Assembly (NCBI RefSeq): GCF_011057715.1
Contig: NZ_LNGH01000004.1
Coordinates: 1-42,877 of the forward strand
Source of the DNA: Marinitoga sp. 38H-ov
GTDB taxonomy: Bacteria; Thermotogota; Thermotogae; Petrotogales; Petrotogaceae
Reading direction: 5' to 3'
DNA: 42,877 bases
The notes beneath the pieces were generated by a model. It was not told the DNA's origin. It ran no database searches and was given only the letters and a program-made list of their open reading frames with translations. Positions 1 to 42,877 of the stretch are shown here, piece by piece; positions within the stretch are counted from its first letter, which is position 1; every line of letters starts with the position of its first letter. A program made the position numbers and the translations under genes.

Positions 1-13
1 CATAATATTTGTT

Positions 14-493
14 TTACTCTTGACTTAATACCGGAGACTTAAAAAGTGGAATCTTATTTTCCTTTATTTTAGATTTCATATGTTTCAAAGAATCTAATAC
101 ATCATCAATAGAATTACCTAAATTAGAGAAAATAATAGATTCTTCCGGATCTTTAAAAATCCATTCAAATTTTTCATTATCATAATATTCAGGAATATTT
201 ATTTTATATATAGTTCCTTTATTATTTGTTTCAACAACTTCAATAGCACCCATTTTTTTTAATGCTTGAGTGCTTTTTTCAATTACAAAATAGTCTATTT
301 CTAAATATCTTGACATTTTTCTGTAAGATATATAATCGGTAAACTTTCTCATTTTACCTATTTTCCACGATGCAGCTAAAGAATTTGCGTATAAATACAA
401 ATATATCCTACCAGAATTTGCAGGTCTCACAGTTAATGCGAAAGATATAACATTTTTTGGATACATGATAAACTCTGAATTCAAATAAAACAT
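14..493 (-). CDS. Winged-helix hypothetical protein
   Basis: A 159-residue cytoplasmic protein with no signal peptide or membrane segment. Roughly residues 45-100 read like a winged helix: a helix ending in 'SYRKMSRYLEI', a recognition-like helix 'EKSTQALKKMGAIEVV', then a wing 'NNKGTIYKINI'. That suggests a DNA-binding regulator or replication-initiator-like protein, but I do not recognise the family. The start is supported by AGAGGGA about nine bases upstream, inside the end of the dsdA remnant, and its ATG shares one base with that gene's stop (TAATG), so the two are probably translationally coupled. The C-terminal codons (SPVLSQE) and the sequence after the stop recur inverted at 42445-42549, where the same frame runs 13 codons further before a stop. 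This copy may therefore have lost its natural C-terminus by a small deletion. Confidence 0.6.
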   Translation of the reverse strand: MFYLNSEFIMYPKNVISFALTVRPANSGRIYLYLYANSLAASWKIGKMRKFTDYISYRKMSRYLEIDYFVIEKSTQALKKMGAIEVVETNNKGTIYKINIPEYYDNEKFEWIFKDPEESIIFSNLGNSIDDVLDSLKHMKSKIKENKIPLFKSPVLSQE

Positions 494-1722
494 TATAATT
501 TCCCTCTTTTATACATATTGTTATATATGTTTTCAGGTATTAACAATCCTCCGGTTGCCCAGGATATATGAATACCTTTTTCTTTTATTAAATAAGGCCC
601 TTTTAAAGATGCAGCTGCTGAAGGTTCTAATTTTATATTTTCTGTATCTTTAATCATAGATAATAATTTAAATAACTCATCATCTTCTATAGTATATATC
701 CCATCAATTAACATATCTGCCATTTCTGATACTAGTTTTTAAGGAGAACCAACAGCTAGTCCATCAGCCTCTGTAATATTATCTATTCCATAATCTTTAA
801 TATGTATTTTATCATATTTTTTTGTAATCAACCCCAATAACATACACGGAGAATGTGTAGGTTCAACAAAGTAACTATGAACATTATTTCCAAAAATGTG
901 TTTTAGACCAAAGGTAATGCCACCGGGTGCTCCTCCAACTCCACATGGCAAATAAACATATAATGGATTTTCTTTGTTAATAATTATATTTAAATCATCT
1001 AATTGTTTTTTTAATCTTAAAGCAGCTACAGCATAACCTAAAAACAAATCAACTGAATTTTCATCATCAATAAAATAGCAGTTTTTATCCTTTATACATT
1101 GTTTTCTTCCTTCTTCTACAGCTTTTGTATAATCATCATTATATTCTATTACATTTACTCCTCTGCTTCTTAAAATTTCTTTTTTCCATTCTTTTGCATC
1201 ATTAGACATATGTACATCAACATGAAACCCTAAAGAAGATGCCATAATTCCTATAGATAATCCTAAATTACCAGTGGAACCTACTGCAATTTTATATTTA
1301 GAAAAAAAATCTTTATATTCAGATAATATAGAATAATCATCATATTCTTTTAAAATATTATGCTCAAGAGCTAATTTTTCAGTGTGTTTTAATACTTCGT
1401 ATATACCACCTCTTGCCTTTATTGAACCAGCAACTTTCAAATAATTATCACATTTAAGTAATAATCTTCCACTTAATTCATGATTATATAACAAATCAAG
1501 CTCCTTTTTCATATTGCTTATCTCTATTAAAGGAGATTCAATAATTCCATCTTTAGTTTCGGGAAATAATTTTTTTATTAAAGGAGCAAATCTTTTTAAT
1601 CTATTTTCTGCATCTAATATATCATCATACGTTATGCTTATTTTATTTAAAGCTATTTCAGAACTTATTTTATTTTGATTTTTCCATAATATAGGTTCTA
1701 GTTTCTTTATTTTCTCAATCAT
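493..1722 (-). pseudogene. dsdA: D-serine dehydratase, interrupted by one in-frame stop
   Basis: D-serine ammonia-lyase, a PLP enzyme converting D-serine to pyruvate and ammonia. The larger part (739-1722) holds the PLP lysine in 'SIKARGG', the phosphate loop '[11 protein letters not shown]' and the glycine-rich '[10 protein letters not shown]', then runs to 'ADGLAVGSP' and stops at TAA (739-741). The same frame continues through 'KLVSEMADMLIDGIYTIEDD' and 'KLEPSAAAS' to a normal C-terminus 'ISWATGGLLIPEN' ending at 493. The family reads through this point, usually with Ser after 'GRP', so a single change such as TCA to TAA explains the stop. The ATG at 723 could allow re-initiation of a 76-residue fragment. 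I chose the start at 1722 because GGGGG lies just upstream; an ATG at 1734 is in the same frame. The total of about 410 codons is near family length. Unless the stop is read through, or the halves complement each other, the enzyme is inactive. Confidence 0.85.
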
Positions 1723-1753
1723 AAATACCCCCATTAAATAAATAAAATAATAA

Positions 1754-2446
1754 TTAAATAAAATAATAAATATGTTTTTTTCTATATCTTTTTGCTATAT
1801 ATGCACCAAATATGAATCCACCTATATGTGCCCACCAAGCAACACCTGATCCATATATAGGTCCAATTAAAGACAATACTCCATTAAACACTTGAGATAT
1901 AAACCATAAACCTATATATATAAATGACGGTATATTTACAAAAAATGGAATCCATAATAATAAAAACAATGTTTCAATTTTTGCAAAAGGAAATAAAACA
2001 AAATATATACCAATAATACCTGCTATTGCGCCTGATGCTCCTATTGCAACTATAGAAGAATTTAAATGAAAAATATAATGAGTGAAAGATGCAATAAACC
2101 CACTTGATAAGTATATAATTAAAAATTTAAAATGACCTAGTCTATCTTCAACATTGTCTCCAAATAACCATAAAGACCACATATTACCTAAAATATGCAT
2201 AAAACTTCCATGAAGAAACATACTAGTAAATATTGTAAAAATATTTAAACCAATATATCCTATATCTCCATATGCTATAGCCTTTGTTAGTTCAGATGGA
2301 ATAAACCCATAATATTGAATAAAAGCTTCTCTTAAATGTGAAGGTAAAAACATTTCAAAAACAAATATTATTACATTTATTGTTATCAATATTATAGTAA
2401 CGATAGGCTTTTTGCTACTTGGGTTAATATCTCTTAATGGAAACAT
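1754..2446 (-). CDS. Rhomboid family intramembrane serine protease
   Basis: A 230-residue polytopic membrane protein that should cleave substrate transmembrane helices inside the membrane. The catalytic dyad is visible: Ser138 in 'GASGAIAG' and His207 in '[12 protein letters not shown]'. The upstream helix motif '[14 protein letters not shown]' supplies the conserved histidines (His79, His84) and Asn88 of the oxyanion site. Six or seven hydrophobic segments and the length match compact bacterial rhomboids, with no extra cytoplasmic domain beyond a short N-terminus starting '[10 protein letters not shown]', typical of this subfamily. GGTGAA precedes the ATG. It lies between the dsdA remnant and the DHFR-like gene in one minus-strand operon. 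Its substrate cannot be told from the sequence. Confidence 0.93.
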
Positions 2447-2461
2447 ATATATTCACCACTT

Positions 2462-2976
2462 TCAAATTTTTTTATATCTTAAAATAACAATATCATTCTC
2501 AACATAATAATTAATTAGTTTTAAGTCTATAATAGGTCTATTATCTATAAATAATGGGATGCCTTTACCTAGTATTATAGGTATTATACCTATAATAAAT
2601 TCATCTATTATATTTTCTTTTAAAAATAGACTAACTAATTTTCTTCCTCCATATACCCAAATATTTTTCCCTAAATTATTTGAAACTATGTCTATTGAAT
2701 TAATAAATTCAACATTAGACCTTTTTTTTAATTCTCTACTAGTTAAAACGAATATTTTTTTATCTTTCAAAAAAGTGTCAAAGATTCTTCTGGTGTATCT
2801 TCATATGCTTTTGCTCCCATTACCACTATATCAATTTCTTTTAAAAAACTATTAAAATCAAATTGTTCTCTTGATTTTATATCAGAATCTTTTCCTCTTA
2901 TCCATTCAAAACCACCATTTTCATCTGCAATATATCCATCAAGACTCATTGCTAAATTTAATATAAAATTTCCCAT
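2462..2976 (-). pseudogene. Dihydrofolate-reductase/RibD-C-like protein, frameshifted
   Basis: Two overlapping frames together make one protein of the RibD C-terminal/DHFR-like family (YwjB/YyaP type). The first (2767-2976) starts 'MGNFILNLAMSLDGYIAD' with the family's SLDGYIA motif and reaches 'IDIVVMGAKAYED' before a TGA. The second (2462-2770) continues with 'KDKKIFVLTS', 'IWVYGGRKLVSLFL' (the GG nucleotide-binding turn) and 'IIPIILGKGIPLF'. The junction is a run of six T residues on the coding strand directly before the TGA. Adding one T, or a -1 slip on Phe codons, joins the frames exactly. The downstream part could also start at a TTG (2768-2770). GAGGT precedes the ATG at 2976. It could be a decayed gene, a sequencing error, or a product needing frameshifting. 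The substrate is unknown. Confidence 0.75.
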
Positions 2977-2980
2977 ATTT

Positions 2981-3586
2981 TTACCTCACTTTTTTAAAAA
3001 TATAAAAATCAGCATTTTTAATATATTTAGGAGGTTTCATTGTATTTTTTACTTTCACTAAATCAATTTCTTTTTTTGAAATAAAATATTGTTCTAAACT
3101 ATTAAAAAATATTTTATTATTATCAATTACACCAATAAGCTCAAATGTGTTATCGAAATAAGCAGAGGTTGCGTCTCCATGACTATCATTAACAAATAAA
3201 ATTCCATCTTTTTTTAAATATTTTTTACACGCTTGAGAAACAAATCCAGCATATAATGAAATTAAAAGATCAAATGATTTATTCAAATCCATTTCATTCC
3301 AATAATCTGAATAAATAAATTCTATATTTAATTTTGATGTGTATTTTTTTTCTTTTTCTATTATTTCATAAACAGTTGATATATTATTTTTGAAAATTGA
3401 ATTTGCTATTTTATTATTATCAATATATGTAACATCATAAAAAATTATAGATGGAGTAATATCAACATATGAACCTGGATATAATACATTTTTTATATCA
3501 AAGTTTTTTGATAATATTTCAAATATCTTTATTCTATATTTAAATTGATGAAAATAACTTTCTAATTTTTCGATATTTTTATTCAT
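2981..3586 (-). CDS. Class I methyltransferase-like protein
   Basis: A 201-residue soluble protein. The middle has a Rossmann-like pattern: 'NVLYPGSYVDI' in the place of the SAM-binding strand and loop, an acidic strand end 'YIDNN', 'SFDLLISLYAGF' where motif IV is expected and 'YLKKDGILFVNDSHGD' as the following strand. This resembles a class I SAM-dependent methyltransferase, but the glycine loop is weak (PGSY rather than GxGxG), so activity is uncertain. It is the first gene of the minus-strand operon, with GGAGGT before the ATG and a consensus promoter 28-56 bases upstream. Four bases separate it from the DHFR-like gene. The substrate is not recognisable. Confidence 0.6.
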   Translation of the reverse strand: MNKNIEKLESYFHQFKYRIKIFEILSKNFDIKNVLYPGSYVDITPSIIFYDVTYIDNNKIANSIFKNNISTVYEIIEKEKKYTSKLNIEFIYSDYWNEMDLNKSFDLLISLYAGFVSQACKKYLKKDGILFVNDSHGDATSAYFDNTFELIGVIDNNKIFFNSLEQYFISKKEIDLVKVKNTMKPPKYIKNADFYIFKKVR

Positions 3587-3613
3587 AATTTACCTCCATA
3601 TTATTCTTATCTA

Positions 3614-3642
3614 ATTATATTATTAATATATTTGTTTGTCAA
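3614..3642 (-). promoter_or_regulatory. Sigma-A-type promoter of the 3586-to-14 operon
   Basis: On the minus strand, TTGACA (3637-3642) and TATAAT (3614-3619) are separated by exactly 17 bases, a full match to the housekeeping consensus. It drives the methyltransferase-like gene starting at 3586. The terminator of the preceding gene lies directly upstream at 3649-3677. Confidence 0.8.
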
Positions 3643-3648
3643 ATAAAA

Positions 3649-3677
3649 TAGGTAATCAATAAAATATTGATTACCTA
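3649..3677 (-). terminator. Rho-independent terminator of the 859-residue exported protein gene
   Basis: Arms 3649-3660 (TAGGTAATCAAT) and 3666-3677 are nearly perfectly complementary around a five-base loop. On the minus strand the stem is followed by a T-rich stretch (TATTTTATTT). It begins just after the stop codon at 3683. Confidence 0.8.
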
Positions 3678-3682
3678 ATCAT

Positions 3683-6262
3683 TTATTTTTTAAGAAATGG
3701 TGAATAATCATTATTATACCAATTTATTGTAAAAACAGCATTTTTTATACCATTATTTTTATTTGGAGTATCTATTTTTTCACCAAATGGATTTGTATAC
3801 GACCAAATAATTTCACCGTTGTATGTGATTTCTTCAAATATCCCTTGAGGACCATAACATATCAATGTATTTCCATTTGGTAATCTAACTGCTCCAGATA
3901 TTCTATCAGAATAATATTTAGAAATATATTTCCAAGAAATTTTAGTTTCTTCAACATTTTTATAAAAATTATTATCAATATTATTTAAGTTTAAATAAGG
4001 AGTAATTTCAATTATTTCTGAAAAATTTCCATTAGTTCTTCCTTGACCATTATTAAATATTAAAATGTTACCATAATTTGAAAATTCATTTGGAATCCAA
4101 TGAGCATTATGAGGGCCGAAAAGTATTTGATCATTTTTATTTCCGAAATCATATGCAGCAGGATTACCCCAACGATATAATATATCTCCACCTTTTCCAT
4201 ATTTTCCACCATTATCAGTTTTTGCTTCTTGAGTAGTTGTACTATGATCTATTACCCATATTTCGCTAAAGTTATGTACAGTTAGTAATATTTGATCTAG
4301 TTCTGGATTATAGTCAACATAATTTATATGTAACCAATCAGGATCATTTTTATTTCCTAATGTTTTGTAATTTATATTTATTTTTTCTGGATGATCTTTT
4401 ATTTCACCATAATTTGGTTTATTAGAATCATAATTCTGAATTATATGATCCCAAGCACTCCATTTCCATACAATTTCAGCATCATTTTTTCCTTTAGGTT
4501 TTATTTCAATAATACTTTCACTCCAAATTCCATTATCTGTAATATATTTAGGATCTATTCCTTTTTCTATAGCCTCTTTTTTACTTTTTAATTCCCAAGC
4601 TATAATTAAAATATTTCCGTTTGGTAATGGTTCTATATCATGATGTGCTGAAAAATTTTTTGAAGAATATTTAAATTCCCAAACTAAATTCCCATCCCAG
4701 TCAAACTCTTGTATTATACCACCTAAGCCACCACCGTGTTCAAAGGTTAGATTCCTTACCTTCCCAGTTCTTAATATATGGCCATTTTCTAAAAGATATG
4801 TATTTTGGCCAGGATAGTATTCACTATCCCATGAATGTACAATTTCCTTTTCTTTATTTATTAAAAATGTTTTTGTTGAAGAAAGAGGACTAAATAAGAT
4901 ATATCCTTCTTTTTTATTTTCTTCATTTTTTACCATAGTTTCTTCAGAATTAGAACTAATATTTTTTTCTGAGTAAACATTATTTTGTTTCTCGGAAACG
5001 TCTCGTACTAACCTTACGAAATTATATATTCTTATTACATCACCTTGTGGGCCTCTACCATATTCAAAATTATCTGGATTACCAATTTTTGGGTCTGATC
5101 TTTGAGCCCCAGCTCCATGAACATCCATAATCTCTTTGTTTCCAAAACGATCAGTCATCCATCCTAAAGCTCTACCAAATGAAATATAAACCGCATTTTG
5201 CGCTCCATGAAGAGATACATGAGTTGTACTTGTCCAATAATATCCATAATCTTCTTTATTTTCTTCATTTGTTATTGTGGTACATTGAAAAACCGAATCA
5301 ATTGCTGCAGAATTTGAAGTATCTGGAGATTTTGTGTAATCAACTATTGATTGTAATTCTTTTGCATTTGGTAATCTCCAATCATTATAACCTAAATAAT
5401 TTTCTTCATTTTTTTCTTGCACCCATTCCAAAGCTTCTTCCCATGTCATTGCAACACCACTATCATTTTTAGACCACATTAATCCTGTAGCGTTATCTAT
5501 TATAGTTCCATCATTATTATCAACAAAATTATTTTTCCCATATTCAGGATTTCCTCTTACATAAATTACATAAAACTGTTTATCTTCTTTTCTTCCGGGC
5601 ATTGGGCCAGTTGGATATCCTTTGATTCTGCCATCAGCAAAATTTACTCCAAATACTGTTTCAGCATCTTTCATAGTAGTTGATACATATTTAGTAGATG
5701 AAAGATATTGTGCATCTATTATTCTTTCATTAGAATTTATATCGCCATATGCAAAATCGAAATAATTAGTATCAATAAATGGTGTAAGTTTGCTAGTATC
5801 ATTTCCATCATATCCACTAGGATCAACACCACTAAATTTTATCAAAGAATATAATTCCTTTATTGTAGGTAATCTCCAATCATTATAACCTAAATAATCT
5901 TCTTTATTTAGTTTTTTCACATATTCAATTGCTTCGTTATAGGACATTTTATCGTTATAATTAATAATCCCGTTTTTATCCCAGTCTGGGCTTTTTATCC
6001 ACATCAATCCTGTGGTTAAATCACTAACAGTACCATCACCATTATCATTAAATTTTGATTCATATCCTGTATATTGTGCATCTTGTCCATAAAATTTTTC
6101 CCCAGGCTCAGGGCAATCAATTTCTTTGAAATTATCATAACATTTTTTTTGATCAGTGTCAGTTATAGTATAGGAATAAGGGATAGAGTCAGAAAATATG
6201 TTTCCTACAATTAATACTGGAAAGAAAGCAAAAATAATTTTTAATACTTTGTTGATATTCAT
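3683..6262 (-). CDS. Exported protein: two DUF1566 domains fused to an arylsulfotransferase-like domain
   Basis: An 859-residue protein with an N-terminal signal peptide (hydrophobic residues about 7-22). Two DUF1566 (Lcl C-terminal-type) domains follow at about 72-238 and 248-421. Each has 'GDGTVSDLTTGLMW' or 'NDGTIIDNATGLMW' and an identical 'YLGYNDWRLP' motif, as in this domain of bacterial surface proteins. Residues about 450-859 resemble the ASST/arylsulfotransferase propeller: 'FSAHHDIEPLPNGNILIIA' with a His pair at 540-541 and repeated blade motifs such as 'GNILIFNNGQGR' and 'LPNGNTLICYG'. An arylsulfotransferase would move sulfate between phenolic compounds outside the cytoplasm; activity is not proven by these motifs. 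The gene is monocistronic: GGAGGT precedes the ATG and a terminator follows. Two CTTARAA repeats 11 bp apart lie about 50 bases upstream. Confidence 0.8.
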   Translation of the reverse strand: MNINKVLKIIFAFFPVLIVGNIFSDSIPYSYTITDTDQKKCYDNFKEIDCPEPGEKFYGQDAQYTGYESKFNDNGDGTVSDLTTGLMWIKSPDWDKNGIINYNDKMSYNEAIEYVKKLNKEDYLGYNDWRLPTIKELYSLIKFSGVDPSGYDGNDTSKLTPFIDTNYFDFAYGDINSNERIIDAQYLSSTKYVSTTMKDAETVFGVNFADGRIKGYPTGPMPGRKEDKQFYVIYVRGNPEYGKNNFVDNNDGTIIDNATGLMWSKNDSGVAMTWEEALEWVQEKNEENYLGYNDWRLPNAKELQSIVDYTKSPDTSNSAAIDSVFQCTTITNEENKEDYGYYWTSTTHVSLHGAQNAVYISFGRALGWMTDRFGNKEIMDVHGAGAQRSDPKIGNPDNFEYGRGPQGDVIRIYNFVRLVRDVSEKQNNVYSEKNISSNSEETMVKNEENKKEGYILFSPLSSTKTFLINKEKEIVHSWDSEYYPGQNTYLLENGHILRTGKVRNLTFEHGGGLGGIIQEFDWDGNLVWEFKYSSKNFSAHHDIEPLPNGNILIIAWELKSKKEAIEKGIDPKYITDNGIWSESIIEIKPKGKNDAEIVWKWSAWDHIIQNYDSNKPNYGEIKDHPEKININYKTLGNKNDPDWLHINYVDYNPELDQILLTVHNFSEIWVIDHSTTTQEAKTDNGGKYGKGGDILYRWGNPAAYDFGNKNDQILFGPHNAHWIPNEFSNYGNILIFNNGQGRTNGNFSEIIEITPYLNLNNIDNNFYKNVEETKISWKYISKYYSDRISGAVRLPNGNTLICYGPQGIFEEITYNGEIIWSYTNPFGEKIDTPNKNNGIKNAVFTINWYNNDYSPFLKK

Positions 6263-6311
6263 AATGCACCTCCATATATAAATATTATTTAAACAATTTT
6301 ATAATATTTAC

Positions 6312-6333
6312 CTTAAAAATAACTTAGAAAAAA
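6312..6333. promoter_or_regulatory. Pair of 11-bp phased CTTARAA repeats
   Basis: CTTAAAA begins at 6312 and CTTAGAA at 6323, exactly 11 bp apart, upstream of the gene starting at 6262 on the minus strand. The same two words alternate in a four-copy array at 32499-32542. OmpR/PhoB-type regulators bind direct repeats with an 11-bp period, so this is a candidate site; the assignment is inference. Confidence 0.4.
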
Positions 6334-6354
6334 CATTTATGATCGAACCAAAAA

Positions 6355-6564
6355 ATGAAATAAAAAAACAATAGAAAGTATTCAGATGATTTTAAAGAAG
6401 AGGTTGTAAGTACATAATTTAAAGAAAAATTACTTTATCAAATAGCAAAGAAGTGCTCAATAGATAAAGCAATATTAAAAAAATGAAAAAACAGAAGGGA
6501 AGACAAGTAAAAAGTAAAAGAAATCAAAAAATGGAAGTATAGAAAAAATAAGAATAATAGATAG
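6355..6564 (+). pseudogene. Decayed IS3-family OrfA (transposase HTH subunit)
   Basis: One continuous plus-strand frame of 69 codons carries a recognisable IS3/IS911-type OrfA pattern: 'RKYSDDFKEEVVST', then 'FKEKLLYQIAKKCSID' and 'KAILKK' followed by 'KNRRED', the usual HTH spacing. It is interrupted by four in-frame stops (TAA or TGA) and has no frameshift. Two stops sit where a Tyr/Leu and a Trp codon would be expected. No OrfB and no clear terminal repeats remain. It is the only coding trace in the 6263-6773 gap; open frames on the other strand there are low-complexity and have no ribosome-binding site. Confidence 0.7.
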
Positions 6565-6697
6565 ATTAATATATATATAAACTTTATTATATAAAACATT
6601 ATTATACAAATACCTTGATAATGAATATAGAAGATTATATTCAAAAAAGCATTTAAAAATAATCATTCATAAAAAAGTTTAAAAACCAAGATAAATT

Positions 6698-6724
6698 ATG
6701 GCCCCAGCAGATTACTGGAGCCAT
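6698..6724 (-). terminator. Hairpin after the DUF2975 gene, possible terminator
   Basis: Arms 6698-6707 (ATGGCCCCAG) and 6715-6724 (CTGGAGCCAT) pair with a single mismatch around a seven-base loop. On the minus strand it follows the last gene of the operon ending at 6774 by about 50 bases. The downstream T-tract is weak and interrupted, so termination is only likely. Confidence 0.4.
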
Positions 6725-6773
6725 GTTGGGTAAATTTATTACGTTTTTTAATTACCATCTTTCAGAGAGCACA

Positions 6774-7223
6774 TTATTTTGAGATTTTAATTTTTATTAA
6801 TTCAATAAATATTGAATTTAATATATATACAAAAAATGTAGATAATACAATAATTAGTCCTACTAATATTAATCCAGGTGCATCATCTATTTCTCCTAAA
6901 TAATAAAACATCGGCATTAACAGCGTATAAATTATCCCAATTACAAAAAACGATTTTTTAATTTTGTTTAATGATTGTACCGTTTTTTCAGAATAAAATT
7001 CATTGTTATTCACATATCCAAATATTTTAATAACTTGTATGTTTGAATAAATAAAAGGAATTATTGTTAAATATATTCCTGAAAAAAATATTATAATAGG
7101 GATTTTTGAATAAAACTCCATACCTTCCCTAATCAGAGAGGGAATAACAAAAATGGAAATAATTATTGTAAAAATAATAATTCCAAAAATAAAAGATTTT
7201 AAATATATAATCTTAAATTTCAT
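6774..7223 (-). CDS. DUF2975-family membrane protein
   Basis: A 149-residue integral membrane protein with four hydrophobic segments. The third and fourth region, 'LMPMFYYLGEIDDAPGLILV', carries the DDAPG motif typical of DUF2975 (YoaS-like) proteins, whose function is unknown. In many bacteria such genes sit beside a small Xre-type regulator; none is present here. It begins two bases after the stop of the SRPBCC gene and is the last gene of the operon that starts at 11949. Confidence 0.75.
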   Translation of the reverse strand: MKFKIIYLKSFIFGIIIFTIIISIFVIPSLIREGMEFYSKIPIIIFFSGIYLTIIPFIYSNIQVIKIFGYVNNNEFYSEKTVQSLNKIKKSFFVIGIIYTLLMPMFYYLGEIDDAPGLILVGLIIVLSTFFVYILNSIFIELIKIKISK

Positions 7224-7224
7224 A

Positions 7225-7674
7225 TTATCTACCTTCTATATATTTTTTTATATCATTTAAATCCTCCAATATCATTTTTTTAGTAGAGTTACGCATAATT
7301 TTACTAAAAATAAAAGACATAATTTTTCCAAAAAATGATGTGGCTTCACCATAAAAATTCATTGTTAATTTAATTTTCCCATTTTCTTCAGCTATTCTTA
7401 ATTCTGATATATAAATCATTCTATGACTTTCAGCTCTAGTTTTATAATATTCATTTTCAACTGCCTCGATAATCCACATTGTTTCAGTTGATTCTTTGCC
7501 GAACATTGTTCTTGTTTCTTTCCATTTTAATCCTATCAATCCCTCATTATGTTTTTCCAAAATTTCAATTTTATTTATACCTGAAATAAAGTTAGGTGAA
7601 TTTTCAATATTAGATATCACCTTCCATACTTCTTCTTTTGTTGAATCAATAAAAACTGATGCAGATACATTCAT
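7225..7674 (-). CDS. SRPBCC (START-like) domain protein
   Basis: A 149-residue soluble protein with the helix-grip layout of the SRPBCC/polyketide cyclase-like superfamily. It opens 'MNVSASVFIDSTKEEVWKVI', goes through 'LIGLKWKETRTMFGKESTE' and a strand-rich middle, and ends in a long C-terminal helix ('STKKMILEDLNDIKKYIEGR'). Such proteins bind hydrophobic ligands; no ligand can be inferred. GGCGGGGAT lies just upstream of the ATG, 20 bases after the RlmD stop. The pairing with a DUF2975 membrane protein suggests a shared, unknown role. Confidence 0.8.
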   Translation of the reverse strand: MNVSASVFIDSTKEEVWKVISNIENSPNFISGINKIEILEKHNEGLIGLKWKETRTMFGKESTETMWIIEAVENEYYKTRAESHRMIYISELRIAEENGKIKLTMNFYGEATSFFGKIMSFIFSKIMRNSTKKMILEDLNDIKKYIEGR

Positions 7675-7694
7675 TTTATCCCCGCCTAAATAAT

Positions 7695-8843
7695 TTATTT
7701 TTTCTTTCTAAGTTTAGCTACTGATTCGAGATGTTTAGTATGTGGAAACATATCAACAAAAACAAACTTTTCAATTTCATATATCTCTTTCAAATAAATC
7801 ATGTCTCTTGCAAAATTTGAAGGATTACATGAAACATATACAACATTTTCAAATTTGTTTTCTAAAATAAAATCTATTACATTCTTATGTAAGCCTGCTC
7901 TAGGTGGATCTACTACAATTGTGTCTAACTTTTCATCCAATTGTTTCACAACATCCTTTGCGTCACCTAAATAAAACTCAACATTATCCGTTTTGTTATT
8001 TTTTGCATTTTCTTTTGCAGCTTCAACAGCTTCTTTTACAATTTCAATACCAATTACCTTTTCTAATTTTTTTGCCATTAATAATGTTATTGTTCCTGCC
8101 CCACAATATAAATCAAATCCTGTTTTAGCATTTTCATCTATATAATCTAAAACTTTTGAATATAACACCTCTGAACCTAATGTATTTGTTTGTAAAAATG
8201 AAAAAGGTCCAACTTTAAATTTGATTCCTAATATTTCTTCTTCAAAAAAATCCTTTCCATATAACTTTCTTAATTCATCTGGTTTAACTACAGTAGATTT
8301 AGCATCTGTTATAGTATGATATATACTAACTATTTTACCTTCTAATTCTAAATTTAAAACTTCATTAGCCCATTTTTCAACATATGAGTGATAATCTTCA
8401 GATGAAGTAGATATGTTTAATAATATTTCATTAGTTTTAAATCCTTTTCTCATAACTAAATGTCTTAAATATCCTGTATGTTTTCTATAATTTCTAAAAG
8501 AAATATCTTTAAAAAACTTTTCTGAAAATTCTATTATTTTCCCAAAATCCGTGGGAGCAATTTTACATGTTTTTGCTGAATACACGTCATAGAACTTACC
8601 TCTACCTCTTAATCCAATAGTTAAAGGTCCATCTTTAATTTCATTTCCAAATGAATATTCCATTTTGTTCCTATAATAATATTTAAGAGGAGATGATAAA
8701 ACCCCTTCATAATTTTTTATTTCTATCATACTATCTTTTATAACCTTTAAAATCTCTTCTGTTTTATTTTTTAATTGCAAATCATAATCAATATCTAAAT
8801 AAGTACATCCTCCACATTTACCAAAAACATCACATTTTAACAT
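7695..8843 (-). CDS. RlmD/TrmA-family RNA uracil-C5 methyltransferase
   Basis: A 382-residue SAM-dependent enzyme methylating C5 of a uracil in RNA, probably 23S rRNA. Cysteines 4, 10, 13 and 93 match the 4Fe-4S cluster pattern of RlmD-type enzymes (CX5CX2C plus 'KTCKIAP'). The SAM motif is 'FDLYCGAGTITL' (about 243-254), followed by 'DPPRAGL' (312-318) and the catalytic nucleophile Cys339 in 'VSCNPSNFARD'. The usual N-terminal TRAM domain is absent, since the cluster cysteines begin at residue 4. Which uridine is modified (1939 or another) cannot be decided. Its start shares one base with the stop of bcp (TAATG), implying translational coupling. Confidence 0.92.
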   Translation of the reverse strand: MLKCDVFGKCGGCTYLDIDYDLQLKNKTEEILKVIKDSMIEIKNYEGVLSSPLKYYYRNKMEYSFGNEIKDGPLTIGLRGRGKFYDVYSAKTCKIAPTDFGKIIEFSEKFFKDISFRNYRKHTGYLRHLVMRKGFKTNEILLNISTSSEDYHSYVEKWANEVLNLELEGKIVSIYHTITDAKSTVVKPDELRKLYGKDFFEEEILGIKFKVGPFSFLQTNTLGSEVLYSKVLDYIDENAKTGFDLYCGAGTITLLMAKKLEKVIGIEIVKEAVEAAKENAKNNKTDNVEFYLGDAKDVVKQLDEKLDTIVVDPPRAGLHKNVIDFILENKFENVVYVSCNPSNFARDMIYLKEIYEIEKFVFVDMFPHTKHLESVAKLRKKK

Positions 8844-9325
8844 TATTTACCTCCGATATTTTCTTTAATTTTATTTAATACTTCTTCTGCATGTCCTTTT
8901 ACTTTGACTTTTTCCCATACATAATTAATTTTCCCTTCAGGATCTATCAACACTGTAGTTCTTACTACTCCATAATACTCTTTTCCAAACATTTTTTTCA
9001 TCTGCCATACTCCAAATTTTTCCAACAATTCTTTGTTCTCATCTGAACCTAATTTTACTTTTAAATCATGTTTTTCTATAAATTTTTTATGTTTATCAAT
9101 ATTATCTGGGCTAATACCTATTACTTCAGCATTATATTTTTTAAATTCATCTATCAATAATGTAAAATCTTTTGCTTCAACTGTACATCCAGGGGTATTA
9201 TCTTTTGGATAAAAATATAAAACTACCCATTTACCTTTTAAGTCTTTACTCTTTATTTTCTCGCCATTTGTTTCATTAATTTCAAAATCAACATTCTCGC
9301 CAATATTATATTTTAAATATCCCAT
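8843..9325 (-). CDS. bcp: Bcp-type thioredoxin-dependent peroxiredoxin
   Basis: A 160-residue cytoplasmic peroxiredoxin reducing H2O2 and organic peroxides. The peroxidatic Cys47 sits in 'PKDNTPGCTVEAKDF', preceded by 'WVVLYFYP'. The resolving Cys found five residues later in E. coli Bcp is missing, and there is no other cysteine, so it should act as a 1-Cys enzyme. The conserved Arg is in 'GVVRTTVLIDPEGKI'. GGGAGTGAT precedes the start. It sits between pfkB and rlmD in the operon, a sensible oxidative-stress gene for an anaerobe. Confidence 0.93.
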   Translation of the reverse strand: MGYLKYNIGENVDFEINETNGEKIKSKDLKGKWVVLYFYPKDNTPGCTVEAKDFTLLIDEFKKYNAEVIGISPDNIDKHKKFIEKHDLKVKLGSDENKELLEKFGVWQMKKMFGKEYYGVVRTTVLIDPEGKINYVWEKVKVKGHAEEVLNKIKENIGGK

Positions 9326-9338
9326 AACATCACTCCCT

Positions 9339-10262
9339 TTATAATTTTTCTATCTTTATTTTAGAAAGAAGCTTTTCAACATCATTTTTTTTGCATAGTT
9401 CAGTCCCAGGCGTTAATACTGCTGCATTACCTGCTGCATTAGCTAATTTAAATGCTTCTAATTTATTTTCTTTATACTTCATAACATATCCTGCTAAAAA
9501 TGAATCTCCCGCACCTACAGCACTTTTTACTTCTAATTTTATAGGATAGGAATAATAAGCCTCATCCCAATTTGCATATACACTTCCATATTTTCCCATA
9601 GATACTAAAATTTCATTTAAATTATATTTTTCCAAAGTTTCTTTAGCATATTTAGCAATTAAATTTTTATCTTTCTCATCTATATCTTTATTTATTAATC
9701 TTGAAAGTTCATGCGTATTTGGTTTTATACAATATGGTTCAGCTTCAAGACCGGCTTTTAAATTATTACCATCAGCATCAAAAAAAACAGTTGCTCCCCA
9801 TTGTTTTAAAGAAAAAATTAAACCTGTATAATAGTCAGGATCTACTCCCTTAGGTAAACTACCTGAAATTACTACAGTATCTCCTTCCCGAACTAATAAA
9901 TGTAAAACATCAAATACCTTTTGTAATTTTTCTCTTTTAACTTTTTCGCCAGGCATACTCATTCTATATTGTGTTTTTTCTTCTAATATAATATTCATAC
10001 GAGTTTCAAAAGATATTCTTATTGATGAATATATAACCCCTTCTTCATCAAGCATTTCTTCTATTCTTCTTCCATTATGGCCACCTAAAAGCGCTACTGC
10101 TACAGAAACTCCTCCAAGTTCTTTAATAACTCTTGAAACATCTATTCCTTTTCCAGCAGGATAATCAACAATTTTTTTTGCTCTTATAGTATCATCTGGT
10201 ATTAATTCATCTATATATATATACCTATCAAGACAAGGATTCATAGTTAATGTAAATATCAT
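9339..10262 (-). CDS. PfkB-family sugar-phosphate kinase (1-phosphofructokinase/tagatose-6-P kinase type)
   Basis: A 307-residue ribokinase-fold enzyme. The N-terminus 'MIFTLTMNPCLDR' and 'PAGKGIDVSRVIKELGG' are the substrate-binding signature of the FruK/LacC subgroup. The ATP and anion-hole motif with the catalytic Asp is 'SAVGAGDSFLAGYVMKY'. It should phosphorylate fructose-1-P, fructose-6-P or tagatose-6-P; the sequence alone does not choose. No PTS or sugar transporter gene is adjacent, so it is less likely to be a dedicated fructose-operon fruK. A GGGGGG stretch at the end of the GTPase gene serves as its ribosome-binding site, and only one base separates the two genes. Confidence 0.88.
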   Translation of the reverse strand: MIFTLTMNPCLDRYIYIDELIPDDTIRAKKIVDYPAGKGIDVSRVIKELGGVSVAVALLGGHNGRRIEEMLDEEGVIYSSIRISFETRMNIILEEKTQYRMSMPGEKVKREKLQKVFDVLHLLVREGDTVVISGSLPKGVDPDYYTGLIFSLKQWGATVFFDADGNNLKAGLEAEPYCIKPNTHELSRLINKDIDEKDKNLIAKYAKETLEKYNLNEILVSMGKYGSVYANWDEAYYSYPIKLEVKSAVGAGDSFLAGYVMKYKENKLEAFKLANAAGNAAVLTPGTELCKKNDVEKLLSKIKIEKL

Positions 10263-10263
10263 A

Positions 10264-11949
10264 TTATCCCCCCAAAGAAATTATAAAATCTTTTAATCTA
10301 CTAATATACCTTTCGATAGTTTCATTTAAACTTTCTAATCTTTCTTTTTCTATTAATACATTTTCTTCATAATTAGAAAATAAGGTATTTATATCATTAT
10401 ATATTAATTCTACTACGCCATATAAATTTGATTCTAAATTATTTTTTATTATTTCTTCACCTTCATCAAAACTTTTTTCAATTTTCTTTAAAATAGTATT
10501 TTTTCTTAAAGCTGCAAACACAGTTCCAGTCATTACACCTAACCCAGTTATTATTCCTCCAGAAATATCAAAAATAGATATCTGCGTAGACATCATTAAA
10601 ATTATGCCTAATGCTGATAATCCAGTACCGCTAAACACAGCTGAATTAACAGATTTTAATTTTTCTTCTTTTATTAAATCAATAAATTTTTCATTTTTTA
10701 TATACTCATCTATTTTTGAAATAGTATTTTCAATCATTTTTTTTCTTTGTTCTCCAAAATCATAGAAAATATTTTTTAAATCTATTGTTTTTTCTAGTTT
10801 TTTTAATTCATCAATATTTTTATTTAACATATCTTTTATATTTTCTATAAATTTTGAAGATCTTTCTGCAGAAATTTCCTTGGTGGTATTTAACAATTCA
10901 GATATATATATATTCTTTATCTCATCTTCTAAAGCCCTAATATTTTCTTTTTTAGAAAAAGATCTTCTTAATAATTTCCATACTGTTATCTCTTCCTCTA
11001 ATTTATTTTTAACTCTTTTAGATATATTTCTATAGTTTTCTAAAATAATATTAATCCATAATTCTATTTCATTAATAGAATTTTTTTTCGATATATCTAT
11101 GTTTCTTTCTATATCTTCAATAATTTCGATTTGATCTAATAAGTTCTTTTTCTTGTTATATATATCCTCCTTTATATCATATAATAAAGCTACAATTTGA
11201 TTAGCCAATGATTCTAATTTTCCAAATTCTTTTTTTACCCCTGTAACTGTATTAATTATAAAATTTCTAACTTCATCAAAACCTGAGTCTTTACCTTCAA
11301 ATTCCATATCGGAAGATACAACAAATACAGGTACATCTTTCCCTTTATCTTTAGCTCTAATTTTAGCATTTTCTAAATTTATTTTTATTTGTTCTTCTTT
11401 AGCAATATCTTTCATAGTTAATACTATTATTACATTTTTTTGATATTTTTGAACAATCTTTTCAAAAAATCTCCAAGCAGATCCTGCCTCTATATTGTTC
11501 GCAGGGAAAATAAATATTATTAAATCCGCATTTGGAATAAAAGATTCGGTAATTTTTTCATGTTCTATTACCATACTATTTGTTCCAGGTGTATCAACAA
11601 TTCTAATGTTTTTTAATATTTCATATGGTCTTCCAATATATTTAGTATATTTATCTATTAAATCTTTTTCATTAGGTTTATCTGAATACTCTATAACATT
11701 AATTTTATCTGTACAAGTTTGAGGTGAAACTTTGGCTAATTCTTTGCTTTTTAGAAGTGCATTTACAAAACTGCTTTTTCCAGAATTAACTTCACCAACA
11801 ATCATAAATGTATATGGTTCGTTAATCCTTTTTTTAATATCAATTATATTTTCTTCTCTTTTAATATCCTTTAATATATACGACAGATCATCAATAATAT
11901 TATTAATTTCATTTCTTTTTAATATAACCTCCTGGTCAATAATTCCCAA
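10264..11949 (-). CDS. Bacterial dynamin-like GTPase
   Basis: A 561-residue large GTPase of the dynamin-like family, which remodels or repairs membranes. The P-loop is 'GEVNSGKSSF' (52-61), a switch region has 'SPQTCTDKIN', G3 is 'DTPGTNS' and G4 is 'TMKD'. After the GTPase domain (about 45-240) come long helices of coiled-coil character. Near 440-480 are two short hydrophobic stretches ('GTGLSALGIILMMS', 'GGIITGLGVMTGTVFAAL') that probably act as the membrane paddle or insertion hairpin, as in BDLP-type proteins. It starts with TTG at 11949, supported by AAGGGGG eight bases upstream. It heads an operon with a sugar kinase, bcp, rlmD, an SRPBCC gene and a DUF2975 gene. Confidence 0.88.
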   Translation of the reverse strand: MGIIDQEVILKRNEINNIIDDLSYILKDIKREENIIDIKKRINEPYTFMIVGEVNSGKSSFVNALLKSKELAKVSPQTCTDKINVIEYSDKPNEKDLIDKYTKYIGRPYEILKNIRIVDTPGTNSMVIEHEKITESFIPNADLIIFIFPANNIEAGSAWRFFEKIVQKYQKNVIIVLTMKDIAKEEQIKINLENAKIRAKDKGKDVPVFVVSSDMEFEGKDSGFDEVRNFIINTVTGVKKEFGKLESLANQIVALLYDIKEDIYNKKKNLLDQIEIIEDIERNIDISKKNSINEIELWINIILENYRNISKRVKNKLEEEITVWKLLRRSFSKKENIRALEDEIKNIYISELLNTTKEISAERSSKFIENIKDMLNKNIDELKKLEKTIDLKNIFYDFGEQRKKMIENTISKIDEYIKNEKFIDLIKEEKLKSVNSAVFSGTGLSALGIILMMSTQISIFDISGGIITGLGVMTGTVFAALRKNTILKKIEKSFDEGEEIIKNNLESNLYGVVELIYNDINTLFSNYEENVLIEKERLESLNETIERYISRLKDFIISLGG

Positions 11950-12037
11950 GTTAATACCCCCTTAATAATTTATCATTATATTATATCATTTTATTATAAC
12001 AAATATTTATAACAAATATTTTGGAATTTATATGTTA

Positions 12038-12066
12038 TTGACAAAAATAAAAAAAAGAGATATAAT
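12038..12066 (+). promoter_or_regulatory. Consensus promoter of the pseudouridine operon
   Basis: TTGACA (12038-12043), a 17-base spacer and TATAAT (12061-12066) match the housekeeping consensus perfectly. The predicted transcript start is about 12073, giving a short leader to the ATG at 12109. Such a strong core promoter usually implies control by a repressor. Confidence 0.85.
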
Positions 12067-12074
12067 AAACTTGA

Positions 12075-12090
12075 GTTTAATAATTTAAAC
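12075..12090. promoter_or_regulatory. Palindromic operator candidate
   Basis: GTTTAA-TAAT-TTAAAC is a perfect 16-bp palindrome immediately downstream of the -10 box (about +3 to +18), where a bound dimer would block transcription. The first gene's product has an N-terminal winged helix and could be the repressor, which is inference. Confidence 0.5.
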
Positions 12091-12108
12091 AAAAGTTTAG
12101 GTGATTAT

Positions 12109-13200
12109 ATGACAAATAGAGAAAAAGAAATATTAGAACTTATTAAATTAAACCCTTTTATTACTCAAGAGGAAATTGCTTCTAAGTTAAAAATTGCTAG
12201 ATCTTCAGTAGCAATACACATAACAAATTTAATTAAAAAAGGGTATATTATGGGAAGAGGTTATATATTAAACGAAAATAAATATGTCGTAGTTATTGGA
12301 GGATCAAATATAGACATTACTGGATATCCTAGAAATAAATTATTACATAAAGATTCTAATCCTGGATATGTAAATTTATCTCTAGGAGGAGTAGGCAGGA
12401 ATATAGCAGAAAATATTGCAAAATTAGATATTAACGTAAAATTAATTACTGCTTTAGGAAATGATATATATGGTAAGAAAATAATTAATCATTCAAAAAA
12501 TATTGGAATTGATATTAGTAATTCGTTATTTTCTTCAAAAAACCAAACATCTACCTATTTAGCAATATTAAATGAAAATAGAGATATGGAAATAGCTATT
12601 TCTCATATGGATATATGTGAAGAAATTAATCCTGAATTTTTACAATCAAAAAATAATATCCTTCAAAATAGTAGTTTAATAGTATTAGATACAAATATTC
12701 CAAAAAATAGTATTATATATATACTAGAAAATTACAATAATCCTGTTTTTTTAGATCCCGTTTCAACTTCAAAAACAAAAAAAATTAAAGATATTATTGG
12801 TAAATTTCATACAATTAAACCTAATTTGTTAGAAGCAGAAATTTTAACAGATATGAAAATATCTAATGAAAGCGATGCCAAAATAGCCTGTAAAAAATTA
12901 ATATCCAAAGGTGTTAAGCAAGTTTTTTTAACAATGGGAGAAAAGGGAGTTATATGTGCAAATGAAAATGAAATTATTAAATTAGAATCTCCAAAAATAG
13001 AAATAAAAAATGCTACGGGAGCCGGAGATGCTTTTGCTGCAGCCTTAGTATATTCTTATATAAACAACTTTGATTTATTTAAGTCTGCATCATTTGCAAT
13101 AGCTGCTTCAATAATAACCTTAAAATCAGAAGAGACAAACTCTAAAGAGCTTAATATTGACAATATATATAAAACAATAAAGGAGATGAAATTATGTTAA
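12109..13200 (+). CDS. psuK: HTH-PfkB pseudouridine kinase
   Basis: A 363-residue fusion. Residues 1-60 form a winged helix ('REKEILELIKLNPFITQEEI', 'SRSSVAIHITNLIKKGYI'-like layout), and about 65-360 a ribokinase-family kinase with 'GGSNIDITGYP', 'LGGVGRNIAENIAKL' and the catalytic 'NATGAGDAFAAALV'. It should phosphorylate pseudouridine to pseudouridine 5'-phosphate, feeding the glycosidase encoded next. The same HTH-kinase arrangement is known for E. coli YeiI. The stop overlaps the psuG start by seven bases, so the two are translationally coupled. The HTH may sense substrate and repress its own promoter at 12038-12090. The ligand is inferred from the psuG neighbour. Confidence 0.88.
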   Translation: MTNREKEILELIKLNPFITQEEIASKLKIARSSVAIHITNLIKKGYIMGRGYILNENKYVVVIGGSNIDITGYPRNKLLHKDSNPGYVNLSLGGVGRNIAENIAKLDINVKLITALGNDIYGKKIINHSKNIGIDISNSLFSSKNQTSTYLAILNENRDMEIAISHMDICEEINPEFLQSKNNILQNSSLIVLDTNIPKNSIIYILENYNNPVFLDPVSTSKTKKIKDIIGKFHTIKPNLLEAEILTDMKISNESDAKIACKKLISKGVKQVFLTMGEKGVICANENEIIKLESPKIEIKNATGAGDAFAAALVYSYINNFDLFKSASFAIAASIITLKSEETNSKELNIDNIYKTIKEMKLC

Positions 13201-14102
13201 ATGAATATTTAGTATTATCTAATGAGGTAAAAGAAGCTTTAAATAATAATAAACCTGTTGTAGCTTTAGAATCAACAATAATTTCCCATGGAATGCCATA
13301 TCCTCAAAATGTCGAAACGGCATTAAATGTTGAGCAAATAATTAGAGAAAATGGTGCAGTTCCAGCAACAATAGCTATTATTAATGGAAAACTAAAAGCT
13401 GGACTTTCTAAAAAAGAAATAGAGTATTTAGGAAAAAAAGGAACTGATGTTATAAAAGTTAGTAGAAGAGATATTCCATATGTTGTATCCAAAAAATTAG
13501 ATGGTGCTACTACTGTTGCAGGAACAATGATAATTGCATCTTTAGCAGGAATAAAAGTTTTTGCTACTGGTGGAATAGGTGGAGTTCATAGAAATGCACA
13601 AGAAACTTTTGATATTTCTGCAGATTTACAAGAATTAGCACATACTAATGTTGCAGTAGTATGTGCAGGTGCTAAATCGATTTTAGATCTTGGATTAACT
13701 TTAGAATATTTAGAAACATTTGGAGTTCCAGTAATTGGTTATCAAACAGAAGAATTACCAGCGTTTTATACTAGAAAAAGTGGATTTAAAGTTAACTTTA
13801 AATTAGATACCCCACAAGAAATCGCAGAATTCTTAAAAACAAAATGGAATTTAAACTTAAAAGGTGGTGCTGTAATCGCAAACCCTATCCCTGAAGAATA
13901 TCAAATGGATTATGAAGAAATAAATCTTGCAATTGAAAATGCTTTAAAAGAAGCTGATAAATTGGGAATAAATGGAAAAGAAACTACTCCTTTCTTATTA
14001 GCTAAAATTAAAGAAATTACAAAAGGGAAAAGTTTAGAATCAAATATTCAATTAGTATATAACAATGCAAAACTTGCTGCACAAATTTCTAGATATTTAT
14101 AG
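13194..14102 (+). CDS. psuG: Pseudouridine-5'-phosphate glycosidase
   Basis: A 302-residue enzyme splitting pseudouridine 5'-phosphate into uracil and ribose 5-phosphate. The catalytic residues known for E. coli PsuG (Glu31, Asp149, Lys166) are all present with a constant offset of five: Glu26 in 'VALESTIISHGMPYPQN', Asp144 in 'FDISADLQEL' and Lys161 in 'VCAGAKSILDLG'. The length is standard. GGAGATG lies in the end of psuK, ahead of the overlapping ATG. With psuK it forms a complete salvage route for pseudouridine from RNA turnover. Confidence 0.95.
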   Translation: MLNEYLVLSNEVKEALNNNKPVVALESTIISHGMPYPQNVETALNVEQIIRENGAVPATIAIINGKLKAGLSKKEIEYLGKKGTDVIKVSRRDIPYVVSKKLDGATTVAGTMIIASLAGIKVFATGGIGGVHRNAQETFDISADLQELAHTNVAVVCAGAKSILDLGLTLEYLETFGVPVIGYQTEELPAFYTRKSGFKVNFKLDTPQEIAEFLKTKWNLNLKGGAVIANPIPEEYQMDYEEINLAIENALKEADKLGINGKETTPFLLAKIKEITKGKSLESNIQLVYNNAKLAAQISRYL

Positions 14103-14115
14103 TGTAGGTAAAAAC

Positions 14116-14667
14116 ATGGAATTTAAAATTTTAACAGAAAATGATATTCACGAAAATTTATTAGACGATTTTAATAGATATCAAGAAACCACTTTAGTAT
14201 ATAGAGATGAAAAAATTATTGAAGATCATTTTATTGATAATTGGACATTAGAAGACAAAAGAAATAGAGCAATATCTTTAAAAGAAACTGTTAAAAATGG
14301 CGGGATTGTTGTAGGTGTTTTTGAAAATAATAAATTGATAGGGTTTGGAAAAATACCAAATAAATGTTTTGCAAAAGATTATTTAGAATTAGATTCTTTT
14401 CATATAACTAAAGAGTATCGAAATAAAGGAATAGGAAAAAAATTATTTTATTTATTAGCTAAACTAGCAAAAGAAAAGGGAGCAAAAAAATTATATATTG
14501 GAGCTCATCCATCTGTAGAAACTCAATCATTTTATAGAAAAATAGGTTGTTTCCCTTCAAAAGAAATAATTAGGGAGATTTATGAAAGAGAACCTTTAGA
14601 TATTCAACTAGAATTTGATTTATCAAATTTGAATAAATTTTTTAACTGTGGTATAATAGAATTGTAA
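14116..14667 (+). CDS. GNAT family N-acetyltransferase
   Basis: A 183-residue acetyltransferase that would transfer acetyl from acetyl-CoA to an unknown amine. The acetyl-CoA-binding motif is 'EYRNKGIGKKLFYLLAKLAK', preceded by 'LELDSFHITKEY' (beta-4) and followed by 'AKKLYIGAHPSVETQSFYRK', the usual C-terminal GNAT pattern. An upstream ATG at 14065 is in frame but lies within psuG. The ATG at 14116, 14 bases after the psuG stop, is the likelier start, with a weak AGGT ahead of it. It is probably co-transcribed with psuK-psuG. Confidence 0.85.
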   Translation: MEFKILTENDIHENLLDDFNRYQETTLVYRDEKIIEDHFIDNWTLEDKRNRAISLKETVKNGGIVVGVFENNKLIGFGKIPNKCFAKDYLELDSFHITKEYRNKGIGKKLFYLLAKLAKEKGAKKLYIGAHPSVETQSFYRKIGCFPSKEIIREIYEREPLDIQLEFDLSNLNKFFNCGIIEL

Positions 14668-14691
14668 AATATAAATCAGGGAGGGATATAT

Positions 14692-14967
14692 ATGGCTAAA
14701 TACATAGCTGATAGGGTTGATCTAGACTTAATATTAATTAAACCCGTTGAAGAATTAAGGGTTGAAAAAATTACATTAGAAGAATTAAAACATGGAATAA
14801 AAGAAGGATTTGAAAGCCATGTGAGATGTGAGAAAAAAGCAAATGAAATAAGTGAAAAAATTGGTGTAGAAGTGAAAGTAAATGAGAATCCATATAAATT
14901 AGATAAAGAAGATACATTATATGTTGTAGGAAATGAAGGTTTCTATAGGTTAAAATATATTTACTAA
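14692..14967 (+). CDS. Small protein resembling DUF1874 (AcrIII-1/Crn2 family), catalytic His absent
   Basis: A 91-residue protein. Its layout follows DUF1874 (STIV B116-like) proteins, which include the cyclic-tetra-adenylate-cleaving ring nucleases AcrIII-1 and Crn2. It has 'IKPVEELRVEKITLEELKHG', then 'FESHVRCEKKANEISEKIGV' where that family has an 'AIGHxxTAxLLS' helix, then 'KLDKEDTLYVVG' matching the family's 'KLEKEDKLYVVQ'-like strand. The Gly-His of the active site reads Arg-Cys here, and the usual 'RL.EG' C-terminal section is missing. If the similarity is real it is likely non-catalytic, perhaps a binding or structural relative. GGGAGGGAT gives a strong start, and a terminator follows at 15015. 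No CRISPR or cas gene is in the window. Confidence 0.55.
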   Translation: MAKYIADRVDLDLILIKPVEELRVEKITLEELKHGIKEGFESHVRCEKKANEISEKIGVEVKVNENPYKLDKEDTLYVVGNEGFYRLKYIY

Positions 14968-15014
14968 TAAGAACTCCGTATTTTATTTATATGAAAAACA
15001 AAAAATAAAAAAAT

Positions 15015-15058
15015 ACACCCCTGAAAGAGATAAATATAAAGTAGGGGGTGTTTTTTTT
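15015..15058 (+). terminator. Rho-independent terminator of the psuK operon
   Basis: ACACCCC (15015-15021) pairs with GGGGTGT (15045-15051) and is followed by an eight-T run. It ends transcription after the DUF1874-like gene. Confidence 0.85.
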
Positions 15059-15145
15059 ATGGCAAAGGAAATCACATTTTGTTTAATCAATTACTTCCGA
15101 CTTTAGTAAGCGTACATTACCTCATTAAATCTTTCTTTTTTTAAA
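15059..15145 (+). other. Possible decayed coding remnant; otherwise empty intergenic stretch
   Basis: The gap 15059-15337 has no complete gene. Right after the terminator, 'MAKEITF' is readable from 15060. After a one-base frame change, 'FNQLLPTLVSVHYLIKSFFF' follows, which looks like the broken start of a protein, possibly a transposase. I cannot name the family. The rest is AT-rich and holds the M3 peptidase promoter region. Confidence 0.25.
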
Positions 15146-15337
15146 TCGAATTTTCATTTTTATATAAAAATTACTTATTTTTTGTAGAAGATTATCATTT
15201 TATTTATTATTATATATCAATACAGAAATAATATCTCACATGTTTAATTATAAAAACAAAAAATTAAAATAAAAATATTTTGTAAATATAAAAATATATA
15301 GTATAATTAGTATAACTAACAAAAAAGGAGGATTATT

Positions 15338-17050
15338 ATGATTGTAACGGATGAAAGAATAGAAAAAAAACCAAGAAAATATTTTAAAAACGCTATTAAT
15401 TTGAATAGTTGGGAAGAAGTTAAAGATGAATTAGAAAAACTCTTAAATGAAGAAATAAACTCTGTCGAAGATTTATTGATTTTTTTAGAAAAATGGACCG
15501 AATTAGAAAATATATTATCTGAAGAAATGGCATGGAGATATATCAGAATGACATGTGATACAAAGGAAGAAAATTCTAAAGCATTTAATGAATTTTATGC
15601 TAATGTAGTATCTCCAGCACAAGAATATGATTTCTTGCTAAAAAAGAAATTTTATGAATCTCCATTTAGAAATGAATTAAAAGGTGAAAGTTATGAACAT
15701 TTAAATAGAATTATTTCTAGAGATATTGAATTATTTAGAAAAGAAAACTTACCATTAATGGTAAAAGAACAACAATTAAGTTCCAAATATGGTGAAATAA
15801 TTTCTAAAATAACAGTTAATTATAAAGGTGAAGAAAAAACATTATCTCAAATGGGGATTTACTTGAAAAATCCTGATAGAAAAGTTCGTGAAGAAGCTTG
15901 GAAATTGGTAAATAATGCTGTTATTGAGCATCATGAGGAATTAGAGAAATTATTTGACGAATTAAAAGAAATAAGAATTCTAATTGCAAAAAATGCAGGA
16001 TATGATAATTATAGAGATTATATGCATGATGCTAAAAGAAGATATGATTTTAAACCAGAAGATTTATATGAATTCCATAATGCCGTTGAAAAAGCTGTAG
16101 TTCCAGCATTAACAAAATTAAATGCTGAAAGAAAGGAAAAGTTGGGTATAGATTCATTGAGACCTTGGGACACTGAAGTTGATGTAGATGGAAAAATATT
16201 AAAACCTTTTGAAAAAGAAGAAGAATTTGTAGAGAAAGCTATAAAAATATTATCAAAAGTTGATAGAAGTTTTGCAGAAAATTTAGAAAAAATGAAAAAT
16301 ACAGGATTTTTAGATTTAATTAACAGAAAAGGGAAAGCACCAGGTGGATATAATTATCCATTAAATGAAACAGGTGCAGCATTTATATTTATGAACGCAA
16401 TAGGAATTCATGGTGATGTTAGAACATTATTACATGAATCAGGACATGCACAACATACATTTTATTCAAAAGACATTCCTATTTCTCACTTAAAAGATTT
16501 CCCTAGCGAAATAGCAGAGTTAGCTTCTATGTCAATGGAATTATTAACTTTGGAATATTTAGGTGAATATTATAATGATCCAGAAGATTTGAAAAAAGCA
16601 AAAAAAGAACAATTAGTTGGAACATTAAAGATTTTACCTTGGGTAATGATTGTTGATGCTTTTCAACATTGGATATATTTAAATCCAGATCATACAGCTG
16701 AAGAAAGAGATGATTATTTTGCTAGTTTAATGGACAGATTTAATACTGGAATTGATTGGAAAGGACTAGATAAAGAAAAAAGAATTAGATGGTTAAGACA
16801 ATTGCATATTTTTGAAGTTCCATTTTATTATATTGAATATGCAATGTCACAATTAGGTGCTATTGCAGTTTATAAAAATTATAAAGAAAATGGTAAAAAG
16901 GCAATTGAACAGTATAAAGAATTTTTGAGTTCCGGCTTCAAATATCCAGTAAAAAAATTATACGAAATTGCTGGTATTAAATTTGATTTTTCAGAAAAGT
17001 ACATATCAGAATTAGTAGAGTTTATAATGTCTGAAATAGAATCATTATAA
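15338..17050 (+). CDS. M3-family oligoendopeptidase (PepF type)
   Basis: A 570-residue cytoplasmic zinc metallopeptidase degrading short peptides. The zinc-binding HExxH is 'HESGHAQHTF' (His366, Glu367, His370), with the third ligand expected in 'FPSEIAELASMSMELL'. The N-terminal two thirds is helical, as in PepF/M3B proteins, and the length matches. AAAGGAGGAT sits ideally before the ATG, and AT-rich TATAAT-like boxes lie around 15299-15317. It stands alone between two terminators (15015-15058 and 17054-17076), so it is monocistronic. Confidence 0.93.
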   Translation: MIVTDERIEKKPRKYFKNAINLNSWEEVKDELEKLLNEEINSVEDLLIFLEKWTELENILSEEMAWRYIRMTCDTKEENSKAFNEFYANVVSPAQEYDFLLKKKFYESPFRNELKGESYEHLNRIISRDIELFRKENLPLMVKEQQLSSKYGEIISKITVNYKGEEKTLSQMGIYLKNPDRKVREEAWKLVNNAVIEHHEELEKLFDELKEIRILIAKNAGYDNYRDYMHDAKRRYDFKPEDLYEFHNAVEKAVVPALTKLNAERKEKLGIDSLRPWDTEVDVDGKILKPFEKEEEFVEKAIKILSKVDRSFAENLEKMKNTGFLDLINRKGKAPGGYNYPLNETGAAFIFMNAIGIHGDVRTLLHESGHAQHTFYSKDIPISHLKDFPSEIAELASMSMELLTLEYLGEYYNDPEDLKKAKKEQLVGTLKILPWVMIVDAFQHWIYLNPDHTAEERDDYFASLMDRFNTGIDWKGLDKEKRIRWLRQLHIFEVPFYYIEYAMSQLGAIAVYKNYKENGKKAIEQYKEFLSSGFKYPVKKLYEIAGIKFDFSEKYISELVEFIMSEIESL

Positions 17051-17053
17051 CAG

Positions 17054-17080
17054 AAAAGGCGGGATTCCCGCCTTTTAATA
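17054..17080 (+). terminator. Rho-independent terminator of the M3 peptidase gene
   Basis: AAAAGGCGGG (17054-17063) and CCCGCCTTTT (17067-17076) form a perfect ten-base stem with an ATT loop and a short T run, four bases after the stop codon. Confidence 0.85.
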
Positions 17081-17110
17081 AATTAATATAAAAAATTTGG
17101 GGTGGATTGC

Positions 17111-18319
17111 ATGAAAAAAATTATTATTATTTTATCTATAGTAATTTTATTATTTAGTAGTTGTTCTTATTTTCAAAACAACAAGGGTACTGCTATCAAT
17201 GATAAATACAATTATGTTACTATAATAGTTTCTGTTCCTGATTATACGCCAAATGATTCAAATATATATATAGCAGGTAATTTTAATAATTGGAATCCAG
17301 TTGATGAATTATACAAATTAAAAAAAGAAAAAGATAAGTATATAATAACTTTAAAAGCTGATCCTGGTTTTACCATGGAGTATAAAATAACTAGAGGAAA
17401 TTGGGAAACGGTTGAAAAGGGAAAAGAAGGTGAAGAAATATCAAATAGAGTATATACATTTGATAATAAAAACAACACTATTGAAATTACTGTATATAAT
17501 TGGAGGGATTTTGTAGAAAAAGGAGAGGGAAATGTGAAACATACATTAACAGGAAATATAAAAATAATAAATGACTTTTATTTAAAGGAATTAAATAAAA
17601 AAAGAAGAATATGGATATATTTGCCACCTGATTATGAAACATCAAATAAAAAATATCCAGTTTTATATATGCATGATGGTCAAAATGTTTTTGATGCTGC
17701 AACTTCATTTGTTGGTGAATGGGAAGTAGATGAAACATTAGAAAAGTTGTTTAATGAAGGAAAAACAAATGGTGTAATTATTGTTGCGATAGATAATGGG
17801 GGAAATGATAGATTAAATGAATATTCTCCATGGAAATGGGATAATACAAATATTCAAATTGCTAAAGGTCAAGGTGGAGAAGGAGATAAATACGTTGACT
17901 CAATAGTATATTCTCTTAAACCATATATTGATAGCAACTTTAGAACTATTCAAGAAGATACTGGGATTATGGGAAGTTCAATGGGTGGATTAATATCATT
18001 ATATGCAGCAATAAAATATCCTGAGATATTCAAAAAAGTTGGAGCATTATCTTCAGCTTTTTGGTTTGCTGATAACAAAATTACAGAATATGCAAAAGAT
18101 AGAGGATACGTTGGAGATATAAAAGTATTTTTATATGTAGGGGGTAAAGAAGGTAGTGATCCTGACAAGTATAAAAATGATACAATAGAAATGGCAGAAT
18201 TATTGAAAAATTTAGGGTATAAAAATGTAAATTTATTAATAGATGAAAATGGGGTTCACAACGAATCTTATTGGGCAAAGCATTTTGAAGAAATATTCTT
18301 ATGGCTATATAGCAAATAG
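17111..18319 (+). CDS. Lipoprotein esterase with glycogen-binding-like domain
   Basis: A 402-residue exported lipoprotein. The signal peptide ends in the lipobox 'LLFSSC'. Residues about 40-145 look like a CBM48/AMPK-type carbohydrate-binding module ('IYIAGNFNNWNPVDE', 'MEYKITRGNWETVEKG'). From about 155 a PF00756-type esterase domain follows: 'RRIWIYLPPDYETSNKKYPV', 'YMHDGQNVFD', the nucleophile in 'GIMGSSMGGLISLYA', and the likely acid and His near 'LYVGGKEG' and 'ENGVHNESYW'. It probably deacylates sugar esters or a similar substrate at the cell surface. I chose ATG 17111 over the in-frame GTG at 17102 because GGGGTGGA lies just upstream. It is followed nine bases later by the MFS gene, suggesting linked release and uptake. 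Confidence 0.85.
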   Translation: MKKIIIILSIVILLFSSCSYFQNNKGTAINDKYNYVTIIVSVPDYTPNDSNIYIAGNFNNWNPVDELYKLKKEKDKYIITLKADPGFTMEYKITRGNWETVEKGKEGEEISNRVYTFDNKNNTIEITVYNWRDFVEKGEGNVKHTLTGNIKIINDFYLKELNKKRRIWIYLPPDYETSNKKYPVLYMHDGQNVFDAATSFVGEWEVDETLEKLFNEGKTNGVIIVAIDNGGNDRLNEYSPWKWDNTNIQIAKGQGGEGDKYVDSIVYSLKPYIDSNFRTIQEDTGIMGSSMGGLISLYAAIKYPEIFKKVGALSSAFWFADNKITEYAKDRGYVGDIKVFLYVGGKEGSDPDKYKNDTIEMAELLKNLGYKNVNLLIDENGVHNESYWAKHFEEIFLWLYSK

Positions 18320-18327
18320 GAGGGAAT

Positions 18328-19473
18328 ATGAAAAAAGCACAGTTAATATTCGGATTTAGTAGTTTTTTTATTTTTGGATTCTCATTAATATTAAATAGTA
18401 CTTTAATTCCCATTATAGAAAAAGCATACTCAATTGATCATTCTTTGGTGGGACTAGTATTGTCTTTAGGTTCAGTAGCTTTTTTAATATCCTCATTATT
18501 ATATGGATATTTATTAGAAAAAATGAACGCTTTTTATGTTATAGTTAGTGGTGTATTTGTTTTATTATTTGGTAATCTTACTATGTTTTTTATGAATTCA
18601 TATATTATGCTTATTATTGGAATGTTTCTTATTAATTTTGGTGGTGGTGCTTTAGAAGTTTCTGTTCCTTTTTTAATAGGAGTTTCTGGCGATGGTAAAA
18701 AAGGTAAGATTTTAAATTTATTACATGCCTCATTTGCAATGGGTGCTGTAATTAGCCCTATAATTTCTTCATTAGTATTAAGATATACTCCCTATTGGAA
18801 ATCGTCATACTTGTTAGCTGTATTAATTAATTTAATTCCATTAATATCTGTATATATGATAAAACATGATATATTAAATTTACATGCTGATTATTTAGAA
18901 GATAGTAAAGGTTCGTTGAGAGAAGTATTGAATTCTTCATTGATAATATTAGTTTTAGCATTATCATTTTATGTTGGATATGAAATGAATTTTACATCAT
19001 GGATATCTACTTTTTTATATGAAGTAAGGAACTTTGATGTATCAAATGCAGCAATTTTTCCATCTTTTCTATGGCTTGGATTATTTTTAGGTAGATCGCT
19101 ATTATCTGGAATGCCAGAAAAATTTGGTTATAAAAAATGGTTATTTATTGTAGTTTTCTTTTCTGTTGTATTTTCTACCTTTACTATATTATTAGGAAAG
19201 AACATTATATTATCAGCTATAGGGACTATATTAACAGGATTATCATATGCAACAACATATCCAACTATTCAGGCCATTATAGTTGAAAAGTATAAACGTA
19301 ATAAAGGTATAGCTTTAAGTATATCTTCTGCAGCAACATCTATTATTTCTGGTGGTTTTTCATATGTTATTGGTTTAGTTGGAACATTGTATGGACTTTT
19401 TGCAGGATTAATAATTATTATAGTTGTTAATATTATTGAATTACTTTTTATTTCGTTATTGAAGGAAAATTAA
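18328..19473 (+). CDS. Major facilitator superfamily transporter
   Basis: A 381-residue membrane protein with about 12 hydrophobic segments. The N-half has 'LVGLVLSLGSVAFLISSLLY' and a short positively charged loop 'GYLLEKM'. The mid-loop 'DYLEDSKGSLREVLNSS' separates the two six-helix bundles, and the second half carries the equivalent 'SLLSGMPEKFGYKKW'. The fold is like FucP/YfkF-type sugar MFS proteins. The substrate is unknown; the esterase upstream and amidase downstream suggest a small organic nutrient. AGGAGGGA precedes the ATG. Confidence 0.85.
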   Translation: MKKAQLIFGFSSFFIFGFSLILNSTLIPIIEKAYSIDHSLVGLVLSLGSVAFLISSLLYGYLLEKMNAFYVIVSGVFVLLFGNLTMFFMNSYIMLIIGMFLINFGGGALEVSVPFLIGVSGDGKKGKILNLLHASFAMGAVISPIISSLVLRYTPYWKSSYLLAVLINLIPLISVYMIKHDILNLHADYLEDSKGSLREVLNSSLIILVLALSFYVGYEMNFTSWISTFLYEVRNFDVSNAAIFPSFLWLGLFLGRSLLSGMPEKFGYKKWLFIVVFFSVVFSTFTILLGKNIILSAIGTILTGLSYATTYPTIQAIIVEKYKRNKGIALSISSAATSIISGGFSYVIGLVGTLYGLFAGLIIIIVVNIIELLFISLLKEN

Positions 19474-19489
19474 TGTTGGAGGGGATAGG

Positions 19490-20872
19490 ATGGATTTAAT
19501 GAATTTAACAATTAAAAAAGTAAATGAATATTTTGAAAAAAGATTATCTTCTGTTGAATTGGTTGAGTTTTATTTAGAAAGAATATCTAAATATAAATAT
19601 TTGAATGCAATTTTAGAAATTAATCCTGATGCACTTTTTATTGCAAGACAAATGGATATTGAAAGGAAAAGTAGTAATGTTAGAAGTAAATTACATGGTG
19701 TTCCTATTATAATTAAAGGAAATATAGATACTTTTGATAAAATGCAAACAACTGCTGGAGCAAAGTCATTAGAGGGAAATTATGCAAAAGAAGATGCCTT
19801 TTTAGTAAAAAAATTAAGAAAATCTGGAGCTATTATATTAGCAAAAGCAAACTTAACTGAATTTGCTAATTTTGTATCTTTTAATATGCCCAACGGATAT
19901 AGTACATTAGGTGGACAGACAAAAAATCCATATGGTGATTTTGATACAGGTGGGTCAAGTTCAGGTTCGGCAGTAGCTGTTGCTGCAGATTTGTGTTTAG
20001 CTGCAATTGGAACAGAAACATCTGGTTCTATTTTATCTCCTGCAAGCTCAAATTTTTGTGTTGGCCTAAAACCAACAACTGGAACAATTAGTAGAAGTGG
20101 TATAATTCCAATATCTTATACTCAAGATACTGCTGGACCAATTGCTAGAACAGTTGAAGATGTATATGAAATATATAAAGTTTTAATTGGATATGATGAT
20201 AAAGATCCTGCATCTTATTTATCAAAAGAATATAATGCAGATTTAGAAAAATTGGATAATTTTAATGGATTAAAATTTGGAGTGTCAAAAAATCATTTAA
20301 ATTGGTTATCAGAAGATCAGAAAAATATATTTTATGAATCATTAGAAAGAGTGAAAAAACTTGGAGGAGAAATAATAGAATTTGAATTTGAGCATTTAGA
20401 TAAAATAAATAATATTAATGTATTGTATTATGAGTTTAAGCATGGTATTAATAATTATTTGAAAGACAAAAATTTAAAAGTTAAAACATTAAATGATATT
20501 ATTAAATTCAATATTCATAATAGAGAAGCAATAAAATATGGTCAAAATATATTGATAAAATCTGATGGAACCAATTTAAAAGATAAAGAATATATTGAAA
20601 GTTTAATTAATGATAGAAAATATTCTAGGAAATTCGGTATTGATAAGGTTATGGAAGAATATGACTTATTTGCATTAATATTCCCAGCAAATTATGGAGC
20701 TGGAATATCAGCAAAATCTGGATATCCATCTGTAACAGTTCCTGCAGGTTATACTAAAGATGGTCCTTTTGGAATAACTTTTACAGCTAAAGCATTAGAA
20801 GAGGGGAAAATATTATCATTAGCAAAATGTTTTGAAGAAAGATATCCAATAAGAGAAATTCCAGAAATTTAA
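19490..20872 (+). CDS. Amidase signature family enzyme
   Basis: A 460-residue hydrolase of carboxylic amides. The Ser-cisSer-Lys triad is visible: Lys76 in 'GVPIIIKGNIDT', the cis-Ser in 'GGSSSGSAVAVAAD' (156-158) and the nucleophile Ser180 in 'GTETSGSILSPAS'. It is not the GatA subunit of an amidotransferase by context, since no gatB or gatC is nearby; it resembles stand-alone amidases. GGAGGGG precedes the ATG. It is the last gene of a plus-strand run with the esterase and MFS genes and is followed by a terminator. Confidence 0.9.
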   Translation: MDLMNLTIKKVNEYFEKRLSSVELVEFYLERISKYKYLNAILEINPDALFIARQMDIERKSSNVRSKLHGVPIIIKGNIDTFDKMQTTAGAKSLEGNYAKEDAFLVKKLRKSGAIILAKANLTEFANFVSFNMPNGYSTLGGQTKNPYGDFDTGGSSSGSAVAVAADLCLAAIGTETSGSILSPASSNFCVGLKPTTGTISRSGIIPISYTQDTAGPIARTVEDVYEIYKVLIGYDDKDPASYLSKEYNADLEKLDNFNGLKFGVSKNHLNWLSEDQKNIFYESLERVKKLGGEIIEFEFEHLDKINNINVLYYEFKHGINNYLKDKNLKVKTLNDIIKFNIHNREAIKYGQNILIKSDGTNLKDKEYIESLINDRKYSRKFGIDKVMEEYDLFALIFPANYGAGISAKSGYPSVTVPAGYTKDGPFGITFTAKALEEGKILSLAKCFEERYPIREIPEI

Positions 20873-20893
20873 AAAATATTGAATATAATTATT

Positions 20894-20919
20894 TTGGTTG
20901 CTATTAGCAGCCAATTTTT
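20894..20919 (+). terminator. Rho-independent terminator after the amidase gene
   Basis: TTGGTTGCT (20894-20902) pairs with AGCAGCCAA (20906-20914), including a G-T pair, and is followed by five T residues. It separates the amidase operon from the two-component system. Confidence 0.75.
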
Positions 20920-20979
20920 AATGGAATATGGATAATATGTTATAATTAAATATATTAAAATATAGAAGTTGGTGATAAT

Positions 20980-21660
20980 ATGAAAATATTAATTATTGAA
21001 GATGAAGAAAGTATTAGAGATTTAATTAGAATGAATTTAATATTAGAAAACTTTGATGTCATTACTGCTGAAAATGGTAATGATGGCATAGAATTATTCA
21101 AAAAAGAAAACCCAGAACTAGTTATTTTAGATTTAATGTTGCCAGATAAAGATGGATTTGAAGTTTTAAAGGAATTACAGAGTATGAATTATAAAATTCC
21201 AATAATTATTTTAACTGCAAAAAATAATCAAAATGATAAATTATTGGGTTTAGAACTAGGTGCAGATGATTATATTACAAAACCATTTGATAGTAAGGAA
21301 TTAATTTTAAGAATTAGAAATATAATTAGAAGAATGAAAAAATCTAATATAACTTTAAATAAAAATATTGTTGGTTCAATGTATTTAGATAAAAACACTA
21401 GGAAATTTTTTGTTAATGATAAAGAAGTGTATTTGACTAAAAACGAATTTGAATTAATGGAACTATTAATAAATAATCACAAACAAGTATTATCTAGAGA
21501 TGTTTTATTGGAAAAAATATGGGGATATGACGAAAATATAGATACAAGAGCTTTGGATATGACAATTCAAAGATTAAGGAAAAAAATGGGAGAATGTGGT
21601 AAATATATAAAATCAATATATGGAATAGGGTATATATTAGAGGTGCCCGATGAAGAATAA
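20980..21660 (+). CDS. OmpR/PhoB-family response regulator
   Basis: A 226-residue regulator. The receiver domain (1-120) has acidic residues 'EDEE', the phospho-acceptor Asp51 in 'LVILDLMLPDKDG', the switch Thr in 'IIILTAKN' and Lys in 'DYITKPFDSKEL'. A winged-helix DNA-binding domain fills about 130-224 ('LTKNEFELMELL', 'RALDMTIQRLRKKM', 'IKSIYGIGYIL'), typical of the OmpR/PhoB class. TATAAT at 20941 is a likely -10. The stop overlaps the kinase start by 11 bases. Direct repeats at 23842-23880, in the promoter of the importer operon downstream, are a likely target. Confidence 0.95.
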   Translation: MKILIIEDEESIRDLIRMNLILENFDVITAENGNDGIELFKKENPELVILDLMLPDKDGFEVLKELQSMNYKIPIIILTAKNNQNDKLLGLELGADDYITKPFDSKELILRIRNIIRRMKKSNITLNKNIVGSMYLDKNTRKFFVNDKEVYLTKNEFELMELLINNHKQVLSRDVLLEKIWGYDENIDTRALDMTIQRLRKKMGECGKYIKSIYGIGYILEVPDEE

Positions 21661-23053
21661 TATTAGAAACGAAATTCTAATATTAAATATTTCAACCACA
21701 TTAATTCTACTTATATTGATTTTCTTTATTACCTTAAACTCTTTTCAAAAAAATATATTAAATAATACTTTAAAAAAAATGACTGAATATAGCCAAGAAA
21801 GTCAAATATATTTTATGAATGTTTTAAAAGGGTATAAATACGAAAATATTTTTGAAGAACTAGAAAGAATGTCTCCTTTTATTTCAGATTATTTATCACA
21901 AAAATATAATTTACATATTGAAATATATGATATAAGAAAGAATATTTTAGCAAATACTAATCCTAAAACAAAATATTATGTATATCAAGATATTCATTAT
22001 GCAATAAATAGTATGAAAAATTATATTTTAAAAAAGGATAATAATAAGATCATACTATTTTTCTCAAGTCCTATATTTTTTCAAAATAGCGTAATAGGAG
22101 CAATTCGGTTTATATATCCTATGGACAATGAATATCAATTAATATATAATGTTAGAAACACTTTATTAATAATAGGAATAATATCAATATTATTAATCAT
22201 TATTTTAAATTACATATTATCTAATTCAATAATTATACCTATAAACAAATTAAAAAAAGAAACTGAAATTATTTCTAAAGGGAATTTCACTAATAGAATA
22301 AATATAAAAAGTAATGACGATATAAATTCTTTAGTAAACTCATTTAATATAATGATTGATAAAATAGAACATTATATTAAATCTTTAAAAGAGGAAAAAG
22401 AAAGACAAAAAGTTTTTATTGACAATATGACTCATGAATTTAAAACTCCTATTACCTCTATTTTAGGGCATGTTGAATTATTGAGAAGGTTAAAATCTGA
22501 AAAGGATAAAGAAGTATCTATAAAACATATAATCAATGAAGGTAATAGATTATTAAAATTAGTAGAAGAGTTATTGTATTTATCTAAAATAAACAAAAAC
22601 TCTTTTAAATTTGAGTATGGAGAATACAATATTAAAAATTTAGTTGATGAATGTTTGAGTATTTTAAAACCACGTCTAGAAAAATTTAATATTGAAATAT
22701 ATACTAATATACAATCAAAAACATTATTTTTTGATTATGAGAAAATAAAAGAAGTAGTTTTAAATATTTTAGATAATGCTATAAAACATAGTAAATGTAC
22801 TGAATTGCATATTTATTCAGAAATATCAGAAAATTATTATTTTTTAGTGATAGAAGATAACGGAATAGGTATAGAAAATACTAATGATATATTTAAACCA
22901 TTTTTCTCAGCTAAAGGGAGAAAAAATAATGGTTTAGGATTATGTATATCTCAAGAAATTGTTAAAAATCATAATGGAGAGATATTGGTAGAATCTGAAA
23001 TAAATAAAGGCTCTAAATTTATTATCAAACTATATGAAGGAGAAAAAATATGA
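21650..23053 (+). CDS. Sensor histidine kinase (HAMP, HisKA, HATPase_c)
   Basis: A 467-residue membrane kinase. TM1 is about 9-30, an extracytoplasmic sensor region follows to about 170, and TM2 is about 172-192. A HAMP domain follows ('NSIIIPINKLKKETEIISKG'). The phospho-acceptor is His262 in 'NMTHEFKTPITSILGHVE', with HATPase motifs 'NILDNAIKHS' (N box), 'EDNGIGI' (G1) and 'GLGLCI' (G2). It would phosphorylate the regulator encoded by the overlapping gene upstream. The sensor region has no motif naming its signal. Confidence 0.93.
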   Translation: MKNNIRNEILILNISTTLILLILIFFITLNSFQKNILNNTLKKMTEYSQESQIYFMNVLKGYKYENIFEELERMSPFISDYLSQKYNLHIEIYDIRKNILANTNPKTKYYVYQDIHYAINSMKNYILKKDNNKIILFFSSPIFFQNSVIGAIRFIYPMDNEYQLIYNVRNTLLIIGIISILLIIILNYILSNSIIIPINKLKKETEIISKGNFTNRINIKSNDDINSLVNSFNIMIDKIEHYIKSLKEEKERQKVFIDNMTHEFKTPITSILGHVELLRRLKSEKDKEVSIKHIINEGNRLLKLVEELLYLSKINKNSFKFEYGEYNIKNLVDECLSILKPRLEKFNIEIYTNIQSKTLFFDYEKIKEVVLNILDNAIKHSKCTELHIYSEISENYYFLVIEDNGIGIENTNDIFKPFFSAKGRKNNGLGLCISQEIVKNHNGEILVESEINKGSKFIIKLYEGEKI

Positions 23054-23814
23054 TAAAAGATAGATTGAAAATATATTTAATTATTTTAATATTATTTTCG
23101 GCTGGTTTGATATTAGTTGGAATATATTTGAATAATAAAGACTACAATAAGGTATTTTTTATTAAAGATAATGAAGAATTAATGAAAAAATATACATCTT
23201 CAACACCTGTTAAAATAGAAGTCATGGCAAATTATTTACCTACATACGTTTTAAGTAATCCAGCAGAAATAATTGATATTTGGAAAAAAATAATTGATTT
23301 ACCTAAATATAATGTTATTTCAACTAATTCTAGTAAACCATTAATATATGGATATATATATTTTCTTGATGGTATGAAAACTCATTATGAAATTTCAAAT
23401 GATTTAATTATAAATAATTTAACATACGGATCTGGTAATGATGAAGAAATAATATATGTTAAAGAAAAACTAATGAAAAAAATATTTTCACTAGAAAATA
23501 TATCTAAAGCTTTAATAAATCAAAATAATAAAATAATTATTTTTAACCAAAATAATGGAGTACATTTAAAAGAATCCAATATGATAAATAATTTATATAA
23601 TATCTTACAAAAATCAACTTTCATAAATTCTCCAGAGGAAATTGGAAGGATTTTAGCGAGTGAAATTCTATATACAATAAAAATACTAAGTGATGATGTA
23701 GAATTTATAGCAATAAATGTATTTGATGAAAACTATTTTTCTGTATATTATTTAAACAACTTCTTATACCTTCAAAGAGGAGACATCTTACCTTTTTTAA
23801 GAACTTCATTTTAA
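23050..23814 (+). CDS. Membrane-anchored protein of unknown function, partner of the two-component system
   Basis: A 254-residue protein with one N-terminal membrane segment (about 9-27) and an extracytoplasmic remainder. I do not recognise a domain. The visible parts are a strand- and Asn/Ile-rich middle ('KPLIYGYIYFLDGMKTHYEI') and a helical section near 180-215. The start overlaps the kinase stop by four bases (ATGA), so it belongs to the same operon and is translationally coupled. That makes a role in sensing, or in modulating the kinase, the simplest guess. Bacilli and clostridia often carry such single-pass proteins in the third place of a two-component operon. Confidence 0.7.
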   Translation: MIKDRLKIYLIILILFSAGLILVGIYLNNKDYNKVFFIKDNEELMKKYTSSTPVKIEVMANYLPTYVLSNPAEIIDIWKKIIDLPKYNVISTNSSKPLIYGYIYFLDGMKTHYEISNDLIINNLTYGSGNDEEIIYVKEKLMKKIFSLENISKALINQNNKIIIFNQNNGVHLKESNMINNLYNILQKSTFINSPEEIGRILASEILYTIKILSDDVEFIAINVFDENYFSVYYLNNFLYLQRGDILPFLRTSF

Positions 23815-23841
23815 TGCCTCTATTTGTATATCATTTATCGT

Positions 23842-23885
23842 TACATTCCTAATACATTTCTGATGAAATTTCAATTCATTTCTCT
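23842..23885 (+). promoter_or_regulatory. 11-bp phased direct repeats in the importer promoter
   Basis: TACATT begins at 23842 and again at 23853, with related words at 23864 (TGAAAT) and 23875 (TTCATT) in the same 11-bp phase. The array ends just before a TATAAT at 23891-23896, so it covers the -35 region. PhoB/OmpR-type activators bind such tandem sites at this position. The neighbouring OmpR-type regulator is the natural candidate. Confidence 0.5.
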
Positions 23886-23929
23886 ATTATTATAATAATG
23901 TAACTAAATTTTATATGAGGGGTATTGAA

Positions 23930-24913
23930 ATGAAAAAGATTTTGTTAATTTCATTGATGTTATTGGCATTAGTTATTTCATTTTCAGAATTGATTATTTA
24001 TAGTAGTGTTGATGAAGCAAACGCAAGAAAAATTTTAAATGCTTTTTCAAAAGAAACAGGTATTCAAGTAAAATACGTTTTCTTATCTTCTGGACCAGCT
24101 TTAGCTAGATTAGAAGCTGAAAAAGGCAACCCTCAAGCAGATGTATGGTTTGGAGCTCCTATGCCAAATCATATTATAGCAAAAAAAAATGGTTTAACTG
24201 AGTCATATAAAACAACTAGTGTATATGGTATTTCTCCTAATTTCTATGATATAGATGGTTTTTATCATGCTTTCTATATGAATCCATTAGGTGTAGGTGT
24301 TAACTTAAAAGTTTTAGAACAACTTAAAGTTGATATGCCAAAAAGTTGGATGGATTTATTAAAACCAGAATATAAAAATATGATTCAATATCCAAGCCCA
24401 CAAACTTCAGGTACTGCATATGCATTTATGATAGGATTATTAAATATATATGGCGAAGATGGAGCTTTTGATTACTTAAAAAAATTAGCTAAAAATGTAC
24501 AAGCATATACACAAAGTGGTACAGGACCATCAAAAGCAGTTGGGCCTGGTCAAGCTGGAATAGGTATTCAATTTACTCCTGCATTTTTCCAATTTAAAGA
24601 ACAAGGATATCCTGTAGAAGTAGTATTTCCTGTAGAAGGCGTTCCATACGAATCAGCATGTGTTTCTATTGTAAAAGGTGCAAAGAACAAATATGAAGCA
24701 AAAGTATTAGTTGATTGGTTATTATCTAAAAAAGGACAACAAGTAATTGTTGATGAAAAGACATTCTTCTATCCAGTAAGATCAGATGTTGATTTTGGGA
24801 CATTACAACCATTATCAACAATTAAATTAATTACTGTTGATGAAAATTGGGCAGCTCAAAATAAAAAGAGATTAGTTGATAGATGGATAAAAGAAGTTTT
24901 ACCAGTTAAATAA
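23930..24913 (+). CDS. ABC importer periplasmic binding protein (family 1, FbpA/AfuA-like)
   Basis: A 327-residue exported binding protein. The signal peptide (about 1-20) is followed by 'ELIIYSSVDEANARKILNAF', the start typical of the FbpA/AfuA/PhnS group. 'AEKGNPQADVWFGA' and 'PSPQTSGTAYAFM' are family motifs. 'TQSGTGPSKAVGPGQ' is rich in Gly/Ser/Thr, as expected for binding an oxyanion or phosphate ester. The paired tyrosines that hold iron in FbpA are not evident, so a phosphorylated compound or phosphonate is as likely as Fe(III). The in-frame ATG at 23915 is less likely, because GAGGGG lies directly before ATG 23930. A hairpin follows the stop, consistent with higher expression of this gene than of the permease. 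Confidence 0.88.
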   Translation: MKKILLISLMLLALVISFSELIIYSSVDEANARKILNAFSKETGIQVKYVFLSSGPALARLEAEKGNPQADVWFGAPMPNHIIAKKNGLTESYKTTSVYGISPNFYDIDGFYHAFYMNPLGVGVNLKVLEQLKVDMPKSWMDLLKPEYKNMIQYPSPQTSGTAYAFMIGLLNIYGEDGAFDYLKKLAKNVQAYTQSGTGPSKAVGPGQAGIGIQFTPAFFQFKEQGYPVEVVFPVEGVPYESACVSIVKGAKNKYEAKVLVDWLLSKKGQQVIVDEKTFFYPVRSDVDFGTLQPLSTIKLITVDENWAAQNKKRLVDRWIKEVLPVK

Positions 24914-24917
24914 TAGG

Positions 24918-24941
24918 AAGGGGGATTATCCCCCTTTTTTT
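24918..24941 (+). terminator. Intercistronic terminator-like hairpin after the first binding protein
   Basis: AAGGGGG (24918-24924) pairs with CCCCCTT (24930-24936), followed by seven T residues, six bases after the binding-protein stop. The permease start is only 12 bases further on. Partial termination or RNA stabilisation would raise binding-protein output relative to the permease and ATPase. Confidence 0.85.
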
Positions 24942-24953
24942 GGAGGAATAAAA

Positions 24954-26645
24954 ATGGAGATATCAAATAAAGAATTTTCTAATAAATTTAAAAAATTATT
25001 GAAAACCCCATCCTTATTAATACTCCTCATATTAATATTTATTTCCTTATTTATATTTATTATTTTTCCATTATACAAAGTATTTTTAATTAGTTTTACA
25101 AATTCAGAGAATAAATTTTCTTTAGATGTCTATAAGGAAATATTGTCAAATGATTATATGAAACAAGGATTCAAAAATAGTATTTTAATAGCTACATTAA
25201 CAGCTGTTATAGGTACTTTTGTAGGCTTTTTATACGCATATACATTAAATAGAGCAAATATACCATTTAAAAGTTTTTTTAGAACAATTGCAATAATTCC
25301 AATGGTTTTCCCTCCGTTTATAGGTGCTATGTCTATAATAATGTTATTTGGATTTAATGGTCTTCTTACAGCAAAATTATTTGGTATAAGAAGTTTTCCT
25401 ATATATGGACTATGGGGATTAATGATCGCTCAAGTAATAACTTTTTTCCCAGTAGCTTTTATTACTTTAGATGGAGTAATATCAACAATATCTCCAACGC
25501 TTGAAGATGCTGCTTTTAATTTAAAAGCTTCAAGGTGGCAGGTGTTTACAAAAATTATACTGCCATTATCTGTACCGGGTATTGCTAGCACAATGTTAGT
25601 TTTATTTATTGAATCTCTAGCAGATTTTGGTAATCCATTGATTTTAGCAGGCTCTAGATTTCCAGTTTTATCTGTACAAGCATACTTGCAAATAACAGGT
25701 ATGTTTAATTTAAAAAGTGGTGCAGCTTTAGCTGTTTGGTTATTATTACCTTCATTGATAGCTTTTATTATTCAAAAATATTGGATTGGAAAGAAAAAAT
25801 ATATTACCATTACTGGTAAGCCTAATACATCTCAATTGAAAAGCGTTAATAAATTTGCAAAATGGTTTTTATTTTCTTTGGTATTAATAATTTCCCTATT
25901 TATATTATTAATATATGTAATTATATTCTGGGGAGCATTTACCAAACTATGGGGAATGAATAATGAATTTACATTAGAAAACTTTAAATATGTTTTTGAT
26001 GTTGGAAAAGAAGCTATAAAAGATACATTGACAATTGCATTAACATCAACTCCAGCATCTGCAGTTTTAGGTATGATTATAGCATTTTTAATTGTAAGAA
26101 AGACTTTTCCTGGTAAAAAAACACTTGAATTTGTATCGTTGTTAAATTTTTCTGTTCCTGGAACTGTAGTAGGTATAGGATATATTTTAGCATTTAATGA
26201 AAAGCCCTTGTTATTAACAGGAACTTTTGCAATATTGGTATTAAATTTTATTTTTAGATATATACCTGTAGGTATTCAAAGTGGAATAGCATTACTAAAT
26301 CAAATTGACCCTGCCATTGAAGAAGCGGCATATACATTAGGCGCTGATGATAAGACTGTATTTAGTAAAATTACTTTACCATTAATAGTTCCGGCCTTTT
26401 TTTCTGCTTTAGTATATTCTTTTGTTAGAGCTATGACGGCTATTAGTGCTGCTATATTCTTAGTATCTGCTAATTGGAATTTAATGACAGTACAGATTTT
26501 AAGTCAGACAGATTCAGGGAGATTATCAGAAGCATGTGCCTTTTCTGTTGTTTTAATAATATTAATATTAGCTTTTGTATTTATTTTAAAAATATTCTTG
26601 AAAAATAAAATATCTTTAGTAAATAATAATTACGATTCTGAATAG
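24954..26645 (+). CDS. ABC importer permease, fused double (FbpB-like)
   Basis: A 563-residue membrane protein of two tandem permease halves with about 12 helices. Each half has a cytoplasmic EAA loop contacting the ATPase: 'TLEDAAFNLKASRWQVF' and 'AIEEAAYTLGADDKTVF', both followed by 'LPL.VP'. This fused arrangement is typical of the ferric-type (FbpB/AfuB/CysTW-related) permeases. TGGAGGAAT precedes the ATG. It works with the binding protein upstream and the ATPase two bases to twelve bases downstream, depending on the ATPase start. Confidence 0.92.
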   Translation: MEISNKEFSNKFKKLLKTPSLLILLILIFISLFIFIIFPLYKVFLISFTNSENKFSLDVYKEILSNDYMKQGFKNSILIATLTAVIGTFVGFLYAYTLNRANIPFKSFFRTIAIIPMVFPPFIGAMSIIMLFGFNGLLTAKLFGIRSFPIYGLWGLMIAQVITFFPVAFITLDGVISTISPTLEDAAFNLKASRWQVFTKIILPLSVPGIASTMLVLFIESLADFGNPLILAGSRFPVLSVQAYLQITGMFNLKSGAALAVWLLLPSLIAFIIQKYWIGKKKYITITGKPNTSQLKSVNKFAKWFLFSLVLIISLFILLIYVIIFWGAFTKLWGMNNEFTLENFKYVFDVGKEAIKDTLTIALTSTPASAVLGMIIAFLIVRKTFPGKKTLEFVSLLNFSVPGTVVGIGYILAFNEKPLLLTGTFAILVLNFIFRYIPVGIQSGIALLNQIDPAIEEAAYTLGADDKTVFSKITLPLIVPAFFSALVYSFVRAMTAISAAIFLVSANWNLMTVQILSQTDSGRLSEACAFSVVLIILILAFVFILKIFLKNKISLVNNNYDSE

Positions 26646-26659
26646 GAATGGTGGTTTGT

Positions 26660-27733
26660 ATGAGTTTGCAACTAAAAAATATATATAAAATTTTTAAAAG
26701 TGAAAACACAGATACAGTAGCGGTAAAAGATTTTTCTTTAAATATTGAAAAAGGTAAATTAGTTACATTTTTAGGCCCTTCGGGTTGTGGGAAAACTACA
26801 ACGCTTAGAATGATAGCAGGATTTGAAACTCCAACAAATGGACAAATATTATTGGAAGGAAAAGATATTACTAATGATCCTCCTAATAAACGTGATATAT
26901 CTATGATGTTTCAAAGTTATGCATTATTTCCACATATGACTATTAAGGAAAATATAGAATTTGGATTGAAATTGAAAAAAATACCAAAAAATTTTATTGA
27001 AGAAAAGGTAAGAAAAATAATTAGTTTAACTGGATTAGAAGGAATGGAAAATAGAAGGCCAGATCAAATTTCTGGTGGGCAGCAACAAAGAGTTGCTTTA
27101 GCAAGAAGTTTGGTAATGGAACCTAAAGTGTTATTATTTGATGAACCTTTATCTAATTTAGATGCAAAATTGAGAGAATCTATGAGAACAGAAATTAGAA
27201 GAATTCAAAAAGAGTTAAATATAACAAGTGTTTATGTAACCCATGATCAAATAGAAGCAATGAGTATTTCAGATATTATTGTAGTAATGAATAAAGGTGA
27301 AATAATGCAAGTAGGAACACCATTTGAAATATATGCAAAACCACAGAATAAGTTTGTAGCAGATTTTATTGGTAGAGTTAATTTTATTGAAGGAAAAGTT
27401 GTAGAAATAAATGAAGAGAATATTACTATTTTTAATGAAGAACTAAATAGTAAATTTTATGGAAAAAGCAATATGGATATGAAATTGAATGATGAAGTTT
27501 TACTTGTAGTTAGGCCAGAATCTCTTGGATATAATGAAAAGAAAAATTGCATTTCTGGGATTATTGAAAAAACAGCATTTTTAGGATCTCATGTTGAATA
27601 TGAAGTGAGGTTAAATAATAATTATCTAATTAATGGAGTTATGTATAATCCTATAGAAAATAGAATACCTAATCAAGGTGAAAACATTAAATTGTATTTT
27701 AGTGAAAAAGCTTCTTGGATTATTAAAAAATAA
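26660..27733 (+). CDS. ABC importer ATPase (FbpC/PotA-like)
   Basis: A 357-residue nucleotide-binding subunit. Walker A is 'GPSGCGKTT' (39-47), the signature is 'SGGQQQRVALARS' (138-150), Walker B is 'VLLFDEPL' (157-164), and the switch His is in 'VYVTHDQIEA'. The C-terminal 110 residues form a TOBE-like regulatory extension, as in the MalK/PotA/FbpC group. An in-frame ATG at 26648 exists, but GGTGG lies five bases before ATG 26660, which I take as the start. Confidence 0.92.
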   Translation: MSLQLKNIYKIFKSENTDTVAVKDFSLNIEKGKLVTFLGPSGCGKTTTLRMIAGFETPTNGQILLEGKDITNDPPNKRDISMMFQSYALFPHMTIKENIEFGLKLKKIPKNFIEEKVRKIISLTGLEGMENRRPDQISGGQQQRVALARSLVMEPKVLLFDEPLSNLDAKLRESMRTEIRRIQKELNITSVYVTHDQIEAMSISDIIVVMNKGEIMQVGTPFEIYAKPQNKFVADFIGRVNFIEGKVVEINEENITIFNEELNSKFYGKSNMDMKLNDEVLLVVRPESLGYNEKKNCISGIIEKTAFLGSHVEYEVRLNNNYLINGVMYNPIENRIPNQGENIKLYFSEKASWIIKK

Positions 27734-27761
27734 GTTCATTTTATATTATGGGGGTGTAAGT

Positions 27762-28754
27762 ATGAAAAAGTTGGCATTTTTAGTAACATTGTTGTTGATA
27801 GGTATTTTTGCATTTTCAGCAGGTGAGGTTGTAAAGGCATATACAACATTAGAAGAACCACTTGCAAAAGAATTATTTGATAGATTTGAACAAGAAACAG
27901 GAATTAAAGTAGAATGGGTAAGATTATCAACAGGTGAAACAGTTGCTAGATTAGAAGCAGAAAGAGAAAATCCACAAGCTTCTATTTGGGTTGGAGGCGT
28001 TGGTTTAGGTCATGTTGAAGCAAAACAAAAAGGATTAACAACTCCATATAAATCACCTTTAGCAGCAAATACTCCTGCACAATTTAGAGATCCAGAAAAC
28101 TATTGGATTGGATTATATGTTGGCGTTTTAGCATTTGCAACAAATGAAGATAGAGCAAAAGAATTAGGTTTAGAAGCACCAAAAGGTTGGTTTGATATTA
28201 TTGATTCAAAATATGCAGGTTTAGTAAGAGTTGCAAATCCAAATACTTCAGGTACTGCATATAATGTTATCACAACAGTTCTTCACATGTTCCATGAAGA
28301 TGAAGAATTAACATTTACGTTCTTACATCAATTAGATGAAAGTATAGACCAATATACTAAATCAGGTTCTGCTGGTGGGAAACAAGCTGCTATAGGAGAA
28401 ATTCCTTTTGCTATAGGGTACGCACATGATATGTTCAAATTAATTGCAAATGGAGCACCTTTGAAAGTTACAGTTCCCATGGAAGGTACAGGATATGAAT
28501 TAGCCTCAATGTCATTAGTAAAAAATGGTCCAAATCCTGTTAATGCAAAAAAATTATACAATTGGATGTTACAAAGAGAAGCTCAAGAAATGATTTCAAA
28601 ATGGTTTGTATTACCTGTGTCAAAAATTGCTCCTAAAGATAAAGCACCATTAAATATTGAAGAATTAAGAATAGTTAATCAAGATTTCGTTTGGGATGCA
28701 GCTAATAGAGAAAGATTAGTTGAAAGATGGAATAAAGAAATAGGTGCAAGATAA
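27762..28754 (+). CDS. Second ABC importer periplasmic binding protein (paralogue)
   Basis: A 330-residue exported binding protein, clearly paralogous to the one at 23930. It has a signal peptide ('MKKLAFLVTLLLIGIFAFSA'), 'RLEAERENPQASIWVGGV', 'NPNTSGTAYNVIT', 'TKSGSAGGKQAAIGE' and a shared ending 'NRERLVERWNKEI'. Differences in the Gly/Ser-rich loop ('SGSAGG' versus 'SGTGPS') suggest a related but distinct ligand. GGGGGTG precedes ATG 27762; an upstream in-frame start lies within the ATPase gene and is unlikely. It opens the second importer set. A hairpin follows directly, as after the first binding protein. Confidence 0.88.
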   Translation: MKKLAFLVTLLLIGIFAFSAGEVVKAYTTLEEPLAKELFDRFEQETGIKVEWVRLSTGETVARLEAERENPQASIWVGGVGLGHVEAKQKGLTTPYKSPLAANTPAQFRDPENYWIGLYVGVLAFATNEDRAKELGLEAPKGWFDIIDSKYAGLVRVANPNTSGTAYNVITTVLHMFHEDEELTFTFLHQLDESIDQYTKSGSAGGKQAAIGEIPFAIGYAHDMFKLIANGAPLKVTVPMEGTGYELASMSLVKNGPNPVNAKKLYNWMLQREAQEMISKWFVLPVSKIAPKDKAPLNIEELRIVNQDFVWDAANRERLVERWNKEIGAR

Positions 28755-28760
28755 TTTTTT

Positions 28761-28780
28761 AGGCGGCTTTTAGCCGCCTT
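28761..28780 (+). terminator. Intercistronic hairpin after the second binding protein
   Basis: AGGCGGCT (28761-28768) pairs perfectly with AGCCGCCT (28772-28779) around a three-base loop. The following T tract is short, so it is a weak terminator or an RNA-stabilising stem between the binding protein and the permease. Confidence 0.65.
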
Positions 28781-28804
28781 AAATTAGAAACGGGAGTTGA
28801 AAAA

Positions 28805-31003
28805 ATGTTTACAAAAAAGAAAGTTATATATTTTTTTATATTATTATTATTAGTTTCTGTATTAGATTTTTGGATTTTTTCAAATATTAAAACTTCATAT
28901 AATGAAGTTTTAAATGAAAACCTTTTGAAGACAAGTCAGATAATTTCTAGATCTATTCCTAAAAGTAATTTTGATTATAATAAATGGATTAAAAAATATG
29001 AAAAAGAAAATGAAAATCTAAAAATAATATATATTAATGGACTTCCAGGTTTTTTTGAAACAACAGATTATTTTAATGAAGAAAATATATATAATTTTTT
29101 TAATAATAATCTAAAATCAAAAGATTTTCAAAAAGGTATTGAAAGTGCAGTATATAGTGAATTCTATTTTTCAAAAAGTGATTATATTATAAATAATTCT
29201 AAATATAGAATTATTTTTGCTCCTATATTAAGTGATGAATATGATGTTTTAGGTGTAGGGGTACTTTTCTTTAAAATGGATAAATATATGGAATTTTATA
29301 GAATAGTAAATATTTTTATGTATGCAGTAATAATAATATTTATATTACTATATGGAATTATAAACTTCTCTAGAGATCCAGTAATGAACTTTATAATTTT
29401 AGGTATTTTTGTAATAGTAGCTATTTTTACTGCTTATCCATTATTTGAAGCAGTAAGATTAACTTTTATAAAAAATGGAGAATTTTCATTGGATATATGG
29501 AAAAAAATATTAACAACTAAACAATATTTAAATGCATTTTGGGGAAGTATTAAACTAGGAATTTCAACCGCAACATTATCAACTTTAGTAGGATTTTTAT
29601 TTGCATTTGTTTTAGCAAGAACTGGAATCAAAGGAAAAAAAATTTTTAGTACCATGGCAACATTACCAGTTATTTCTCCTCCATTTTCATTAACTTTATC
29701 TATATTATTACTTTTTGGGAATAATGGTTTAATAACAAAAAAAATACTTGGACTAGAAAATTTTAGTATATATGGGTTGGGTGGTTTAACATTAGTACAA
29801 ACTATAGGGATGTTTCCAATAGCTTATTTAACTATGGTTGGTGTATTACATTCAATTGACTCCACTCTTGAGGATGCGTCTTTAGATTTAAATGCATCAA
29901 AATTAGAGACATTTTTAAAAGTAACATTACCTTTATCTATGCCAGGGATTTTAAGTGCATGGTTATTAGTATTTACTAATTCATTAGCAGACTTTGCTAA
30001 TCCATTGATATTGTCTGGGAATTACAGAGTGTTATCAGTTGAAGCTTATCTTGAAGTTACTGGAATGAATAGATTAGGTAATGGTGCGGCACTATCAATA
30101 TTATTATTATTGCCTACAATCACTGCTTTTTTAGTACAAAGATTTTGGGTTTCAAAAAAATCATTTGTGACAGTTACAGGAAAACCTTCTCCAAGAATTA
30201 CGGAATTAGTTTCTAAACCAGTTAAAACAATATTGGTTTCTTTAATAGTTTTGATTATTATATTTTTAATTTCATTATATGGAACAATTGTAGCTGGATG
30301 TTTTGTAAGAAATTGGGGTATTGATTATACATTTACTTTAGAAAATATAACTGAAGCACTTCAAAGAGGTAAAGATGCAATAATGGATACTGTAACATTA
30401 GCATCTGCAGCTACTCCTATTGCTGGAATATTAGCTATGATGACAGCATTAATATTGGTTAGAAAGAAATTTAGCGGGAAAAGATTATTTGAAATATTAA
30501 TAATGGCACCATTTGCAATACCAGGTACTTTAATAGGTATTAGTTATATTTTAGCTTTTAATAAAGCTCCATTAATTTTAGTAGGTACGGGGGCTATTAT
30601 TGTAATAAACTATATTATTAGAGAATTACCAGTTGGTGTTGAAGGAGGGGTTGCAGCTTTAAGACAAATAGATCCTTCCATAGAAGAAGCAGCACAAGAT
30701 TTAGGTGCTGATGCTCCAACGGTATTTAAAACTATTGTATTACCTTTATTAAGACCAGCTTTTATATCTAGTTTATCCTATACTTTTGTTAGATCAATGA
30801 CTGCTGTTAGTGCTGTTATTTTCCTTATATCAGCAAAATGGTATCATATAACAGTTTTAATATATAATTTCTCTGAAAATTTAAGATTTGGCTTAGCAAG
30901 TGTATTAGCTACTACTTTAATAATAATTGTGTTAGCTGCTTTTGGATTAATGAGATTATTAGTTAAAGAAAGTGAAACATTAGAAAAATCAGTTTCTCAA
31001 TGA
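28805..31003 (+). CDS. ABC importer permease with N-terminal extracytoplasmic sensor-like domain
   Basis: A 732-residue membrane protein. Residues about 194-732 are a fused double permease with EAA loops 'TLEDASLDLNASKLETF' and 'SIEEAAQDLGADAPTVF', like the one at 24954. Unlike it, about 190 residues are added in front: TM about 7-26, an extracytoplasmic segment about 27-165, and TM about 166-187. The segment ends 'YRIIFAPILSDEYDVLGVGV', which resembles the end of a cache/CHASE-like sensor domain of chemoreceptors and kinases. Such a domain on a permease is unusual. It could dock the binding protein, or sense ligand and gate the transporter. The start has GGGAGTTG ahead of it. The stop overlaps an in-frame ATG of the ATPase gene. 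Confidence 0.88.
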   Translation: MFTKKKVIYFFILLLLVSVLDFWIFSNIKTSYNEVLNENLLKTSQIISRSIPKSNFDYNKWIKKYEKENENLKIIYINGLPGFFETTDYFNEENIYNFFNNNLKSKDFQKGIESAVYSEFYFSKSDYIINNSKYRIIFAPILSDEYDVLGVGVLFFKMDKYMEFYRIVNIFMYAVIIIFILLYGIINFSRDPVMNFIILGIFVIVAIFTAYPLFEAVRLTFIKNGEFSLDIWKKILTTKQYLNAFWGSIKLGISTATLSTLVGFLFAFVLARTGIKGKKIFSTMATLPVISPPFSLTLSILLLFGNNGLITKKILGLENFSIYGLGGLTLVQTIGMFPIAYLTMVGVLHSIDSTLEDASLDLNASKLETFLKVTLPLSMPGILSAWLLVFTNSLADFANPLILSGNYRVLSVEAYLEVTGMNRLGNGAALSILLLLPTITAFLVQRFWVSKKSFVTVTGKPSPRITELVSKPVKTILVSLIVLIIIFLISLYGTIVAGCFVRNWGIDYTFTLENITEALQRGKDAIMDTVTLASAATPIAGILAMMTALILVRKKFSGKRLFEILIMAPFAIPGTLIGISYILAFNKAPLILVGTGAIIVINYIIRELPVGVEGGVAALRQIDPSIEEAAQDLGADAPTVFKTIVLPLLRPAFISSLSYTFVRSMTAVSAVIFLISAKWYHITVLIYNFSENLRFGLASVLATTLIIIVLAAFGLMRLLVKESETLEKSVSQ

Positions 31004-31014
31004 GAGGTGGAATT

Positions 31015-32112
31015 ATGACAAAAAAACAAGTATCTTTAAGATTAGAAAATGTTACTAAGATATTTTATGACAAAAAATATAATACAGAAGTAATTGCAGT
31101 AAATAATTCTAATTTTGAAATAAAGCCAGGAGAATTAATTACATTATTAGGTCCATCAGGATGTGGAAAAACTACAACTTTAAGAATGGTAGCAGGATTT
31201 GAATTACCAACTAAAGGTAAAATATATATTGGAAATGATGATATAACTTATCTTCCTCCTAACAAAAGAGATACAGCAACTGTTTTTCAAAGTTATGGAC
31301 TATTTCCACATATGACGGTGTTTGATAATGTGGCCTATGGATTGAAATTAAGAAAAATATCTAAAGAAGAAATAGGAAAAAAAGTCTTAAACACTTTAGA
31401 AATGGTAGGGTTGAAAGATTTAGCAAATAGAGCTCCTTCAAGGTTGTCTGGGGGACAGCAACAAAGAGTTGCATTAGCTAGATCTATAATAGTAGAACCA
31501 TCAATATTATTGCTAGATGAACCATTATCTAATTTGGATGCATTATTGAGAGAGCAAATGAGAATAGAAATAAGAAGAATTCAAAAATCTTTAGGTATAA
31601 CTGCCATTTATGTTACTCATGATAGGGTTGAAGCAATGAGTTTATCAGATAGAATAATAGTTATGAAAGATGGGAAAATTGTTCAAATAGGCACCCCTAA
31701 CGATATTTATGAAAATCCTAATTCAAAATTTGTAGCTGGTTTTGTTGGGAAAGTTGCATTTTTTGATGTCGAGGTTAAAGATATTTTGGAAGATAAATGT
31801 ATAGCTGTTTTTAGAGGTAAAATATTAGAAATACCTAAATTTGAATCAAATATAGAAATAGGAAAAGGAAATGTTTTAATGGCAAGACCGGAATCATTGG
31901 TATTAAAAGATTCTAAAGAAGGATTAATAAATGGAAGAGTTAAAATAAATGTATATTTAGGAAATTCAGTAGAATCATTTATTGAAACTGAATTTGGTGA
32001 AATAATGGTTCAAATAGATAATCCTAGTTTAAAAAAAGTTTTTGATGAAGGTCAAGAAGTATCAATTGATATTGTTCCGGAATTATGCAAGATTTTAAAA
32101 AACGAGGAATAA
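31015..32112 (+). CDS. Second ABC importer ATPase
   Basis: A 365-residue ATPase paralogous to the one at 26660. Walker A is 'GPSGCGKTT' (46-54), the signature 'LSGGQQQRVALARS', Walker B 'ILLLDEPLSNLD', and the switch histidine lies in 'IYVTHDRVEAM'. A TOBE-like C-terminal extension is present. ATG 31000 overlaps the permease stop (ATGA) and would add five residues. AGAGGTGG before ATG 31015 makes the latter the better start. It ends the 9-kb importer operon, followed by a clear terminator. Confidence 0.92.
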   Translation: MTKKQVSLRLENVTKIFYDKKYNTEVIAVNNSNFEIKPGELITLLGPSGCGKTTTLRMVAGFELPTKGKIYIGNDDITYLPPNKRDTATVFQSYGLFPHMTVFDNVAYGLKLRKISKEEIGKKVLNTLEMVGLKDLANRAPSRLSGGQQQRVALARSIIVEPSILLLDEPLSNLDALLREQMRIEIRRIQKSLGITAIYVTHDRVEAMSLSDRIIVMKDGKIVQIGTPNDIYENPNSKFVAGFVGKVAFFDVEVKDILEDKCIAVFRGKILEIPKFESNIEIGKGNVLMARPESLVLKDSKEGLINGRVKINVYLGNSVESFIETEFGEIMVQIDNPSLKKVFDEGQEVSIDIVPELCKILKNEE

Positions 32113-32122
32113 TTTTTTACAC

Positions 32123-32151
32123 ATGGGTATTAGATTCTAATACCCATTTTT
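32123..32151 (+). terminator. Rho-independent terminator of the importer operon
   Basis: ATGGGTATTA (32123-32132) pairs perfectly with TAATACCCAT (32138-32147), followed by a T-rich tract. It lies between the converging ATPase gene and the small gene at 32155-32451. Confidence 0.85.
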
Positions 32152-32154
32152 ATT

Positions 32155-32451
32155 TTAATACCTTATTGAAAATTTTCTTTTATTATAATATATCTTGTAT
32201 GAAATAAGCTTATAATAATCAAAAAATTTTATAGCTACACCCTCTATTGTTATTTTATTTTTTATATTTAAATTCCCAGTATGTCTTATATTTATCATGG
32301 TTTTATAAATGTTATTACAATCATCTTTTACATATACATATTTCATATATTTAGAATTATTTATATCTTCTATTTTCTCAATTGATCCTGTAATAACTTC
32401 AAGTTTTTTATTGTACTTACTTAAAGTTATATTGTTTTCTAAATTATTCAT
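32155..32451 (-). CDS. Small hypothetical protein
   Basis: A 98-residue protein that I do not recognise. The sequence alternates short strands ('KLEVITGSIEKIEDI', 'YMKYVYVKDDCNNIYKTMI', 'KNKITIEGVAIKFFDYYKLI'), giving a pattern compatible with a small beta-barrel of the OB type. It has no signal peptide. A perfect GGAGGTGG lies before the ATG, so translation is credible. It diverges from the 4Fe-4S gene, and the shared 160-base upstream region holds an 11-bp repeat array and a CRP/FNR-like site. Confidence 0.6.
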   Translation of the reverse strand: MNNLENNITLSKYNKKLEVITGSIEKIEDINNSKYMKYVYVKDDCNNIYKTMINIRHTGNLNIKNKITIEGVAIKFFDYYKLISYKIYYNKRKFSIRY

Positions 32452-32498
32452 ATATCCACCTCCATGTATTATTTCTAACTTAATAATAATAAACTTAT

Positions 32499-32542
32499 CT
32501 TAAAAATTCCTTAGAATTAACTTAAAATATACTTAGAAATAG
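32499..32542. promoter_or_regulatory. Four 11-bp phased CTTARAA direct repeats
   Basis: CTTAAAA, CTTAGAA, CTTAAAA and CTTAGAA begin at 32499, 32510, 32521 and 32532, each exactly 11 bp apart. In TTARAA form with five-base spacers they resemble the PhoP-type boxes of Gram-positive bacteria. An OmpR-class regulator is the likely binder; which one is unknown. A two-copy version lies at 6312-6333. Confidence 0.5.
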
Positions 32543-32544
32543 TG

Positions 32545-32587
32545 TGTGATTTTAGTCACGTATTTATATTATTTATTTTAGTATAAT
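32545..32587 (+). promoter_or_regulatory. CRP/FNR-family-like site and promoter of the 4Fe-4S gene
   Basis: TGTGA-TTTTAG-TCACG (32545-32560) matches the CRP/FNR/HcpR half-site spacing. TATAAT at 32582-32587 predicts a start near 32594, which puts the palindrome centre at about -41.5, the classic class II activator position. HcpR, a nitrosative-stress regulator of anaerobes, uses a site of this type; naming it here is inference. Confidence 0.5.
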
Positions 32588-32612
32588 ATTATAGAATTAG
32601 TATAATAAAAAG

Positions 32613-33261
32613 GTGGTATTTATTATAAAGAAAAAGACGACTGTAAAAACTATTTTTATGTACATATCTGATATATTATTTTTTATATTGTTTTTTATAC
32701 TATTAAAAAATCATAGTTTAATAAAATGGATATTTGTATTTATCACTGTACTTTTACTTTCTCCTTTAATAGGAAGATTTTATTGTGGATGGATATGTCC
32801 AATTAATACAGTATTTAAACCTATAAACTTTATATATAATAAAATTAATATAAAAAGAATTAAAATTCCAAAATTTCTGGAATCTAATATACTCAGATAT
32901 ATACTTCTTTTTGCTTTTATAGCTTTATTTATTACAACTAAAATATTAAAGATAAAATTGAATATTTTATTATATGTTATTGGCATTGCAACAATAATAA
33001 CATTATTTTTTGAAGAGACGTTTTGGCATAAGAAATTATGTCCATATAGAACATTGCTAAATATATGTGAAAAAGGTTCTCCAATAAAATTAAAAATAGA
33101 CAAATGCATTGGTTGTGGATTATGTCAAGAAGTTTGCCCTAATAATACTATTATTACATTAAGTAATAAAAAAAAGAAAAATTATTAATGAAGAATGCTT
33201 AATGTGTTTTGAATGCCAAAGAGTCTGTCCAGTAAATGCTATTTCATTAAAAAATAAATAA
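32613..33261 (+). pseudogene. NapH-like 4Fe-4S membrane protein, frameshifted near its end
   Basis: A membrane redox protein with hydrophobic helices, a 'FYCGWICPIN' motif, 'KKLCPYRTLLNIC' and a ferredoxin motif 'CIGCGLCQEVCP', the layout of NapH/CcoG-type electron-transfer proteins. The first frame stops at 33188 ('SNKKKKNY'). In the +1 frame 'IINEECLMCFECQRVCPVNA' continues a second complete 4Fe-4S motif and stops at 33259-33261. The two join if one A is removed from the run of eight A residues (33168-33175) or the five A residues after it. The start is odd: GTG 32613 overlaps the AGGTGG itself, while a well-spaced ATT/ATA codon lies at 32622-32627. It could be real decay, a sequencing error, or expression through slippage on the A run. 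Confidence 0.75.
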
Positions 33262-33291
33262 TTAATAATAATAACAATTAATAATAATAAC
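33260..33291. repeat. Perfect 16-bp tandem duplication
   Basis: The word AATTAATAATAATAAC occurs twice in direct tandem (33260-33275 and 33276-33291), between the 4Fe-4S stop and the terminator stem. It looks like a recent slippage product. Confidence 0.85.
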
Positions 33292-33321
33292 GCCTTGCTT
33301 TTTTAGCAAGGCGTTATTATT
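33283..33321. terminator. Bidirectional terminator between the 4Fe-4S and flavodiiron genes
   Basis: A perfect 16-base stem (33283-33298 with 33306-33321) contains CGCCTTGC/GCAAGGCG at its core. T-rich sequence follows on both strands. It serves the two converging genes, and the stem overlaps the flavodiiron stop codon. Confidence 0.85.
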
Positions 33322-34513
33322 AATTTTCTTTAACTCTTTTTGCCATTTCTTTAGCTAATTGTCTCAATTTTTCATAGTGTTCTTCATGAGCAGAGAATTG
33401 TACTTCAACAGGGTCACAAACCATTTCCCAATTATTTTTCTTAATATAGTCTACAATTCCTTTTACTCCGCCACCGCTCCAACCATATGTTCCAAATACT
33501 CCAAATACTCTATTTTTAATACCTTTGTGTTCTAAATTTATAATTAAATTTTCCATTCTTGGGAAAATTCCATTATTATAAGTATTTGTACCTAATAAAA
33601 CACCTTTAAATCTCCAAATTTCATTGATAATAAACGATTCGTGTACTTCAGAAGAATTCATTATTCTTATATTTTTAATACCTTCATCTGCTAAACATCT
33701 TGCTATAAAGTCGGCCATCTTTTCTGTGTTTCCATACATAGAACCATATGCAATAACTACTCCTTCTTCTGTTTCATATTTGCTCCATTTATCATATAAT
33801 GAAATAATTCTACCAGGATTTGTTCTCCATACAGGTCCATGTGTTGAAGCAATAATATTTATTTCTAATCCAGATAATTTTGCCATAGCTCTTTGTACCA
33901 TTGGTCCAAATTTACCAACAATATTAGAATAATATCTTCTTATTTCATTTTCATAGTATTCAATATCAACTTCGTCATCAAAAACTCCACCATCTAAAGT
34001 TCCAAATCCGCCAAAAGCATCTCCTGCAAATAATATCTTTTCAGTTTCATCATATGTCATCATTGTTTCTGGCCAATGCACCATAGGTGTTAAATAGAAT
34101 TTTAATTTGTGTTTCCCTAAATCTAATTCATCACCATCTTTTACTTCATATAAGTTTGTATCAATTCCATATAAAGCATATAAAAATTCAAAAGTTTTTT
34201 TATTTCCTACTATTTTTATTTCTGGATATGCTCTTAAAATTTCAGCTATTGATCCAGAATGATCTGGTTCCATATGATTAATAACTAAGTAATCTAATTT
34301 TTTACCTTCTAAAATTTTATCTATTTTATCTAAAAATATGTGTGTTTTTGTAGTTTTTACTGTGTCAAATAATACAGTTTTTTCATCTTTAATAATATAT
34401 GAGTTATAAGAAACTCCTTTAGGTAAAGGCCACATATTTTCAAATAAATGAGTATCCCTGTCATTAACCCCTACATAATATACTGAATCTGTAATGTTTA
34501 AAATATTGTCCAT
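33320..34513 (-). CDS. Flavodiiron protein (FprA-type O2/NO reductase)
   Basis: A 397-residue cytoplasmic enzyme reducing O2 to water, or NO to N2O, in anaerobes. The N-terminal metallo-beta-lactamase-like domain carries the diiron ligands: 'NHMEPDHSGS' (His80, Glu82, Asp84), a further His in 'TPMVHWPETM', Asp in 'FAGDAFGGFG' and His in 'STHGPVW'. The C-terminal flavodoxin domain starts 'VVIAYGSMYGNTEKMADF' (FMN phosphate loop) and has 'GTYGWSGGGVKGI'. There is no fused rubredoxin. I chose ATG 34513 because AGGAGGGAT precedes it; an in-frame ATG at 34543 lacks a ribosome-binding site. It faces a 4Fe-4S membrane protein under a CRP/FNR-like site, suggesting a joint stress role. Confidence 0.95.
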   Translation of the reverse strand: MDNILNITDSVYYVGVNDRDTHLFENMWPLPKGVSYNSYIIKDEKTVLFDTVKTTKTHIFLDKIDKILEGKKLDYLVINHMEPDHSGSIAEILRAYPEIKIVGNKKTFEFLYALYGIDTNLYEVKDGDELDLGKHKLKFYLTPMVHWPETMMTYDETEKILFAGDAFGGFGTLDGGVFDDEVDIEYYENEIRRYYSNIVGKFGPMVQRAMAKLSGLEINIIASTHGPVWRTNPGRIISLYDKWSKYETEEGVVIAYGSMYGNTEKMADFIARCLADEGIKNIRIMNSSEVHESFIINEIWRFKGVLLGTNTYNNGIFPRMENLIINLEHKGIKNRVFGVFGTYGWSGGGVKGIVDYIKKNNWEMVCDPVEVQFSAHEEHYEKLRQLAKEMAKRVKEN

Positions 34514-34641
34514 AATATCCCTCCTAATTTGTATTAATTTCAAATTTAATATAATTATACCATATAATGTGAAAAAAAGAATAAAAATAAAGTTAAAATC
34601 CTTTAATTTTATTATACCATGATATAATTAATTGAGGTGAG

Positions 34642-35061
34642 ATGATGAAAATAGAAGCTAAAAATATTAATGAATTTATTGAAAAATGTGGCGATAGAAA
34701 AGATGATATTATCTTTTTAGATAATTATATAATGAGTGTTTTACCAAAAATAAAAAGATATTTATATGTATCAAGCAGTATAAACATGTTAGCATATGGA
34801 GAAGTTCCATATAAAACTAAAGGTTATGATGGAATGTTTCCATTAATAGGGCTAACTCCACAAAAAAATAATATAAGCCTATATATTACAGTTTGGAGAG
34901 AAGGAAAAACAATACCTGAATTATATGGGAAGAAAATTGGAAAGGTTAATATAGGAAAAAGTTGTGTAAGATTTAAAAAAGCAAATAATTTAGATTTAGA
35001 TATTTTAAAAATAGCATTATTAGAAGCTGTCGAATGGTCTAAGGAGCAAAAAAATGAATGA
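34642..35061 (+). CDS. DUF1801 (YdhG-like) protein
   Basis: A 139-residue soluble protein of the DUF1801 fold. Typical features are 'NMLAYGEVPYKTKGYDGMFP', 'LIGLTPQKNNISLYITVW', 'KIGKVNIGKSCVRFKKANNL' and a C-terminal helix 'LKIALLEAVEW'. The family's function is not known. There are two adjacent ATG codons at 34642 and 34645 after GAGGTGAG; either may be used. It overlaps the start of a broken methyltransferase gene by eight bases, so the two once formed a unit. Confidence 0.85.
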   Translation: MMKIEAKNINEFIEKCGDRKDDIIFLDNYIMSVLPKIKRYLYVSSSINMLAYGEVPYKTKGYDGMFPLIGLTPQKNNISLYITVWREGKTIPELYGKKIGKVNIGKSCVRFKKANNLDLDILKIALLEAVEWSKEQKNE

Positions 35062-35673
35062 ATTTTTTTTAGATATTTTTATACAAAAAAATATATTCAA
35101 CTATTAATAATGTAAAAAAGCCCAAAATATTAGATTTGGGATGTGGATCTGGAAATCAAACAATAGTATTATCAGAATTGTCAGAAGGAATTAAATATGC
35201 TGTTGATTACTATAATCAATATTTAGAAAAACTTAAAAGGAAAATAGATTTAATGAATATAAAAAATATTATTACTCTTCAAGGAGATATGAAAAATTTA
35301 GAATTTGAAAAAGAATATTTGGATATTGTATGGTCTGAGGGAGCAATATATATAATGGGGGTTGAAAATGGGTTTAAAAAGTATAAAAAATATTTAAAAA
35401 AGGCGGATATATGGCTGTATCTCATTTAAGCTGGTTAAAAAGGGATAAACCTAAAGAAATAATTGAATACTGGAGAAAAAACTATCCCGAAATTAGGCAT
35501 ATTAATGAAAATAAAAAAATAATTAAAGATCAAGGATAAAATTTTTGAAAAAGAAATATAATAACAATTCTAATTTTGATAATATAGTAAATGAAATATT
35601 GTTAGAAATAAAAACGTATGAAAAATATTCTGAATATTATGGATATGTATTCTACATATGCAGAAAACTATAA
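35054..35673 (+). pseudogene. Broken class I SAM methyltransferase
   Basis: Pieces of one methyltransferase lie in order in several frames. 'MNEFFLDIF' starts at 35054 after AAGGAG. 'ILDLGCGSGNQTIVLSELSE' carries the SAM-binding motif I, and 'LQGDMKNLEFEKEYLDIVWS' with 'EGAIYIMGVENG' follows. A frame change near 35400 then gives 'GGYMAVSHLSWLKRDKPKE' and 'KIIKDQG'. After a gap, apparently a deletion, comes 'YEKYSEYYGYVFYICRKL'. At least two frameshifts and several stops make a functional protein very unlikely. Its end overlaps the converging MBL hydrolase gene by six bases. Confidence 0.85.
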
Positions 35674-36573
35674 TATAGCTTTCCATAATATTTTATTTTT
35701 ATTATAAGTTATATCAATTTTATTTTCTTCTTTTAAATAACTTAAAAAAGCTAGTATTGTCGTATTGTATAAATAATATAATGTTGCATTTTTAATTTCT
35801 ATTCCATAAGAATATAATAAATAGGTAATTAATTCTTCTGTAGAATGTTCTTTAATAATATAATCTAAAATTTTATTTTCTATTTCTATAATTCTATCAA
35901 GATTAGTTTTCGCTAAGCTAACAATATTTTCTAGTAAATCACCATGTGAAGGAACATAATAAGAATAATTAGATTCAATAAGTTTTAATAATGTTTTTTT
36001 TGTATTTCTTATATTTATATTAACTGGTATTTTATGTTTTTCTAATAATTCTTCTGATATTAATGAATCTCCACAAAATAATACATTATCAAATAAAATT
36101 CCTTTATGAAATTCAGTATGTCCATTAAGAGGTATTAGTTTAATATTATTGTTTTCTATATTTATTTCTTTTTCTTCATCACTTATTATATCTGTAACTT
36201 TTGATGGCTCGGCTAATAAAAATTTATTTCTTAATTCTTTAATTGGATAAGCACCAGAATATAATAAATACGGCATAAATAATGGATTTTCAATAAAACT
36301 AATTTCAGATCTAAATGAAAATATTTTTACATCAGGGCAATTTTTTTGAATATAATTATTTCCACCAATATGATCTGCATGCATATGTGTGTTAATGATA
36401 TATTTTACTGTATATCCATTTTCTTTTAGTTTTTTAACTATTCGTCTTCCTTTAGAACTATCACTACCAGTATCTATTATTAACACGTCATTATTTTCAT
36501 TAATTTTTATAACTCCTATATTGGTATTATCTTTGATATAAAAAACATTTTTGGTAATATTTTTAAATTCCAT
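35668..36573 (-). CDS. MBL-fold metallohydrolase
   Basis: A 301-residue metallo-beta-lactamase-superfamily hydrolase. The metal site motif is 'NTHMHADHIGG' (HxHxDH), with 'LIIDTGSDSSKG' before it, further ligands expected in 'PLNGHTEFHKGI' and 'LFCGDSL', and a late His in 'VPSHGDLL'. The C-terminal 90 residues are helical, similar to a winged-helix-like tail of LACTB2-type members. The substrate is unknown. GGAGG precedes the ATG. Confidence 0.88.
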   Translation of the reverse strand: MEFKNITKNVFYIKDNTNIGVIKINENNDVLIIDTGSDSSKGRRIVKKLKENGYTVKYIINTHMHADHIGGNNYIQKNCPDVKIFSFRSEISFIENPLFMPYLLYSGAYPIKELRNKFLLAEPSKVTDIISDEEKEINIENNNIKLIPLNGHTEFHKGILFDNVLFCGDSLISEELLEKHKIPVNINIRNTKKTLLKLIESNYSYYVPSHGDLLENIVSLAKTNLDRIIEIENKILDYIIKEHSTEELITYLLYSYGIEIKNATLYYLYNTTILAFLSYLKEENKIDITYNKNKILWKAIL

Positions 36574-36632
36574 AATATTCCTCCTAAAAAGTAAATTATG
36601 AATATCATATCTTAAAAGTAGCGGGTGTTATT

Positions 36633-36833
36633 ATGAAGGAATGCAAATGGTTTTTTATATGTCCAATGAAAAAATATTATGAAAAAAGGTTGATTAGTAA
36701 AAAGTGGATAGATAGCTATTGTAAAAGCAATTGGAAAAAATGTATTAGATATCAAAAAGAAGAACAAGGAATATATCATGAGGATTGGATGTTACCAGAT
36801 GGAACTTTGGATATGACTTTAAAAAATCATTAA
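36633..36833 (+). CDS. Small conserved-looking cysteine protein
   Basis: A 66-residue protein with Cys4, Cys10, Cys29 and Cys37 in 'ECKWFFICPMKKYYEKRLI', 'SYCKSNW' and 'KCIRYQ', followed by 'HEDWMLPDG'. Four cysteines in a short basic protein suggest a metal site (Zn or Fe-S). I recall similar short proteins with the closing 'DWMLPDG' motif in thermophilic anaerobes but cannot name a family with certainty. GCGGGTG precedes the ATG. It is isolated between two converging or diverging minus-strand genes. Confidence 0.7.
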   Translation: MKECKWFFICPMKKYYEKRLISKKWIDSYCKSNWKKCIRYQKEEQGIYHEDWMLPDGTLDMTLKNH

Positions 36834-36846
36834 TTTTTTATCCAAT

Positions 36847-37737
36847 CTAATAGTTTCTTAATTCACTTAATACTAATTTATAATCAAAAAAATCCAACCA
36901 TATTCCGTGGATTTTTTTTATATTCATTTTTTTTTGAAATGGAATTAATATTCTGTGATATATTTTTTGTACATATGCTTTTTTTACTTGTATTTTTATT
37001 CCTTGAGGTAGTATGCCAACAGAAATATCTATTCCTAACACATCAAATAATCCATCTAAAAAAATTTGATACTGATTTACATTTTTAAAATTACACACTG
37101 AAACCAACAAATCGTTAATTTTATAAAATTTTAGATCTTTTAATGAATCTAAAAAATCATATTGATTGATTTTTTTTGTATAAATAATATTTATAATATC
37201 TTCAAGCTTATAATTTCTGATAAATTTAGAAAAATAAAAAAATTCTTTTTCCCTTGCAGTTCTTAACATTAAAGTATCAGTATATAATCCAATTGCAAAA
37301 GATAATAATATTTTATCTTTTAATGATATAAGATTTTTTATAGAAAGTTCATATAAATTAATAACATTTGCGCTTGATTTGTTTATATATGAATAAACTG
37401 AGTTTGCAATAAATTCTTTATCTACTCTTCCATGATGGTCAAAAACAATATATTCTTTATTTTCAAAATTTAAAAATTCAACATCTTCATAATTTGAAGT
37501 ATCATAAATAAAATACACATCATACAAATTAAAATTAATTTCTTTTTCAGGAATTAATTTAAGATATTCTAGCAATCCTTCACCAGTTCGTAACTCCGGA
37601 AAAGGTATATAATAATCTCCACCAAAAATATTCATTCCCCAAAAAACTGAGGCAATTCCATCACAATCAGATAAAATATGAGTTGTATGAAGAACATTCT
37701 TTCCTTTAATATAATTTTTAATATCAAAAATGTTCAT
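36847..37737 (-). CDS. DHH-family phosphoesterase
   Basis: A 296-residue protein with the DHH core: 'HILSDCDGIASVF' (the metal-binding DxD-like motif), 'YFIYDTSN' and 'YIVFDHHGR', the DHH signature. Members cleave linear dinucleotides, cyclic-di-nucleotide products or pyrophosphate-like substrates. The C-terminal part is shorter and less glycine-rich than a typical DHHA1 domain, so the substrate is open. It starts about 19 bases after the AlkD-like gene in the same direction, probably one operon. Confidence 0.85.
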   Translation of the reverse strand: MNIFDIKNYIKGKNVLHTTHILSDCDGIASVFWGMNIFGGDYYIPFPELRTGEGLLEYLKLIPEKEINFNLYDVYFIYDTSNYEDVEFLNFENKEYIVFDHHGRVDKEFIANSVYSYINKSSANVINLYELSIKNLISLKDKILLSFAIGLYTDTLMLRTAREKEFFYFSKFIRNYKLEDIINIIYTKKINQYDFLDSLKDLKFYKINDLLVSVCNFKNVNQYQIFLDGLFDVLGIDISVGILPQGIKIQVKKAYVQKIYHRILIPFQKKMNIKKIHGIWLDFFDYKLVLSELRNY

Positions 37738-37755
37738 TATTATCTCCTATGAAAA

Positions 37756-38454
37756 TTACCATATCCCTTTTAAAATTTTTTGTCTTTCCTCTTCAGGATA
37801 TTTTTCAATAGCATATCTTAACATTGTTCTAGGCATAGTTTTATAATATTTTTTTAAAAATTCATCTTCGACTTTTTTATTTCTTTTACCAATCTCACGT
37901 AACATCCATCCAACAGCTTTATGAATTAAATCATGATTATGATTTAATAAAATTTCGCTAATTTTTAAAGAGTCATTAAAATCATTGTTTTTTATAAAAT
38001 AAAATGTAGATATAATAGCTATTCTTTGTTTCCACAAATTATTTGATTTAGCTAGATCATATAATATACTTCTATCTTTATTTTCTAAATATGGTCCAAG
38101 TAAATAAGGCGCTGAAGAATCTACTAAATCCCAATTATTAACTCTTTCTAAATTCCTTAAATAAATTTCAATAACTTCTTCTTTTTTGTTTTTAAAGTTT
38201 TGAATTAAAATAAATAAAGCGGTTAATCTGTGTTCATGATATTTTGATTGTAAAAGTTTTTCTACGTCTTCCAAAGGCATATTTTTGTATTTCTTAGCTA
38301 TTTTTCTTTGAAAGGGGACTGTTAAACCTAAAAATTCATCGCCCTCTCCATAACCACCAGGATGAGTTTGATAGAATTTATAATTTCCTTTAGCTTTTTT
38401 TTCATTATAATTTTCTTCCATTTCTTTTATAATATTTTGTAACAAATCACTCAT
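37756..38454 (-). CDS. AlkD-like DNA alkylation repair protein
   Basis: A 232-residue all-helical HEAT-like repeat protein that removes bulky or cationic alkylated bases without base flipping. Characteristic parts are 'YQTHPGGYGEGDEFLGLTVP', 'YHEHRLTALFIL', 'VNNWDLVDSSAPYLLG' (the Trp and Asp that line the DNA lesion in AlkD), 'WKQRIAIIST' and 'HKAVGWMLREIGKR'. Length and motif order match the family. GGAGGGAT precedes the ATG. Confidence 0.93.
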   Translation of the reverse strand: MSDLLQNIIKEMEENYNEKKAKGNYKFYQTHPGGYGEGDEFLGLTVPFQRKIAKKYKNMPLEDVEKLLQSKYHEHRLTALFILIQNFKNKKEEVIEIYLRNLERVNNWDLVDSSAPYLLGPYLENKDRSILYDLAKSNNLWKQRIAIISTFYFIKNNDFNDSLKISEILLNHNHDLIHKAVGWMLREIGKRNKKVEDEFLKKYYKTMPRTMLRYAIEKYPEEERQKILKGIW

Positions 38455-38530
38455 ATTATCCCTCCATTTTATTAAATATATTATATCATATAAAATGATA
38501 TAATATAGAAAAATAAGAAAGGGGAATATT

Positions 38531-39232
38531 ATGGAAAAAAAATTAAAAGTTAGTTATGATAAATTAGCTGTTCATTATGCAAAAGATGTTGACACAAAAA
38601 CTTTTAACGCTTATTATGAAAGACCTGCAATGATAAAAGCTATTGATACTATTAAAGATTTAGTAGTATTAGATGCAGGATGTGGAGCAGGTTTTTATAC
38701 TGAATGGCTCATAAATAATAAAGCAAAAGAGGTATTTGCTATAGATTTTTCAGAAAAAATGGTTGAATATACTAAAAATAGAGTTGTGGATAAAGCTAAA
38801 GTATTATTAGAAAATTTAAATGAAAAACTTTCTTTTGAAAATAATTATTTTGATCTAATAATATCTTCATTAACTTTACATTATGTAAGAGATTTAGATT
38901 TTACTTTAAAGGAATTAAGTAGAATATTAAAACCCAATGGGAAACTAATATTTTCTATTCATCATCCAATTATGACATACCTATATTTTAGTTTAGAGAA
39001 TTACTTTGAAGATATTCTACTTGAAGATGTTATTAATAAAGTTCCTGTTTATTTTTATCATAGATCATTTGATACTATTTCTAATAGTTTATATAATAAT
39101 AATTTTTTAATTGAAAGAATTATCGAGCCTAAACCAATCTATAAATTTAAAGAAGAAGATGAGAAAAATTATAAAAAATTAAATAAAAAACCTCATTTTA
39201 TAATATTTAAAACAATAAAAAGAGCTTTTTAA
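38531..39232 (+). CDS. Class I SAM-dependent methyltransferase
   Basis: A 233-residue UbiE/BioC-like methyltransferase. It has 'VVLDAGCGAGFYTEWLIN' (motif I), 'VFAIDFSEKMVEYTKN' (motif II), 'YFDLIISSLTLHYVRD' (motif IV) and 'RILKPNGKLIFSIHHP' (post-motif). The histidine pair in 'SIHHPIM' is common in this small-molecule subgroup. The substrate is not known. GAAAGGGGAA precedes the ATG, and TATAAT-like boxes occur in the 76-base divergent region shared with the AlkD-like gene. Confidence 0.9.
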   Translation: MEKKLKVSYDKLAVHYAKDVDTKTFNAYYERPAMIKAIDTIKDLVVLDAGCGAGFYTEWLINNKAKEVFAIDFSEKMVEYTKNRVVDKAKVLLENLNEKLSFENNYFDLIISSLTLHYVRDLDFTLKELSRILKPNGKLIFSIHHPIMTYLYFSLENYFEDILLEDVINKVPVYFYHRSFDTISNSLYNNNFLIERIIEPKPIYKFKEEDEKNYKKLNKKPHFIIFKTIKRAF

Positions 39233-39280
39233 ACCGTATGAAAATTTTTAAAATAATCTTATATTAAATGTTTTTAATCC

Positions 39281-39583
39281 TTCCATATCTTCATAAACCA
39301 AGAAATAATATATGCATTTCAAAACTCATTGAATGAAAATAAGAATAATACAAAACTAATAATTGTAGATCATATGTTGGAAGATAAAAAATTTTCACTG
39401 ATAAAAAGATGGAGTTTTTTCATTAAAGGATTTGCTTATAATGCTTAAAGATAGAGAATTTTATTCTGAACATATATTTTATTTCTCAAAATTCCACAAA
39501 CTAACTTAATGATATATATAAATGAATTCACTATATATGAAATCATTTCTAAAGAAAAATTTTTATTTATCAAAAAAAATTGA
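39281..39583 (+). pseudogene. Decayed coding remnant, probably a methyltransferase C-terminal part
   Basis: In the gap 39233-39867 a frame reads 'SFHIFINQEIIYAF', 'NTKLIIVDHMLEDKKFSLIK' and 'RWSFFIKGFAYNA', then stops at 39446. The next frames continue with 'KDREFYSEHIFYFSKFHKLT' and 'INEFTIYEIISKEKFLFIKK'. The first section resembles the SFHH.../KLIIVD part of SAM methyltransferases. Two frame changes and missing upstream motifs mark it as debris. Beyond 39583 the gap shows only AT-rich sequence, with one further open stretch near 39655-39725 that I cannot assign, up to the terminator. Confidence 0.45.
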
Positions 39584-39821
39584 GAATGTAAATGAACTAA
39601 TAAAAAAGTTGATATTAGTACTTTGATAAATTAAGATTAATATATAAATATTGAAAGTAGAAAAAATATGTGATTTTTTCCAAAAATGGTTTTATATACA
39701 AACTGATAAATATGAAAAATTCTAATAATGATTTATTCTTATTTACTCCGAAAGATATGGAAAGTATATACAATATATAATATAATATATGATATAATCG
39801 AAGCATAATAATGAAAATAAA

Positions 39822-39856
39822 AAAATAATACTCTGGCAGTTTAAACTGGCCAGGGT
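39822..39856 (-). terminator. Rho-independent terminator of the TPR-like gene
   Basis: CTCTGGCAGTTT pairs with AAACTGGCCAGGG (39831-39855) with one bulged G. On the minus strand a long T tract (TATTATTTTTTTA) follows. It lies 12 bases after the stop at 39868. Confidence 0.8.
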
Positions 39857-39867
39857 TATTTTAATTT

Positions 39868-41469
39868 TTATACACTCAAAAATTTTTCAATAATAGAATC
39901 AAAAAGTTCTCGTTCATTATCTTCAAAAGAGTAATATCCTAAAGCGACGCGTTTATAACCAAGACCGTATTTAATTGCAAAATTTTTGATTTTGCCTTTA
40001 GGATAAGGAGTAATAGGCCATTTAATATCATAACGAACACAATTTCTCAAAAACACATCAAATATCCTCATTTCCTCATCACTGAGCTCAAAATAATGAA
40101 GAATAAATTCCTTAAAATTCCTCACATTTTTAAAAAGCTCAGTGATGAGTTTTTTTCTTGATACGAAAAATGGAGATACATCAGATTTTATCTCTTCAAA
40201 ATCATCAGGATTCATTATCCTTTTCTCAATTTCTTTAACCTCAAATTCAGAAAGCATTAAGTTAAAAAAATACATCTTCTCATAATCCCTTGAAAAGTAT
40301 TTAATGATTTTATCTTTATCTCCTTCAAAAATCAATCTTAAAATACGACTCTTTGTAAAATATGGTTTTTCTATTAATGCTGTATATGTTGAGAAAAATA
40401 ATTTAGGAATTTTATTTCTTGCAATTGTTTTGAATTTTGCTATATTATTGTTGAAATTATTTTTAAGATGAATCTTATAAATTTCATTATTTATAGCAAA
40501 AGGATAATTAGAATTAAATGAAAGATTATAATCATCAATAATCTTTTTTAATTCAGAGGATTTTTTTGATGAATGATAACATTCTTTTTGAATTTTTTTT
40601 GATATAAAATCATTCAAATTTTTTGTTAATTCGTAAGTTTTTATATTATCAATAAAAATAAATTTGTTGAATTTATTACCAATCTTAAAATCAGGATATT
40701 TATTATGTAATTTATAAATATTGTCAGTTATATCAAAAATTCCTATATTATTGTTCATAAAATAAATCTCAAAAATAGTATCAAATTGATTATACATTTT
40801 TTGTAAATCTTCAAAATAATAACCAAGATAATATTCTAACAAATTCGCTATATATAATGATTTCTTTTTATCAATATTTTTTACCCACCACGCAGCATTA
40901 TTTAATCCAGAACACATCATTGTAGGATGAGAAAATTCTTTAGCTAAAATATATCCTTCAATAGCTTTCTTATATGCTTCATCATATTTCTTTTCATCTC
41001 TAAACTTCCTTGCTTCAGAATATTTCAATAATGACATCTGAACATAACTTTTATTATATTTATTGCTGCATATATTTATATCACCTAAATCATCATTATA
41101 AATGGAAATTAAATGTTTTAAACCTGGAAGAATTAAATTTCTAGCATACTCTGGAATAAGAGAAAAATTTTTTTTCAAATAAAAGTACTCTTTTTTAGCG
41201 TAATCTCTTTTATCTAGAATAATAAGAATTTTTATCTTTTCGAATCTTGTAAGTTCTTTTAGTATTGTTGTTGTTGTTGTTGAAATAATAATATTTGCAT
41301 ATTTAAGAGCAAGATTATGTTTATTTTTCCATTTAGCTTTTAATAATTCAATATATAAATTTAAATGACTTTTTTTATCTAAAATTCCCATAATATAATT
41401 AAGGATAGGAAGAGAATATTTACCGTATTCAACAATACTAATAATTTTTTTTAAAGAAATTGCATCCAT
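39868..41469 (-). CDS. TPR-like protein of unknown function
   Basis: A 533-residue, almost entirely helical protein without signal peptide or membrane segment. Residues about 147-215 read as tetratricopeptide-like pairs ('KYSEARKFRDEKKYDEAYKK', 'EGYILAKEFSHPTM', 'GLNNAAWW'). The N-terminal region (about 30-110) has similar helix pairs. A short run of five threonines near residue 65 is encoded by a triplet repeat. The C-terminal end 'IKNFAIKYGLGYKRVALGYY' could be a helix-turn-helix, but this is weak. AAGGTGAT precedes the ATG. It diverges from two very short peptide genes across a gene-poor region. The combination recalls peptide-sensing TPR regulators (RRNPP type: Rap, PlcR, NprR), although those have an N-terminal HTH or none. 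Function is inference only. Confidence 0.65.
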   Translation of the reverse strand: MDAISLKKIISIVEYGKYSLPILNYIMGILDKKSHLNLYIELLKAKWKNKHNLALKYANIIISTTTTTILKELTRFEKIKILIILDKRDYAKKEYFYLKKNFSLIPEYARNLILPGLKHLISIYNDDLGDINICSNKYNKSYVQMSLLKYSEARKFRDEKKYDEAYKKAIEGYILAKEFSHPTMMCSGLNNAAWWVKNIDKKKSLYIANLLEYYLGYYFEDLQKMYNQFDTIFEIYFMNNNIGIFDITDNIYKLHNKYPDFKIGNKFNKFIFIDNIKTYELTKNLNDFISKKIQKECYHSSKKSSELKKIIDDYNLSFNSNYPFAINNEIYKIHLKNNFNNNIAKFKTIARNKIPKLFFSTYTALIEKPYFTKSRILRLIFEGDKDKIIKYFSRDYEKMYFFNLMLSEFEVKEIEKRIMNPDDFEEIKSDVSPFFVSRKKLITELFKNVRNFKEFILHYFELSDEEMRIFDVFLRNCVRYDIKWPITPYPKGKIKNFAIKYGLGYKRVALGYYSFEDNERELFDSIIEKFLSV

Positions 41470-41763
41470 TTTTAATCACCTTGTATGATTTTATTAACAT
41501 AAACGTTTCACAAGAATCCAAAATGAATTAAAACTAAAAATCAAGGAAAAATCCAAAATGAAAAAACATGAAAAATTTTTTGAATTTATTAATATAAGAG
41601 AAATACAAAAAATATTACATAACTGTAAAAGAAAACGAATTAATTAAAAATTAAAAAAAACTCGGTTTCTAAAGTATTGATAAATAGCGGATTTTTATTT
41701 TAGATTTTGTTTAATAAAACCACAAAATTTCATTGCTAAAATAAAAATTGTGGAGGTGAAAAA

Positions 41764-41895
41764 GTGAAAAAAATCATATTGTTAATATTGATAATGTTTT
41801 TGTTTTCTATAATTATTTTTAGTGACGAAAATAATGACGATATTTACTCCACTGATTCTATAAACCCTAAAATTCAATCTGAATTTTCTGAATAA
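41764..41895 (+). CDS. 43-residue exported peptide precursor
   Basis: A short gene with a strong GGAGGTG seven bases before a GTG start. It encodes a lysine-led hydrophobic signal segment ('MKKIILLILIMFLFSIIIFS', about 1-20) followed by an acidic, polar tail of 23 residues ('DENNDDIYSTDSINPKIQSE' plus FSE). This is the form of secreted pro-peptides such as Phr precursors, and it diverges from the TPR-like gene 295 bases away. It is too short for domain assignment. The good ribosome-binding site and the clean signal pattern argue that it is translated. A possible promoter (TTGATA at 41677, TAGATT at 41701) lies upstream. Confidence 0.55.
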   Translation: MKKIILLILIMFLFSIIIFSDENNDDIYSTDSINPKIQSEFSE

Positions 41896-42025
41896 TTAAA
41901 AAATAACTCATGAATGGCATATCAAAAAAGATATTATATTCAATTATTCTGGGGATATAGTTAAATTATAGCACATGAATTTTTATAAAATTATAAGTTC
42001 TATAAACTAAAATTTCAAATTATTT

Positions 42026-42162
42026 TATAGTATCTTCGAAACCAGATTCCAATTAAATTAATATTTAACTAAAATAGTTGTATACCAGGAAGATAAAGGC
42101 TTTTTTCAGAATGAGTAAACATTTGATAAACAAATGCTTTTGGAATTTCGAAAGATACTATA
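42026..42162. repeat. Long imperfect inverted repeat upstream of the 32-residue peptide gene
   Basis: TATAGTATCTTCGAAA (42026-42041) is complementary to TTTCGAAAGATACTATA (42146-42162) with a single one-base gap. Inside it is a smaller hairpin CATTTG-ATAAA-CAAATG (42120-42136) followed by CTTTT. The region could fold as a structured leader or be a binding site; it ends 28 bases before the peptide start. Confidence 0.6.
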
Positions 42163-42190
42163 ACAATTGAAATAGAGAGGAGGTGTATAT

Positions 42191-42289
42191 ATGTTAAAAG
42201 GTTTTTATTCCGTAAATAAAAGTAGCACGCCGTTATTGCTATGTTCTTTTTGTCAAAGTGCAATAGTTGTTTGTGGTGTTGTATGGTAA
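42191..42289 (+). CDS. 32-residue hydrophobic Cys-rich peptide
   Basis: An ATG with a near-ideal GAGGAGGTG nine bases upstream opens a 32-codon gene. The peptide is polar at first ('MLKGFYSVNKSSTP') and then hydrophobic with three cysteines, 18, 21 and 28, in 'LLLCSFCQSAIVVCGVVW', ending in Trp. CxxC plus a third Cys, and a leader-core-like division, suggest a modified or signalling peptide. No modification enzyme or exporter is visible in the window. Short Cys-rich peptides of this size have been described in Thermotoga. An 11-base stem (42331-42341 with 42368-42378) follows. Confidence 0.5.
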   Translation: MLKGFYSVNKSSTPLLLCSFCQSAIVVCGVVW

Positions 42290-42330
42290 TAAAAATTATA
42301 ACAAATTTTTGTGTTTGATAAAAGACAAAT

Positions 42331-42378
42331 GAAGCACTTTCTAATATTTATATAAGATGATTTTTATGAAGGTGCTTC
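42331..42378 (+). terminator. Hairpin after the Cys-rich peptide gene
   Basis: GAAGCACTTTC (42331-42341) pairs with GAAGGTGCTTC (42368-42378) over 11 bases with one G-T pair and a 26-base loop. There is no T tract after it, so it may stabilise the peptide mRNA or be a repeat end rather than a classic terminator. Confidence 0.4.
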
Positions 42379-42444
42379 TATGGTGTTGATAAATAAGTAT
42401 TTTATAGAATTCTTTAAAAACTAAAAATATTATAAATAATATTA

Positions 42445-42549
42445 AAGTCTCCGGTATTAAGTCAAGAGGAAAATAAAAAAACAATAAAAATTAATAAAGA
42501 ATTAAAATAGAGAGTATTTAGAATAAAAAAGAGTAAAACAAATATTATG
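42445..42549 (+). repeat. Inverted copy of the left window edge, with a 65-bp insertion
   Basis: 42445-42468 is identical to the reverse complement of 17-40, and 42529-42549 to that of 1-21. The two right-hand pieces are separated by 65 extra bases ending in the same AAGAG word. In frame, the right copy reads 'LKSPVLSQEENKKTIKINK' and then ELK before a stop, so it is the tail of a gene related to the one at 14-493. The match on the left reaches the window edge and may continue. Confidence 0.8.
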
Positions 42550-42608
42550 CACAGAGTGCAAAAATTGAATTATTAAACTGTTTAGTTAGCTATTATTGAT
42601 ATTATCTT

Positions 42609-42877
42609 TTACTCATCATCCTTCAAAAACACTACGTTTTTAGAAGGAAGAGATAATTCAATAGGATTATATGATGTATTAAGCATATAGTAAATACTTC
42701 TAACTAGTTTTCTGGCAGTCAAAACAACAGCAGCTTTGTGAGATTTACCTTGATCTCTTTTCTTTTTGTAATAAGATTTAAGAACAGGATCATATCTAAT
42801 AGCATAAGAAGCTGCTTGATATAGATAGTATCTATTTATTACCTTTTTTGGATAAATTTTTGTGATTATCAGTTTTT
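42609..42877 (-). mobile_element. IS110-family transposase, 3' end, frameshifted
   Basis: The minus strand encodes the C-terminal part of an IS110/IS116/IS902-type transposase (DEDD RuvC-like recombinase): 'LSKKGNK' at the window edge, then 'RYYLYQAASYAIRYDPVLKS' and 'KSHKAAVVLTARKLVRSIYY', ending 'FLKDDE' at 42609. The glycine-serine region resembles the family's 'SKRGNxxLR' core. Between GNK and RYYLYQ the frame changes: 'YL' is missing, consistent with a five-base deletion, so this copy is probably dead. The element continues beyond the window. Confidence 0.8.

Follow-up and report, generated by a model that had tools for sequence, protein, structure and literature searches.

A divergent TPR protein-peptide gene pair in Marinitoga suggests a hitherto undescribed family of peptide-based signalling systems between bacterial cells

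Introduction

Cytoplasmic peptide quorum sensing has so far been surveyed in the Bacillota and their phages. In the RRNPPA systems (Rap, NprR, PlcR, PrgX, AimR) a TPR receptor is encoded next to a secreted propeptide, and HTH-bearing and HTH-less receptors both occur (PMC9765709, PMC12700828); loss of the HTH founded the Rap subfamily (PMC12700828). Rgg/SHP quorum sensing, in turn, controls RaS-RiPP operons in streptococci (reviewed in PMC13361665; for tryglysin see PMC8092268). A survey of peptide-sensing systems looked at Firmicutes and viruses only and required a length of 250-500 aa of a strict receptor (PMC10075063); given this taxon scope and length limit, it was unable to find the family that we describe below. 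Within the open-licence literature, Thermotogota are not mentioned in PMC9765709, PMC10075063 or PMC12700828, and an earlier report elsewhere is possible.

Here we analyse a locus of Marinitoga sp. 38H-ov, a thermophilic marine member of the Thermotogota, in which the gene for a TPR-like protein diverges from two genes for very short peptides. Another small-peptide locus of this phylum, Thermotoga maritima TM1316, was reportedly described as novel and as induced in stationary phase by Frock et al. in 2013, and is said to include radical-SAM and transporter genes. The first-pass annotation of the Marinitoga locus proposed one of the two peptides, after processing, as what the TPR protein senses. 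In our judgement the locus is probably one copy of an RRNPP/Rgg-SHP-like peptide-signalling module that occurs throughout the Thermotogota and switches RiPP operons.

Results

The window, i.e. the whole stretch of DNA that was analysed, is the entire 42,877-nt contig NZ_LNGH01000004.1 (hereafter C4), which ends within a transposase fragment. The features of interest are the following:

39868..41469, minus strand: gene for the TPR-like receptor candidate, 533 aa, with a degenerate HTH remnant (open reading frame and ribosome-binding site)
41266..41283 (ends approximate), minus strand: in-frame (ACA)n triplet repeat encoding a poly-Thr tract, five Thr in the window protein (sequence)
41678..41701, plus strand: element B, TGATAAATAGCGGATTTTTATTTT, upstream of the 43-mer gene (exact pattern match)
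41752..41759, plus strand: ribosome-binding site GGAGGTGA of the 43-mer gene
41764..41895, plus strand: candidate pheromone precursor, 43 aa, GTG start (pairing and dN/dS)
42191..42289, plus strand: 32-aa Cys peptide, probable RiPP precursor, core CSFCQSAIVVCGVVW (homologue MLKGYYFINSKIEPVVECSFCQSAIVVCGVIW in locus L072)
42609..42875, minus strand: C-terminal part of the transposase of an insertion sequence, running off the contig end (repeated element)

The TPR gene and the 43-codon gene diverge, 294 nt apart, and the 32-codon gene comes next on the plus strand. The ribosome-binding site (RBS) of the TPR gene is AAGGTGAT (the complement of 41475-41482), and that of the 32-codon gene, GGAGGTG, stands directly before 42191. 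Inspection of open reading frames (ORFs) in 41470-42608 found no other plausible genes; the three ORFs of the first-pass annotation, with their lengths, coordinates and good RBSs, and the gene-free remainder of the region were all confirmed. Elsewhere in the window, at 23915-32112, the ORF translations, read by eye, suggest two tandem iron(III)-type ABC transporter gene sets (binding protein, fused permease and ATPase).

If the TPR protein senses a locally encoded peptide, short signal-peptide ORFs should also lie beside its homologues in related genomes, and this is what we found. Using a profile built from the paralogues of Marinitoga sp. 38H-ov, we detected the family in 58 of 103 Thermotogota genomes; the strain itself carries six TPR genes of the family and one fragment. 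A signal-peptide ORF adjoins every one of the six paralogues (6/6): a search with the 43-mer located relatives divergent from the TPR genes on contigs C32, C48 and C14, and at the two TPR loci of C27, which were read by eye, a signal-peptide ORF is convergent at one and divergent at the other. Across the phylum, a divergent signal-peptide ORF lies within 450 nt of 48 of the 77 family members that have room for one, compared with 0 of 481 control genes; for controls with a free upstream region the count is 0/177. An ORF was accepted if it had 28-80 codons, lay 60-450 nt divergently upstream and possessed an RBS and a strong signal-peptide profile; the sample consisted of about 80 fetched regions, the other genes of which served as controls. 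The Fisher p value of about 2e-49 is nominal, since thresholds were set after the first candidate list and near-identical copies were counted separately. A relaxed test gave 51/78, and by these criteria no peptide ORF was found in 27-29 of about 78 members. As the phylum-wide partner of the TPR gene, the 43-mer is our candidate signal.

The 43-mer has a KK n-region, a hydrophobic core and a hydrophilic tail that ends in NPKIQSEFSE, with a likely signal-peptidase site near IIFS/DEN. Its dN/dS of 0.10 against two Marinitoga orthologues (10 synonymous and 6 non-synonymous changes) indicates that the precursor is under purifying selection; in the alignment with the orthologue at L063 all amino-acid differences fall in the tail, after the hydrophobic core. 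Could such a peptide instead be a small membrane-active toxin, with the TPR protein as its regulator or antidote in a toxin-antitoxin-like module? Its size and hydrophobic N-terminus would suit a toxin, as would the divergent pairing, which is known in such modules, and the occurrence of the genes in multiple copies near insertion sequences. The conserved hydrophilic tail, the phylum-wide retention and the promoter in common with RiPP genes (see below) nevertheless fit signalling better, and the 43-mer obtains only weak matches in Pfam and NCBIfam, to signal or lipoprotein starts; we regard a toxin as very improbable.

An apparent covariation between the tail of the putative pheromone precursor and the receptor C-terminus (QVQIE tails with the PKVDGNLKSF variant) was not supported: the best sliding-window Mantel correlation was r=0.23 with p=0.12, which is not significant. 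The signal peptide and linker correlate strongly with the N-half of the receptor, as is expected from physical linkage. Four SBP_bac_5 genes, i.e. genes for OppA-type binding proteins, are present in the genome of the strain.

The description of the receptor candidate as 'TPR-like' stands with moderate strength. No Pfam TPR model matched the window protein alone; TPR_12 is weakly matched in the N-terminal half of 8 of 26 family members (best E 1.4e-4, under the curated Pfam cut-off). Structure prediction, a check that the first-pass annotation had proposed, succeeded for part of the chain: an AlphaFold model of residues 1-275 consists of helix pairs throughout (mean pLDDT 71.6), while the full-length model is poor (pLDDT 51.6) and a fold search with it was given no weight. 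The best structural neighbours of the 1-275 model are mostly generic TPR proteins, none at E <= 0.001, and Rap structures appear among these generic matches, all at E > 0.02. NCBIfam and PHROGs gave no family above noise for the window protein. Among the Pfam matches listed none is to an RRNPP-specific family, and a profile search of PDB sequences matched no RRNPP receptor. Relatives of the TPR protein were not found in viral contigs, plasmids or phages. A narrow-alignment scan of named genomes had Marinitoga lauensis as its sole match; the M. lauensis copies of the TPR gene are frameshifted.

A central Cro-type HTH is present in 66 of the 85 full-length family members, about half-way along the chain; HTH_26 scores over its cut-off in L135 and HTH_3 at its cut-off in L077, both centrally placed. 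The window protein has no intact HTH and carries a degenerate remnant at the corresponding place. In the family tree it belongs to an HTH-less Marinitoga clade of 18 rows (SH-aLRT 99); one more HTH-less row falls outside this clade (L099, 16 bits) and may be a threshold effect. The tree is rooted at its midpoint, which bears on whether the HTH was lost or gained; loss on the branch to the Marinitoga clade appears to be the simpler direction, and is favoured by the remnant in the window protein.

Two further observations concern these receptors. In the HTH-less Marinitoga receptors (L015, L061, L070 and others) a run of 4-10 Thr is encoded by an in-frame triplet repeat, either (ACA)n or (ACT)n; since L015 and L061 are identical in the tree alignment despite having 8 and 7 Thr, respectively, the length of the tract may change quickly. 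The paralogues of the strain also have a mosaic look, with N-half/C-half identities to the window protein of 42/81% on C32, 48/77% on C48 and 49/62% on C14, which suggests recombination between copies.

Upstream of the peptide genes we found, phylum-wide, the promoter signature TTGAMARYCATAT-N9-TANNAT: in Marinitoga as well as in distantly related families of its class, these regions share aCTTGAAARTCATATg followed by a -10 box at fixed spacing. Seven Marinitoga genomes contain 36 matches to the signature and none to a reversed control pattern, and a phylum scan gave 77 matches with 0 for the control. Among the fetched loci, 43 of 51 matches fall within 500 nt upstream of a TPR gene, on its divergent side, where local shuffles expect 0.1, and 31 of 32 signature-bearing genomes possess the TPR family (p=4e-9, kinship ignored). 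Because the signature was derived from peptide-gene upstream regions, its presence there is partly by construction; what is not built in is that it is rare elsewhere and also occurs in genomes and loci outside the derivation set. Matches away from the listed TPR genes precede radical-SAM maturases (L159, L160, L066), ABC and MFS transporters (L157, L162, L172, L097, L122) and further peptide genes. One match in the genome of the strain (C27:30776-30803) stands before the gene for a subtilisin-family (S8) secreted protease (L016 9037-10746, minus strand), near a TPR-peptide pair; this protease could take part in precursor processing.

An intact signature was not found at the window copy or its orthologues L063 and L064, and these three retain element B (L064 with three mismatches). 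Compared by hand, matches to element B with at most two mismatches lie nearly all beside TPR loci; the element occurs near HTH-less TPR loci of Marinitoga.

A signature common to the peptide gene and RiPP operons would also be expected if the TPR protein regulates RiPP operons and the secreted peptide is not its ligand but a co-regulated immunity, leader or envelope-stress peptide. Co-regulation alone would explain the linkage, and the non-significant tail-receptor covariation is in keeping with it. Against this, the divergent TPR-peptide pair occurs phylum-wide, including at loci where no radical-SAM-like ORF was detected (L089, L124, L077), and a short hydrophilic tail behind a cleavable-looking signal peptide is the layout of a pheromone precursor. 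We consider a merely co-regulated peptide unlikely, and continue to read the 43-mer as the candidate signal.

Another Marinitoga (L072, genome G043) encodes a homologue of the 32-mer in which the CSFCQSAIVVCGV core is unchanged, and dN/dS over the core is 0.11. The gene order in L072 is TPR gene, divergent 43-mer-type gene, 32-mer, radical-SAM/SPASM enzyme with a PqqD-like domain and ABC exporter. A precursor next to a radical-SAM/SPASM maturase and an exporter, the arrangement of a RiPP cluster, is therefore present in the orthologous locus, and the window ends before such genes. Because its homologue is followed by this maturase and exporter, the 32-mer most likely serves as the precursor of a RiPP, which would make it a product of the locus and not its signal. 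The equal treatment of the two peptides in the first-pass annotation has accordingly been abandoned: one pairs with TPR genes phylum-wide, and the homologue of the other precedes a maturase and an exporter.

Other loci of the family have entirely different Cys-rich precursors and maturases, and since these differ from locus to locus, what stays constant is the receptor-peptide pair, while the RiPP varies. This variation bears on the reading in which the 32-mer is itself the signal, a pheromone that the radical-SAM enzyme modifies and that the TPR protein senses in its mature form as a RiPP. The precursor does lie in the same divergent cluster, its core is conserved and some RiPPs serve as signals; with precursors wholly different between loci and the 43-mer-type peptide as the constant partner, however, this is the reading to which we give the least credence. 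In favour of a module that switches RiPP operons, SPASM genes are enriched near TPR genes (3/9 in G039, p=0.004; 4/6 in G043, p=2e-4). The maturases beside TPR genes match TIGR04463, NF038107 (CefB), TIGR04334 and TIGR04068 (CcpM) with E of about 1e-32 to 1e-108, under the curated cut-offs, and are thus relatives and not members of these families; the L072 maturase is nearer to PqqE-type models.

A matching maturase and exporter are located on another contig of the strain, C39, which is colinear with L072 (77% DNA identity over 3 kb). The C39 maturase is frameshifted, possibly through assembly error, and the exporter frame is open. Both the end of C4 and the start of C39 lie in an insertion sequence that recurs at many contig ends. 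Given the orthology with L072, C4 and C39 are likely joined through this element, by which the locus appears to have been split. The apparent split together with the frameshifted maturase implies that the RiPP is probably not made in this strain. The transposase fragment (42609..42875) has no Pfam match and looks IS110-like by eye. At the C14 locus the SPASM/radical-SAM gene (L015 3943-5170, minus strand) is also broken into several frames, which marks this locus, judged by its reading frames, as a second decayed RiPP cluster in the genome.

Discussion

In gene order the Thermotogota loci resemble Rgg/SHP groups I and II, where the regulator gene diverges from a short pheromone-precursor gene, and they likewise have an adjoining operon of RiPP precursor, radical-SAM enzyme and transporter. 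Opp-mediated re-import, as in Rgg/SHP systems, is proposed here too. The differences are that these loci are found in Thermotogota and not in Bacillota, that the HTH is mid-chain (and lost in the window clade) whereas it is N-terminal in Rgg, and that the precursors have a Sec-type signal peptide, unlike SHPs, which leave the cell through PptAB. At the sequence level, no Rgg family was significantly matched.

The family is similar to RRNPPA systems in having a TPR receptor with an adjacent short propeptide gene of predicted export, and in the occurrence of HTH-bearing and HTH-less versions. RRNPPA receptors are described as having an N-terminal HTH (in Rap, an N-terminal helical bundle) and five or nine TPRs; in contrast, the Thermotogota members are about 450-630 aa long, and the HTH, where present, is central. 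Since a defining feature is thus lacking and the searches gave no clear match to known RRNPPA receptors, we do not file the family under RRNPPA, although its working would be RRNPP-like. It could be a deep branch of RRNPPA that lies beyond the Bacillota, or the same logic could have been invented independently.

The sequences support the components and their linkage; by analogy with these systems, we infer the following mechanism, from export to DNA contact and direction of regulation. The signal peptide of the 43-aa precursor would direct its export via Sec, and trimming would yield a short peptide from the hydrophilic tail. An oligopeptide permease would re-import this peptide, and the TPR protein encoded divergently from it would bind it in its groove. 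HTH-bearing members would then act at the signature before the peptide gene, as feedback, and at the signature before operons for RiPP maturases and exporters. As the window protein has no HTH, it may act in a Rap-like manner via a partner, either an HTH-bearing paralogue, such as the one on C27, or another regulator. The 32-aa Cys peptide would be the regulated output, modified by the radical-SAM/SPASM enzyme and exported. The mechanism is least certain for the window copy, which has neither an intact HTH nor an intact signature.

More specifically, the chances seem to us about even that the Thermotogota possess a peptide quorum-sensing family of their own, defined by an HTH between two helical halves, a secreted propeptide, the signature and RiPP control, with HTH loss in Marinitoga and a poly-Thr tract whose variable length may tune the receptor.

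If true, the same gene logic with another receptor architecture in an outer-membraned thermophile phylum would widen the range of such communication. It bears on whether RRNPP-type sensing is older than the Bacillota or has more than one origin. One peptide, one receptor and one signature would also offer a genetic handle on unexplored thermophile RiPPs, and synthetic peptides would allow a direct test of signalling in Thermotogota. The TPR-peptide pair thus suggests that bacteria possess a further, so far undescribed family of peptide signalling between cells.
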